A stretch of 64,000 bases of DNA from Linnemannia hyalina (lineage: Eukaryota > Mortierellomycota > Mortierellomycetes > Mortierellales > Mortierellaceae). Below are positions 1 to 64,000 of this stretch, piece by piece. The notes beneath the pieces are model-generated. The model ran no database searches. It was not told the origin of the DNA and worked only from the letters and a program-made list of their open reading frames with translations. The translations under genes and the position numbers were made by a program. The stretch is from contig JAHRHY010000001.1 of assembly GCA_019671135.1 (NCBI GenBank), positions 2,604,001-2,668,000 on the forward strand. Direction: 5' to 3'. How positions within the stretch are numbered: the stretch's first letter is position 1; every line of letters starts with the position of its first letter.

Positions 1-1792
1 GCTCTGGCTGACAGTGGCCTCAAGGATGTCATAGACGGAGTCAAGTCGATCTCCGAGAGCACCATCAATGCCGTCGATATGTCAATCAACATTCTGGAGA
101 TCAAGCTGGGGGACACCGATACAGCCGACGCTCTTGCAGGAGCAGTATCCAATGGACAGGATGACGACAACATGTTCGAAAACCTTGCAGCCCTCGAAGG
201 GGCTGACCTGCGACGCCTCGACACCTTCCTCCGCAACAACGACCAAGATAAGATCCTAGGCAACCTCTACCGGATCACCACCGAGCAAGGACACGTCAAG
301 TGGGTCTGCTTCGAATACTATCAGGAGAAGTACCGTGTAACCGCGCTAGCGTCTTTTGTCCAGTCAGTCGAGGCAGCCGGTGGCAGCTATGACTCTCATC
401 TCGGCCAGGTCACGATCAACCTCAAGTCCGGCACCACGTCGAAGGATTTTTTCCGCCGACTTACCACTCAAGCCCCAGCCGTCCAGAGCCTAGATGTCAC
501 CCTCGACTGGGATTTCGGGTCTACAGATCTGGTCACTCTTGTCGATATGGTCGCCAAGTCCAATGTCAAGGTCGTGAAGCTAGATCTGCAGGACGATCAC
601 ACTTCCAACGCCACCATTGCATCACTGCGACCCGGGAAAGGACACTATCACTCTCTCCTTGGTCTTCTGTCTAACACCAAGCTTCGGGGCCTGCAGATTT
701 CCAACCTCTATCTCCTGTCAACTCGCATATCGAACCTGCCTACCAACTTTAATGCGTCGTGGCTCCAGACCTTTTGCTTCTATGGACGGATCAGCGATGA
801 TGAGGCTGGCGCTCCATGGGGTTGAGCTTGACGAAGGCTGTGTTTTCCCTGAAAATGCTGCGGCGGCTACATCTTAGTAGTTGGAGTCTAGAAAGGGATC
901 AAGGCGGCAACGCCAACGACTGTCGACCTCTGAAGGAGATCGTCTATTACTCGAGCCTCGAGAATACTAGTATTTTGACCAAGATCATCCGACAATCAGG
1001 ACCTGTGCTTGAGGTTCTCGTCCTCTGCTCCTATGATTAAGCAGCCCTCGATATTGGCCCTGAGAAGTCACCATCTATTCCGCTACTTGGTGGACATGAG
1101 AGGACCCGCCGCGCCTCTTTCCAATGTCCCTCACTTCTCTGCGCTCACACATCTCGACCTCTCAGTGCTCTTGACGCGTCCATCTCCCCAGTACCTGTCG
1201 ACTGTCTTGCCCCGCCTGGATTTAGTCCACTTTGGATGCAACAAATACTCGCATGTGCTACTCCAGTACTGCAAAGTTGCTTCCCTAAAGTCTCTCGATA
1301 ATGGACGCTAACATCGCCAATCTTGAGCTTCTTCTGGAGACGATTGGCGATGGGACTGCTGGTCATACCTGGGAGGGACTCGAGCAGTTATACATTAGAG
1401 GTATGACCTCCGACACCATCGTGCCCACACACTTTCTACAGAGCGCTCAGTTGACTCGACTGTACCTTGATAGCGTTGGCCACACACCTTTGGCAGCGGC
1501 ACTTGAGGCCGTCAACCTCTCCAAGCTGCAAGAAATATCCATTTACCACGGTACTTACCATCTGGACGTAGGGCCAGCCCTTGCGAAAAGGATCAACGAG
1601 TTTACAGAGTCTTTGGTGATTAGATTGGACGTGTATTCGATACGATATTTCGCACAAGATGGCAAACTTAGAACTGTTGTTGGTCCTTCCGAGACTCTGT
1701 CTCGTCATCGCGTAACCCACCTAGGTGACATGTGGCCTGAAGACCATCACTATCGCTTTCTACAGCACGTTCTCCCAGTGTACTCTTTTTGA
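1..1792 (+). pseudogene. Decayed LRR-family gene, copy 1 (5' end outside window)
   Basis: The first base of the window is already inside this reading frame, so the start lies upstream. The opening block (1-825) carries the family hallmark LAALEGADLRRLDTFLRN followed by GNLYRIT and GHVKWVC, then leucine-rich repeats; the same order recurs at 37.3 kb and 49.9 kb. The frame then breaks repeatedly: 1-825, about 816-1020, 1009-1311 and 1301-1792 are four successive pieces in different frames. Around 800-815 a segment of about 20 residues that copy 3 has (between FRFLQEV and LQSLHL) is missing. I therefore call it a pseudogene. The molecular function of the family is unknown to me; LRR folds usually bind proteins. 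Some of the frame changes could be unrecognised introns. Confidence 0.7.
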
Positions 1793-2304
1793 AGAACTTC
1801 ATTTTTTCTTGGTTCTCTTCTCGCTATTCTTGATTCTTCTTTTTTTTCCCCCGGTTCCCCGGTTCTCTTCCTTCGTCTTCGTCTTCGTTTCCCTTCTTCT
1901 CCATATCGTGACTAAAATGCGCTCATTAATAACACATGATGTTGAAAAAGTCCATTTGTGAGTATATATTAACAGAAAGAAAAACAGAAAAAGGTATTGT
2001 ACAGTTGCAACAGAGCCTCCAAAAACAAAATATAAGATGACCAAAGATGCCAAAAGGTCGACAATGATCAGTCCTGTTTCTTGCCCTGCAGAACAGAACC
2101 CAATACAACAGACCGTCGATGCCTAACCATTGGCACTCCTGAACCAGAGCCCAATCCTGAACCAGGAACATGGGCTAACACAGATCCCGGGGCATGCACA
2201 AGCGGCTGAGGCGTCAGTCTCCTACCAGGTACTCCTACCCCTACTCCTACTCCTACTCCTACTCCTACTCCTACTTCTGCGCCAACAACTGGCAGCATTG
2301 CGAT
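1793..2304. other. Intergenic region, convergent 3' ends
   Basis: About 0.5 kb lies between the LRR relic and the stop codon of FTR1. It holds T-rich sequence at 1795-1890 that probably serves 3' ends, and a hexanucleotide microsatellite at 2231-2275. I see no gene here. Confidence 0.6.
2231..2275. repeat. (CTCCTA)n microsatellite
   Basis: About seven near-perfect copies of CTCCTA lie just beyond the FTR1 stop codon, in its probable 3' UTR. The repeat creates spurious Leu- and Gly/Val-rich open frames on both strands. Confidence 0.9.
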
Positions 2305-3893
2305 TCATTCTGGCCGCTCTCCTCCACCAGTACCAACACCAGCTCCTGGGGTAGCACTGGCACCAGCATTTCGTACGGTGCCATATCCATCGTGGCGACG
2401 AGTGAGGTGGTGTGGTTGGTGTCCATCATGAGCACTGCTCTCCGCATTCTCATATCCTGCCAACGTCTGCTCACTCGCGTGCTCGCTGGAAGACCCCGTG
2501 ACCGGCGTGTACACCTCGCCATTCTCCTCGAGCTCAGTTGCCGACGAGCCTTCGCTCAACAAGGGCCTCGAAGCCGTCACATTCTCTCCAACCTTCTGAA
2601 CACGCTTGTTGTTGAGTCGGATCAACCAGGCGGAGACAAGACCCCAGTACATAATATACGACCCAACAGTCCAATACGACGCAATGTTGCTCCACCCAAC
2701 TAATGCATTTGCAACACTCCACCATCCAGCATCAGGCTGCTTGGGGTCACAGCACTTCAGCGCCCACAAGTTGTACCGCGGATCAAAAGTTCCTGCATCA
2801 TCCGATTGCGCTCCCGTAAGTCGGTTCCAATGATCCGCCTCAAACGCCGCAACACCCTTCGAGACCAAACCGGCAGCAAGTAACATCAACAAACAAGTCG
2901 AGCCCACAAAGAAAGGATGCAGTCTCATCTTGTTTCCTCCTCTGTAGATCAAGAACCCAATGAGCAGCCCCAACGCCACTCCTGCAACAACTGCAAGAGG
3001 GATCGCCTTGGGATCCTCCGTAAACGTGACGCCTCCAATGAAAACCACCGCCTCGAGTCCCTCTCTCAGGACAGTGACCAATGGCAGCAAGAAAAGAGCG
3101 TACTTGCGAGACTGGTTCCCGAGTCCGTTGGCGTTCTCGTCGTCCATGGCTTTGGAGAGCTTGAGTTTCCATTTTTCCTGCATTTGGTTGGTCCTGAGCA
3201 TGGCGATTCCGATAAGGGTGATCATCAATACTGCAATGAAGGAGAAGCAGCCGACCCAGATCCCCTCACTCGCCGCCCACAAGTTCTTTCCATACCAGTT
3301 CCTATGTTATCCAAGTTGCGCAAGTTGAATGTCTGTGAGTGCGTGTTTCCACAAACGTAAATGCAAACAGGGCACAAAAGAGCTATTGAAAAAGTGACAG
3401 CATAGAACGGTGACAAGTAACGGGCGAACTGTTGATTGTGTTATGAGAGAAGAAAGTAGTCTTACCAGACGAGGATAAAGGCTCCGCCGATAGCCAAAGA
3501 TATCAACAATCCAAGAGCAGTTCCTGCCCAGATCTACACCGTCGGAGAAGCAAGACAAACAAAAACACACAAATTTTGTTAGTTCCGAACAAACAAAACA
3601 CACACAAAGCAACGTCCTTTCCCCCCTCTCTCTATTTCGTCCTTCTCTCTGCTCGCCTGACCTTCCTACCACCAACAACAAACAAACAGATACGAAAAAA
3701 CACAACTCAATAAACGCTCTCTTCTGATTCCTTTCAAAAACCAAATTACCTGACGAGAAAGTCGCTTCCGCATGACATGGTCATCACTCAACACCTGCCG
3801 GAGGAATGAAAGCAGAACCGAGACGATGATCGCTGCCTCGACCGTCTCGCGAAAGATAATGAAGAACGTTGGGATACTTAGGTAGCCAGTCAT
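2305..3893 (-). CDS. FTR1: High-affinity iron permease FTR1
   Basis: Plasma-membrane Fe(III) permease that works with a multicopper ferroxidase (Fet3) in reductive iron uptake. Model: complement(2305-3301, 3466-3533, 3750-3893), 402 aa, close to the 404 aa of yeast Ftr1. All junctions are GT-AG. Visible signatures are RETVE at residues 15-19 and REGLE at about 150-154, the two REXXE iron-transport motifs, inside a polytopic membrane protein with about seven hydrophobic segments. The C-terminal tail of about 90 residues is hydrophilic and Ser/Glu-rich, as in other fungal permeases. The start codon directly precedes the first membrane segment. No ferroxidase partner lies in the window, whereas in many fungi FTR1 and FET3 are neighbours. 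The next gene upstream on the same strand is the Wee1-like kinase, so the FTR1 promoter must lie in 3894-4485. Confidence 0.95.
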
Positions 3894-3913
3894 TGTGCAA
3901 AACGTTCCTGTGT

Positions 3914-3968
3914 GTTGATGTTGATGTTGATGTTGATGTTGATGATGTTGATGTTGATGATGTTGATT
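3914..3968. repeat. (TGATGT)n microsatellite upstream of FTR1
   Basis: About nine copies of TGATGT, with two GATGATG interruptions, begin some 20 bp upstream of the FTR1 start codon. It therefore lies in the 5' UTR or core promoter, and its length may vary between strains. Confidence 0.9.
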
Positions 3969-4220
3969 GTTGGGGTTGGTGTCGATTCAAGTGAATGTGC
4001 AATGGAAAGAGGAGAGGGGAGTGGAAGTTTGGTTGTGTGACTCTGAGGTTGGGGAGTGAGACAGAAAAAGGAAAAGAGTCTCCGAGGTCGAGGTCCGAAA
4101 AAAAAAAGATAGGGGGGAAAAGAAGGGGTGAGTAAATAAAGGTGGTGAAGAAAGAAAGGATATAAGGGAATGGGAAAAGATAGATAGGGGTCGATGAAGG
4201 GACGACCGTTAACGTCTTTG

Positions 4221-4284
4221 TGGGTGTGTGTGTGTGTGAGAAAGAGAAAGAGAAAGAGAAAGAGACAGAGAAAGAGAAAGAAAG
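4221..4284. repeat. (TG)n then (GAAAGA)n microsatellite
   Basis: A (TG) tract of about nine units runs directly into about seven GAAAGA units. It lies between FTR1 and the kinase stop codon, probably in promoter or 3' UTR sequence. Confidence 0.9.
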
Positions 4285-4485
4285 TCGGAGGAGAAAACAG
4301 GGTAATCAGATTCGATTTGTCTCGACACTGGAAAAATCTGATATCTTATTCCGTCACCAGAAACAAACCCACTCTTAGTGTTTTTATTCATAGCAAAGCG
4401 ATCTTGTAGTAAATAGCAAACAGAAACGAAAAAGAAAAAGAAAAAAGAAAAACTAAAAAGAAAAAAAAGGCAAGCAGACAAGCGA

Positions 4486-7083
4486 TTAAACAGACTGCAG
4501 AAGAAGTCCGGACATGGCTTCCTCGGTGCGTGCACCCTTACTGGCGGCATCATTACGCTTGCCCAGGATCCGTTGAATCTTCGGGTGGCTCAGAATAGAC
4601 GATGTACTGGGCCGCATCAAGTAGTCCGGCTGCATCATCTCCTTCATCAGCTCAACCAAATCCTCAGAAAACACCCTCTGATGACTCGACTTTAAAATCG
4701 ACGATCCCAGGACAGATTCGAACGGGGCTGAAACTGACGATCCTGAAAGTGGGCTTGCACTCATAACTGCTGTTAATGAGGATGCAGTCGTAGACGCGGT
4801 CGAGGTGGCTGTTGATGATGGTTCGTTGGGAGGGGTATCCAGTGCTCCTTCAATAAAATTCCTGCCTTGGTCCGTAATATTCTCCAGCGAAAAGTCGCCG
4901 TCTCGGAGCTCATGCCAATGTCGCCCCTCTCCCGGAAGGTCACCGCTCTGGTTCGTGATCATCTCGTAGATTGTCATACCCAGACTGAAAATGTCGGAAT
5001 ATTTGCCGCAGTGCCCATTCAGTAACTCCTGTGCCATGTAGAACTTGTCGCCCTCGGTAATATCCTTCTTCTCGACAGGGTAGGCAATCGAATGGCCAAA
5101 GTCACCGATCTTCAGCGCTCCTGCTGCTGTAATAAAGATATTCTCAGGCTTGATATCCAAGTGAATGATATTGCTGTCATGAATGGCTCTTAATCCCTGT
5201 TACATTTATGTCACAAACAACCAATCTGTGTTAGAGAATCTGAGGGGAAGGTAAACATATGAAGCACCAAGCAAATGGATCAATTACTTACAGATGCGAG
5301 ATCGGTGAGACATTTCCATGTCCGCTTCTCGTCAAACCCGCCATATTTCTTCTGAGCCAGCAGCGCCGATTGTAAACTATATCGAAGAAAAAGGAAGCAA
5401 TACAAGAGTCAATGACGCCCACATAAATTATGATACCGGTACCATGAATGTCAAAGAGACCAAAGGTACCTTCCGAGCTTGCACAGTTCCATGCGCATGT
5501 AGATCTTGCCCTTTTGTTCCCATGCCTCCAGAAGTTGCAAAACGTTGGGCGACTTTTCTACCCGCCACATATTCCTGACCTCGTTCAAATATCGCTTTCT
5601 ATAATGCAGATGGCCAGAAATAAGGCGGTGATGTCAATAACAACATAAGGTAAAAGGAAGGCTTGCCAATCGCAAATCCAGGCCACAGGTTGGCGTACCT
5701 CTCCATGGCACCTTGCACAGTGCGCAAGAGCCGCTTAACAGCGTAAAACTCCTTGCTGTTTTTGCTCTGGACTTTCAAAACGTCAGCGTGCTCTCCTGCT
5801 CCAAGGACTATCTCGTTAACGTAAAAGTTGGTCGTCAGGTAGTCCGGGTATAATCTCGATCCTGCCTTGCCCTTTGAAAACATCACTATTAAAGAAACAA
5901 AGGATCATGATTAGCTCATGTGTTTCAAAAACGAGTATTTTTGACAAGACAAACTACAACAAGGATAAAAATCGGTGCTCACCTCGTCGGTCGAGACGGA
6001 ACAAGTCCTCCAAGTACTCCTCTGTCAGGTGATGCGGGTACTCTGAATACCACTGACTTTCCGACAGATAGTCCATCTCGAAGCGCGCTTTTGGCTTTGG
6101 TGATCCCAAAAACGGGTTATTTTCACCGTCATTTCCGAAGGGTGAGTTGACCGACGCAGTTCTTGTGAGAAATGAGAAATTGAGAGGGTCATTCTGTCGT
6201 GGCGTTCCTGGTGGTGTTCCAAAGTTTGGTGCAAGAACTGGTGAATATATTGAGCCTCCACTTGGTTCCGGTGTCGATGGCTTGGAAAAGTCGAGGATCC
6301 TAACTGGGGCATCGTTTTCTGTTTTAGCATATGTTCCATCGTTAGTCCTGCATTATTATTAAATTCCTCATGTACCGCTTCTCCGCCTGGGTTTCCTGAT
6401 AGAGCATGTTCATATGACTTGTGAGGGCGCACCTTTGGAAGAAAGACTTTTGAACCCTTTGCTTCGAAGGGTCTCCTCTCCTGGACTGGGTGTTTGCGGG
6501 TGTTTTCCGAGAAGTGAGCCGTTGTCGGTCATTTTTGACAAAAGGGACCCCGGCCGAGCAAACGTGGGTTTGACGAGAGGTGCTGTGCTTCCATGAATCT
6601 TGGAAGGTGTGGAGATAAAGTCGTCGTCGCCTATAGGTGGAGGGGTCTTCATAACCCGTCGTCGTGGCACCATTGCTGCGGCTCGCTCGCCTTCCAGTAG
6701 CATGGGGTTCCGTGTGTGCAAAGGTGTAGCCAGACCTGATGTAGAGACTCTTCTTTGCTCGAGGGTTTTGAGTCCTGCCGAGAGGAATGAGTTTGGCAGG
6801 GATGAAGAGATGGTCGAGTCTGTGTCGCTGTCGTCTGCTCCGTCGTTGTTCTCTTCCTGATGTTGCTGGTCGACGTCCATGGCTTCTCCTGCTTCTGATG
6901 TGTTTTCGGGTTGGGTGTCTCGTTGTGTCTGTTTGCCCTTGGAAGTCATCTTTGAGTCTAAACCAGCAAAGTGAGGCAATGTTTGTGCGTTAGCGTCTAA
7001 TTGCAAACTAGGACTACTAGTACCACCATTTGAGATCGTTGATGCTCAATGTGGTCATCGTTCTTACCTTGGGCCAGGGTCAT
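4486..7083 (-). CDS. Wee1/Swe1-family protein kinase
   Basis: Cell-cycle kinase of the family that phosphorylates the inhibitory tyrosine of Cdc2/Cdk1 and delays entry into mitosis. Model: complement(4486-5196, 5292-5376, 5470-5598, 5699-5885, 5983-6318, 6433-6957, 7068-7083), 662 aa; seven exons, every junction GT-AG and in phase. The first exon is only 16 nt. Residues 1-290 are a disordered Ser/Pro-rich regulatory region. The kinase domain starts near 310: glycine loop GAGEHA (321-326), ATP-binding Lys343, MELC hinge, HLDIKPEN with catalytic Asp440 (HLD instead of HRD is typical of Wee1), DFG at 458-460 and MAQELL in place of APE. An acidic/Ser-rich insert splits the C-lobe. The third glycine of the loop is Ala, which weakens the canonical pattern. 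Intron 2 has a GACTAACG branch site. Internal ATGs at 6949 offer alternative starts. Confidence 0.93.
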
Positions 7084-9991
7084 GAATTCAGTCGTTGCGC
7101 AGGCTGTGGTGTAAAGGTGAACGAGAGTGTGCGTGTGTAAGCGCCGCAGACTCTAATGTTGTCCTGACAAAAACAATAGAAGTGGTTGGCGACGACGTGC
7201 ACAGCGCGACAGGGAGAGTAATAATGTATTTGGTGGCGGACGAGTTCAAAAAGGACTGCCTCTGTGTTGTAGTGGTGGGTGGTTGTTCGTTACTGTTAAG
7301 GAGAGTGAAGATTCGCTTGGTGATCAGGTTGTTGTTGTTGGTTTGTCTGGAGGCTGATCGTTTGTTGCTGGCGTGCCTGGTGGTTGTAGTTGGGGAGCTT
7401 AGTGCGCGCGTGGATGGTGAAAGAAGAAGAATAAAAAGTGTGCTGTTGATTCTTGTGTGGTTGTTGAAAAGAAAAGGGTTTGAAAACAAACAACGGCTTC
7501 GAATTGGACAATGTTTAAATGCACAACATGTAATTGCACACTAACTAATTGCACGATATTTAATTGCCCGAATTGCTACGATATACGAACATGTAGTGCC
7601 CTTGACCTTCTACATGCTCCCCCCTCCTTCGCTTCTCCTACCATTGCCAACAAGGTGATTTTTGATTCATGCGCACGCCGCTCGTTGCTATTATTGTCTT
7701 TTTTCATGCGGGAATGCAAAACTGCTGTACGCTTGTCAAGTACAGCACTACACACGACCTATTATGCATATATTGAATTCACGCTTCACGTACATTTAAC
7801 AGACAGTAAGCATGAAGAACAACGCATCGTTCACCGTTAGTTTCCCTTTTCATGTGTTCGCTTTACTTCCACTGTTAATACAATTGCATTCGTAAATGTA
7901 TATGGTCCTACTTGTCAATGTTTCCATCTGATAGAAATACTTGTCCGTCCTGCCATGCCCTGCCGCCGGAGGAGCAGGGGGCAAGGAAGGGAGACGGTAC
8001 GGCGCGGGCCTTTGAATAGTCTGGCATGGGCACAAACAAAAAATAGAAGGAGATCAGTCACCAAAAAAGCAGAAAATGCAGGAAAGGCAGTGAGAATTCA
8101 GGTGGGACAAAGAAGACAAGAGGGCGCCTTTCCTTGTAGAATCGATGGGTTGTCGATCATGCAGCGTGTAAGTTCATGTGTGCGTTTTGTGTGTGCGTAG
8201 GTTGTCATTGTGTTCATTGCGTTGTGCGAGCCCCTGATTTCTTGGAATAGTTCCGGACCAAGCGGGGTCCTCATGACAACTACTGACGGCCGTGGATGAG
8301 AGAGAGGGAAGCAACAACGATAAGTGAGAAAAGGAGGCAACAATGAAATGAGAAGGAACGAGAAGGAGAGTACCGGTGACGCATTAATAGTAACAGTTGT
8401 TGAACAGACAGGTAACGACAATAGTTAGTTGCAAGAAATCCAAGGAGGGAGGCGAGTCGCAAGCATCAAACGGAATGCAAGCAAAGTTGTCATGCCAACT
8501 TGCCAAGAAAAAAAAAGGGCGGTTACCCAGTATCAAAACTACTATACTTTACTTGCTGTTAAGCGTTTGATCCTGCTTCCTGTCTAGGAATTGGGAGTTA
8601 GGAGTTAGGACAGATGATGGAGCGTGGTGTGTCTGTGAGTATGGATGTTAGGTATTAGGCAACCATTGTCCACGAGTGAATCAGGAGTAAGAGGCCATTC
8701 AAGGCCGTATTAATATCAACGAGAGAGAAAAGGGGAGAGAGAGGGAGACATGGAAACTGAGGGCTGAAGAGAGCAAGAACGAGGACTGTTATCTATCTGT
8801 TCACCTGTAGGTGTTCTAGTTCCGCGCGTGTGTGCTGTTGATGCACGAGGAGTGCGTTGCTTTATGATTCTTTTTTGTTCCTCCTTCCTCCTTCCTAACT
8901 TCCCTCCCTCTTGCCCATCCCAGCCAGTCCTTTGTTTTGCAGCGAAACCCCCCCTTCCTTTCATATCTCGACCCTCTCCCCACTCAACCCGTCCATCCAT
9001 CCCAGCCAGCTTGCCGGTCATTCCAGCCCCTCCATCATCCCAGCCACCGCATCCCAGTAAGCAAGAGCACACTTTTATTTTGATCCTTTTCACGCATCCA
9101 CCATTTTTCCTTCTTTCTTCTTTCTTCTCCCTTCTTCCACTTTCCTGTTTCCACTTTCATCTCTAAGAGCACTCTTTCTTCGCCCATTGCCCTACGTCCC
9201 CTTCCTCTCGCCAACTGTGCAACTATATCTCCCTCAGCTCATCCAGCAGTAACCAACACTATACCCATTCAATCAACTTCTCATTTACTTCACCTCCATT
9301 CTCAGAGCATTTTCCTTTGGACCTTTAATCCTATCTTCTACCTTGTCATCCATATCCCAATCCACAGGCAGATCAGGCACACCTCCCCCACCTCAACCTT
9401 CTTCTTCATCTTCTTAATTCCTCTTCCTCTTCCTCTCACTTCCTCTTCCTCCCAAGGTCAGATAGCCAAATCGACTCCTCCAGTCTCCTTCGCTTTTCTT
9501 CTCTCCGAAAGGAACATCGAGGACATCCTCCAACTCTCTTTTATTTTTATTTTCTGTGACTTGAACCATCCAGTCCGACTCCCCACTCCTCCCCTGCATA
9601 TTCCTGCGACATTTCCTTTTCTTCCCTCTCGCTCTTCTCTTACCCCCTCTCATTCTCGCCGTCGAGTCGTGGCAGTCATCAGAACTGGGAACAACCCCCC
9701 TACCCTTCTTCTTGATCCATCCAAGGTAAGAAAGGGGAGCGGGAACTCTGAACTATGATTGTGTATCTGTGTATCATCTCCCTCCCTCTCTCTCTTTTTG
9801 AATGCGTCAAGGCCAATTCTTTCCCATCCAAGCAAACAACATTCATGCCATGGCCCTCTCTCCCTCCCCGTCCCCTTCTTTCCCTTGTTCCCTCGCTACT
9901 CAGCCTGCCATGACAACAAACAACAGAGAGCCTGGAGTATCGGATTTCGTCTGTTCCTCTGTTCCATATGACTCTTTCTCCCATACCCGCT

Positions 9992-10050
9992 CCTTCCCTT
10001 CCCTTCCCTTCCCTTCCCTTCCCTTCCCTTCCCTTCCCTTTCCTTTCCTT
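9992..10050. repeat. (TTCCC)n microsatellite
   Basis: About ten tandem TTCCC pentamers grade into TTTCC. This is the core of the pyrimidine tract upstream of the 12458 gene. Confidence 0.9.
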
Positions 10051-11612
10051 TTCCTCTTCCCTCCCTTCCTTTTCTCTCCTTCCTTTTCTTTTTTTCCCCT
10101 TTTCCTCTCTTCTTTTTTTTCCTTTCCTTTACTTTTCGTTCCTTTTTTCTCTTCGCTGCTTTTCTTCTTTCCTGATTTTTCTTACACTCGATTTCTCCCC
10201 CTTGGCCCTCGTGGCAGAAAGACGGATTTGATACACATACAACAACGAACGTGGCGCTATGGATGTTCATTGGGCTTTGTTCTACTCCATTCTCAACACC
10301 AATTGTTTTCCTATTCTCTCCCTCTCCTGCTCTTTGTGAACAAAAGTCTCCAGGAACCAAAAGGGATCTGTCGAATAAAGTGATAACATCACAGCAAACA
10401 ACATACAACCTACGAGACAGTGTGGGTGCGTGTTGTCTTCGTAACCTGTTGGAACGACCTATAACGGTGGATACGGCGGAATACAAAACAAACAGACACG
10501 TTTGCTTCATCACCTCGCACCCCTTGCTGTCGCTGGCGTTGCTATGGATCCCTTGGTATTGAATGAAGATTTGCCTCGTCCATCCTTCCTTCCCTTCTTC
10601 CTGTTTGTTGTTTTGGCCAATGCTAATTGCCTTTGCAATTCCTGTTGTACCATTGACGATATCTTACAGCTCTATATTCCCTCGTATTTCTCGTTACTTC
10701 TCCCCTTCTATACTTTTACCTTTTGCCCTTTTGCTCTCTTTTCAGGATCTTGCTTTATAAGCCTGCTCCATGATCCATGATCCATGATCCATCCCTCGCT
10801 TGAGCCCAACACTTTCCTTCCCTTTCATTGCTATTCATTGTTGGTTGATTCTCCTCCGAGATCACAATGGCCCTTTTGTGTGTCCCAATAATGCATATCT
10901 CTCTGTTTTTTGTCAATGGCTTGTGTTCGTGTGCTACAAAGGACGATCCTTTTTTTCTCTCTCTCTCTGTCTCCCTTTGTCGCTTTCGATTGTTCCCATA
11001 CCCATATGCAATTGTTTATTGTGTTTTGTGTGCAGATGCTCCCGAGCTCCTATAATAACATACGAAAAGCAACATGCTGACACGCTTTTCTTTCTCACTC
11101 TTCTTTCTACTCTCTTTTTTGTTTTGCTTTGATCCTTTCCCTTCATCCTTATTCTACTCTCCCTCCCCGCCCTTGGTTTTATTTATGTCTTATTTCCTTT
11201 CCTTTCACTCTCCCTCCAATTCATACACGTTTCTACACCCCTCCGCTCTTACTCTTCTCTCTCTCCTTCTCCTTCCCTCTTTCACTGTCACTTTGTGTCC
11301 CATTCATTTATAAATTAGTCTCTAGCTTTATTGCTGTTTCGCTCGCCCGGGCCACATTCACATCTCCCTCAAGAAGCACAAGCCAACGCAATTTAAAACA
11401 GCACATATCATCGTACCGCACCGACAACAATACAAAACGGAGACACGAGGAGGCAAAACAGCACACAGCATATATCACGAGGACAAACAAATAGCATCCC
11501 CAAAACCCAGCATCCCATTGTATATATTCCACAGAAGCATAGCCAGCATTTTTTTCATCATTCGTATTCAACTGCCGACGACAATCCCATTTTCAACAAG
11601 TAGCATCCGTTG

Positions 11613-11646
<34 letters not shown>

Positions 11647-11660
11647 CGACGACGACAACA
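11613..11660. repeat. (CAA)n/(CGA)n microsatellite
   Basis: A run of about a dozen CAA triplets is followed by CGA triplets, non-coding, about 0.8 kb upstream of the 12458 start codon. Confidence 0.9.
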
Positions 11661-12457
11661 ACGAAAAGAAAAGCATCCTCCTCCTTTTCTTCCTCCCCTC
11701 CTTCTCATTCTTAAGCAAGGCAGCATTTGCATTCAACAATCAACAAATAACACTCACGGAAGCAACAACTCTTTATCCAACGAGCACAGGACAAACAAAG
11801 GTAATCATCCCGAACCCTTCATCAGTCACCATCGCTCCCATCACTACGCTGATCAACAACAAAGAAACGCCTCTTTGATCGTCCAATGAGAGATTCTCCT
11901 TCAACAACTACCTTAATCTCGAGTATTTTTCCAAAATATCCACCATTCACACCACCATATCATCGTACGATCGCTATCGCCCATCATCGCCACCCAACCG
12001 TACATTCTAAAGGTCGCATATTCGCCAAATCCCATCTCTTCCACTCTGCCGTTTCCATCTTCTTCCTTATTCCCTCTTCCTTCGCCTGCTCGTTGTGCCC
12101 TTTTGCTGCTCTTTTATTTTTCTTTCTTTCTTGACCCCTTTCTCTTTTTCCCATCCTTCCTCTTACTCTCTTTACTTCATTCTCTCTCTCTCTCTTCGCT
12201 CTCTTTACTCTCCACTCTCTCCTCACTCTCAACATATACACATCCCTTCTCTCACCTCTCTTTCTCACTTTCCTTTGTCTCCATCTCCCCAGTTTTGCCC
12301 TTCTGTGCCGTCTTGCCTCACCTCCCCCTATTCTTCCTAATATCCCGCTATAAACAACGCACTCAGCCACCAACTGCATACTGACTCCCAACACGCTCTT
12401 TACCCTTCTCCCTCCACATCTACCCCAACCAACCATACTACCCACACACACTTACTC

Positions 12458-15400
12458 ATGCCAGGAAGACCGATGTCGTCCCTGATCAAAATATCCTTCC
12501 AGGAGGATGGCCGCAAACAGGAACGCATCTTTGAGTTTGCCCCTCACGTTACATGTCGACTCGCCGTCGAGCAGGTAAGCTTGGAAGAAACAGAAACAAA
12601 GTTCGAAGTTTGAATGAACGAATGAAAGTGAATGAATGCACGAGAGATGCAATGACGGCAGAAGAAGGCTTGATTCCGAGTTACCCTAATCTCCCCTTGC
12701 TCTTCTTTAGCCACACTAACTGCCTTTCTGTCTGACCACACGAAATTGTTTGGCTTTTTGAACTTTTGTATCTCGCGTTTAGGTTTCTGCCGCGTTCGCA
12801 GTCCCGGAGGACTGGACAATGGCCTTGTACGTTGTCGCTCCTTGTTGTTTTCTTTGTTATTAGCGCTGGTCTTGTGTGGGTATACATTGTGTTTACTTTT
12901 TGCACTTCATCACTAATACTATCTATCTGTACTCATAATGGAACTTGCAGGTACAGCAAGAAGCACGCGGGGTGGATCCACGACAGCATCCTCCTCATGA
13001 ACATCGTCTTCAAGGGCCATGTAAGTACTATCTCCTCTTCACACATAAAAATAACCAAAGAAAAGCGGAGGAGATCGCATTTATTGATCCCGGTTACTAC
13101 TTGGGACCACTGCACAACTCCGCATATGAAACGCGTTTCCTCCTAATCATTGACGACGACTGTTTCTTTTTTTTTTCTTTTGTTTGCTGACCTCCCTCTT
13201 TTTTCCCATTTGACGGTTTTTAGAAATCACTAGAAATGCGCACAAAGACCCCGGCGTACTTTGAGGCAAAATATTCCGCCACCCTCGAACCTTCCAAGGT
13301 ATGTTTACAAGCAGGATATGGCCCAATTAAGAGTGCAATCTTACTCTCTGCCCCATCTGTCTGCAATGCAAGGGCCTTTGTTTATTTGTTCGCATTATGT
13401 CCGTGTAACATGAATTCGATTCTTACCTCTGCCCTTCCTTCTCCCTTCTCTATCCTCTGTGATTTGCCGTGGGAAACAAAAAACAACAAATGTAGACTTC
13501 CCTCCGGGACTCGACCATTCTGCGTGGACCCACCTCGCCCATTGATCCGCACCGCCTCTTTAACTTTTTCCGCACATCCGATGACCAGTTCGTCTCCCGG
13601 TTCCAGAAGGGCTGCATCTACCTCTCAATCGTAATCCTCAACAGCGACAACAAGATCCTCCTCGGCCCCAGTGGCGTGCCCCCCACGGTCATGGTTTCCA
13701 CTGTCGGCGGCTTGGCCAACTACTATAGCTTTGACACCGACTCTGCCGATTTCGCATGGATGGTCAAGACTACCCTCGACTGGGCCTCGGATACTCCATC
13801 GATCTCCTACCATGACCCATGTGCTACCCCTGAGCCCCGTACCGCGACACAATTTGTCGGCTCTGCTGCCAGCTCCATCATCTCTCCACCTCTTTCGAGG
13901 ATATCCTTCTCTGGCACCAATCGGGGCAGCAGCAAGAACCTCAAGAACATTTCCGGCGTTGGGTCTAGATCGAATGTGAGCTCGATATCTGTCGACCGGT
14001 CCTCTGTCATCTCGGACGTTAGTAACCAACAACCTGTTTATGATTACATCGACCGCCGGAAGGACTGCGGGAGAGAGAACAGGCTGCGCCAGGACTATGT
14101 CGAAGCTGTCGATCAGTTGCAACGGAAGTTGGGGATCCCACCCATTGACATGCTGTTCGACAAGGTCATCGAATTGACTCAAGTTGGAGCCAAGAGTGTC
14201 ATGGCTATCCAGTATATCAAGGACGAGAACAAGAGCCATATCTCTCCTGAGCTTATGCATGCTGGTTCGTTCCGGTGGCGTAGCATCGACTCTATCTCGG
14301 GATCTGTCTATACTAGGAACGAGGAAATTTGGTCCCAACTCACCAGCTATCATGACAACATCCGAGGTAACTACCTTTTGCTCACCTCTTTACTTTAACG
14401 ACCGTATTGCAGAGAAGGTTATTTTGAACACCAAACTGACAAAGTCTGTTTTTGTAACATACATGCAATAGTGACGAGGCCGACGTCGGGATTGTACATT
14501 GGTCTGTACTACACGGAGAGCACAATGTCAGGCTTGCAGATCCTCGTCCCAAAGCAGCGCAGGACATTCATCCCGATCGTCAAGCTCAGAGACAATACTA
14601 CCATCGCACCAGAAGAATGGGACTGGCTTAAATCCACGACATCCATGGACCTCAACCAGCTCGCCAAGGCCTGCGCTGTCTCCAAGGACGACCCCATGCA
14701 CCACCTCAAGGTCGAGTTTGCACACTCAACAGCCAAGTTGTCGCGCCTGACACAGCTCAAGTGGAACCCGTCGGACATGTATACCCAGGATACCATGCGG
14801 GTTGTCTACCAGAACATTGGCAATGTTGGCAACAACAACTCTTTGCCACCAACCCCTGAGGAGATGCTGACGTCAGAAGATCCTCGCCCCTCTATTATTG
14901 AGCCTCCTTCGACACCCTCTGCGGTGAGGAAGAGTGTTGCAGCTATGGATGTGGATCCAATTTGGAACTGTTCGCCTTTGGAGAAGGAGGATACGAATAC
15001 TATCCGGGTGATCATGTTTATCAAGCCTACACGACATGCGACTCAGCCTCAGGAGCACTTCAACAAGGATCTGTTTGAGATGAGCTCGTTCCCGATCTTT
15101 GATACTCTTCACCACTCTGTCTACAACACGGCAACGTATCTCCCCCTACGCAAGTCGATGTTGAACTTGACTAACGAAATTGTCGAGTTGGAACAGGAGA
15201 TTGAGCAAGAACTTGAGATGGAGTTGGAGATGGAGATGGGATCTGGAGGACGGACCAGAAGACGACGAGCGAGCAGTGCTGCCAAGCTGGATGAGAGTGA
15301 TCTGCTTGGGTCATTGCTGATTGACGAGCTGGGCATCAAGGGCGAGTCGCCTCACCCGCTTCATGCACACCAGCATCCTCGGCATCGTTCAAGCTTTATT

Positions 15401-16531
15401 GGGGATAACACCATCAACCGCAGGACTACAGCCAGCAGACGATCTTCAACCCACTCGATCCGTGAAGTCGTTGAGCGGTCGGTTCCCTCGGCCTCTTCCG
15501 TGATCTCGCTGGCTTCCACTCTGTCATCTTCAAGCACAGAGTCACCCTCTTTGGTGCCCGTGTCGGGCAATGTGTCGTCGTTCTTGTTGGAAGGAGCAGA
15601 CAAGATTGTGTCTGACATCTCACTGTCGCGCTCCGAGATATCCAAGAGACGTGGCAGCAGAACCGATTCTGACGAAGGTCATGCTATGACGGGCAGCCTG
15701 GACAGGAAGAGTCAGGAAGGACCCATGTCGTTTATGGACATGCTCCAGGATTTCGATCCGGTCCCGAGTCGAGAGGCCCTTGGTGGCGGTGAACATTCGA
15801 ACGGCACCAGCACCACCAATCTTCAGAGTCTGAATGGAGACAACATCGGCAACAGCCACAATTTTTATTTTCCTCATGGACAAGGTCCCCTTGACGAAAA
15901 CGTGGTCGTCAGCAGTGGACGACCTACGAGCTTTGGTCGCCATTCCCGAGGGGACAGTCGTCAGTTGAACCTGCTCCCGTATTCGCCCAAGCACCGTCGT
16001 ACCCAGAGTCATGTCCAATCGATCGACCTGCCTCCATTGTCGAACTACAGCAGTCCTCGCAACCCTCGATCCAGGACCACAAGTCATTCGTCGGTGTACA
16101 AGAACCGGTACCTGTCACACATGAGCTTTCCACATTACTCCCCGCACTACCAACAACACACTACCACTACGATCACCAGCAACACATTGGGAATCTACCA
16201 CCACCAACAACACGGCGGCGAACGAGGCGTCCTCTCACCGATCGCAACAACCGCCAGCGTCCGCGCCGCTGAACTCGAGAACCTCGAACGCCAACAGGAC
16301 GAGTTGCAAGAACAATGGCGGATGGCCTCCTGGACCCGGCAGATGAACGAATGGGATCATGCGAGGACGTTGAAGGGTCAACAGGAGTTGTTGGGTATCA
16401 GTATCGGGCTTGGTCTGGATCATAGTAGTCCTTCTCCAGTGCAGTCGACGGCTTTTACGTCCTTTGGGGCTTTGAGTGCTTCTCCTTTGCCTATGCCGTT
16501 GCCTATGCCTTCTCCTCTTTCGTCGCCCTAG
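12458..16531 (+). CDS. Unidentified 1078-aa protein with long Ser-rich tail
   Basis: Model: join(12458-12574, 12783-12826, 12951-13020, 13224-13298, 13496-14366, 14472-16531), 1078 aa; all introns GT-AG and the frame stays open throughout, so this is a real gene. I do not recognise the family. Residues 1-110 form a compact, well-ordered block with alternating strands (IKISF, FEFAP, WTMALY) that could be a ubiquitin-like fold like the N-terminus of ELMO or GBD-type proteins; that is a guess. Residues 110-210 are also globular. Two further conserved-looking blocks follow around 300-500 (for example GLYIGLYYTE). The last about 500 residues are Ser/Thr/Pro-rich, with an acidic Glu/Met coiled stretch (about 640-660), a GRTRRRRASS basic site and a Pro-rich SPLPMPLPMP end, typical of a regulated cytoplasmic scaffold. 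No membrane segment or signal peptide is visible. Confidence 0.85.
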
Positions 16532-17680
16532 TGCCTCTTCGGGAGTGAGAAGGATTGTATCTAGTTATGACCTTTTTTTCATGAAGTATCTTTTAGTTTT
16601 TGCGAACAAGCAAATCATTCAAATGAACCATTTTCTCTTTTTCGCTCATTTATTTTTTTCGTTGCTTGCGTGTGTATTTGTTTCTATGATCTGTTGTGTG
16701 TTGATTCTGGAACCAGACGTTGACCCACAACAAGAGTTACGTCTTCTTCTAAAATGTATATAACCCTTCGTATGACGGAAACTGAGATAGAGCGAGACAA
16801 ACTCAAAGACAGAGAAGTAACCGGGGCTTGAAAAACAAGGCCAAGGGGTCACATGAACAAGCTCAGGTCCTGATGAACCAATCATCTGGCTCCCACATCC
16901 ATTCTTCTTCGTGGAGCGAAGGCGGGGGCTGGGCGCCTAACTTTTCTTCTTTGCAATTGATGGTTACATGAGGATAACTTTTACTGCTGCTGAACGACGA
17001 GTAACCAGGCAGCGACAAGTAGAGGGCAGAGAAGTAAATGGATCGAGAGTAACAATACGAAGATGGATCAGGAGAGAAGCAGAGGGAAAGAGAAGGTGAT
17101 GGTATTTGGTGACGATGAGTCAGGTCCCTCACCCACCCGACCGTTACAGAGAGAGAGGGACGGGCAGAGAGGGAGAGAGAGAGAGGAGGAAGGTGGGGTT
17201 GAGAGCCACAGGCAACAGAGGGAGAGAGAGAGAGAGAAGTCAGGGTGAACATGGGTTACTGCAGTCGACCAAAATGCCAAAATGAGCGTGAGAGTTTTTT
17301 GCCTCCTTCCTCTTAAGGCAGGTACAGTTTCCACGGTACTCGGGGAAGTACGATGACCGTGGTAGACCCGTGTAAAGAGTCAAATTTGTGTGAGCAATAG
17401 CAAGCAAAGCAAGCCACCAGACAGACTGGATGACCCTTTTCCCTCTGTCTCCCTCCACGGTTGCTGGTTCGAATCACTCCCCCACGGAACACGCTTCTCC
17501 CTTTTATTCCCACTGTATTTTTTGCCTCTTTCTTCCGTTCTTTTCTTCTTCTTCCCCTTACACTTCTCCCCACTCCACTCTCCCTTCCCCTACTCTTACG
17601 CCCTACTCTCTCCTGTCTCACGGACATCTAATCTCTCTCTCTCTCTTTCTTTCACATCACACATAAAACACATATACATC
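16532..17680. other. Intergenic region, 1.1 kb
   Basis: This holds the 3' UTR of the preceding gene (T-rich to about 16720), a purine-rich (GAGA) tract at 17149-17240, and from 17440 a CT-rich promoter/leader directly before the glutaryl-CoA dehydrogenase start. I see no gene in it. Confidence 0.6.
17149..17240. repeat. Degenerate (GAGA)n purine tract
   Basis: Two clusters of GAGAGAGAGA separated by about 30 bp, between two plus-strand genes. No coding potential. Confidence 0.8.
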
Positions 17681-19631
17681 ATGTCTCTTCGCATCCTCAC
17701 AAGGGCCATCAAGCCCTCCATGGTCGCCAACTCCCGCACCATGGCCTCTAAATCAAAAGGTAATTCACTCCTCTCTTTCTTGTTCATCAGCTTTTAGTTG
17801 CTAATGTACATGAACCGGATTACCCTAGTCAACGGTGACAAGGCGTAAAGTGACCCAACAAGCAGTCTTTTAAACGTAACACTCACACATCTACGTTCTT
17901 GTCCTTGTGTGTTTGTGTGAATACCAAATAGCATTCGTCAAGTACGACTGGACTGACCCTCTTAACTTGAACTCCCTGCTCACCGAGGATGAGATTGCCG
18001 TCAGGTACGACCTATACGCGCCCTACGTTGCTTCTAAAACGTCTAAAACGCGGTGGATTAATCGCTTTCTCACCCTTGTTCCTTCCTTACTTTGACGAGA
18101 ATGACTAACGACGGATTGTATTCTTGACTGTTTGCTTTGTTTGTAGAGATGTCGCCCGCGACTACTGTCAGGACAAGCTCATGCCTCGCGTTACCATGGC
18201 CAACCGTCACGAGAGTACGTTCTTCCTATCCTTTTTTCTCTGTAGCAAGAAAAAAAGAGATCGATTGTACGAAAATCATACAAATACCTAACCTTCACTT
18301 TTTTATTTATCCTCCTTGTTGCTTACAGAGTTCGACAGGGAGATCTTGTCGGAGATGGGAGAGCTTGGTCTTTTGGGATCGACCATTGAGGGATACGGAT
18401 GCGCCGGTGTCTCCTCGGTCGCCTACGGTCTCACCGCCCGCGAGGTCGAGAGGTTCGTTATTTCTCCTTGCCAATGTGCCTTTGCTTGTCTCTAGAAGCC
18501 CCGATAGAAAGATTTGTGCAGTCACTTTGTCGCCCGACTTGAACTAACCCCACATTGATTTTGATTCTCCCCTTGGTTGTTGTTGATGATAATAGAGTCG
18601 ACAGTGGTTACCGCTCTGCTATGAGTGTGCAGTCCTCGCTGGTCATGCACCCTATCTACGCCTACGGTACAGAGGAGCAGAAGCAGAAGTGGTTGCCCCG
18701 CCTTGGTACGTTCTCTTCTTTATTATGAATGTTGTGTACTTCCCTCTCATTGTCCTTCCCTCGTCCAGTCGTCATGCAACGTCACATCTAATTAGTTTGA
18801 TTTCCCGAACAACAAATAGCCAAGGGTGAGATTGTTGGATGCTTCGGATTGACAGAGCCCAACCACGGCTCGGACCCCGGCTCGATGGAGACGGTGGCCA
18901 AGAAGGTCAATGGTCACTACGTCCTCTCGGGTTCCAAGACCTGGATCACCAACTCGCCTATTGCTGACGTCTTTGTCGTCTGGGCCAAGGATCTCTCGGA
19001 CGGCGCCAAGATCAAGGGTTTCGTCCTCGAGAAGGGCATGAAGGGCCTCTCTGCCCCCAAGATCGAGGGCAAGTTCTCTCTCCGCGCCTCGATCACCGGC
19101 ATGATCATGATGGATGATGTTGAGGTCCCTGCCGAGAACTTGTTGCCTAACGTCCATGGTCTTAAGGGTCCCTTCGGGTGCCTTAACAATGCTCGTTTCG
19201 GTATTGCCTGGGGTGCCCTTGGAGCTGCCGAGTTCTGCCTTGCCCAGGCTCGTGATTATACCTTGAACCGTACGCAGTTCGGTGTTCCCCTGGCTCGCTT
19301 CCAGTTGATGCAGAAGAAGATGGCCGATGCCAACACCGAGATTGCTTTGGGACTCCAGGCCTGTCTCCAGGTTGGTCGTCTGAAGGACGAGGGCAAGATT
19401 GCTCCCGAGATGATCTCGATGATCAAGCGCAACTCTTGTGGAAAGGCTCTGGATATTGCTAGGAATGCCCGTGATATGTTGGGCGGTAACGGCATCTCGG
19501 ACGAGTACCATATCATCCGTCATGTTATGAACCTCGAGGCTGTCAACACCTATGAGGGCACGCATGATGTCCATGCCCTTATCTTGGGACGTGCTATTAC
19601 TGGCCTTGCCTCCTTCTCTGCCACCGATTAA
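17681..19631 (+). CDS. GCDH: Glutaryl-CoA dehydrogenase, mitochondrial
   Basis: FAD-dependent acyl-CoA dehydrogenase that oxidises and decarboxylates glutaryl-CoA to crotonyl-CoA in lysine/tryptophan breakdown in the mitochondrial matrix. Model: join(17681-17759, 17932-18004, 18147-18214, 18329-18452, 18596-18705, 18820-19631), 421 aa against 438 in human. The first exon ([14 protein letters not shown]...) is an Arg/Ser-rich, acid-free transit peptide. Family signatures: [60 protein letters not shown] and near the C-terminus [10 protein letters not shown], which contains the catalytic-base Glu. The [16 protein letters not shown] block and the Tyr-Glu-Gly-Thr context separate GCDH from other acyl-CoA dehydrogenases. 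It converges with the CLYBL-like gene, another mitochondrial acyl-CoA enzyme. Confidence 0.97.
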
Positions 19632-19835
19632 GTGCTCCTCTCCTCGTTTTCATTTTTCGTACAATCCTTTTTTTTTTTCACTCCAACCATCTAACTCATC
19701 GCGATAAATAAACACATAGACGACATTTGTACAGACACTTTTTTTTTGCATCATATCATTTTTTTTTGCCATTGTTCATGTTGTTCCTTATTTATGTTAT
19801 TTTCTACGCAAAACTGCTTTTGCCAACTTGAGTAA

Positions 19836-22277
19836 TTATGCAGCAGTGGTAGAATTATCGCCTTTGCCACTGTTTACGGCAACAGTCGTCGTCGTTGATG
19901 CTGCAGATCCAGTACCAGCACCAGCGGTAACAGCAGGAGTGCTACCAGCCTGCAAGATCTTTTGCCGTTCATCGGCGTTAGGGATCGGCACTCCGCCTTG
20001 ATGTGCTCTGCTGAGAATCTTTTCTGCCCACTTCACCACCGGCAAGTCGATCCTATTTTTTTTTTTTTTTTTTTTTTCATTTCGTTGTGAGGCGAGAGAT
20101 GGTTGTTAGTTTGTCTTTTTGCTGCAATACTTTCGCTTATGTTGGCGCTTCATGAGGTTTTTGCATGTTGGAAGTGGCTTACACTTTGCCGTTGTAGTTG
20201 AATGCTCCGACGCCACGCTTAGAGTGCTCCTGGTACCCCTCGCTAATATCCGCAGCTCTTGCGATTTCTATTGACATACACAAACAAAAAAACACACATG
20301 GTGAGTACACTAAACTAAACTCGAGACAAACATATGAGTAACATATCCTCCCAGGACATATTCATGTGAATCACAGGTAGTAAGTTTTACCTTGGTCTGT
20401 GGGCAAGAAGCAGCGTTGAATGATCTCGAGCTGGCGAGGGTGAACGGCCTGCTTGCCCAAGAAACCCATCCTGCGTCCAAACTCACACTCTTCCCTCAAA
20501 ATATCGTCGTTCTTGTAATCCATGCACACCTATGGTTTCGAAAATGTTGAAAACAGACGTTGGTTATAAGGGACACAGAAGCGACATGAAAAAAATAGCA
20601 GAAAAGGTACGTACGAGGTCAATGGCTTGGAGACCGTAAGCGTGGGCGGCTGTGACGATGGCCTGGCGACCGTAGAGCATCTCGGTCCCCTCACGGGTCC
20701 TTGTCAATCCCAAATCCGCGCAGTAATCCTCCGCAGCAAACTAAACACAACAATGGTACGGAAATAATAAGATTAATTATTGCGCGTTCTCACACCTTCA
20801 TGCCTGTTCACTGACCTCCAAAGTAAGACAAAAAACGACATTGTTCATACCACCAGAGCATCGACACGAGGGTCGGCGGTAGCAATCTCTTTCAGGTTCA
20901 TGACACCCAAAGCACTCTCAATGGAGGCGATAATTCTGACATTCTTGCGACTATGTGCTCCAAAAGCAAGAACATCAATGGTTAATACAAAGGTGTTTTC
21001 CCGCCTTCTGTTTCTAAAAGACAGAGAAAGACGCTGTCACACATTTATGATTTAAACCGCGACAATGCCGACGCTGCTCTCTTACGTGATGAAGGGCGCG
21101 ACGCTGTCAACCATTTGACTGACAAACTGGACATCCTTGGCTGACTGCACCTTGGGAATCACAATCGCCTGCAGTCTGCTGGAACGGAGCTATTAAGCGA
21201 CGTGTAACATGCACGAAAAATAACAAAGGAACATGTCAGGCACAAGTTCTTCCCCCGTCATGATTCTCTTCAGAAAGCAAAACTCCTGATATGGTGTAGA
21301 GTAGACATACAACGACGTTCAAATCATCAAACTCGAGTCCAGATCCGACAGCGTTGATCCTGACGGCCTTCTCGGCCTTGCGGTGCTCCGAGGCCTCCAA
21401 AGCATCAAAGACCATCTCACGAGCAATGTTCTTGCGGTTGAATGCGACACCATCCTCAAGATCGTATACAAGGCAGTCGGCTCCCAATGATAATGAAGAC
21501 TTCAATTTGCGCTCGTCACTTCCTGGAACTATTGACAATGGAGAATTACAAATGCGGTTAGGTCAAATAAAAGCAATTTTCGTCATAGACACGTTTTTCC
21601 CCAGCTTCATCAAAGTTGTTCGTTAATTCGCACTGAAGAAAAAACTCCTTGGTGGTCTCTTACCATAGAAAATGGATCGTCGGATACGCTTCTCGGGCTG
21701 GCTTCCCTGGACACCTAACCCTTGGCCTGCCGATCCGGCTCCTGAGGTAGATACGGAGGACGAGGAGGATGAAGAGGTGGCGAGGGAGGAGTTGTCGTTG
21801 ACAAGGAGTGTTGTTGAAGAGTTTAAGCCTCGGATGTGTCTAAGAGCCAATCCAGCCGCTGTTTGTTTGTTGTGGTTGTTGTTTGAAAAACGTGAACGGG
21901 TAAACAAAGGGAGGAAAGAGGAGAAACGTGGGGTCAGACAACATGTGAAGAATAGCCATTCAGTCAAAGGTGTTGGCGCTTTTGTTGGGAGTTTTCATAT
22001 AACCACAAGGTCTACGGTGTCGCCTGGTCTGCTCAGAGGCGTGATTCCTCCTATGAAAACCGGCTTGTGAAAATGTTCTTTGGTGTTTCTGTCCCCGGCA
22101 TGGAGATGTGTTGTCTTCTGTCTTCCCGCTCTATTCCTGCTCTGACGCCCAAAACGCAATTGCAACGACGTTTGTCTCTGGATGTCGCGTTTGGTGTCGA
22201 AGTGTACCTTGGGGAGCAATAACCCTCCTGGTGAAGGCTCCACGAACAATGGTGCCACGACGTGCTGCAGCGAACAT
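19836..22277 (-). CDS. CLYBL-type citramalyl-CoA/malyl-CoA lyase (CitE/HpcH-HpaI family), mitochondrial
   Basis: Family cleaves citramalyl-CoA or malyl-CoA; mammalian CLYBL detoxifies itaconate-derived citramalyl-CoA in mitochondria. Model: complement(19836-20052, 20183-20267, 20391-20529, 20615-20740, 20851-20950, 21086-21189, 21311-21528, 21664-21858, 22208-22277), 417 aa, nine exons, all GT-AG and in phase. The first exon (MFAAARRGTIVRGAFTRR) is a clear transit peptide, separated by a 349-nt intron from a Ser-rich linker. The TIM-barrel part shows RRSIFYVPGSDERK, GADCLVYDLEDGV, VIPKVQSAKDV, RIIASIESALGVM with the Mg-binding Glu, FAAEDYCADLG and GKQAVHPRQLEIIQ. About 50 residues of Ala/Thr/Gly low complexity extend the C-terminus beyond the human protein (340 aa). 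The substrate in this fungus is not readable from sequence. Confidence 0.93.
20056..20078. repeat. Poly-T tract in CLYBL-like intron 8
   Basis: A run of about 23 T (A on the coding strand) sits right before the last acceptor site of the CLYBL-like gene. Confidence 0.85.
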
Positions 22278-22816
22278 GGCGAAATGTAAAAGTTGCAAAA
22301 GAAAAAGAAAGGTGAGGAAGAAATGTCAAGTAGACAAGAACGGACGGTGGGAAAAAGAGCATGCGCTTTAGCGAGCCGAAGCCGATGCATCACGTGATGT
22401 AATTGCCACTTCGCACACAATCATACTTCGTCGGTCGTTGGTGTAGAACTTGAAGGCTCTACTGCATGAGTCTTCAAGACACATCAATTGCCCAATGTAT
22501 CTCGCGCAGTAAACGGATGCATGAAAAAGGGAATAATACAACATCACGTCAGACCAGCGAGAGCATTCGAGCAAAGCGCATTATTCAGACTGGAAAGTGG
22601 TTGGGTATGGCAGTGCAAACAAGGATGTTTCTGGGTGACCTGGCCATCACACGCGTAAACAGATGCGACGGATGAAACAATATAATTATTGTCTATTTCA
22701 TCCAAAATTTAGGATGTTTTGGTTAATCTGAGGTTTACTGATAGCAGACTCCGTAGCAAATCATAAATGGGAAACAAGCAGATGGGAACTTACATAAATC
22801 TAGCTAGGCTAGCTCA
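22278..22816. other. Spacer between CLYBL-like 5' end and Fanzor 3' end
   Basis: 539 bp that hold the CLYBL-like promoter (nearest 22277) and the region downstream of the Fanzor stop codon. No coding sequence is convincing. A 34-bp inverted repeat lies at 22670-22703. In TnpB and Fanzor systems the guide RNA is encoded at and beyond the 3' end of the nuclease gene, so 22670-22816 on the minus strand is the place to look for one. Confidence 0.5.
22670..22703. repeat. Inverted repeat (hairpin) 113 bp downstream of the Fanzor stop
   Basis: GGATGAAACAATA (22670-22682) is the reverse complement of 22687-22703 apart from a 4-nt bulge (TCTA), with a 4-nt loop. As RNA from the minus strand it gives 13 base pairs. 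The left arm includes ATGAAACAAT, which recurs at 32529-32538 beyond the recombinase gene. Confidence 0.7.
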
Positions 22817-25800
22817 TCAGCAGCGTCGCGGGAAGCCATTGTTGTCAATGGGTCCGTTGTCGAAGTGCTCGATGTTTTGTTGTGTTCCAGTAGCGAGAGA
22901 CTGGGGTTCTGAAGGGGTGGCGCCCTCTGGACGCGTTGATCTCCTGTAGGGAGGAAGTGGCTGTCTGTTGTCGCTCATGATTGTCGTGAATCCCGCAAGT
23001 GCAATGTTGACACATGCATTGCTGTCCCTGCCTCGACGTGCATAACCGGCGCGGACACTCTCACAGTTGGGGTTTTCGCACTGAACCGCACCGTTGATTG
23101 TGACCAGCTTCTCGACTCCGTTGACAAGTCTCAGTTCCTTGACGAGGCGTAGAATCGCAAAACAAAACGGACAGACTTTGCTTGTCATGTTTTCATCGGT
23201 CATCAGTACAGGGACGGAGAGGGCATGTTGCTCAACGACCTTTTTTCCGCCGTACTTTAGATGACCGCCAATGCGACTCCCGGTTCCGATTCCTGCCGTC
23301 CCGACGAACATGATAGGGATGATGGGCAACGCATCTCTGGGGCATTCCTGTGGATAGGTGAGTGCCCTTCCAACGCGGATTGGGAGGTGGTGTCTACCAC
23401 ACTTGCAACACCCATCGATAGAGTCGACTGTGTTGACTGATGCTGGTTGGGTCTGTCCTGTTCCTATCAAGAAAACAAAAATAAAAGTACGTTTTAGTTA
23501 TTTGAATGCCCATTGGAGTTAACAACAAGGAATCAATGCACTCCGATTCTTAAATCCATAAACTTACCTCTGGAAAAATCCTGCATTTTCCGTCGTTCGT
23601 CGGCTGCGATCGTCTGCCATGCTCGCTGCAGTTGAAGATCCTTGTGGTGGGTTTGTTTCACTAAGCTTTTGCTGCCCTCGAAGTTGCGAAGGGGTTGTGT
23701 AGCTGATCGTCGGGTCACCTGTGCAGAGTCAACTTCACTGATAGTCTGCGCCTTCAAAACGGAGTTTTCTCCTATCTCCTTGTGAAGCTCCGAAATCCTC
23801 TGATTTTCCGGCTGTCGAAGCAAACGCTCCCTTGTTCGAGTCGCCCTACCTACTCCACCGACTTCTTTGACCTGTTTTGCGGTGATGCGGTTGGACTTGG
23901 CAAAACGCATGTCCTCGATCGTTGCCTTCCGGGATAAAGAGCCAGTTATCGTTATGGCGTTCCGAGTCCGTTCTGGAAGAGATGACGCTTTCGATTCTGA
24001 ATGCAGAGAGGGCTGGGTGTCCGTGCCATCAATGTCCATGTCCACAGCATCAGCGTGAGAGGTGGGCGGCTCTGAAGCCCCGTCGTCGTTGCCGGTGTGG
24101 TGAGTATCGGGATGACCTATAACGTCAAATGAAACGCCGTAGGAAATTATTGCATGAAGACACGATCTTGATATGATAGAGCGACAGTAGTAAAGCAGAA
24201 AAGAAAACATACCATGGAGAATATAGTATCGGTTTGATAAAGATTCCAGAGTTGACCACAAGGAGGGGACAGTCTCAGACATAGTCACCAATCCTCTGTC
24301 AGTGCCTGGTACAGGTAGTTGTCGGTCCTTGTCTTCAATTTCTAACAGTAGCTGCTTGATGGAGGTTGTCTGAACAAAGTCTTGCATCCCAGGATGTTGA
24401 ACAGTTGGGACAGACTCTGTGACAGTCGTGATGGGCAGGGGAGAAGGGTCTTCTGATAGTGCTGTTGGGGGGGCGGTCGCCTTGGACAACCTGTTGTAAT
24501 AGTAGCGTTGCTGCTTCTTTTCCCGGATCTCAGCCTCGAGAGGAACGATCTTCTTCTTCAGGTTGTTGACGACTTTTCGTGCCTCCTGTAGGTTCTGGTA
24601 GATTCCCTTTTTGTGTCTCTGGTCGTGTCCTTCATAGTGACGAAGGGTGCGGTCCTTTTCTCTCCTGACCGTCGTGGCTGCCTTGAGGCCCTTCTTGAGG
24701 GGTTGTAGCTCTGTGACCAAACGATCCTGAACAATCTTGATCTCCTCCGACGCTTTGGCTGCAGATTGAGGGGTGTGCCCGGTTTCCAGTAGTTCCGACG
24801 TCCAGTTGATTACACCTGATGGCTTAACATGCTTCTTCTTCTTGTCTTCGTACGCACTGTTGGTGAAGTGGCGGTTTGGTCCCGTTATCGCCCGTCGTCC
24901 CGTGATGCGTACTGTGTAAAAGTCGACGTACGTCATTCTATCATTTTACAAACAATGCACGGTAAACTGTTATTCAATTGACTCATGATGGTCATAGATA
25001 TGAATGAGGAGAGGTCATATTCAAGACCTTATGTATGCATACCTTTGTGCGAACTCAAGTCCATGTTTCGTGCAGGCATCGTCGATGATGGCCATATTGA
25101 AAAGTCCACCGAAAACATATTTGCGATGATCGGTAGACAGTCTCGCGACGGTCGACGTGGTGATTACTCGACCACTTGGGCCCTTGATATCGAAGCGTCC
25201 TGGTGCTCGCCCGCCAAATATGTCATACACCCCTGACGCGTCCAACGGCACAGCATGCCGATTCCCAACAGCAGGAACTGGGCAAATCCTACGGGTGAAA
25301 TCCTTGTATCCCGCCGATCTCAAGATTGCATTTGCAATATACACAAACGGCCCCAAAGTCAAGACGCTCTTTGGATAGGAAGTTGACTGGGGTCCTGAGT
25401 GGGCCTTCTTAGGGGTAAACGGTCTCAGTAATGTCACTAGCCGCAAGACGGCCAAAATCTCCTCCGTGCTGTACATCTCAGGCTCGTAGAGCTTCGCCTT
25501 GACTGTCTCTTCGGTGATGGGTATGTTCGAGTCTGGCAATTCCAGCAACCTGATAGCTACTGCTTCTAGACCTCGGAGCTTCTTTGACGTCGGCTCCTTT
25601 GGTCCTACGGTGGAGAAAAAGGAAGTGAGAGATATTAGTCAACAGTTAATACCACAAACTCAGCAAGGAGCAGCGTCCGATATTAGTTATTGGTACCTGT
25701 TGAGGAGCGTGCCACAGATTCAGACGGACCACTGCTCTGAGCCTCTGCATTAATAGAGCGACCGGCATCTGACTGCTCCTCCATGACCCCCATCTCGCAA

Positions 25801-28351
25801 TCTTGATCTGCTGTGTGAGTGCAAGGCATTAAAACATCATCGCTGCTCTTGCTCGAGCCCGAAACAACCAACTCAGTATCCATATCGTCGTCTGAGTCGT
25901 CTGAGCCGTCAAACTCCGAGTCCGTCTCGTAGTCGTCGCTTTGGGTGAGTCCACGTGACTTGTTCTGCTCCTTGACTCCTGGCCGCCGCTCTTGATGGAT
26001 GTCAATGAGCCCGAAAATCTTGTTGATGCGCTCCTCGTCTCGACTAGTATCAAATGCGTGATCAAGTTGATTGAATAGGTCCTGGTTTCGCCTTTTCCAG
26101 TTCCTCAGGGACTCTCGACGCTTTTGGCTTGCCGATGCCGACGCCTCCTTCATCTCCTCGGCCTTCTTGATAGCACGCTTCCGCTTTTGGATGCGGTGTT
26201 TCTCCTCGCTCTGGGGTCGTAGATTGAGTCGGAGAACATTGTGCACCACGTACCGTCTCAACCTCTCGTAAATGTCTCCAGACCATATCATCTTGATGTT
26301 CGTAGCGTACTCTCGCATGAGTGTGGCCGTCAAGCCCCCCAGGCTTTCCTTCGATGAGTCCTCTGACTGGTATCCGACCTCGACATTGGCATCAGCAGCA
26401 GCATAGGCATCATCCACAGCGCCGGAACCAGAGGCTTGAGACAAGCTTGGAATGATCTTGAAGGGGTTGGATGAGGGTGAGTCAGGATGCCTTGAATCAT
26501 CCCAGGCTTGTGGTACCAGCTTCCCGCTATAGATGCTTTCAAGCACTGTATCCCACAAGGGGTGGGTGGTAGTCTTGGGGGTCTTCCTCGCACGTCTCAA
26601 TTCTGGAATCCGAACTCCAAGGTACTGCAAATAATCCTGGGATAGCAAGGTTGCCGGATCCTTCACTCGGGGCTTCAACTCCGTAGCATCGGATACAATC
26701 TGTTGCCACTCCGGAGTAATGACTCCCGCTTCCACGATCGGGTTCTCCTTGAAGTAGTCGTCCCTGATATCAAAGGATGGCGGGAATATGTCAGCTAGGT
26801 TAAGCTGTATGCTTCCTTGGATGCCACCGCGACAGATCTAGAAAGTAAACACGGTCGTGATAACATATAATATTAGTTAACTTGAAATAAATATGTCCTT
26901 GCGCGACCACAACCAAGACAGAGAATGTTGAAAACATACCCATAGTGTTGTCTTGTACGCTCCCATGGCAACGGATTCCATAAAGTCAGACACCTCACCC
27001 TGTACGTCGTTTAGCCTCTTGGTGATGTAATCTTGATCCTTCGTGGGGAGATTCGTCCTGAGCAGCTTCGCAAGAGGTAGGGTAATAGTGCGAATGCTGT
27101 TGTCATCCTGGGCGTCGATGTCCGATGGGGTTGGGGCGATAGTTGTTGAGTTTGCTGAAGCAACGGTAGGATCAGATATGTGGTCCTGTTCCTCGATCCA
27201 TGCCATGTCAAAGTGTCTTGATAAGGCCGCCTTATATGTCGCTAGAGCTCGTCCAGTAACGGTCTGAGGTTCTCCAATAGGGTGGGTAATCATCATCGAT
27301 GCGTGATGGTTGGTAAAGTCCTCTTCGTCGTTGATGCCGCAGTGTTGGCGAACGCGTCGAGCAGTTTCATTCATGACTCCCCGAGGCGTTCTTACACGTT
27401 TCTCTTCCGCTTGCTTTGCATCAATATGTGCCTTCTCCAATGCTTCCCTCGGATCTGCCTCCTTCTTTGCACGCTTCTTCGCCGTGCGGCACTGATCGGC
27501 CGCCTCCTTCTTGACTCGGGCCTCACTAAATGATTTTTTTTAAAAATATCAAAGACAATCAATAAAGAAGTAAAAATCAAACAAAAAAAGTCTAAAAATC
27601 ATTCACATAGTAGACATCAAAACACACCATTCCTCCTTGTAGATGGTCTCTAGTGCGACCCTGTCGATCTCGCATCCTTCTCTCTGCTGGCGCGGTCGTT
27701 TGGCGGTTCGGAATGTCGCGGCAGGTCCTGGTGGAAGTGGTAGAGACGGGGGTGTTGGTGGCCGTAGATCAATGAAAAGATCGTCCTGTTCCGTACGAGT
27801 TGGTCCGAGTACATTGTAGTCCGAGTATCCCAGAATTGACGATGCATCATGAAGAATACCGACAACTCCTTTTGGATAGGGATGGGTGATGACAATGGGG
27901 CGGGCGGCGGTGTCAAACAGGAATATGTTGATGTGCAATAGTGCTGAGATGTAGCGAAGAAGAAAGCTTGAAGGTGGAATGGGATATGTGATGGTGTTTT
28001 CCTGGTTCCTCCAAAGCACCAAAAATCCGGTCTCGTTCCTCTCACCACGCTCCGGTGTCCATGAGCCATCCAAGATCGCAATGATAAGCCGTGCAAGAGA
28101 GGGTGTTGTGCTGAAATTTAATGCCAAGTGGTGCTTGTTGATAAAGCGAAAGGCGACGGACGCTTGACCCTGTGCTATGGGTTGGGCCTCTGAAGCAATA
28201 AAAGCTCCTCCTAGTCGCTGATATAGATCCCCATTGAATCCCTCGTGCAGGATTTGTTCTGCAGCCTCGTTAACGAACTTCCAGTCCGGCATAAAGGAGT
28301 GCATCTGCTTCGTAGTAGTTAAAACAGAACGGAACAATATGTTGTGAGTAC

Positions 28352-28394
<43 letters not shown>

Positions 28395-28454
28395 AACGCA
28401 AGGTGATGAACGTTCATGAACTGTTTTACGTACTCCAGGGCTGTTGTCGCTCAT
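22817..28454 (-). CDS. Fanzor-like (eukaryotic TnpB homologue) RNA-guided nuclease candidate, 1635 aa
   Basis: Model: complement(22817-23463, 23568-24116, 24213-24937, 25043-25604, 25697-26837, 26940-27525, 27628-28304, 28434-28454), 1635 aa; eight exons, all GT-AG, all phases consistent. The C-terminus carries the Fanzor/TnpB signature: VLMTDENMTSKVCPFC with the RuvC-II-type Glu (about 1511) and the TSxxC motif, a zinc ribbon of Cys 1518, 1521, 1549, 1554, then RRGRDSNACVNIALAG with the terminal RuvC-III Asp (about 1567). Upstream, FVGTAGIGTGSRIGGHLKYGG matches the basic loop before RuvC-II in this family. GLFNMAIID...HGLEFAQRMTYVDFYTVRITG (split by an intron near 25043) and a Lys/Arg-rich coiled coil come before it. 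The RuvC-I Asp is not pinned down. Residues 1-1000 are a large N-terminal region of unknown fold. Family members are RNA-guided DNA endonucleases; activity here is inference. Confidence 0.8.
28356..28390. repeat. (CT)n microsatellite in Fanzor intron 1
   Basis: About 16 CT units lie inside the first intron of the Fanzor gene, between the 7-codon first exon and exon 2. Read through, it gives an artificial Arg-Glu repeat. Confidence 0.9.
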
Positions 28455-28730
28455 GACGGATGTCGTCGTCTTTGCAAAGAGAGTGTGCTGGTGGTGGTGG
28501 TGTTATCGTTCGTGTGTCACGTTGGGAAAGTGAACAGAAAAGGTTGAGTGGGAAGAGGAATGTGTGGAATTGTGGGGGTTATCCACATAAGGTTGGTTTA
28601 TAAAAGTCACGTGACACATATGGGTTTATCCCCGTCGGCATAGGCACGGTTTTAAACCGATAGGCAGCCTTGCATAATTATTTTTTTTCTGGCGGAATCA
28701 TCCACATGGGACGCATGCATGTCACTCCAT

Positions 28731-28856
28731 TCTTCCCTCTTTCTCCACTCCACATCGCCACATTAGCCTCATTCAGACAAGCCCACACCCCAATCTTCCC
28801 TCTTTCTCACTTCACATCGCCACATTAGCCTGATTCAAACAAGCCCACACCCCAAT
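28731..28856. repeat. 63-bp tandem duplication
   Basis: Two copies, 28731-28793 and 28794-28856, begin TCTTCCCTCTTTCTC and share CACATCGCCACATTAGCC and ACAAGCCCACACCCCAAT, with only a few mismatches. They lie midway between the two divergent start codons, so they may be binding sites for a shared regulator or for the recombinase itself. Confidence 0.9.
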
Positions 28857-28872
28857 ACACATTACACACACA

Positions 28873-28890
28873 CCCCCCCCCCCCCCCCCA
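28873..28890. repeat. (C)18 homopolymer
   Basis: Eighteen C in a row follow a short (CA) tract in the divergent spacer. The length may be affected by sequencing error. Confidence 0.85.
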
Positions 28891-29091
28891 ATACCCGACT
28901 AATTAATGACACGGGTAAGCTAAAGAGGTATTTGCACAATTGGGGCGATATGTCCTGTACCTGATTGGCATCCACCATACCACCATACTTACTATTTCGT
29001 TCTATTGTTTTATTGTTTCGCGTTAAACAAGTCGTGCAGCTTTTCTGTTAAAGGCAAAGCCATAGCACGAAACAAACGGCAGCAGACGAGC

Positions 29092-32000
29092 ATGCAAGGC
29101 AGCCAGCCGGCAAGAGCAAAATCTAAGCTGGAAACCTACCGCGAACGCAATAGGGTTGAACAACAAAATCACCTCTGTAATAAGCAGAAGGAGCTAGCAA
29201 GCTCCCATCTTGTGGCCGAAGCTCGCAAGTCCTTGCAAGCCCAGTCGACGCGGGACCAGTATGATCGGTACCAGGAGAAGTTCATGGTATGGCAAATTGT
29301 AAAATGTACCCCCATTTTTGCACAAGCATAGATAAACTATGGCCCCCGACTCGACGCACTAACTAACTCAATCACTCCATCCCTTGGTATAGGAATGGTG
29401 CGACGTTTCTGGATATAAGGATGATTACAACGTCACGAAAGGCAAAGTAACCCGTTACTTTGCTTGCCTGACCTGCGAGACGGAAGATCCTCAAAACGGT
29501 ATGAATATGAAAAATGGAACTAATGTGAGCGGTCATACGATACGACGACGACGACGAAACGCTATGGTGGTGTTTGAAATTATAAGAACTAACGAAAATA
29601 TAAATGCAATAGGTATCATACGGATCAAACCGTCGCCAAGAGACAGGAAGGGCAACAACAGCAAGGACAAGTCCGGCGAACGGCGGGCAAATATGGATGA
29701 CCCGTGTTCTGATGATGATGTCGATGGAGGCGATGTGGAGGACAAAAGCGATGACAACTGCGAGGGGGACGCCAGTCGAGACGTTGACATCCACAACAGC
29801 AACAATGAGAACAGTGAAGAGCGGTGGTACTCGACGGCAACCATTCTCTTGCACCTCGCTGCCATTGGCGACCTCTATAAGCATCAGTGTGAAGACAGGA
29901 ACAATTTAGCGATGGATTATGGCACAGTTCCGGCCCCGAAGACGTACATTCAACCTCTGATCGACGTTTACCGCGTGAGGATGTCCGCCAGGAAGAGGTC
30001 GACAGATACCGACTTTGGCTCTATCGACTTCACCCAGAACCCAACTTCGATTGTTCGGCAGCTAATGAAGCGATTTTGGATGCGCAATGTGGAGGGCGCA
30101 GCCAGCTTGAGAAAGCGCCGCTTGAAAGGGTTACGCGACCGTGCGGATGTAAGTCTTTGCTTTTTTATGATGTTCCGCAGCGAGGTCACACGCCAGATCC
30201 GACTCCCGGATCTTTTCGCCCACGACGTCGAGCCCAACCGCAACAAAAATACGAACGATGCCAGCTGCAGAGAAGGCCAATTCGTGCTTGGAGTTGTGCT
30301 GATGATGAGGCAAGGCAAGACGAACAAGGACGGCAAGATTCAGTATGGAGTTGCAGTTCGGAACAAAGAAGTAGATGTGTGTCCAGTTGGCGCGCTAGCC
30401 TTTTATTTGCTTGAGCTTTGGTCGGTAAGTGGCGTGCATGTGGTAAATGTCGGCGGCCGACGCGTGGTGTCACTCATATTTCAACACTCATTTAATAATG
30501 CGTTCTTCCCCCCCCCCCTCTTCCTTTTTTTTGCTGTACTAAGAGCAAAAACAAAAGGGCGCCTGATCTCACCAACCCTAAATGGACCGACTACCATCTG
30601 TTAGCTGGAAACAAACCAATGGATGTACCGATGACTTACAACTCCCAGTTCCAGGCGCAGGTGGAGGCTCTTCATGAGAGCGGGATATTGGACAAGGGCA
30701 CAGTGACTCACCTTGGGCGCAAGCACGGCTCCAGATTCGCGCATATGTGTGGATCTACGGTAGAGGCGATCGCTAAGCACGGGAACTGGGCATCGAACCG
30801 TCTCTCAACTCACTATCTCGAGGGTGTAGAGCCTTCAGTGGCCCTTCGATTGGCTGGATTTGACCGCGACCGTCTAGAGCGCTTTTGGCTGGCTCGGAAC
30901 ACTGTGATCCCCAGCATTGAGCTCCAAAGGCAGTTGTTCCCTTTCATCGAGGATGCTTGCTCCGACACGTTCTGGAGGCTCACGATTGACAACATTATGC
31001 GTGACTGCGACGTTTTCCACGGACGCGAGGAGTTGCGTGAGAAGCTGCGACGGGGCGAGTGCAAGGAAGTCAAGCAGGTGTACACGGACAAGGATATGCA
31101 GACCGTTCTGTCGAATGAGGTCATTTCAAGAAAGCGCCATCTTAGCCTTCTCGCCCACCTGCGAAAGGTTATCCTTCAGGATGCAGCTGTCATCCTGTTC
31201 GGGGGTGGTGCTGCCGCCGCGCACCCTGTTTTCGATCACCCTGTCTTCAAAACACCTGCGTTTCAAGATTTCCAGCAAACCCTACTCGAGAGCATGAGAA
31301 ATCCCTCTCCTCTCACGGATTCCCTCGCATCTGCCACACCCATCATCCAACTGGAGTTTGACAGGGTCGGCGCGAGGCTCGGTGTCCAAGATGCTGCAAT
31401 CCGGAGCCTGCAGCAAAGCCAGCAAGCCGGACTTCAGAGTTTGCACGCCGGTATGAATGTTCTAGCAGCTACTTTACAAGCTCAGAATGATAGGACAGCA
31501 TCCGAGCTGAAGGACTTGAAGCGGTGCATTGGCAACAATGACAAACTGGCAGGCAACAAGCGACAATGTTTGAACAAGGATGCCGTTCGATCTCAGTTGA
31601 TGCAAGCTCTCAAGTCAACGGTGGAAGCCGTGGTGGCGATTAGCGAGGACGATGAGGTGAATGTCAGTGACGACGTCAACGGCAGTGCAGCAAGCCAGAG
31701 TACCACTATGGCTACCGCCATCGCTCTTCTTCAGCTTCCAGAGCCGGACGCTGGCCAGCAAGAATCAAGACCTCCGACTTCTTCCACTGCAGTTCTTTCA
31801 AGGGATGCGCACCGCCGCGCAGCTCTGGCCGCTTTCAACCCCAGCGACAATGTCGAGGACAGAATGCGACAAGTAGCCGTCTTAGTCGCCGACGAGAAGA
31901 GGGCGAGAGGAGAGACCCAACACCATATGCCCCTAATGCCCGAGTGCAAGCTGATCCCACGACCGAATACGCTCGACCAACTGTGGCAAGAGTGGTTTTA

Positions 32001-32190
32001 CCACGGCGTCGATGGGTCCCCCTCCATCGCAGAGCTTAATAGGTGGTTCGGATCAGCGTGGCGAGGCAAAGATGCACAGCTCTACAAGTGGAAGAAGGAC
32101 ATTGTACATTCGGTTCTGCGCTCTATCCCAGCTGGCTTGCAGGTTGACAAGTCCGCCGTAAACAATGCACTTGCCTTCGTAAGAGGGTAA
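29092..32190 (+). CDS. Crypton-type tyrosine recombinase with GCR1_C-like DNA-binding domain
   Basis: Model: join(29092-29286, 29393-29498, 29613-30424, 30544-32190), 919 aa, introns GT-AG with CTAAC branch sites. Catalytic residues of a tyrosine recombinase are all present and in order: Arg289 in MMFRSEVTRQ, His427-x-x-Arg430 in VTHLGRKHG, His450/Trp453 in KHGNW, and the nucleophile Tyr462 in LSTHYLEG followed by LRLAGF. The block VDVCPVGALAFYLLELW before exon 4 is typical of Crypton recombinases. The C-terminal 70 residues (LDQLWQEWFYHG...PSIAELNRWFG...W) match the GCR1_C DNA-binding domain common in fungal Cryptons. The N-terminus has a Cys pair (ACLTCE) and an acidic linker. There is no reverse transcriptase, arguing against a DIRS element. 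It would catalyse excision and integration of the element. All catalytic residues are intact. Confidence 0.87.
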
Positions 32191-33274
32191 ATCGATACTG
32201 TTGGTTCAATTGATAAATACTACAAGGCTCTTCCCAAAGCACCCTCGAGAAAGTACCCAAAGAGAAGAGAATAAACACCATCCTTGGTCTATCACAGTGT
32301 TACATGTCAGCTCGCTCTACATATGGTTAGGAGCAGGGTGAGGGCAAAGCTGAGGGAAGGAGGAGAGAAGAGGATAGTAGAGAGGGGAGTAGAGAGAGTG
32401 ATGATAGAAGGACCTAGGGATAGAGGGAGGGAAGAGCAGAGAGGAATAGAGAGCAGAGAGTGTGATGTAAGCAGGAGGGCAACGCAGTTCTCAATGTGTT
32501 CAGGCACAGGCACGAGAGGAGAGGGCACATGAAACAATCTATTCACACATATGTGACTGGTTTATAACTGTCTATCGTGCTCGGAATAAAAAAATCTATA
32601 AACCATTATAAGCCGCTAATCTGCGTATAATGTAGTGGGGTTGTCGTTCAGTGTCGTGTAGAAAAGGGAACAGATGTATAGAATGTGAAGGGAAGAAAAA
32701 AAGAGATCGAGTGTTGTCTTTCTGAAGAGAGTGTGTTGTGTGTGTGTTGGTTAGGTGCGGGTGAGGCTGGAGAATAGGGTATGCTTTTCGCCAGTATCAA
32801 CTTCGCTTAATTGAATAGGCCTTTTTGGCTCGCACTTTTTATACCAAGAATAACATTGATCATAAATTGATAATTTTGCGTGAAATCCACTATATCATTT
32901 CGTCAAGAAATGCCGGTTTGAACCCGCCCAATTCATTGATAAACCAGTCCCTTCAAGTTCAGACAACCAACTGTAGAGGGTGAGCGCGATGTACCAAGGA
33001 GCTGGCTAAGGCACTTCTCGCACTGTTACACTTGTTTATCCTGCACCAGCAACCCTTCGCCAGATTCTCCTTTGCTTAACATCTTGCTTTTACCTTTTGT
33101 GCGAGTTCATTTCCGCCACCAAAAAATTGCCATGGAAAATAACCTAAATGGGTTTTTTTGGCAGTCACTGTTGTCTCCGTACTAAGCAAAAAAAATGTGC
33201 TTTCGAGTTCGGAAATTTCAAACAACCTAACACACCTTTCATTCCCTTCCGGACAAGAACCGACATCTCCGAAC
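32191..33274. other. Spacer: element right flank and Rsm22 promoter
   Basis: This holds the recombinase 3' region, a purine-rich stretch (32330-32470), the right ATGAAACAAT copy (32529-32538) followed at once by the palindrome CACATATGTG, a GT-rich stretch (32640-32760), and the probable Rsm22 promoter. No gene is visible. Confidence 0.5.
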
Positions 33275-36033
33275 ATGACTTCTCGACTCTGCCTTAGCGC
33301 AAGGCAGCAGCACTGCACACATGCACACATACAGAGAGCCACCTCGGGACTCACGACCTCACTCACTCACCGCCTCACAGGACTTTCTCTTACCACCAGG
33401 ACTGTTACTCGTTCGACGGCGGTAGTGTCGCCTTCGTCGGCCGTGCGTGGATATGCCCGTGTTGCTCGGTCACGGCCCATTATCCCAAAAGCTCCCACCG
33501 ACGGATTGGCTTCAACAGAAACGGCTATCAAGACACCCATGTCTACCAGAGACGTCCAGGACGCCCTCAAAGCTCTCTCATCATCAAAATCTGACTTCTC
33601 CCCAAAATCCAAGTTACCCGGAAACTTCAAACTCGCCAAACCTCAACCAGAGCCAAAGTACGACCCCAACATGGTCATATTCCTCGACAAGCATGGAAAA
33701 GTCACCATGATCCCTCATGATGATCGCGTTAAGGGCCAAACACGGGATGACTATAATGCTGCCGCTACTGCTGTTGAAGACTTTGATCTGGAGGGCGCCG
33801 CCGAGGGCTCACCTCACCAGCGCGGATCCAAGGAGATGGAATATGGTCGTAAACGTATCGGACAAGTCGAGCTTCCCAAGGATATTCAGGATTCTATCCG
33901 CTCTCTCTTGGACGGTATGATTTATAACTATGGCTGGCAATATGAACCTTATGCATTGATATTCCACGTACTAATCATTGCTGTACCTTCTCATCTTGAC
34001 ATTAGAGTATGACAAACCCTTGATCAGGACAGACGCACTTCGTCTTTTTGGGTCGTTGAGATCAACAGGAGCCTTGGAGGACGACACATTCGCCGAGCTC
34101 CCCACCAAGAGTATGTATACCATGCGGGATCTGCTTTGTCAGGACACATTTGAAGAATAGTTCGCAAACCTAACGACATCGTTTCCATGACAAATAGGAC
34201 TCAGGAGCGGCGTGGGAGAAATGACAGGAAAAGGGGATAAACCAGTGACAGCACACATCCTGGAATACGGACACCGCGAGTCTATCGCGTACATTGCTGC
34301 TATGGCACCTACAACTTTCAGCGCGATCAAGAACGTCCTTCAGGAGGTCAACAAACGACTACCCGACCTGAACCCCAAGACTTTTTTGGATTTCGGAACT
34401 GGACCAGGAACTGCCATCTGGTAAGGAACCTGTGATCTCTCTGGTACTTCTATGCGTTAAAGAAAACACATAACTTTAGCACATCGCAACAATAGCTAAC
34501 CAACATTGTCTTTTTCATAGGGCTGCGAATGAGGTGTGGGAGGAGCCATTAAAGTACACAGGAGTGGATACATCACTGGCCATGCTGGAGACTGCGGAGG
34601 AAATTATGGATAACTTGTCGACCAACGGCTCACCGATCCCTAATGTCACATTCAAACCCTTCATGTCCCACGGAGCCAAGGCAATCAAGTACGACGTCGT
34701 CATGAGCGCCTTTGCCCTGAGTGAGCTCACCACCCCTGCTCTCCGCAAGTCAACACTGGAACACCTCTGGAACTCTACCAACGACATGCTTGTAAGCATC
34801 TTGGCGTTTGTACTACCCATATTATGCAGGACAACAGATAAGTCGATGTGCTGACAGCTTTTCTTGGTTTTCATTTTAGATTTTGGTCGATCGTGGAACA
34901 CCTAGCGGATTCAGGATTTTGGCCGAGGCGAGGGAGCAGATCTTAGGACTGGACTTGGATCGCATCGTCACCAAGCCCAAGTATGATGCGTATGGCCAGC
35001 TCATCCCAGAGGAACCTATCGTCATGCCAGAGCCTGCACATGTTGTCGCTCCTGTAAGTCATTTTCACTGGGATTCGCCGTACGAAATTATGACCTACTG
35101 GAAATCATCTGCTTACCGTGTTACTTTGCCTTTTTGTTTTCCGTAGTGCCCTCATGATAAGGTCTGCCCGATGTACGAGTCCCTCTCCCGCGACTCACAG
35201 TGGTGCCACTTTTCTCAAAAAGTTCAACGACCAGATTTCTTGGTATGTTACAATTGACCAATTGATAGGTTAGATTTCAATGATTAGATAACTTTAATTC
35301 GTTTCAGGAACTGATTCTATCAAAAAAATTGATCTTATATTAGCGCAAGACGAAACACTCCAAGGACAACTATGAAGACGCCAAATATACCTACGTCGTC
35401 CTGCGCAAGGGACCACGACCCTCTTTCACCCGGGCATCGACATCACCAGTAGTAACATCTGAGGCAACCACAGCAGCAGCAGGATCTTCATTACCCGAGG
35501 ATATTTCAACAACAGATCCGAGTGTGAAAAAGAAGAGAACCAAGAAGCCCCCACCACCTCCACCAGTCACCTACGACAACCCCGAGGATATGCAGGCTGC
35601 ATCGTATGACTGGTCGCGTATTGTGGTTCCACCACTCAAGAAGGATGGCCATGTCGTGATCGATACCTGTGCGGCCAACGGATACCTGGAGCGAATCATC
35701 ATCCCCAAGTCGCAGGGCAAGATTCCGTACAGGGATGCGCGCAAGGCGATGTGGGGCGATCTGTTCCCTCATCAGCCTAAAAACAAGGCTGTCCGGAAAG
35801 AGAGCGTCAAGAATATGTTGGACGGGGATGGCGGTGCTGAAGAGGATGGAGAGGGCAAGCCTGCCAAGCGGAGGACGTTGAACATTAGTGCGGAGAAGTT
35901 GATGAAGCGGGATAAGCAGAAAGAGAAGAAGCAAAACCGCCAGAAGATTTCCGCCGATGAGATTGATGGGTCATCCAAGAAGGGGAAGGCGCGGAGGCGA
36001 GGGGATGATGGCGACTTTGTGGTAGACCTTTAG
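33275..36033 (+). CDS. RSM22: Rsm22/METTL17-type mitochondrial ribosome assembly factor
   Basis: Rsm22 (METTL17) binds the mitochondrial small ribosomal subunit during assembly; it has a methyltransferase fold and an iron-sulfur cluster. Model: join(33275-33914, 34006-34110, 34198-34420, 34521-34791, 34880-35053, 35147-35242, 35344-36033), 732 aa (yeast 628); all seven exons join in phase. The N-terminus is a long Arg/Ser/Thr-rich transit region. The SAM-binding-like loop reads LDFGTGPGTAIW (about 312-323), and VMSAFALSEL is the following family motif. Cysteines of the cluster-binding CPHDKVCPM and SQWCHFSQ lie at about 472, 478 and 491. The C-terminal 100 residues are Lys/Arg-rich, as expected for rRNA contact. 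The protein has an internal Pro/Lys-rich insert (KKKRTKKPPPPPP) that lengthens it relative to yeast. Confidence 0.93.
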
Positions 36034-36350
36034 AGCGGTGCCTTGGTTTGACAATAAAAACCTGGCATCAATTGTACCTATCGTGCACGTTGTTTTTACT
36101 TGACCGTTGTCCCTACAAAGGAAGGGTCATGAATCAATGGCAATCGCTTGCAGGTTATCTCTCGCTGAGTAACCATGGGAGTATGTTTGGTTGTGATGAG
36201 AACAGAGGGGTCACACGGACAGTCTGTTGGTAGGGCATGAGAGAATGGGCCTGGGTTCCAAGGGGTTTAGGTTATTTAGATGAAAAAGTTAAAATGGACT
36301 CCACTATGCAAGTCCAGGGGGTTCCGTATTAAAAGGTGACCTCATCTCCC
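36034..36350. other. Intergenic, Rsm22 3' region
   Basis: About 0.3 kb between the Rsm22 stop codon (with AATAAA near 36053, a plausible polyadenylation signal) and a minus-strand F-box/LRR relic. I see no gene. Confidence 0.6.
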
Positions 36351-37153
36351 TCACAGAGGTTTTGGCAAATGATCACCACAGGCCACCACGTGGAGCGCAG
36401 ACAGATATTCGAAAGCACGCCTACCCATCTCCAATAGCACTTCCTTCACATCCTGAAGAAGACCCAGTTGCCTGATACTTGTCAATAGGTCATAGTCGCC
36501 CTCTTCACCGATGACATTGTTATCTCCCAGTATCTTATTTTTCATACGCTCCGTGTCCAAGGCAGTCTCCTGCTCGAGTCTCCATGCTCATCCATCAATA
36601 AGCTGGCGTCTTCTTGCTCGGTGCTCCTCATTCCGTCCCGACCGGCACAGCCATTTCAGCTCCGCGATCTCGCACTCGACAGAACGGCAGTCCACCCTAA
36701 GCCGCTCCAGGTACCTCAACCTCGACAACAGAAAATAGCCCTCCTTCCAAACCAAACGAGTACAGCCTCCAAATTCACGTACCCTGCGGCACACTCGCAG
36801 CTAGCTGAAAACGTGATGTGAAGATCCTGGAGGCTCGGGCACATTCGAGAAAGACGATCATGGTATATGCTGTTCCTTTTGCCTTCGCTTACTCGTGAAC
36901 ACATAGTTCAATATGAAGCGTTTCCCACCCTCGACAGATCCAAATTCCAGGCATGAGGGGTGAAGGCCCTTCCGATGAGTTCATAGATCGGCGGCGGTGG
37001 ATGTCCATATGAACGAAAAACGTGGCAAGTTTTCTTCACACCAGTTGAAGAAAAAGAACACGTGAGCTGGGTAACTCCTTCCTCATCCTCGGAAAAGAGA
37101 AAGCCCTTTGTGTCTTCACCATCCTTAGTATGATGGCAATACGCCTCCAACAA
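36351..37153 (-). pseudogene. F-box/LRR gene remnant (3' part)
   Basis: Successive minus-strand open pieces in different frames (36908-37153, 36716-36904, 36588-36794, 36351-36560) read together like the C-terminal part of the F-box/LRR family: CPSLQDLHITF, then a line such as GYFLLSRLRYLERLRVDCRS, then LKWLCRSGRNEEHRARRRQL and IRQLGLLQDVKEVLLEM. No F-box and no continuous frame remain. The order of the motifs is right but at least three frame changes separate them, so it is a degraded copy. Confidence 0.55.
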
Positions 37154-37263
37154 AAGCCCTTGAACAGCAGATCAAGTACTAAGCAATTAATATCCTTCGC
37201 CATCTATTAACCAAAAAGAGCTGGGAATGAAAAAAGTGAGCTTAATGAACGAGAGAGGGCTCC

Positions 37264-39965
37264 ATGTCTATTGAGCACAGCAAGCGATTATCCGTCATTT
37301 CCAACGATGCCCCCTGTTTGACGTCCGAGCTAATATACATCAACAACCTTATCAACGCGGCCAAAGATCGCAAGTCAGAGGATTTCAGAGAACTCTTGAG
37401 GTATTACGGCGACCTCCTCGGCCAACAGCGATATGTCTTTGAGGAGCGCCTTTGCCCCCAGAATCTACTAAATCTACACAACCACAACCCTCAATATCGA
37501 ACAGGCCCCAAGAAAGATGTCATGGAAAGAAAACTGGACGCAATTCTCGTTCAGAGTCGCGAAATGCACCAGTGCACCATCCCCAAGTTCTTTGTCCTCC
37601 TCCCCAAGACCTTTGACATATTCGACCCCAAGTCGCTCAGTATTGAACAGTGCCGGCTCTACTTTCTATGCGAGTGCGAGGTGCATTCATCTGGGCAACA
37701 CCACCAACGCTCCCGCAGCCAACGCTCAATATCCCCGTTTTCCTCCGTTCGACGAGTCCACCTGCACAAAGACAGTAGCTATGTGATATCGAGACCGTAC
37801 GACTTCTTGGAGCGGTATGGTTCTTATGTCCTGGGCATGCTCAATGTCCTGAGTCACTGTTTGCGCAAAGGAACCGTCTCCCATGGGACTTCTCATGACG
37901 CCATGTCGGGCGTCGAGTCGATCGCCAACGCTACTTTTGAGAACGTTGTTAGCGGCTCGATCTCCTTTCTCAGACAAACATTGGCGGGATCTGGCATCAC
38001 TCAGCCTTCACCAACCACAAGTCCAGAAGGACCTCAGCAGCAGGATAGTCTTCTTCCGGGTGTAGCTGCCTTGGAGGGCGCGGACCTTCGGCGTCTGACG
38101 ACATTCTTGCGATACAACGACGGCGACAGGATACTGGGCAACCTCTATAGGATAACGACGGGCGAAGGCTATGTGAAGTGGATGTGTCGCGAACATTATG
38201 AACAGTCTCTCCATGACACCACCATAAGCCCCTTCTTGGGGATCCTTCAGGAGATCAACGGCTCATACGATCCTCACCTCCGCAAGGTCACCATCTCCCT
38301 GACATCTAGTGCCTATTCCAAGAGATTTTTCGAGACCTTTGCCAGCCAGGCAACCGACGTGGACGAGCTCGACGTAGTTTTTGACGGCTGGACCTTTTGG
38401 TCGTGGGATCTAGAGATTCTTGTCAGATCGGTCTGTCAGTCGAATGTCAAGAGCCTCAAGCTGGATTTGAAGGACTCAGTTAACGACGCCATCACTGAGT
38501 TTGGTGCTCGTATTACGCCAGGCAGTAAGTACCAGCCCCTTTTCGACCTACTCTGGAATAGAAATCTCCAGAGTCTCTCTCTGTCTGGTGCTGGCGCGTT
38601 TGGACTCAGGACTTCAGATTTTGAGATGGGTCCGCACTTTTCTTACCTGCAGAGTTTTCATTTCTTGCATGCGATCAAGACCTCGGACCAGCTGCGATTG
38701 ATGAAGCTCCTGACCTACTGCCGCAACTTGACGGACCTGAGACTGGGCGATTATCTCAATCCGAGCGGGATCCGGCAACAAACGGTGTCGGTTATTGCGG
38801 CGATGGAGCACCTTAGGACGCTACATTTGTACAGAGTGGAGGGCAAGTCTGAGCAATCAGTGTCGGGTCTTTTATATGCGTTTGCCAACAAAGTCACGCC
38901 ACTCAAGGAACTCGTATGTTATGTCGGTCGCGTCAACGAGTGGGAGCTGGGTGAGGTGATCAAGAGTTTGTCGAGGACGATCGAGATTCTTGTAGTTGAG
39001 CAGGTGTCTCCGCCCAACTTGGATTTGGTCCCCGTTACCACCGACAACAGCCCTACTGGATCTTCAGCGGCCAATTTCCAGCGACCTTGCCGTCGCCCTT
39101 CTCCCGGTTGACACATCTCGATCTTAACTCAAATCTGTCTCCGCAGTCCATGAAATATCTGGCAGGCACCTTCAAGTGTCTCAACTTGGTCCACCTGGGA
39201 CTCACAAGTCACTCCAAAACCCTTCTGGAGCATGTCAACTTTCCAACCCTGAGATCCATCAGCCTCCTCGACTTTGATGCGGCCGGCATGAAACCCCTCA
39301 AAGACTACGTTCAGAACTGCAACAACCACACGCACCTGGAAGTGGTCTCTCTCCAAGGTTGCAAGTATGCCAACCCCTGGAAATTTGCGCCTCTTCTCAA
39401 GAACCTCACCCTGCGACGCCTCCAACTGAGCGGACTGTCGAGTCCAGAACTGAAGGGGATGGTGGGTGTCATGAACCTGTCGCGACTGGAGTGTTTGGTC
39501 CTGGTTGGGTGTCATTATGATTGGGCTGTGGAAGAGACGTTGGCGGTGAAGCGGGCCGATTTCCGGCCAGAGTTGATATTGCATTTGAGTGTTACCAGTA
39601 GTGAGGTTTCTCATAAGCAGATGGAGGAAAAAGGGATCGATAAGGTCGAGAGTCGGGAGGCAGTTGACACGGCAGTCAAGTTGGCGGCGAGGCGAGTGCG
39701 GTTTTATAGCGAGGCGCAGTTGGTGCTCTTGGGCCGCTCCTTGGAGACTACATATATAATTATCCCTAATTTTCATCGCTGTACGTTTTATTTTCGTGTG
39801 GTACCTTTTTTTCTCTCCTCAGGAGCAGGTAACATGTACCAGATCGGTATCAAAGGAGGATCCTTACAACAACAAAAAAAAGTGTATTGGACACGAAAAA
39901 ACCGTGGGTGCGTGCATGGGACGATGCACCATGCTATTCACCCCACGAGATTCACGAGCGCGTAA
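37264..39965 (+). CDS. LRR-family gene, copy 2, with one frame change
   Basis: The best-preserved of three paralogues. Frame 1 (37264-39111, 615 aa) has a long N-terminal part (ILVQSREMHQCTIPKFFVLLP, CRLYFLCECEV, YDFLERYGSYVLGMLNVL), the hallmark AALEGADLRRLTTFLR, GNLYRIT and GYVKWMC, then LRRs. At about 38980-39003 the coding frame shifts: frame 2 reads PYWIFSGQFPATLPSPF then RLTHLDLNSN and continues with leucine-rich repeats to at least 39715. An unrecognised intron or a true frameshift are both possible; the 3' end is uncertain because the last 50 codons before 39965 do not look like the family. Copies 1 and 3 are clearly broken. Biochemical role unknown. Confidence 0.6.
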
Positions 39966-40169
39966 ATAGAAACAATGGAGAGAATACATCAGAATAAAAC
40001 ACAGCGGCAGGAGGCTCACATTGGAGTGTGAGGATGAACTGACTGGCAAGAAAAGCATGTCATGGAGTCAATTAGATCAAAGGGCAGAACAGCAGCATTA
40101 AAGAACTGACATACTTTTATATTATTCTCTCATCTACTCTTATAAAATAGATGCTCCATCAGAGGTTGT

Positions 40170-40733
40170 TCAAAGAGGAGAGCTGAGATAAAACTGATGT
40201 AAGATCATGTTTGGCACCACATCCAACACCTTCTCGCTCAACACATTTTCCGACTCAAACATCAGCCCATTCGAAGACCTCTTCCCACCTTCATCCGACA
40301 TCAAATGGATTGGGCGACGATGAACCGTTGTGGGATGGACCTGCAGGTTGACATCGAAGGACTTATCCTTTCCAAACCAGAAATACCTACATGGTGGTAA
40401 GTAACCACGTCGTAGGGAGGTCAAAGTAGGAGGGAACCAGAGCGAGTTCTAGACTGTCGTGTGGCAATCCCCCATGTATATATTGAGTGTCCTGGATAGA
40501 CTAACGTTGTAAAGCATCTGTAGTGTCCTGCCTTTCGCCAGTCCATTTCTCCTGTCCAGTTCCTTGTGGTACTTATCGAGGAGCTCTCTGAAGAGAGAGT
40601 GGATTTCGTTCCATACGCGTAGAGATATGGGGCCAAAGATGTAGCAATCAAAGCGACTTGCTCCAACTAGCCTGGAAGTGATGTCGTCCAACCTCTTGTC
40701 ATGCCAGGGGCTCCCTATACACTTTCCGCAAAA
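40170..40733 (-). pseudogene. Open frame of unrecognised family interrupted by one TAG
   Basis: One minus-strand frame stays open from 40733 to 40170 except for a single TAG at 40449-40451. Before the stop it reads CGKCIGSPWHDKRLDD, FGPISLRVWNEI, LLDKYHKELDRRNG; after it, SLWFPPTLTSLRRGY, CRYFWFGKDKSFDV, VLDVVPNMILHQFYL. The two halves keep the same frame and similar composition, so I read them as one gene with a nonsense mutation. No ATG opens the frame, so the 5' part is missing or in an upstream exon. I cannot name the family. Confidence 0.45.
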
Positions 40734-40759
40734 TTAGATTCGGGGGGGTTTTTTTTGCA

Positions 40760-43369
40760 ACCAACTCCTGCGAACAAGGACTACGATGCGGCGGGTGGTA
40801 ATGTTGCTCAGGAATGAAAACACCAGCTCGAGGATCCCGTAATGTCCAAAGGTGATGGTTATTGTGTGGTGGTGTTGGTGATCGTTTGTTCCTGGTTCGC
40901 ATATTTCGTCGTTGGAAGATGGGTCGTTTGTTTTTGTTTTGTGGTAAGAAAGTAAAAGTCATTGCTTGCTGGCAGCGTACAATTTGGAAAAGAGGCAATT
41001 AAGGGTTGCTTCCGACCTTTCGTGCTCAATTCTGTATCATGAATCAACCTGCAGCCAAAGGGCCCTACAAGACGATGTTGGCTAATACCATGCTCTCATT
41101 GTTTCTATCTGCAGGCACATTTGTCGCGGTAGTCTTGTTGTGCACCAGGACGTGTTTATCATTTGTAGTCGACTTTGTCGGATCCAACACATCAGCAGCT
41201 TACAGCAGTGCGACAACTGACACGAAAAATTAAAATTTGTATGTGCCTTGCGCGAGAATGATGGCACCGTGATCAATGATGACTAGCAGATCATGGCAGT
41301 AGAATATCAGCATGCTTGTTCTCCCACGGTGTCAACAAAATAGCCAACCCAGTGCTCTCTTGTTCCCCCTCCTTCTCATACGTTCCGTTTTTCTTCCTCT
41401 CTTGTGTGCCCAAACCTCTCTGATTCGAATATCAACCCCGACCCTTCGTTATATGAATAGCCAGATGGTCCACTGGCACAGCATAGTGATCTTTGGCGCG
41501 AACACGATATTCCCAGTTCTCTCTTCCACTCGCATTCCCTGATCTAGGTCATCCTTCGCGACCATTCAGGTCCGAGGGCGGGAGTGCTTCCCTTTCCTCT
41601 CCCTTGCACATTCTTCACCCACTCCACTTCTACCACTGATCACCTCCAGCATTGTAACTGCGCTCGCATTCCATGCGGCACGCAACTTTCTTTTGCCTGC
41701 ATTCAGGGCATGGCTGACCCATTCCATTTTCACTCCTTCCTCTTCCTTTCTTTTCCTTCAACTCAAAGTTATCCTGACAGGAACCGGAGATCTATTCGTA
41801 TCAATTGCACCAATCAATCCATTATCACCCCCTCTCTCGTGCACCATTCGTACAACAACCAGTCAGAACACGAACGTCGATTCACAAGAAAACAAGAAGT
41901 ACTCTCACGATTTTCCCAGAGACAGAAAAGCCGCTTCTCTGGTCCCGCTACACATATCCGTCCTTTCCTTCTCTGACTTACTCTCCACGCTTGCTGAGGC
42001 GTGTGCATCGTCGGCATATCCGGACGACCTTATCTGTAAGTGCGCTCTTCTTTTTTTTGTTTTGTCGCCAACAAGGGCCAAGCAGTTCCGATTGCTTTAA
42101 TTAATTAATTTGCCACCCCTTGCTATGTGCTTGTCATAACATGCACCAACAACGAGATGCACGAAATTGTAGTAGCAGCGAGTTAACATCTTCTACGTCC
42201 TTTATTTCCTTTATAGCGCATTTCGACAACTAGTTTGAACCGCCCTCCTTTTTCTCTTTTGAGCACCCATCCGCGGGCTGGTGCTAACTTATTTTTAGTC
42301 CACGACTCTCGTCTGTGAGACAAAAAAAATAATACGCGACCACTACGGAACTACTGTAAGTTTAATTGGTTATTTGCGTTATATATTTTATTGCTTTTTT
42401 GTGCCTTGTTGACAGTATGTGCACCATCTCTGTTCGAATGGCACTCACCGTTGGACATTTCTCTTTGCTCCGCATCACTCTACCTTTCTTCAGTAGTAGC
42501 CGGCCATATAATACTAGGCGTAAAACTATCGCCATTATACTTCCTTCTCCACTTAGCCCCCGGGGTGGCTCCTCTTCTACGGTGGAATCAAGGACCGATG
42601 GGTGGCGTTTGTCTTGTACCCATATGGGATCTCGTCTCTGCGAGGTATGCTATCCACGCGCGAGTGACAGAGATTCATGGCCACGTGTCCGAAGTAAGTA
42701 ACAATTCACTTTTTTTTGCTAATGGGTACTGACTTTGTCGGTGTTGGCTGCCCTGTTGATGACTGTCTGACCTTTTTCTTCTATATTGCATTTGTAACCC
42801 AATTATATTTGTCACTTTTCTACCGCTGATGTCAAGCTTTATTTATCAGTCATTTAAAAGTAAGTTGGGTGAAGTTAGTGCTATCAAGGAGCAGTGATGA
42901 TGGCGTTGTTGTTGTTTTTCTATACAAGAAAAGAGGCGCACTGAGCTGACCAATTTTTTTCTTCCTGCCTACATAGGCTTTGGCCTTTATCCTCAAGTCA
43001 CGCTACAGCAGATGCGTTACTCCACTAGAATAGTCACTCATAAGTAGACAAGTTGCAATCTGCAATCGTAGTTCGTAAGCATCTCCCGCGCAGCAAAATA
43101 AATGGCACGAAAATACAATAATCGGTATAACAAAAACAATACACTGACTAGCCTTTCGTTCTTGACTTTCTTTTAAATTGACGCAAATCCAAGACAGCGG
43201 GAATGAAACAATCTTATTTTTCGCCGCTCTTCAGGAACTCATCCAAAGCGTGATATCTGCCACGTTGTGCAATTTTTAAAATCTGAAAGATACCCTACCA
43301 CAACACTACACAACACCACACTACATTACACACACTCTTGCTACCTTCTATATCCCTTCCGACACTGCT
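40760..43369. other. 2.6-kb region without an assignable gene
   Basis: No continuous coding region is convincing. A 64-codon ATG frame at 41039-41233 encodes one hydrophobic segment (about residues 17-38) but has no other support. CT-rich tracts at 41350-41760 and donor-like GTAAGT sites at about 42036 and 42694 suggest transcribed, possibly non-coding or heavily decayed sequence. Confidence 0.4.
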
Positions 43370-45089
43370 ATGCGCCTCGCACCAAAACCGCAAAGGCATG
43401 ACCCATCGCCACCATTCCGTCCGAAAACTAACCCGGGTGGCCCATCGAGGACCTATCCACCACCGCCGAGTCCGACACTAGAGACGCCGGTTCCCAGGTA
43501 CTTGCAAGAATTGTTTTCTACCCCTCTTATTTGAGCGCATGCCATGGATGTTGATTTGGGTCGTCATGCGACCTGATTCACCAGCTTGACGCGACTGAAG
43601 TTCTAGGGTCACCTTGGAACTGTATGCCCCTTTCGTTCTGTCTCTGGTTCTGGGCCAGTACCCGTAAAGGGCTACTTGCCTGGACTTGTTCATTCGTGGC
43701 CTTTGCCTCTTCTCCATTTTCCCCATTGCCCATTTACATCTGTCATTCGTTTTGCCATTTGCCTTTCTCCATTCCGATTCTCCCATTCAACATTCCAGAC
43801 CCGTCCGCATCTTCTTCTTGTTCATCCTGTTCCTGTTCCTCAGTCTGCAACAACTTACTTTCTACGTGTTCCCTGCTCCCCGTTTTTTTTGCACACTCTC
43901 CCTTTTTCTATTTCTCCTTCACATAATAAATAACAACACAAAAACCATATTTATTCTTTCGAGTCCTGTCTGCTCATCGCATCGCAGACTCTACACATTC
44001 TTGTTCAATTCCTTTTTCTTTGGCTTCTAGTTCCTATCTTTTTTCATTCCTACCACATATACCCTCACTTACTTGTCCAACATGTTTAAACCAATTTATA
44101 ACTACTAATGCCGATCAAATTACCCACGCCTTCCAGTGTATGTCCGGCAGTGTTTCTCAGAAATTATTCGCACCCTTTATTTCCCTGTAAAATGCGAATC
44201 GAATCGAAGTAACATTCACATTCGCATCATGTAAAACCAATGTAAAATCCATTTATTCGCATTCGCATTTGAGAAACATTAAATTGTTTGGTGATCTTCC
44301 CCAATAGTTCGCCATGCTCTACAACGGTCAACTCCAAGACACCCAGTGAGTTCATCATCGATTACCTTACCGGAGGGGATTTGGAGCATCTAGATCCTGC
44401 CAAGCGAGCCCGGATTCTACCGAAGATCCCCGATTACTTCATGTTGGGAGGTCGACTCCGTAAGAGGTTCTCAGGTGTTGATATCCGAGCAGCGTCGAAA
44501 GTGTCAGAGTTCACGGTCGTTTTCCTTTTTATACATCTATTGAGTTACATACACACATCTACACACATACACACACCAATACGCCCCTTTTTTTCCTTCC
44601 CATGAGCGGCCCAAACACTGGAGACACAGGGTCGTCCGCGCCTTTGCAAGAAGGGACAGTTTTTCCTTCGCCTCCTCTCGGTAGTATCCTCCATGACACT
44701 TCGACACGCGTCTCAGCCTCAGACCACCACAAATGTATGACGACTCGGATGATGATGGGGAAGAGTCTGAGGTTGTGAAGGAAGTTAAGAGAAGAAGGGC
44801 CGAGGGGGATTTTGCTGCTGGTCGTGGAGTTGAGAGTTGCATTGTGAGCGGCGACGATGGATGGGAGCTGGGATTGGAGGAGGCTCGACAGGTTTCCAGC
44901 GTTCAGGTGTCCGTTCTCAGCAGATATCACAACATCATTCAATTGCTCGCGACAGGCGTCAATTTGGAGACCAAGCCAAGGAAGCGAAGAGCGCTGGAGG
45001 AGGTTGCCAAGCAGTATTTCCTGTCCGAGGAGGGGATTGCCACGTTTTGCCCCAAGACAGCCAGGCCCCAGGTTGCCCGGGTAACGTGA
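43370..45089 (+). CDS. Candidate spliced gene, exons only partly resolved
   Basis: ATG at 43370 opens a Pro-rich first exon (43370-43497) ending at a good GTACTT donor. After a long 810-nt intron the acceptor CCCAATAG at 44307 continues in phase into SPCSTTVNSKTPSEFIIDYL and RILPKIPDYFMLGGRLRKRF (to about 44516). A later plus-strand frame, 44733-45089 (YDDSDDDGEESEVV, LSRYHNIIQLLATGVN, VAKQYFLSEEGIATF), may be another exon, but I cannot join it with confidence. The second exon faintly recalls the lead-in of Ty3/gypsy integrases (YL..G.L...L.P.KR...... Y....G.L.KR); this is weak. It may be a decayed retroelement piece or an orphan gene. Confidence 0.35.
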
Positions 45090-46213
45090 GAATAGGTTTT
45101 CTCCTAGTTCCATTGAACGCGCAATGGATTTCGGATTGTTACAAAATTCTAGACCCCTTACACAATTTCAACTTCACAGTAGTTAGCCAAACGTAAATGC
45201 TGCACTAGTAGAAATAGGGTAGCACGGTGGTTCTTTTGCTCTTTGCCTTTTTCCAAGACACTCGAGCATCCGACCAACGTTAGCTGACTGCATTATTTTC
45301 AGTGTTTTATTCGAAGAAACAGAGACAACAACTGAGAGTGCAACGATCACTCTATCTTCCGTATCGAACCCCTGATTTCGCAACAGGATGTGTGGTGGTT
45401 TCGTCCACCACCCCTTAAGTAGAGTCTTCTCTAACAAAAAGGGAGCCTGTGCGCGTGTTTACACAATATTATAATATAACCCGTGGCTACGCTCGCGGAG
45501 GGAGCGAAAAAAGAAAAAAAAAAAAGTTAAAAAAGTTAAAAAAGTTAAAAAAACGGTGGTGAGCTTGAGAAAAAAGAGGGTGGCGAGAAATAAACGTAAG
45601 TAAAGTCGAAGAGAAGTGCTCGTTAGCCAAGGCTACGAGGACGATCCACGTCTTTTTTTTGGTGGCAATTGACATCGAACCAACTTTCAGCTCCTTTCTG
45701 ATCGTTCACATGTGTTTCGATTTTGCGCCTCCTCAACAGACAAGGGATGCAGTGTTTTGATGATGACATTTTCAGCACCATGACCAACCTCGGTTACCCC
45801 AGACGCTCACATGGGTATGATAGAGTTCTCCGAGGAAAAAGAGGGGAGTGGATATTTACTTTTGATTTACGCCGGGATAGCATTCACCCTCACTTCGTGC
45901 GTGAGGAGTGTTTGTTAACAACCGTAGTCATATGGATCCGGTCTAGACCTCGACTTAAATAACAGGTTTACCATTATTTATGTAATCGTACATGTATGCC
46001 CACCTTGTGCGACTGCAAGATTGAGTTTTACGCATTGCATCAATATCGAAACATGCCAACACGTTGTTGAACTGTGGGGCTGCGCAATGGATTTGTTTTC
46101 CACCTTATGAAATTCTGCTTGTTCCAGTTCAACTGTTATAAAGAGGAGGTATCCACTGCTTTACTTCCCACTTTTGCTCCCTACCAGAAACACACATTCC
46201 ACACAAAAACAAC
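45090..46213. other. Intergenic region with hairpins and an A-rich repeat
   Basis: Holds two adjacent hairpins at 45371-45411 next to a B-box-like GGGTTCGATACGG on the minus strand, then a (GTTAAAAAA)-type repeat at 45521-45553. An open frame at 45723-45962 lacks an ATG and homology I can recognise. No gene called. Confidence 0.5.
45521..45553. repeat. (GTTAAAAAA)n short repeat
   Basis: Three near-perfect AAAAAAGTT units after a 14-A run. Non-coding. Confidence 0.8.
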
Positions 46214-46861
46214 ATGGCAAACCAGTTCCCGCTCCTCGATCATCAGTACAACCCTACAGAAACCTTGCGGTCCTTCTCCAATGCAGTCTTCGCTTATCTG
46301 GATATACGCTACGAGCCAAAGGGTACCCAGCTACTCGAACCCGAAAAGATGAAGGCCCTATTGGTGTCATTGTCGCTTCCAGAGGATGTCCAAATCAACC
46401 GTCAAGTGAGCTCCTTATTCTTCAACACTCTGTTCTTGGCCCTCTCGATCGAGACGGTATTCACGGCCCATGGTCCATCGGTGACTCGCGCGGGTCTTCT
46501 TGCTTACCTTCGTTTCGAGATCATGAGCGATCCAGACGTGACCTTTACAAGCTTTGAAATTGCAAACAAAGCAATGCTGCTAGGACCCAATTTTGCTCGC
46601 TCGCAGTTCCCACCAGTAGCAGAATCCAGGGCCCAGAAATTACAGTCGCATATCCAAACCAGCTTGAATAACACTCTCAGAGACTTGGACTGGAGTGCAG
46701 CAACCGCAGATGACGAGGCACTCAGGGCGGTGAAGATGCGAATCGCTTTCGAGCAGTTGGGTCAGCAGAATGCACTGGACCTTATCAGCCCGAGCATTTG
46801 CTATATTTGCCGTAGACAATATTGCATTTGCGGTGATGATGGAGTGCTGGACCTTATCTAG
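46214..46861 (+). CDS. Small DUF7514-like protein, 215 aa
   Basis: Intronless frame with an ATG start and clean ends. The N-terminal part (NPTETLRSFSNAVFAYLDI, YEPKGTQLLEPEKMKALL) resembles the DUF7514 domain of fungal proteins, with the helix pattern followed by LEPEKM. The rest is helical (VTRAGLLAYLRFEIMSDPDV) and ends with a Cys cluster (CYICRRQYCIC) that could bind a metal. The usual domain-containing proteins are longer, so this may be a stand-alone or shortened member. Function of the domain is not known. The assignment rests on memory of the family pattern and needs a profile search. Confidence 0.6.
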   Translation: MANQFPLLDHQYNPTETLRSFSNAVFAYLDIRYEPKGTQLLEPEKMKALLVSLSLPEDVQINRQVSSLFFNTLFLALSIETVFTAHGPSVTRAGLLAYLRFEIMSDPDVTFTSFEIANKAMLLGPNFARSQFPPVAESRAQKLQSHIQTSLNNTLRDLDWSAATADDEALRAVKMRIAFEQLGQQNALDLISPSICYICRRQYCICGDDGVLDLI

Positions 46862-48533
46862 CTGCATCACTATATCTCTACAATCCGTTCATAAACACCC
46901 ATGTGATCTTTTATCCGACGTACAACATTGCACAAAGTCATGATCCCAATGTGGTAAGGGTTTCCGGAGTGCCAAATGTTAAAGGGCAACAGGACAGGGC
47001 AATGTATGACCGAATGGGTAGTGCCAGAAATCCAGGTGACGCACAATGCAGTGCGTCCAGGGGCAAAATAGTGGAGTTCGTAAGCAAGTCCTCTCCTCTT
47101 TTTCCGCGCCTTTAATCTGTATCTGTATCTGTATCCGCAGGCTGCTTCCAAGGCGGATCATTGACAGGCGTTTGCATATTGCGCGAATTGGAAGTGTGAA
47201 ACTGACTGTGTTTAGCATTGATGGAGAAGGAGCAAGACGAAGGAGGGTATGCAAGGAGGAATGGTCGATCTCTTTTCTTGATCAATGCGGAATGTAACCC
47301 TAGCTTTGAGCGTCGCAAACAATCTCCCGACAACTATATATATTTGATGTGCAAGGAAGGAGAAACACTCGTGAGAGCAATGGAATGTTGGGAGCTTTCA
47401 GTACAAATGCTGGGTACTTTGGCTGTCCTGAGAGAAAGACACACGCTCCGTCTTTACTTACCCGGCCCTATACTTCTATTCAACATGAACATTCGCATCA
47501 CGCACCATGCTAGGAACGGTCTCCACAACAAGTTTCGTCAGAGCGCACCCGACACGCAAGTGCCTGGAGCCTCTTGCAATAAAAAATATTTCAAAATGAT
47601 GAAAATCAACGAGCAGAAAGAAAACGGGAGAGAGAAAATAAAATATGGCAGCGCACTCGAATGAAAGTGGTATTCCTGGTTCTTTCTCTATTCACCTTGG
47701 CCAACTGTAAAGAGCGTGGAGCGGCATAGCTGTTTTCTGAAAGAATCAGCTTGAGGGGGCGCTGTTTACTCTAATCTATGGTTGTGGAGACTGGAAAGAC
47801 ATTTTTTTCTGTTAGGGGCATAGACGCAGAAAGATCAAAACAAGATTAGGAACAGGGGGTGATGGTGCCTGGGAATTGATCGACCTTTGTTGAATGTCAA
47901 TCTTCGTTGGGTGAAAGATGGGTACAGTTGCGTCTGATGTGTCCCACCTACACTTCCCTTTTGGTTTGAAAAAAAGGAAAACGTGTATCAGTGCGTGTTG
48001 AGGTCGCGAAAAATATAAATTGGCAGTAGTTTTTTCAAACAGCTCTTGCCTAGGCATGTACTCTTGACCTTTTTCCTCTTCGTAGCCTTGCGACTTACTT
48101 GTTTTTGCCTTAGTAACCGGTGCCTCTTGAACGTGCTGTTCTTGACTTCTCTGCTTCCTTATGTGTCAAAGTAGGCAAGAGCGACCAGGACCCATCCCCT
48201 CTTCACTGTCGGACAACGAGGTACGCAAGAGAGCGCATGAGCCATCTCCTTTTCACTGTTGACACTGATAGCAAGATGGAAAGAAAAAAGCATCTGCTGC
48301 GTGATGGGTTTTGTATGGTCAATGACCGCCGTGCCTACCACCGAATACGAGATTTTTACCTACCCCTGTCTTCCTTCTATTCTCTCCTCGCTTTTCCTCT
48401 CTCCTTTCTCACTTTACATCCTGTTCCTGTCTTCTCATTCATTCATTCATTCATTCATTCATTCATTCATTCACCTACATTCATTTCTCCACTACATCAC
48501 CCAACCGTCTTAACCTTCTCCCTCCCCGTCTAC
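46862..48533. other. 1.7-kb region without an assignable gene
   Basis: An open frame of 147 codons from an ATG at 47221 has mixed composition and no motif I can read. The last 200 bp (48340-48533) are CT-rich with an (ATTC) microsatellite and look like the promoter/leader of the following LRR relic. Confidence 0.45.
48435..48472. repeat. (ATTC)n microsatellite
   Basis: About nine ATTC units in the pyrimidine-rich leader directly upstream of the LRR copy 3 start. Confidence 0.9.
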
Positions 48534-51442
48534 ATGGTACTCCACCAACGCTTCCGAAATGGCGACATGGTCGAAACACTTACCGTCCGAAAGAACAAGA
48601 ACACTGGAGAGCTCTACTCCCTTCTTATCGATATCCAAGTGACCTTCCCTGACGCCCAGCGCTTCAGGGCCAAAGGGACTGTTATCAACTTTCTCATGGA
48701 CGAGAACGAGCAGCGGTAAGGAAGAAAGAAGCAGCATGAAGATGGCAAGCACATCGATGGTGAGCGCAATTGCTATTTTATTTTATTTCTGGATGGACAA
48801 TTGGTTCTCACGCTGCTTGTTACTATTTTTTCATTGTGAGAAGATTCGACCAAGAGGATCGCATGCTACCCTGACGACATTATCGACATTGTCACTGCCA
48901 GCCCAACTCAGGCTATCATCAGTGCGTCCGCTATCCTCCCCGTTAGCGAGCCAAGAGCGCAATTGCTCACGGACGACCGTATGATCGCGTGTCGCCAACA
49001 GCCACCCTTCAAGAAACGACGTTCATTGCTCGTCCAATGGCAGTGCTAAGGTCCATTGCCTCAGAAATCTCGCAGATCCAAATCAAACTGGACCGCTCTA
49101 CCAATGACCAGTCTGCCCACCATATGCAGCTGATGCAGCAACTTTTTCATATGGTCCGGTGACAGAACGATACCCTCACATAGCTTCCCGAGGCCAAAGA
49201 ACGAGAGGAAAAGATGCTGGTGGAGCTGACAGCAGCCAAGGAGCGGGATGACGAGTTACGCGGGATGCAGCAACAAACCATTGACCGATTAATCGTCGCC
49301 CAGCAGAAGATCGAAGCCATCCTGGTCCAGAACTACGAGCTCCACGATTACCCCATTCCGCGTCACTTTGTCATCCTACCAGATTCGTACGAGAGATGGG
49401 GCCTGCGCAACTTTGTAAAGGAGCGATTCCGGCTGTTCTTCTTTGTGAGTGTGGCGACCTTTGCTACATCGACATCACGACCAGTGCCTCTTCTGACCAT
49501 CTCACCATTGCCACAGCTGAGTCGCTTGCTCCCATACCTGTCAAGAGCAGCAACCACCTAACTAAATATGAAGGATACGAGCTCTCTCGCCCGACCGAGT
49601 TTTTGATCAGTATGGTCCTTATGTTCTTAGCATGCTCAAGATCTTTAGGCATTGTCTGGCTGTTGCCGTGGTGGTTGCTCCTGTTATGGCTATGGCTGAG
49701 AGTGGTGTCAAGGATATTATGAACGGAGTCAAGTCAATACCTGAGAGTACCATGGAGGCAGTTGATATGTCGATCGGTTTTCTCGAGAAGACATTGGATG
49801 ACGAGACGGTGACGGGAGTAGGCACACAATCCAGTATTTCAACACTGGAGGAGAGAATGTTCGAGGACCTGGCTGCACTGGAAGGGGCGGACCTGAGACG
49901 CCTTGATTCGTTTTTGCGGAACAAGGAAGCGGACAAAATTCTCGGCAACCTCTACAGGATCACAACCAACCAAGGACACGTCAAATGGGTCTGCTTTGAT
50001 CACTACAAGGAAACCTATCGACGCACCGCGCTGACGTCGTTTTCCCAGTCTATTGAGGCAGCCGGCGGCGTCTACGACCCTCACTTCCGCAAAATCTCCA
50101 TTAGCCTGACGTCCAGCACAACAGCCAAGGATTTTTTCCGCCGTCTTGTTAACCAAGCGCCCGCGATCGATGTGCTCGATGTCTCCCTCGACTGGAAGTT
50201 TGGCTCTGCCGATCTGGTCATGATTGTGGATATGCCTCATCGCACCAACGTCAAGATCTTCAACTTGGACTTCAGGGACCTGGCTGCCAACACAGCCATC
50301 GCATCATTACGACCTGGCAAAGGACGCTATCATTCTCTTCTCGGCCTCTTATCCAACACCAAGCTTCAGGGGCTGTGCTACACCAACCTCCTCTTATTGT
50401 CAGCACGAACCTCGGACCTTCCTTCTAGCCACAGCCCCTCTCTCCTGCAGAGCTTTCGCTTCCTCCAGGAGGTCGCCGCAGAGGATAATGCCCGACTGAC
50501 AAACATCCTCCACCACTGCCCCGGACTTGCGGATGTCCGTCTCGACTCGACTAAAGTCTCGAACAAGATGGATTCCTCGTTGCAACGCGGCCTTTGCTCC
50601 TTAAAGAAGCTGCAATCTCTGCACCTCTACAATGTGGACCAACAAGACCGTGGCGTCGAAGAGGACAACTACTTTTCCTCCTCCTATACTATGAGGGACC
50701 TGTACTTCAATGGAAGTTCCACCCCGCCTACCTTCAAACCCTGATTCGCCAAAAATGGACATCTCTGGGGGTCCTGATGCTTATATGCCAACTTTCTTGG
50801 AGTCTGAACGTGGATCTCACTTTCCCATCAGAACATGTGTCCTCCACATGTTTGCCTCACGAGGGTGATATCTCTTCACGACTGTTAGACCACCCATTGT
50901 CTTCCAACTTGATCCACGTCGACCCTTCTGCCGGGATGTCTGCGGAATCGATCAACCACCTCGCATCTATTCTACCAGAGCTGAACCTTGTTCATTTTGG
51001 CACCGGATGCTTTGCCAAGGGCCTCCTCAAGCACGTCAACATCAGTTCATTGAAGTCTTTGTCAGTCCTCTTAGAGCATAGGGACGATCCGCAGGCTCTC
51101 ATCGACTACTTGCTTCCAAGAAAAGATGTGTGCCAGATCGACTCTTCGATGCTGCGGTCCAATGAAAGCCCGGTGTTCCAGTTAGGCGGTCTCCTTAATC
51201 ACTTCCCTCTGAAGCGTCTGTTCTTGAGCTTTATCAGCAAACAAAGACTAGAGACGTTACTGGCGTCTCTAAACGTTTCAAGGCTCCAGTTGCTTTCTAT
51301 TTACTACGTGTGGTATTGCTGGACGACCGAGAGAATTGTGGCGGAGAGAATGGAGGAGCTTCCGGCAGATCTGACTGTTGAACTGGGATACTATACAGAA
51401 TGGGTCATGAAGAAGTGTATCAGGTCAACAGTAGGGGCGTGA
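48534..51442 (+). pseudogene. Decayed LRR-family gene, copy 3
   Basis: It still shows a first exon from ATG 48534 to 48715 (GDMVETLTVRKNKNTGELYS) and a second exon from about 48857 (IACYPDDIIDIVTASPTQ). In-frame stops follow near 49100-49190. The remaining body changes frame at about 49440, 49610 and 50740, yet protein-level similarity to copies 1 and 2 continues across each break: AILVQNYELHDYPIPRHFVI, LCECGDLCYIDI, YVLSMLKIFRHCL, AALEGADLRRLDSFLRN, GNLYRIT, GHVKWVC, and the C-terminal LRRs to 51442. At least four inactivating changes make it a pseudogene. It reveals the N-terminal exons that copy 1 lacks in this window. Confidence 0.8.
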
Positions 51443-52124
51443 ATGGAACGAAGGGCTGATTAGCTAGAGACCGAGTAGTTCTACGTGAGACCGATTTTGT
51501 CAAACAGCATCTTCGGTTCTCAGTCTTGGTCGTCCCTCCCTCTCTTTATATTTGAATAAACGAAGACAGTAGCCTTTTTTCCCATTTTTTTATTCAGCTA
51601 AGTGGACTCTATGCATTGCGCCATTAAAAGTCAATAACATGCAAACTCTAGAAGTGACATGTAGAAGGCAATGTTCAAGGTGGGTATGCGACGGAAACAG
51701 AGCAAATGAGGCCATTTTGTTTTAGAAACATGTCAGCGCCTATTATGCTGTACTGTGCTATCCTTTTTCTTTTGCACAGATGAAAATTAACCGACGCCTG
51801 TGGCTTTCCCATTCTTCCCCTTTGGTTGTTCTCACACCATTGTTTTCTTATGGATAACAAACGAATCTCGTACAGGACCGAAGGAAAAAGAAGTCGTGTT
51901 GTCAAGTCACCATTGACACAGGGAGGAGCGGACTCTGCGTTCTTTTAGTCTACGCCCCTTCTCTCAGCACCTTCTTTCTCTGCGCCTCCCATTGCAACGC
52001 CTTTTCTTCTTCTGCGCCTTCCTCTGTCTTTTTTACATTCCTTTTTTCTTGTTAACACAACTCATTGCCACCTTTCAAACAACGCTCAGTCATCCTCAGA
52101 CAAACAACCCTCGACACATCGGGA
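51443..52124. other. Intergenic region, 0.7 kb
   Basis: Holds the tail of the LRR relic and, from about 51920, a CT-rich promoter/leader of the next F-box/LRR copy. No gene visible. Confidence 0.6.
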
Positions 52125-53581
52125 ATGTCCACTCACCCACTCGAACTGCCCGAGATTCTCATCCGCATCGGCTACTTCCTCCCACTCTGGACACGCTCCT
52201 GGGAAGACTAAATACTTCACCTTCAAACCAAAAACACTCGCCTCTTGTCTCCTTGTCTCCAAACTATGGCACCAGACCCGCCTTCCCATCCTCTGGCATA
52301 CATATGACCAATTAGGAACGGGCGACATCCCCAACAGTGTCATGATTCAAAACAGTCGCTACGTCAAGGAACTTTACTGGAGTTTTAACGTACATCAACC
52401 TTTTGATTGTCAGCACCTTATGACTTTAAGCATTGTGGGCCCGTACTTTAGCGAGAATGAGTATGGAGAACCTACTTTGCAGAAGGAGATCCATCGGCAG
52501 TTGGTGATAGCGAATCCTGGACTCAGGCCGTTGACGTGGTCTGGTCCGAGCCCCAGGACGACTCTGGAGACGGATGACTTTTCGCAGCTCAGGAGTCTTA
52601 AGCACTTGCGGTTGGCTGAATGGGGTGTTACTGGAGGGAGGCTGGGGAGGGTGTTGAGGGCTTTTGCGGGAACGTTGGAGGCTCTGGAACTCGGTAGCAT
52701 CTTGAGCGACCTGTTTCTGCCAGAAAACCAACAAAACCAGCTTGACAACAGCCTTGGCGTGAACCCAACCGACACTGACATCAATCAGCAGGACGGAGAC
52801 CAATTGGCTCTCCCCTTTGTCACAAGGCTAGGTCTACTCGGCGGCCTGAATTCAGTTCGTGACCTGCAAGAAGTAGCCTTCCTCTGCCCAAACACGGAGC
52901 AACTCTCCTTGCAGGTCGGCGGAAGGTCCCCACCTCTGAAGGAGGGACTTGAGTATCTGTGAGCGCAGTGTCCCAAGATTCGAGGCCTGTGCCCCAAGAA
53001 CTACTCTCTGCGGGACCAGCTATCCGTCGAGATTATCGAGAGCTGTTCCATGGCAGGATTGATCAGTTTCGGCTTGTCAGGACTTGGGGCTACGGGCGCG
53101 ATCGTGACGGCGATCATGACGCGGGCGAGGATACTGGAGAGGTTGAAGATTTTCCACCAACCCGAGTGAATTTGCCATCAAAAACGTCTTACTACTTCTG
53201 ACAGGGTTGAGCAGGCTGAGGGAGTTCCGGTTGAATGCGAGGATCCATGTGCTTAGCCTGAAGGAGATTGACACCTGGTGTAATGTGCCCTGGGTGAGAG
53301 ATCTGGAGGCGCTTTCTTTGGGCGTTGTGACTGACCGGATGGACGATCTACATGATATTGATGATATATATAGGGATGACGGCGACATTGACGATGGCGA
53401 GAATACCGATGGTGGTGGGGGTGATTGGGTTCTCCAGAGAGGAGAGGAGGCGGTGGTTGACAAGGTATTTGGGCAGGTTGCGAGGATGAAGCATATGCGC
53501 TATCTTTACTTTAGGGTCAACGGTGTCCAAATAAATTATTGTTTTTCATTGAGCACTACATTTTCTGTGATTCTGCGCTGA
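52125..53581 (+). pseudogene. F-box/LRR gene, copy A, broken
   Basis: Starts with MSTHPLELPEILIRIGYFLP, nearly the same as the intact copy at 53811. The frame stops after 28 codons and resumes one frame over at about 52210 (LASCLLVSKLWHQTRLPILW, the second half of the F-box region). LRR sequence then runs to a TGA near 52960, reads through to another stop at about 53166, and continues in a third frame (LREFRLNARIHVLSLKEID) to 53581. One early frameshift, at least two stops and a later frame change make it a pseudogene. It lies head to tail with copies B and C. Confidence 0.8.
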
Positions 53582-53810
53582 CCCTTCATAATAGAGTGAC
53601 TGTGACTCTGCCACACGTTATCTTTCCCACATCATTTAAAGCGCTTTTTTAACTTCTTTTCACTTCACTTCTCACGACACAAACAACATAACGACCAAAT
53701 ACAAACAACCAACAACATCAAACAACAATCACGGATTCTCTACCACCCCACCCACCCATACCCAGCAGGCTTGCAGCAGGACAAGACATACATAGCACAA
53801 CACAACAATA

Positions 53811-55559
53811 ATGTCGACACACCCCCTAGAAGTCCCAGAGATCCTGACCCGGATCGGCCAGTTCCTCCCCCTCTGGGTAGAGCAAGACGATAGCAACCGA
53901 GGCGAAAAGATCATGGCCTTTGAGCACCGCACCCTCCTCTCATCCATGCAGGTCTCCAAACTGTGGTACCAGACCCTCCTCCCAATCCTCTGGTTCAGCT
54001 ACGACGGCATCAAGATGTCTGCCATACCACAGAAAGTCATCACCCGATACAGTCCGTACTTTAGGATATTCCGTTCCTCTGGTTGTCATTCTGGCCCGTT
54101 CTTGTCGACCCACCTTGTTGAGTTGACGATTTATATTCAGATGATGGATCAGAGGATTAGTTTGGAGGCACAGAGAGCGTTGATTCGGGCCAACCCGCGG
54201 TTGAGATACCTCGTGTGGCATGGACCAGACAGGACGACAGAGTTGGAGATGGAGGATTTTGTGGGGTTGAAGTCGTTACAGGAGTTGAGGCTGTTTCATT
54301 GGGATGGTGGAGAGAGACGACTGGCGAAGGTGCTTGGGGCTGTAAAGGAGACGATTAGGACGTTTGAGGTCAGCAGGATCAAGGGTGTGTTGCCAGGAGA
54401 TCTTTCGGGGGCGCTTCATCGGCGGTTGAATCCTGTTTATCATCCTGAGGAACAGGAGGATGACTATATCATCAGTCTCAACAACTACAACAGGAGCAAC
54501 AGCGACAGCAACAGCGCAGCGACAATGACAGAGACGGACCTTGCTGCGCTCGTTCAAACGGAGCAAGAAGAGGACAGGCTTGTGCTTCCGTATATGGAAA
54601 AGATCAAGGTCATCTTTGACAGGAACCCCGACTATGTCGAGCTGGCACAGTGTTGCCCCAATCTTAAACGTCTGACCGTCACAGGATTAGGACACGGGGA
54701 GACATATCGCCTATCCTTATGCTTGCGCGATCACTGTCAGAAGCTCAGAGTCCTCGTTCTCAAGGATGTTCTCCTCCCGCAAGAAGACGCCATCCAACTG
54801 TTGCGATCGTGTCTCTCTGCAGGAGGGCTCACAAAGATTCATATGGACGTGATAGGGTTCGAACAGGACTGCATCTCTGCAATCCTATTGCACGCCTCGA
54901 CACTGGAGCAATTGACGATCGCCAGTACTGCGGAGGATGCGGTGGATCTGGAGGGGGTGTTGAGGATTATGGTCAAGTGTGAGAAATTGAGGTCGTTGCG
55001 GTTTATGCTGGATACGTCTGTGCCGGATGTGGATGTTTTGGAGGCGTGGAGGGCGGAGGCGTGGGCTTGTACCGGGTTGGAGAAACTCGGGCTCGAGTTT
55101 AATTATTGCGAGTTTGGATACGAGGATTACAGTGAGGACGACGACGACGAGGAGGAAGAGGAGGAGAAGGAAGAGGACTATCTCGATGGGGGTGGTGGTA
55201 GTAGTGAGGACAAGGACAAGGAGACAGTAGATCACGATAGAGAGAGGAGGGAGGAGGAGGAGGAAGTTCGACTGGACAAATTGACCGTTGGACTAGCAGC
55301 AAAGAAGGGCAAGGAGGAGGGCGATGGAGGAGAAAAGATGATAATATCGAGCGAGACACCGTACATGGGGTGGTACCGTCATCCACAGGAATCGCACGAC
55401 TTTGGAGCATCGAGGAGGAGCAGGGATGAGACGGACAAGGCTGCGCTGAGGATGCTGTTTGGGATGGTGGAGGGGTTTAAGAAGCTGCACACGGTTAAGT
55501 GGAAGGACATTGAGTACAGTCGATCATCTACTCCTCCCAGGTGTCGTCATATCAAATAG
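53811..55559 (+). CDS. F-box/LRR protein, copy B (intact)
   Basis: Single exon, 582 aa, ATG to stop without interruption. The N-terminus is an F-box: MSTHPLEVPEILTRIGQFLP, then LLSSMQVSKLWYQTLLPILW. Leucine-rich repeats of RNI type follow (for example LKSLQELRLFHWDG, CPNLKRLTVTG, CQKLRVLVLKDV, LEQLTIAS). A Glu/Asp-rich low-complexity insert occupies about 443-490. F-box proteins join SCF ubiquitin ligases through Skp1, and the LRRs usually choose the substrate; neither partner nor target can be inferred here. It is the only complete member of a local cluster of four and probably the source or sister of the broken copies. Confidence 0.85.
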   Translation: MSTHPLEVPEILTRIGQFLPLWVEQDDSNRGEKIMAFEHRTLLSSMQVSKLWYQTLLPILWFSYDGIKMSAIPQKVITRYSPYFRIFRSSGCHSGPFLSTHLVELTIYIQMMDQRISLEAQRALIRANPRLRYLVWHGPDRTTELEMEDFVGLKSLQELRLFHWDGGERRLAKVLGAVKETIRTFEVSRIKGVLPGDLSGALHRRLNPVYHPEEQEDDYIISLNNYNRSNSDSNSAATMTETDLAALVQTEQEEDRLVLPYMEKIKVIFDRNPDYVELAQCCPNLKRLTVTGLGHGETYRLSLCLRDHCQKLRVLVLKDVLLPQEDAIQLLRSCLSAGGLTKIHMDVIGFEQDCISAILLHASTLEQLTIASTAEDAVDLEGVLRIMVKCEKLRSLRFMLDTSVPDVDVLEAWRAEAWACTGLEKLGLEFNYCEFGYEDYSEDDDDEEEEEEKEEDYLDGGGGSSEDKDKETVDHDRERREEEEEVRLDKLTVGLAAKKGKEEGDGGEKMIISSETPYMGWYRHPQESHDFGASRRSRDETDKAALRMLFGMVEGFKKLHTVKWKDIEYSRSSTPPRCRHIK

Positions 55560-55765
55560 ATTAAGCATGTGCAGATTTGTGCAGTTGAGCAATGAAAAGC
55601 CCCTCACCCTTTCCTTCACTCCTCGTTTACATATCTCTCATTCACGTCACCCTCACTCCTTCCATTCTTAATTGTTCTTCCTCAGTTCACTTTGTGACAT
55701 TGTCCCATTGTGCTTGCCCCGCCATTCACTCGCTCATCTTCCCTCCGAATTTCAGTCATTGCTTC

Positions 55766-55766
<1 letters not shown>

Positions 55767-55807
<41 letters not shown>
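55767..55807. repeat. (CAA)n microsatellite
   Basis: About 13 CAA units directly upstream of the copy C start codon; in one frame it would encode poly-Gln, but it precedes the conserved ATG at 55824. Confidence 0.9.
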
Positions 55808-55823
55808 GACAAGCAAAAAGAGA

Positions 55824-57423
55824 ATGCTCACTAACCCCCTCGATCTCCCAGAAATCCTCGCAAGAGTAGGCCACTTCCTACCCCTCTGGGCACCTCAAAA
55901 AAGATCCCAGTCTTGGAATAATAACCTCTATCCGCTTCGAACCCCATACTCTCCTCAACTGCAGCCTTGTCTCAAAACTCTGGCACCAAAATCTCACGCC
56001 CATCCTCTGGTACACCTACTTTTCCTTCCACATGGGATATAACGCCAACTCCACCAATCCCCACGAAACCACCAATTACAACAATGTAGTCATCAATGGC
56101 GGGTCTGTCCCGCCTGAGGTCGTATCCAGGAACAGCATTCATTTCCGCATCTTTGAAGCTGCGGGTAATTCGCCAGGGCCTTTTTACTGTACACAGTTGG
56201 TCAAGGTGTCATTCTTCAAGGAGTATTATCGACAGACCAAGATGGGTGTTAAGAACCAGAGAGCGTTGGTGAGGTCGAACCCTGCGGTAAGGGAGTTGTA
56301 TTGGTGTGGGGCTGATGATCCACATGAGAGGTTGGTGGGAGAGGATTTTGCGCGGTTGAAGGGGTTGAGGATTTTGAGGTTGAGTCGTTGGTCTGGCAGA
56401 GGTGGGTGTTTGAAGGATGTGTTGAGGAGTGTTGCGGGGTCGCTGCAGCTGTTAGGGTTGGGTGCTGTTGTGGATGTTCAGGTAGGGGATACTGTTGCAG
56501 CCGATGACAGAAGTCGAGATGCAACTATTGGAGACACAGGAACTCGGGAGCAGTACAGGCCTCTGGTGCTACCCCTAGTCGAGAATCTATCGCTCTCTCA
56601 GTCCCACAGCAACCCTGGAATCACCGAGCTGGTTGATTGCTGCCCAAACCTGAAACGCCTCTTCTATTCCTTTTCCTCAGTGGGGCCCATAGATACTATC
56701 ATTACACGTCTCTCAATAAGCCTACGGAACCAGTGTCCGTATTTGAACTCATTGACCCTGGTGTCGTCCTCCTTTGGTGATATTGCACTGACGTCGAGGG
56801 TGCTTCGAGAAGGTCCAGTCCCGGGGCGGTTGGGGAAGTTGGAGATTTCTGTCGCCGTGCTTGATAAGGAGCTGGTGGGGGCGATCCTGGGTCATGCTGA
56901 GGCGTTGACGGACTTGCATGTTGTTTCCTATGGACTGACGGACGAGGATATCGACGACGATGATAACGGTGAGGATGGAGGCGACGGCGATGGAAGCATT
57001 ATTCTACCAGATCCGAAGGACGAGCTTGTTTTAGTACTTCGAATCCTGGTCGAGTGTCGACATCTCCGCCTGTTCAAGCTCATCGCACGTGTCTCCCACA
57101 CACTCAAAGTCTTTTGTGACACTTTGAGTAGCCAGCCGTGGGGGTGTGTTGGATTAGAACACCTTGTCATCGAGACCGGATATTCATTCTTGGAGAACAA
57201 CAGGAGCATTGCGGATGTTGGTGGTGGAAAAGCCGAGCCATTTATTTCGAGCGATGTGGCATTTATTGGCTGGTTACTTCTCCCTCAGAGTCATGAGTCT
57301 TTGAGAAGGGATGCGAGTAAAGTTGATAAGGAGACGTTGAGGATGGTATTTGGGTTTGTGGAAGGGTTACGAGATCTTAAGACCTTGACGTGGAACCATA
57401 TTGTTTATACCCGTCGTCATTAA
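55824..57423 (+). CDS. F-box/LRR protein, copy C, with one apparent frameshift
   Basis: Begins with the conserved MLTNPLDLPEILARVGHFLP. The coding frame shifts by one between about 55885 and 55905, beside the run CTCAAAAAAGA; the second frame then reads SIRFEPHTLLNCSLVSKLWH and NLTPILWYTYFSFHMGY, the rest of the F-box region, and stays open for the LRR part to the stop at 57423. Apart from this single change the gene is complete (about 530 aa) and close in layout to copy B. A one-base sequence error would restore it; a recent natural frameshift would explain it equally well. Confidence 0.7.
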
Positions 57424-57565
57424 AATATGCTCGTATGTCAAAGAAAAAAAAGCGAACCGACAACCTCAGCTTTCAATGTTCATGATTACCTTGCGATGGA
57501 TGCTGTGTGCAGGCGTTTTCTATTTTATTTTCTTCCGTAGCTTTTTACTTGAAGAAAGAGCAGAG

Positions 57566-59366
57566 CTAAGAGACTGTGATGTCGGACCGGCTCTCTCTCA
57601 ACCACACAATGCACTCTGGCACCACTCGCTCTTCTTCCTCCCCCTCATCTAGAAGCTGATCGTCGCAATCATAGTACTCCAATCCATAAATTCTCCTCAA
57701 CCGGGGCCAATGCTCCGCCATCCATTTCACTTCTGCAAGCCCAATCCTATGCGCCATCCCCGCCACCACTAACTTTTCCAACTCTTCCAATCCGCTCAGC
57801 TCATCCAACCCACTGGCAAGAGAGAGTTCTAGGCAGGAGGTTTGCATATAGCCGTCGACAACCATCCTACGGAGACCGTTCAGGTCGAGGTAGGAGTATT
57901 CGGGGTCGTTGCGGTTGTTCCCGGATGTGCCCAGCCACAGTTTTCGGAGGTGCGTACAGCGGCCGAGGTTCTTGAGGAGGAGTCGTTGGAAGGTGTGGGA
58001 TTCTTGGACCGCGAGCGGGGAGGGGGGTGTTTCGAGGGTGAATGCAGGGGGTGGCGGTGTCCATTGGCTGAGGTCGAGCTCTGGCTCAATCTCGGCGACG
58101 AACACATCGGGCCGGGGGACGTTGATGATCTTGCACTCGAAAACTTCTAGCATCTCACATCGCCAGAGGTGCTGAATAGCTCCCATGAAATCCAATTCTG
58201 TCTCCAGACTAGGGCGGTACCCAAGATCGTCCTCCATGGTCTTTACAAATTTCAACCTCGGACCGTTATCGAGTAAAGCCTGCAAAGTCTCCGCACAAAA
58301 GCGACGGCCCGATACATCAATGTACTCCAACGTCGATGCATGTCTCAGAAAGGTATCCATGACAGTATTGTCGAAACGGTGCTCCTCCCCTGGCCCACAA
58401 GTCGCCAGCTCAATGGACGTCGAGAAGGACCCCTCTCCCGGGGTGTTGACAAGAACTTGGTGACAGATCTGTTCTACAAAATTGACTACCCACATCAATC
58501 TCGAGGTAGGCCAAGTTCGAGTCGGTTACGGCGCGGAGGGCATCCAATTCCTCGCGGTTGATAGTCGCGACCAGGTCTAGTTGAAGATCCCTCAACCGCG
58601 GGTACTTTTCCACCAGCGCCCATGCTGCCGACGACATATCTCCTCCTCCTCCTCCTCCTCCTACAACTCCAACTCCAGCAATAGGCTGAATATGCCCCAT
58701 GAACGCCGAAACGGAACGCATACCATCATAAATCACCGGTCGATCAAACAGCGAGAACCGTGCCGCTCTCGCACCCTCCCTTGCACACCATAGTCCCCCT
58801 TGCCCCGGTGACTCCGACTGCGAACGCAACTCCTTTAACGACATCAACGACTCCCAGAGCAGCGCCACAACATCCTCTTTCTCGAGACAGTAAGAAGGGA
58901 GGGCGAGGTATTCGAGGTATGGATTTTGGGCGAGGAGGGTGAGGAGAATGGTCTCTTCTGCGACGGCCACGGACTTTACGGCTTTGGGTTTTGTGTTTAT
59001 GCTGGAGGATGAGGAGGGTGAGGATTCGCTTGCTTTTGCCACTGCTGCTGATGCGGGTGATGATAAAAGGCTCGCGCCGTATCCGTGAAATTCACCAGTG
59101 GCAAGGGCACCGAATCCAGTCGTAGCAGGAGCAGGCGCACCGAATCCTGCAGTGGCAGCAGATGCACCGAATCCTGTAGAGGCAGCAGGAGCACCGAATC
59201 CGGTCCAAGTAGGTGTAAGAGCAAAAAATCTTAAAAGCCCAGAGGTCGACGATGAACTACCCAACCCGAACCTGGTCGACAGGCCCTGCACTCCTCCTAC
59301 TCCTTGATCAATCTTACGAGGTCTTTGCCCACAACCCAGCGACCCCATCCTCCCCTTCGACATCAT
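57566..59366 (-). pseudogene. F-box/LRR-type gene, copy D, minus strand, frameshifted
   Basis: Two overlapping minus-strand frames, 58410-59366 and 57566-58498, make one LRR protein: YPRLRDLQLDLVATINREEL and NLAYLEI in the first, then VVNFVEQICHQVLVNTPGEG, STLEYIDVSGRRFCAETLQ and LRKLWLGTSGNNRNDPEYS in the second. The frame changes by one at about 58490. The first frame also carries a Gly/Ala/Thr-rich repeat (TGFGAPA units, about 59095-59215) and a poly-Gly run from a (TCC)n microsatellite at 58638-58664. A proper F-box start is not visible upstream, so the 5' end is probably lost as well. The subfamily differs from copies A to C. Confidence 0.65.
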
Positions 59367-60431
59367 AGCGATAGATCTGCTGCAGGTTCGAGGTGTTGAT
59401 CCAGACAGGGGAGAGGAAGATGCGGCGCTACTCCTTCAAGATTTGGATCCAGGCGACAGGATCTCTCATTGAGGCACCTGTCGACAGTACAGAGTGTCTC
59501 TGCTGGTGAGTTTGAGATTCCTCTTGTTTGGTAAACAGTCAATCCCTGCTGAGATTGAGATATGCTGAGAAAAACAGAGAACGTGAGAGGACTTGAGAGG
59601 AAGGGAGAGAAGAGAGAAAAAAGTGTACTCTCACATTAATCGTCACATTTTTTTCCCCTTCGAATTAAAGCCCCCCTTTCTTTTTTATTTCGTTCCTCGT
59701 TTACATGATTGGCAGCGAAAATTTTAGATTAGTTTGAAACCGATAAAGTTTGGTGGCGTCTACTGATGAGAAAAGCGATGGACTTGTCCTGATGAACGCT
59801 ATGGTAAGGGAAAAGAGAGAGAGAGAAAGTGTGAGTGGGGGAGGGGCTTAACATTAGGATGTGCCAGAAAAATCCTTCCCCTCCCCCCCCATTAATTGTT
59901 CTGTACACGTGTACCTTGCAAAACGTGGTTCATGAATAGGCAGACAGAAAAATCGTCGATCGAAGCGGAGAAAGAAAAGAGAGATACTCAGAATGACTTA
60001 AAGAGCCAATTTATTTCCCGCTCGAAAACTGCAGAGTCCTGAGCCGCTTGATAGTCTCTGTCGTCCGTATCTCTCTAATATCTGCATATCCCGATCTGCA
60101 GGAGAAGACATCGTGATGTACGCAGTCGATGGGCAGATGCATCACCCGTTTAGTGTTGGGTGTGTACTGTCGATAGGACGTGCACCCGACGCATCCTGTC
60201 GAAACAAGGATTTGTTCCTTCCCACATTCTCTTATTATTTAACCTAAGATTATAATGAGAAGCTCCTTGTTTCTTTCTTTCTTTTCTTCTTTCACTTCCT
60301 AACCGCCCTCACTCCAGCACAATCCACACCGCACACTCTCCTCCACATTTACCTACATACTACTCTCAACTTATTTTCGCCACACCCAGGCGTGACGAGA
60401 ATGGTCGATGAGGCGTTGGGGGGCATCGTGA
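59367..60431. other. 1-kb region without an assignable gene
   Basis: The first 130 bp may be remains of the copy D 5' end. The rest is AT-rich with purine tracts (59590-59625, 59810-59835) and a CT-rich stretch (60260-60360) that looks like a promoter/leader before the Fanzor relic. No gene visible. Confidence 0.5.
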
Positions 60432-60950
60432 CGACCGGTCATAGAGAGAAAAGTACTATTCGCCGTCGGCAATGGCACGTTCAAGTCGGGACTGAACCTC
60501 ACATTGGTGCATACCACGTTCCTGCGCCGGCTACTGCAAAAGATAACAAGACGAGAGAGTGGGTAGAAGAGGTATGCATGGTCGTATCTATTAATTGTAT
60601 GTACCTTCATGATGCGGTGGCGATGTAGAGACACCTGTGTATTGACCCTTTCGTTATTTTTTAACTGATGGGACATAGTCCTTGCTTGCAAGGCTGCATT
60701 TGTAGACGAGTATATAATGTCTACGGTATGCCCTATCTGTGTCTCCAAGGTCGAGCGGACCCGACTCGCCAAGCCATGTATGAGAGTGTGTGCCTGTAAT
60801 GAATGCGAGCGCTGGATTCATCGAGACTTGGTAGGCGCGCACAGTATTGCCATCATTCGCGAACATTATCTCCAGTCTCTAGGACGGCCCGAGCCCCTTG
60901 CAAGACCCCTACACAAACAATTGCAGATAGAAACTATAGTTGTTTTATCC
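60432..60950 (+). pseudogene. Fanzor-like (TnpB-type) relic, C-terminal part only
   Basis: Two plus-strand pieces joined by a plausible intron (donor after 60558, acceptor before 60679, phases matching) read as a TnpB/Fanzor C-terminus. Exon A: VLFAVGNGTFKSGLNLTLV, the GxGTF block with basic residues that precedes RuvC-II. Exon B: AAFVDEYIMSTVCPICVSK with the RuvC-II Glu and an S-T-x-x-C motif, a zinc ribbon (CPIC and CACNEC), then WIHRDLVGAHSIAI with the RuvC-III Asp. A TGA stands immediately upstream in the same frame (60429-60431) and no N-terminal half is found, so this is a truncated relic. The motif spelling (HRDLVGAHSIAI) is unlike the Crypton-borne gene (GRDSNACVNIA), so it belongs to another subfamily. 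Confidence 0.7.
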
Positions 60951-62176
60951 AAAGCTTACATTGACAGGCGACGGGATAGTACCAGCGTATATTGTTCTGA
61001 ATGGATTTGTTTCGTGAAATTGAATGAGGTCTCGAGCTTGAGACCCGTTTGTACGATCACAAGAATACATGCGAGAGAACCGAGCGTTTGATAGTGGATA
61101 AGGGTGGAATTGAGAGGGGAGTGAAGAGCAGGCAACAAGTACATCGTATGACAGTTGAATATGACACACAAGGGCGCAACGTTAAGGAGTCCACACCTGG
61201 TAATGCCGAGAGAAAGATTAAGGGAAGTGATAAAAGGGCTGGCCGTATGCAGCTATAAGAAAGCCCATGCTTATGGGTCCATTCGATCGCGGTGACCACT
61301 CGACAATACGAGCTTTACATGCAAGTATGTATACGAGGTGGGATGATGATTATTTGATCGAGCAAGCTTTATGCACTCTATCCCGCAAATATTGTCCCCT
61401 GCACGACGGGCACGGATTATTTGGTCGAGTAAGCTTTATGCACTCTATCCCGCAAATATTGTCTCCCTGCACGAGGGTTACAACGGATAGAGTCTGGACC
61501 CTAGCAAAGTTAACGTGCATCCGTGTCTTATTTTGTACTAGTCTACCAATCGCGTCCGTGGAATAGATAATTCAGGCACAAAGGGCATTTGGACATGAAA
61601 ATTAGAGCACATCAACACATGCAAATTTTTTACTCTGTGAGCGTCCATCGCGAGGGACGATACAAGGGAGATATCAAAGATTTGGGCTCTGATTGCATAT
61701 GCGACATGTTGCAAGGCACTCTGCATTTTCAAACAAGACGTCGTAATAAAGGATATTAGCCAATGAAGTGCCATGGCGCCTTTATGTAGCGCGATCAATG
61801 CCGATAACGATGGACAATGGGCGATTGGCGATGAAAGATTGAAGATGGCATTTTGATTGTTGTGTGTGAAAGATATATCATGTCTCTGTTACTTCTCTCC
61901 ACATGTGCTGTACACACGTTCATGTACGGCCATGGGGAGTGAGTTTCTATTCCTCAGGGCTACACCCTCTTATCGGATTGAACCTACCTACCTATATAAT
62001 GACCATTGAAGCGGAAATTCCCCAGATCGTTGTTCTCGCAAACCCACTCTACTTGGCCCACTATCCACTTACGATCTACCCCCCCTCCTCCCTTCTTCCT
62101 TCCTCAGATTTCTTCATCCCCTTACCTCTTCCCCACATAACGTTTGCAGTTTTCAGCAGCCTCACCTCGCCTTACT
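60951..62176. other. 1.2-kb spacer upstream of the chitinase
   Basis: Contains the end of the open frame from the Fanzor relic (stop at 61091), a 67-bp tandem duplication at 61348-61481, and the chitinase promoter (CT-rich from about 62070). No gene visible. Confidence 0.5.
61348..61481. repeat. 67-bp tandem duplication
   Basis: Two units starting GATTATTTG at 61348 and 61415 share AAGCTTTATGCACTCTATCC and GCAAATATTGTC, followed by CCCTGCACGA, with few mismatches. It lies 0.4 kb downstream of the Fanzor relic. Confidence 0.9.
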
Positions 62177-63732
62177 ATGATGAACCCATTTCAAATTGCG
62201 CTTTATGCGCTATTCAGTATTGCCCTTTTTGGGCATTGTACTCTGGCCTTCAACCCCCTTAGCAAGACCAATGTTGTCAACTACTGGGGACAAAAGTATG
62301 TAGCAGTATGAACTTCACCCTGTTATTCTCTTGCTTTGGATCGTCTGCTCTACACTATGTGCTAATAAACATGTCCATTTTCATCGTTCCTTTTCCTTTA
62401 AACAGCTCTGTCTCGTCCGTTGGAGGCACCGAAGGTGATCTGGCCACCTATTGCCAGGATGATACCGTCGATGCCTTTGTCGTTGCCTTTGTCTCCCAGA
62501 TTGTGAACGGCGCCCCCATCCTAAACTTGGCCAATCACTGCGGTGCTACCTTCCCTGGAACTAGTCTTCTCAACTGCCCCAAAGTTGGCCAAGATATCAA
62601 GGCCTGCCAAGCTAAAGGAAAGGCCCTTGTTATCTCCATTGGCGGTGCCTCCGGCTCCTACTCTATTGACGATCCTGCGGCAGGTGCTGCATTTGCGGAG
62701 CAGATTTGGAACATCTTCCTGGGCGGCAACTCGGCCACGCGTCCATTCGGTGATGCCGTTCTTGATGGTGTCGATCTTGACCTTGAATCCGGCACCAACA
62801 AAGGATATGTCGCCTTCATTGAGACCCTTCGCGCCAAGTTCGCAGCCACGTCTCGCCCCTTCTACATCACCTCCGCCCCCCAATGCCCATACCCAGATCT
62901 GGCCACACAGGCCGCACTCAACGCGGCATGGTTTGACCTGGTCTTGGTCCAGTTCTACAACAACTATTGCGGCGTGCAGAGCTACGGTACGAGTAACTTC
63001 AACTTTGATTCATGGAACAAATGGGCCACGGAAGTGTCCATCAACAAGAACGTGCGAGTGCTTTTAGGTGTCCCTGGTGGCCCCGGAGGTGCAGGTTCGG
63101 GTATCATTGGAGCCAGTCAACTTACCACAATCCTCGGCAACGTCAAGTCATACTCGAACTTTGGTGGTGTAATGATGTGGGACGTTGGAATCGCCAAACA
63201 GTCCGGTCTTGCTGTAGCCGCCGCCAACTACCTTCATAGCCAACCTAGTACAACAACTACAACCTCATCCCGCACGACAACGACCGCTACTACCACCACA
63301 ACCTCCACTCGTACCTCTACCGCCCCCACCTCGACACCAACCGGTGGATCGTGCTCTGCTCCTGCTTGGTCCGCCACCGCCACTTATAATGCCCAGGACC
63401 AAGTCTCGTACAATGGCCGTCTCTACTCTGCTCTGTGGTGGTCCCAGAACAACGTCCCTTCTGCTGGTGCCCCCTGGTCCGACATTGGTGCCTGCAGTGG
63501 CACTGGTCCCACTCCCACTGGCACTCCTACCCCTGGCGGCTGTGGTTCTGTTGGCGCTTGGTCCTCCTCGACGGCCTACAGTGGTGGCGCCAAGGTTTCG
63601 TATGCCGGATTCGTCTACACTGCACAGTGGTGGACTCAAGGCGAGACTCCCGGCTCAGCCTCGGTTTGGACCAAGGGCGCTGCCTGCTCCGGTACCCTTC
63701 GTCGTCGCCGTCTTTACGCCAATCGACGCTAA
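62177..63732 (+). CDS. Secreted GH18 class III chitinase with two CBM5/12 modules
   Basis: Hydrolyses beta-1,4 bonds of chitin, outside the cell or in the wall. Model: join(62177-62295, 62406-63732), 481 aa. Two adjacent ATGs at 62177 and 62180; the N-terminus (FQIALYALFSIALFGHCTLA) is a signal peptide. Catalytic domain: NVVNYWGQN, SIGG at 117-120, then DGVDLDLES with catalytic Glu at about 167, the hevamine-like (class III) pattern. A Thr/Ser-rich linker (about 345-385), a likely O-glycosylation site, leads to two carbohydrate-binding modules of the CBM5/12 type (PAWSATATYNAQDQVSYNGR...W and GAWSSSTAYSGGAKVSYAG...W), each with the W/Y pairs typical of chitin binding. No GPI-anchor signal; the C-terminus ends in Arg-rich residues (RRRRLYANRR). 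Likely roles are wall remodelling or mycoparasitism. Confidence 0.95.
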
Positions 63733-64000
63733 TGCAAGGGGGATACAGCAATAGAGACCTTATGGACTATTTCAGGACTGGATACAAGTGATATCCCAAT
63801 GTCACTCCATTCTTCTTTCCTCTATCTGTCGTTCTCTTGCTCTCTCTCTCTCCCTCTCTCTTCCTTTCCCCTCTTATCATACCTATTACCTTGTTACTCT
63901 GCGCGATTTCTTTGCCTTCTATCTGTAATAAGAATTAAAACATTTGATATAAGTACCCTTGGCTGGTCCGGGTGGTTTACTTATCTTACCGATTTGAGGC
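63733..64000. other. Chitinase 3' region
   Basis: CT-rich stretch (63830-63880) and AATTAAAA near 63934; the probable 3' UTR of the chitinase gene. No further gene begins before the window ends. Confidence 0.6.

Follow-up and report, generated by a model that had tools for sequence, protein, structure and literature searches.

A CryptonF-type element nested within a Fanzor-like carrier with Tc1/mariner-like ends in Linnemannia hyalina

Results

In the soil fungus Linnemannia hyalina, a Fanzor-like gene and a tyrosine recombinase (YR) gene of the CryptonF type lie head to head in a composite of 10.2 kb. The question raised by this locus is whether the pair represents a Crypton that acquired a Fanzor gene. 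The composite was found in the window (the whole 64,000-nucleotide stretch of DNA that was analysed), where its neighbors are genes for an HpcH/HpaI aldolase and Rsm22; an earlier note had also seen two housekeeping genes here, CLYBL being its own name for the aldolase. The features of the composite are as follows.

22687..22709, plus strand: left carrier tip, TA and terminal inverted repeat, TATTGTCTATTTCATCCAAAATT; 18/23 against the right tip
22817..28454, minus strand: Fanzor-like gene, 8 exons, 1635 aa (splice model); exons 28454-28434, 28304-27628, 27525-26940, 26837-25697, 25604-25043, 24937-24213, 24116-23568 and 23463-22817
28455..28570, no strand: carrier DNA upstream of the Fanzor-like gene, also found in the YR-less copies C20 and C49b
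28571..32632, plus strand: nested CryptonF-type element, 4.06 kb, which occurs at 11 places outside the composite
29092..32190, plus strand: YR gene, 4 exons (29092-29286, 29393-29498, 29613-30424 and 30544-32190)
32629..32632, no strand: AATG core, common to the right end of the Crypton and the empty target GGAATG/TAGTG
32633..32871, no strand: carrier DNA to the right of the Crypton, joined directly to 28570 in C20 and C49b; present in the 8 composites
32872..32894, minus strand: right carrier tip, terminal inverted repeat and TA; the minus strand reads TATAGTGGATTTCACGCAAAATT

The carrier thus comprises 22687-28570 plus 32633-32894 (about 6.1 kb), and the Fanzor-like gene is its sole recognized gene. 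These tips, at 22687 and 32894, replace the bounds 22672..32538 that had been proposed for the element. A direct repeat, ATGAAACAAT, near 22672 and 32530 was considered as marking the element ends and was rejected, being absent from the borders of the copies. The two start codons are indeed 637 bp apart, as the earlier note had it, but the spacer is not one shared promoter: it consists of 116 bp of carrier and 521 bp of Crypton, with the border at 28570/28571.

The history of the pair is recorded in its relatives. Among ten close Fanzor elements, eight have the YR gene and two, C20 and C49b, do not; in these two the sequence passes directly from 28570 to 32629, and the empty Crypton site reads GGAATGTAGTG. 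Because such empty-site copies exist, the Crypton is shown to be nested inside the Fanzor carrier. (Excision of a Crypton from C20 and C49b could have produced the same appearance as a site that was never filled.) In two diverged Fanzor relatives the stretches read, of 6.3 and 7.6 kb, contained no match to the YR. One of these (C49:135464-141178) is 48% identical over the C-terminal part and has both carrier tips, with three mismatches each and TA at both; the other (C1:1637990), for which 7.6 kb were read, has the left carrier tip. The Crypton, for its part, was found at 11 places outside the composite, of which eight were read whole, one (C20) was read by its ends and exons, one (C44) is split and one (C18) is rearranged; the ten that were read are 98.4-99.3% identical. 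The earlier note had treated the two genes as one element unless an empty site were to remove just one of them, or related strains were to have either gene by itself at unrelated loci and never the pair. The analysis found sites lacking the Crypton alone in two elements of this Fanzor family, together with 11 Cryptons outside the composite and, besides those two elements, the two diverged YR-less relatives. Because of these empty sites, and because each gene occurs without the other, the reading of an ancestral Crypton carrying a Fanzor gene is wrong.

The composite itself is nonetheless real as a unit, because it was found in eight copies with an identical junction and with seven distinct left flanks and seven distinct right flanks. 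(Two copies were read whole and six via their ends, junction and YR exons only.) Thus, the composite is present as one unit at eight loci with different flanks, and what survives of the one-element claim is that the pair travels together, not that a Crypton acquired a Fanzor gene.

Exon 4 of the YR gene encodes a GCR1_C domain (PF12550, E 1.7e-9) and an NDC10_II domain (E 1.6e-10), as judged by Pfam. The catalytic residues R289, HLGR 427-430 and Y462 are present in all 11 copies translated, and Trp453 is present in the window copy. The recombinase had been described as intact, but it is not fully so: the window gene carries TAA at a codon that is CAA in all 11 other copies read (six of the eight composites are not among these). 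As a result the window protein has 919 aa rather than the 947 aa of all ten other copies translated, in which the family stop lies near 32272-32274. The Crypton has TATTG on the left and TAATG on the right in all nine solo copies printed, the nested copy has the AATG core at its insertion site, and no terminal inverted repeats were seen by eye. A YR with the R-H-R-Y residues, a GCR1_C domain and short terminal direct repeats place the element with CryptonF. YR units of composites differ from solo units by 0.81-1.09%, and eight of the nine solo units compared differ by 0.10% or less. The wider YR family, with four proteins, added nothing further.

The Crypton lands mostly at one motif, which in the cases tested coincides with a tip of a Tc1/mariner-like element; this CryptonF appears to land preferentially at such tips. 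The carrier tips resemble this favored landing site.

The flanks had at first suggested that the carrier was a plain Crypton; this idea gave way to mariner-like ends because a test for inverted repeats showed the two carrier tips to be imperfect inverted repeats of each other over 23 bp (18/23), a score reached by none of 100,000 shuffles. Besides the left tip, the right tip is the sole 23-mer to reach 18/23 among the 127,954 of the window. The first 22 bases of the left tip occur exactly in eight places and with one mismatch in two more, and those of the right tip in ten exact places genome-wide. A TA abuts the left tip in 8/8 composites and the right tip in 10/10 copies; the left TA is missing from C49b, and in C20 the left tip abuts a Crypton. 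The tips match those of a TA-flanked element of about 165 bp in the same genome at 15-17 of 23 positions and those of an element bearing a DDE_3 transposase gene at 13-14 of 23, both scores being raw counts with no shuffle control. No transposase gene was recognized in the carrier, which is non-autonomous at best. A transposase gene with exactly the carrier's tips was not found in a search that excluded the surroundings of further tip matches in C14, C48 and C50; the right tip at C14:800773 has no Fanzor or YR match within 7.6 kb.

The eight-exon TnpB-like gene of the earlier note holds up as intact: its 1635-aa reading frame has no internal stop and its splice sites are GT..AG, and the gene is also intact in the C2 copy. 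Near its C-terminus the protein has the motif TSKVCPFC..CENPNC..RD, which fits the pattern [TS][TS]-x2-C4 zinc finger-x(5,50)-RD from residue 1514 onward. The pattern was reached by 0 of 20,000 shuffles and is also found in 13 of 16 Mortierellaceae Fanzors. An alignment (hhalign) with these 16 proteins paired the zinc-finger region at a pairwise E of 0.0038, with a probability of only 8.7%. Neither the window protein nor the members of its family that were scanned (4/4 unmatched) matched PF07282 (Cas12f1-like_TNB). PDB sequences were searched with the window protein and with its family, and neither query found a TnpB or Fanzor chain; the 16 ordinary Fanzors found TnpB-like chains at E 0.002-0.008. 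An AlphaFold2 model of exon 8 had a pLDDT of 31.6, too low to use. Toward the 3' end of the element, a search for a guide RNA gave no Rfam match and a fold z-score of -1.0. Exon 2 gives an impression of being OTU-like, which no match in Pfam supports. In Fanzor1 proteins a spacing of 125-275 residues is expected between the RuvC-I Asp and the TS that follows it, D-X(125,275), according to the excerpts of PMC3627910 used here. In the window protein the RuvC-I-like Asp, D930 (chosen by eye), lies 583 residues ahead of the TS, and none of the ten Asp residues within 125-275 has a RuvC-I-like context by eye. We refer to the gene as Fanzor-like, an assignment that rests on motifs, with PF07282 unmatched, and it appears that a Fanzor-like family exists that the standard profile overlooks. 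Judged from the family alone, the product is a putative RNA-guided nuclease, which may aid the persistence or self-copying of the carrier.

Discussion

We favor, with a probability of roughly 80%, a nested composite transposon, that is, a Fanzor carrier with mariner-type ends that received one CryptonF insertion and is moved in trans. The base unit would be the non-autonomous carrier of about 6.1 kb, with its Tc1/mariner-like ends and its large divergent protein. The 4.06-kb CryptonF-type element would have entered it once, at a short AATG core that lies 116 bp ahead of the start codon of the Fanzor-like gene. A mariner-type transposase supplied in trans would then act on the carrier's inverted repeats to move the 10.2-kb composite, and the Crypton would hitch-hike with the moving carrier. 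Against a mariner-type carrier stand the lack of a left TA in C49b, the lack of a recognized transposase gene and the presence of KYAT after the right TA in 10/10 copies, an asymmetry that is unexpected for a simple TA-inserting mariner.

The same KYAT would be at home in a carrier that is itself a non-autonomous element of the YR (Crypton-like) type, with the nested YR driving the composite via the carrier ends. A TATT-like short direct repeat, seen at the two ends of some copies, and the insertion of a Crypton exactly at the left tip of the Fanzor element C20, point the same way, and inverted arms around a short core fit a YR site too, according to the excerpts of PMC3212892 used here. We nevertheless consider a YR-type carrier unlikely: the tips are similar to the tips of mariner-like elements flanked by TA, the diverged YR-less relative has TA at both ends, and the Crypton ends differ in sequence from the carrier ends. 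A related idea, about equally unlikely, is that capture of the Crypton freed a stranded Fanzor element, the YR acting on the carrier tips to make it self-mobile and leaving nuclease and YR paired in the composite lineage.

A true Crypton-Fanzor partnership, as the earlier note proposed it, would have the YR moving the unit and the Fanzor nuclease forcing copying by cleaving the empty site; such a partnership seems to us very unlikely. It would account for the YR in 8/10 close Fanzor elements, for composites that are nearly identical at ends and junction, and for the preserved Fanzor-like reading frame (pN/pS 0.18 against C20, 30 differences). It is at odds with empty-site copies that miss the YR alone, with the 11 Cryptons outside the composite and with two diverged YR-less relatives that share the tips. 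Nor do other Fanzors favor it: 91 PF07282 hits and 28 YR loci gave one pair within 15 kb, where 1.5 were expected, a test limited to other Fanzors because the window's family is missing from the PF07282 hits. That pair, at C1:4114 kb, was rejected as an independent case; by eye its Fanzor part is only a fragment, and other reading frames separate it from the YR. Finally, segmental duplication or an assembly artefact is hardly credible as the source of the copies. In its favor, over the roughly 180-190 bp compared, the left flank is common to C16 and C23a and the right flank to C7 and C12, and contig ends are 3-4 kb away from C16 and C7. Against it, the remaining flanks are different, and for C1, C2, C49 and C23b neither flank recurs in another of the copies compared.

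In the nested-composite reading, one genome holds a natural series: the Crypton by itself, the Fanzor element by itself and the composite of the two, with the borders and the empty site located to within a few bases. Nesting is one route by which Fanzor genes come to lie beside recombinases of another class, an arrangement open to misreading as partnership.

The earlier note took a Crypton-Fanzor pairing to be undescribed; the link had in fact been published. Among the partners of Fanzor1, PMC10711439 includes Crypton recombinases. In excerpts of Bao and Jurka 2013 (PMC3627910), MCi-2A of Mucor circinelloides holds a Fanzor1 gene and a partial Crypton gene in one repeated unit, and its sister subfamilies have other 5' regions. 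MCi-2A thus resembles our composite in combining a Fanzor gene with Crypton recombinase sequence, but as excerpted it has a partial Crypton, fuzzy ends and 11-12-bp duplications, whereas here the Crypton is whole and the borders and empty site are defined. The same excerpts describe PUl-4, a Fanzor1-only Tc/mariner element, which the carrier resembles in having only a Fanzor gene, mariner-like inverted repeats and TA at the ends; unlike PUl-4, the window protein has no PF07282 match, the tips are imperfect repeats and a Crypton is nested inside. Excerpts of Kojima and Jurka 2011 (PMC3212892) allow two further comparisons. Our Crypton is like fungal CryptonF in its R-H-R-Y YR, GCR1_C domain, short direct repeats and lack of inverted repeats; unlike them, for which the excerpts report no such preference, its solo copies favor a Tc1/mariner-like tip motif. 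In MarCry-1_FO of Fusarium oxysporum, a Crypton and a Mariner transposon are fused into one element, and its transposition as a composite is credited to the mariner part, with 16-bp TIRs and TA duplications. Here too a CryptonF is joined to a mariner-type element, but where the mariner part of MarCry-1_FO is described as having a DDE transposase, ours has a Fanzor-like gene only, and the genome of Linnemannia hyalina still holds carriers without the Crypton.

A Crypton nested within a Fanzor-like carrier

The composite formed by a Crypton and a Fanzor-like element is a real multi-copy transposon, and the pairing of its two genes, one Fanzor-like and one for a tyrosine recombinase (YR), originated by nesting and not by common design. 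The features at issue, in window coordinates, are as follows:

22687-28570 and 32633-32894: carrier, a Fanzor-like element of ~6.1 kb
22817-28454, minus strand: Fanzor-like gene, 8 exons, 1635 aa
28571-32632: nested Crypton, bearing the YR gene (plus strand, 4 exons)

The fungal genome that we searched comprises 51.5 Mb in 50 contigs (C1, C2 and so on; letters distinguish copies on one contig), and the window corresponds to C1:2604001-2668000. A DNA search of it with window 22600-32600 returned one more full copy, on C2, and, on C49, a match to the Fanzor half; many other matches started at window position 28575. When these loci were fetched, the latter matches proved to be a 4.06-kb Crypton (span 28575-32632), which in the 10 copies read outside the composite (two of these in pieces) has an identity of 98.4-99.3%. 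The C49 copy, C49b, joins position 28570 straight to 32629 and so represents a carrier free of the Crypton. The same empty site, GGAATGTAGTG, is seen in C20, which has 99.35% identity with the window across 5.7 kb. Because these carrier copies run from 28570 to 32629 uninterrupted, the 637 bp separating the starts of the two genes must belong partly to the carrier (116 bp) and partly to the Crypton (521 bp). The earlier note had given that distance correctly, as it had both gene models, but its view of the spacer as one shared promoter, and of the whole as a single Crypton-type element that carries a Fanzor, is not borne out: it is the YR alone that is absent from the C20 and C49b carriers.

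The YR gene, described in the same note as intact, has the exon structure proposed for it and an early stop: TAA stands at 32188-32190, a codon that is CAA in all 11 of the other copies read, and the product of 919 aa ends 28 residues short of the family end (947 aa in the 10 other copies translated). The Fanzor-like reading frame is intact in C1 (the window's copy) and C2, lacks a single base close to the C-terminus in C20, and is decayed in C49b, with frameshifts and a 731-bp insert. With C1 as reference, pN/pS for this gene, as a raw ratio without significance test, was 0.41 for C2 (7 differences), 0.18 for C20 (30 differences) and 0.41 for C49b. The upstream region of the Crypton contains a 62-bp tandem repeat (2.1 copies, 28723-28856), one unit of which seems, from the alignment, to be missing in the C2 composite. 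Elsewhere in the window, positions 9000-13000 have pyrimidine-rich simple repeats and a strong GC skew that reaches -0.44.

Copies, flanks and divergence

Searches with the right end, the left end and the junction identified at least eight composites (on C1, C2, C7, C12 and C16, two on C23, and C49:1901610-1911811), all of which have the left end, the common junction and the right end. Those on C1 and C2 were read whole and the other six are known by their ends, junction and YR exons, the Fanzor interior being left out; copy counts are lower bounds. In pattern searches allowing up to three mismatches, the left tip was exact in the eight composites and had one mismatch in C20 and C49b, with four weaker matches besides, and the right tip was exact in the eight composites, C20 and C14:800773, with one weaker match. 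Seven distinct left flanks and seven distinct right flanks occur among the eight composites. C23a and C16 have a common left flank and C7 and C12 a common right flank, the other flank being different in each pair. For two of these four composites a contig end is 3-4 kb away, so the common flanks could have arisen through ectopic recombination or jumps in the assembly.

A YR protein search revealed at least 19 close copies, namely the eight composites and 11 others, among which C18 is rearranged, C20 adjoins a Fanzor element and C44 is split by a 10.7-kb stretch. The C44 break has a 5-bp overlap at window 30539-30543, the pattern expected of another insertion. Divergence of the YR unit was 0.15% between the C1 and C2 composites, 0.81-1.09% between composite and solo copies (those outside the composite), and 0.00-0.10% among nine solo copies (a set without C18 and C20), with the exception of C9b (0.42-0.52%).

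Fanzor-like relatives without a recombinase

No YR match was found in two diverged Fanzor-like relatives in the same genome. One (C49:135464-141178; 23-48% identity by segment) has both tips, with three mismatches each, and TA at both ends; the other (C1:1637990; 41-53% identity) has the left tip, with no YR match in 7.6 kb. Genome-wide, 91 hits to PF07282 (TnpB/Fanzor), among which the window's family is absent, and 28 YR loci yielded one pair within 15 kb, with 1.5 expected. That pair was rejected by eye, the Fanzor fragment lying behind other reading frames. Many of the 91 hits have identical scores, as expected of multi-copy sets.

The ends of the carrier

The tips of the carrier are as follows (a slash marks the boundary of the element):

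Left tip: ...TA/TTGTCTATTTCATCCAAAATT
Right tip: AATTTTGCGTGAAATCCACTA/TA

As inverted repeats they match at 18 of 23 positions, a score that the right tip alone reached among 127,954 window 23-mers (the left tip itself excepted) and that 0 of 100,000 shuffles reached. By raw counts, with no shuffle control, the carrier tips match those of a ~165-bp element at 15-17 of 23 positions and the related tip of an element with a DDE_3 (Tc1/mariner-type) gene at 13-14 of 23. The ~165-bp element has 25 near-full-length matches in the genome; six of the 10 copies fetched have one common flank, leaving five distinct flanks, each with TA on both sides. The best reading is that the carrier is a non-autonomous, mariner-like element. 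Counting against it is the sequence KYAT, which stands after the right-hand TA in all 10 copies and also at C14:800773, and on this asymmetry a carrier of the YR type remains a rival. At window 32895-32899 and the equivalent place in the other copies the sequence reads KYATY (10 of 10), which is odd for a TA-inserting element. No common duplication of more than 2-3 bp was found at the carrier ends.

Where the Crypton lands

Of the 11 Cryptons that lie outside the composite, nine are bordered on their right side by [CT]GCNTTTC. Five of these nine flanks also exist elsewhere without a Crypton, beginning TATTG at the tip: their counterparts are the ~165-bp element for C47a and C44 and the DDE_3 element for C9a, C13 and C10 (compared with C24). 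The landing motif at these five sites is thereby shown to be a tip of a Tc1/mariner-like element. The sites are partly dependent, in that the right flanks of C9a, C13 and C10 are common to all three for 1.7 kb or more and C47a and C44 have 159 bp in common. For the remaining four the evidence is the motif, to which C47c adds a flank matching the ~165-bp element at 70%. The left flank of C44 lies within another copy of that element, and the C20 Crypton, a tenth case beside the nine, adjoins the left tip of a Fanzor element. Neither C9b nor the nested site in the composite has the landing pattern. Given that the Crypton mostly lands at a motif that, where compared, marks mariner-like tips, no special partnership has to be invoked for its presence within a mariner-like Fanzor element or at the border of one.

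Identity of the Fanzor-like protein

The C-terminal Fanzor motif is present (0 of 20,000 shuffles had the pattern), and a diverged relative retains much of it (VDESMTSNICMFC...CINPSC). A profile search with PF07282 gave no match to the window's protein family; profile comparison with 16 Mortierellaceae Fanzors aligned the right region weakly (pairwise E 0.0038, probability 8.7%); and the RuvC-I spacing is 583 residues, outside the 125-275 stated in PMC3627910. The motif being present and these three tests weak or failed, we call the protein Fanzor-like; it is most likely a divergent Fanzor1. Among 7984 length-limited candidates scored, relatives (five proteins, E <=1) came from L. hyalina, L. 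gamsii and Mortierella sp. GBA39 only.

Comparison with known systems

In titles and abstracts on Fanzor with Crypton, fungal tyrosine recombinases, nested transposons and Mortierella, a scope mostly outside subscription journals, we found no description of this composite. Its parts have precedents in the literature: mariner-type elements with Fanzor1 but without a transposase are known, and MCi-2A is a family of Fanzor1 elements that includes part of a Crypton gene (both PMC3627910); Fanzor1 partners include Crypton recombinases (PMC10711439); and MarCry-1_FO is a Crypton fused to a mariner, whose mariner part does the moving (PMC3212892). The composite is not a new kind of system; what makes it interesting is the cleanness of the case and the preference that its Crypton shows in landing sites.
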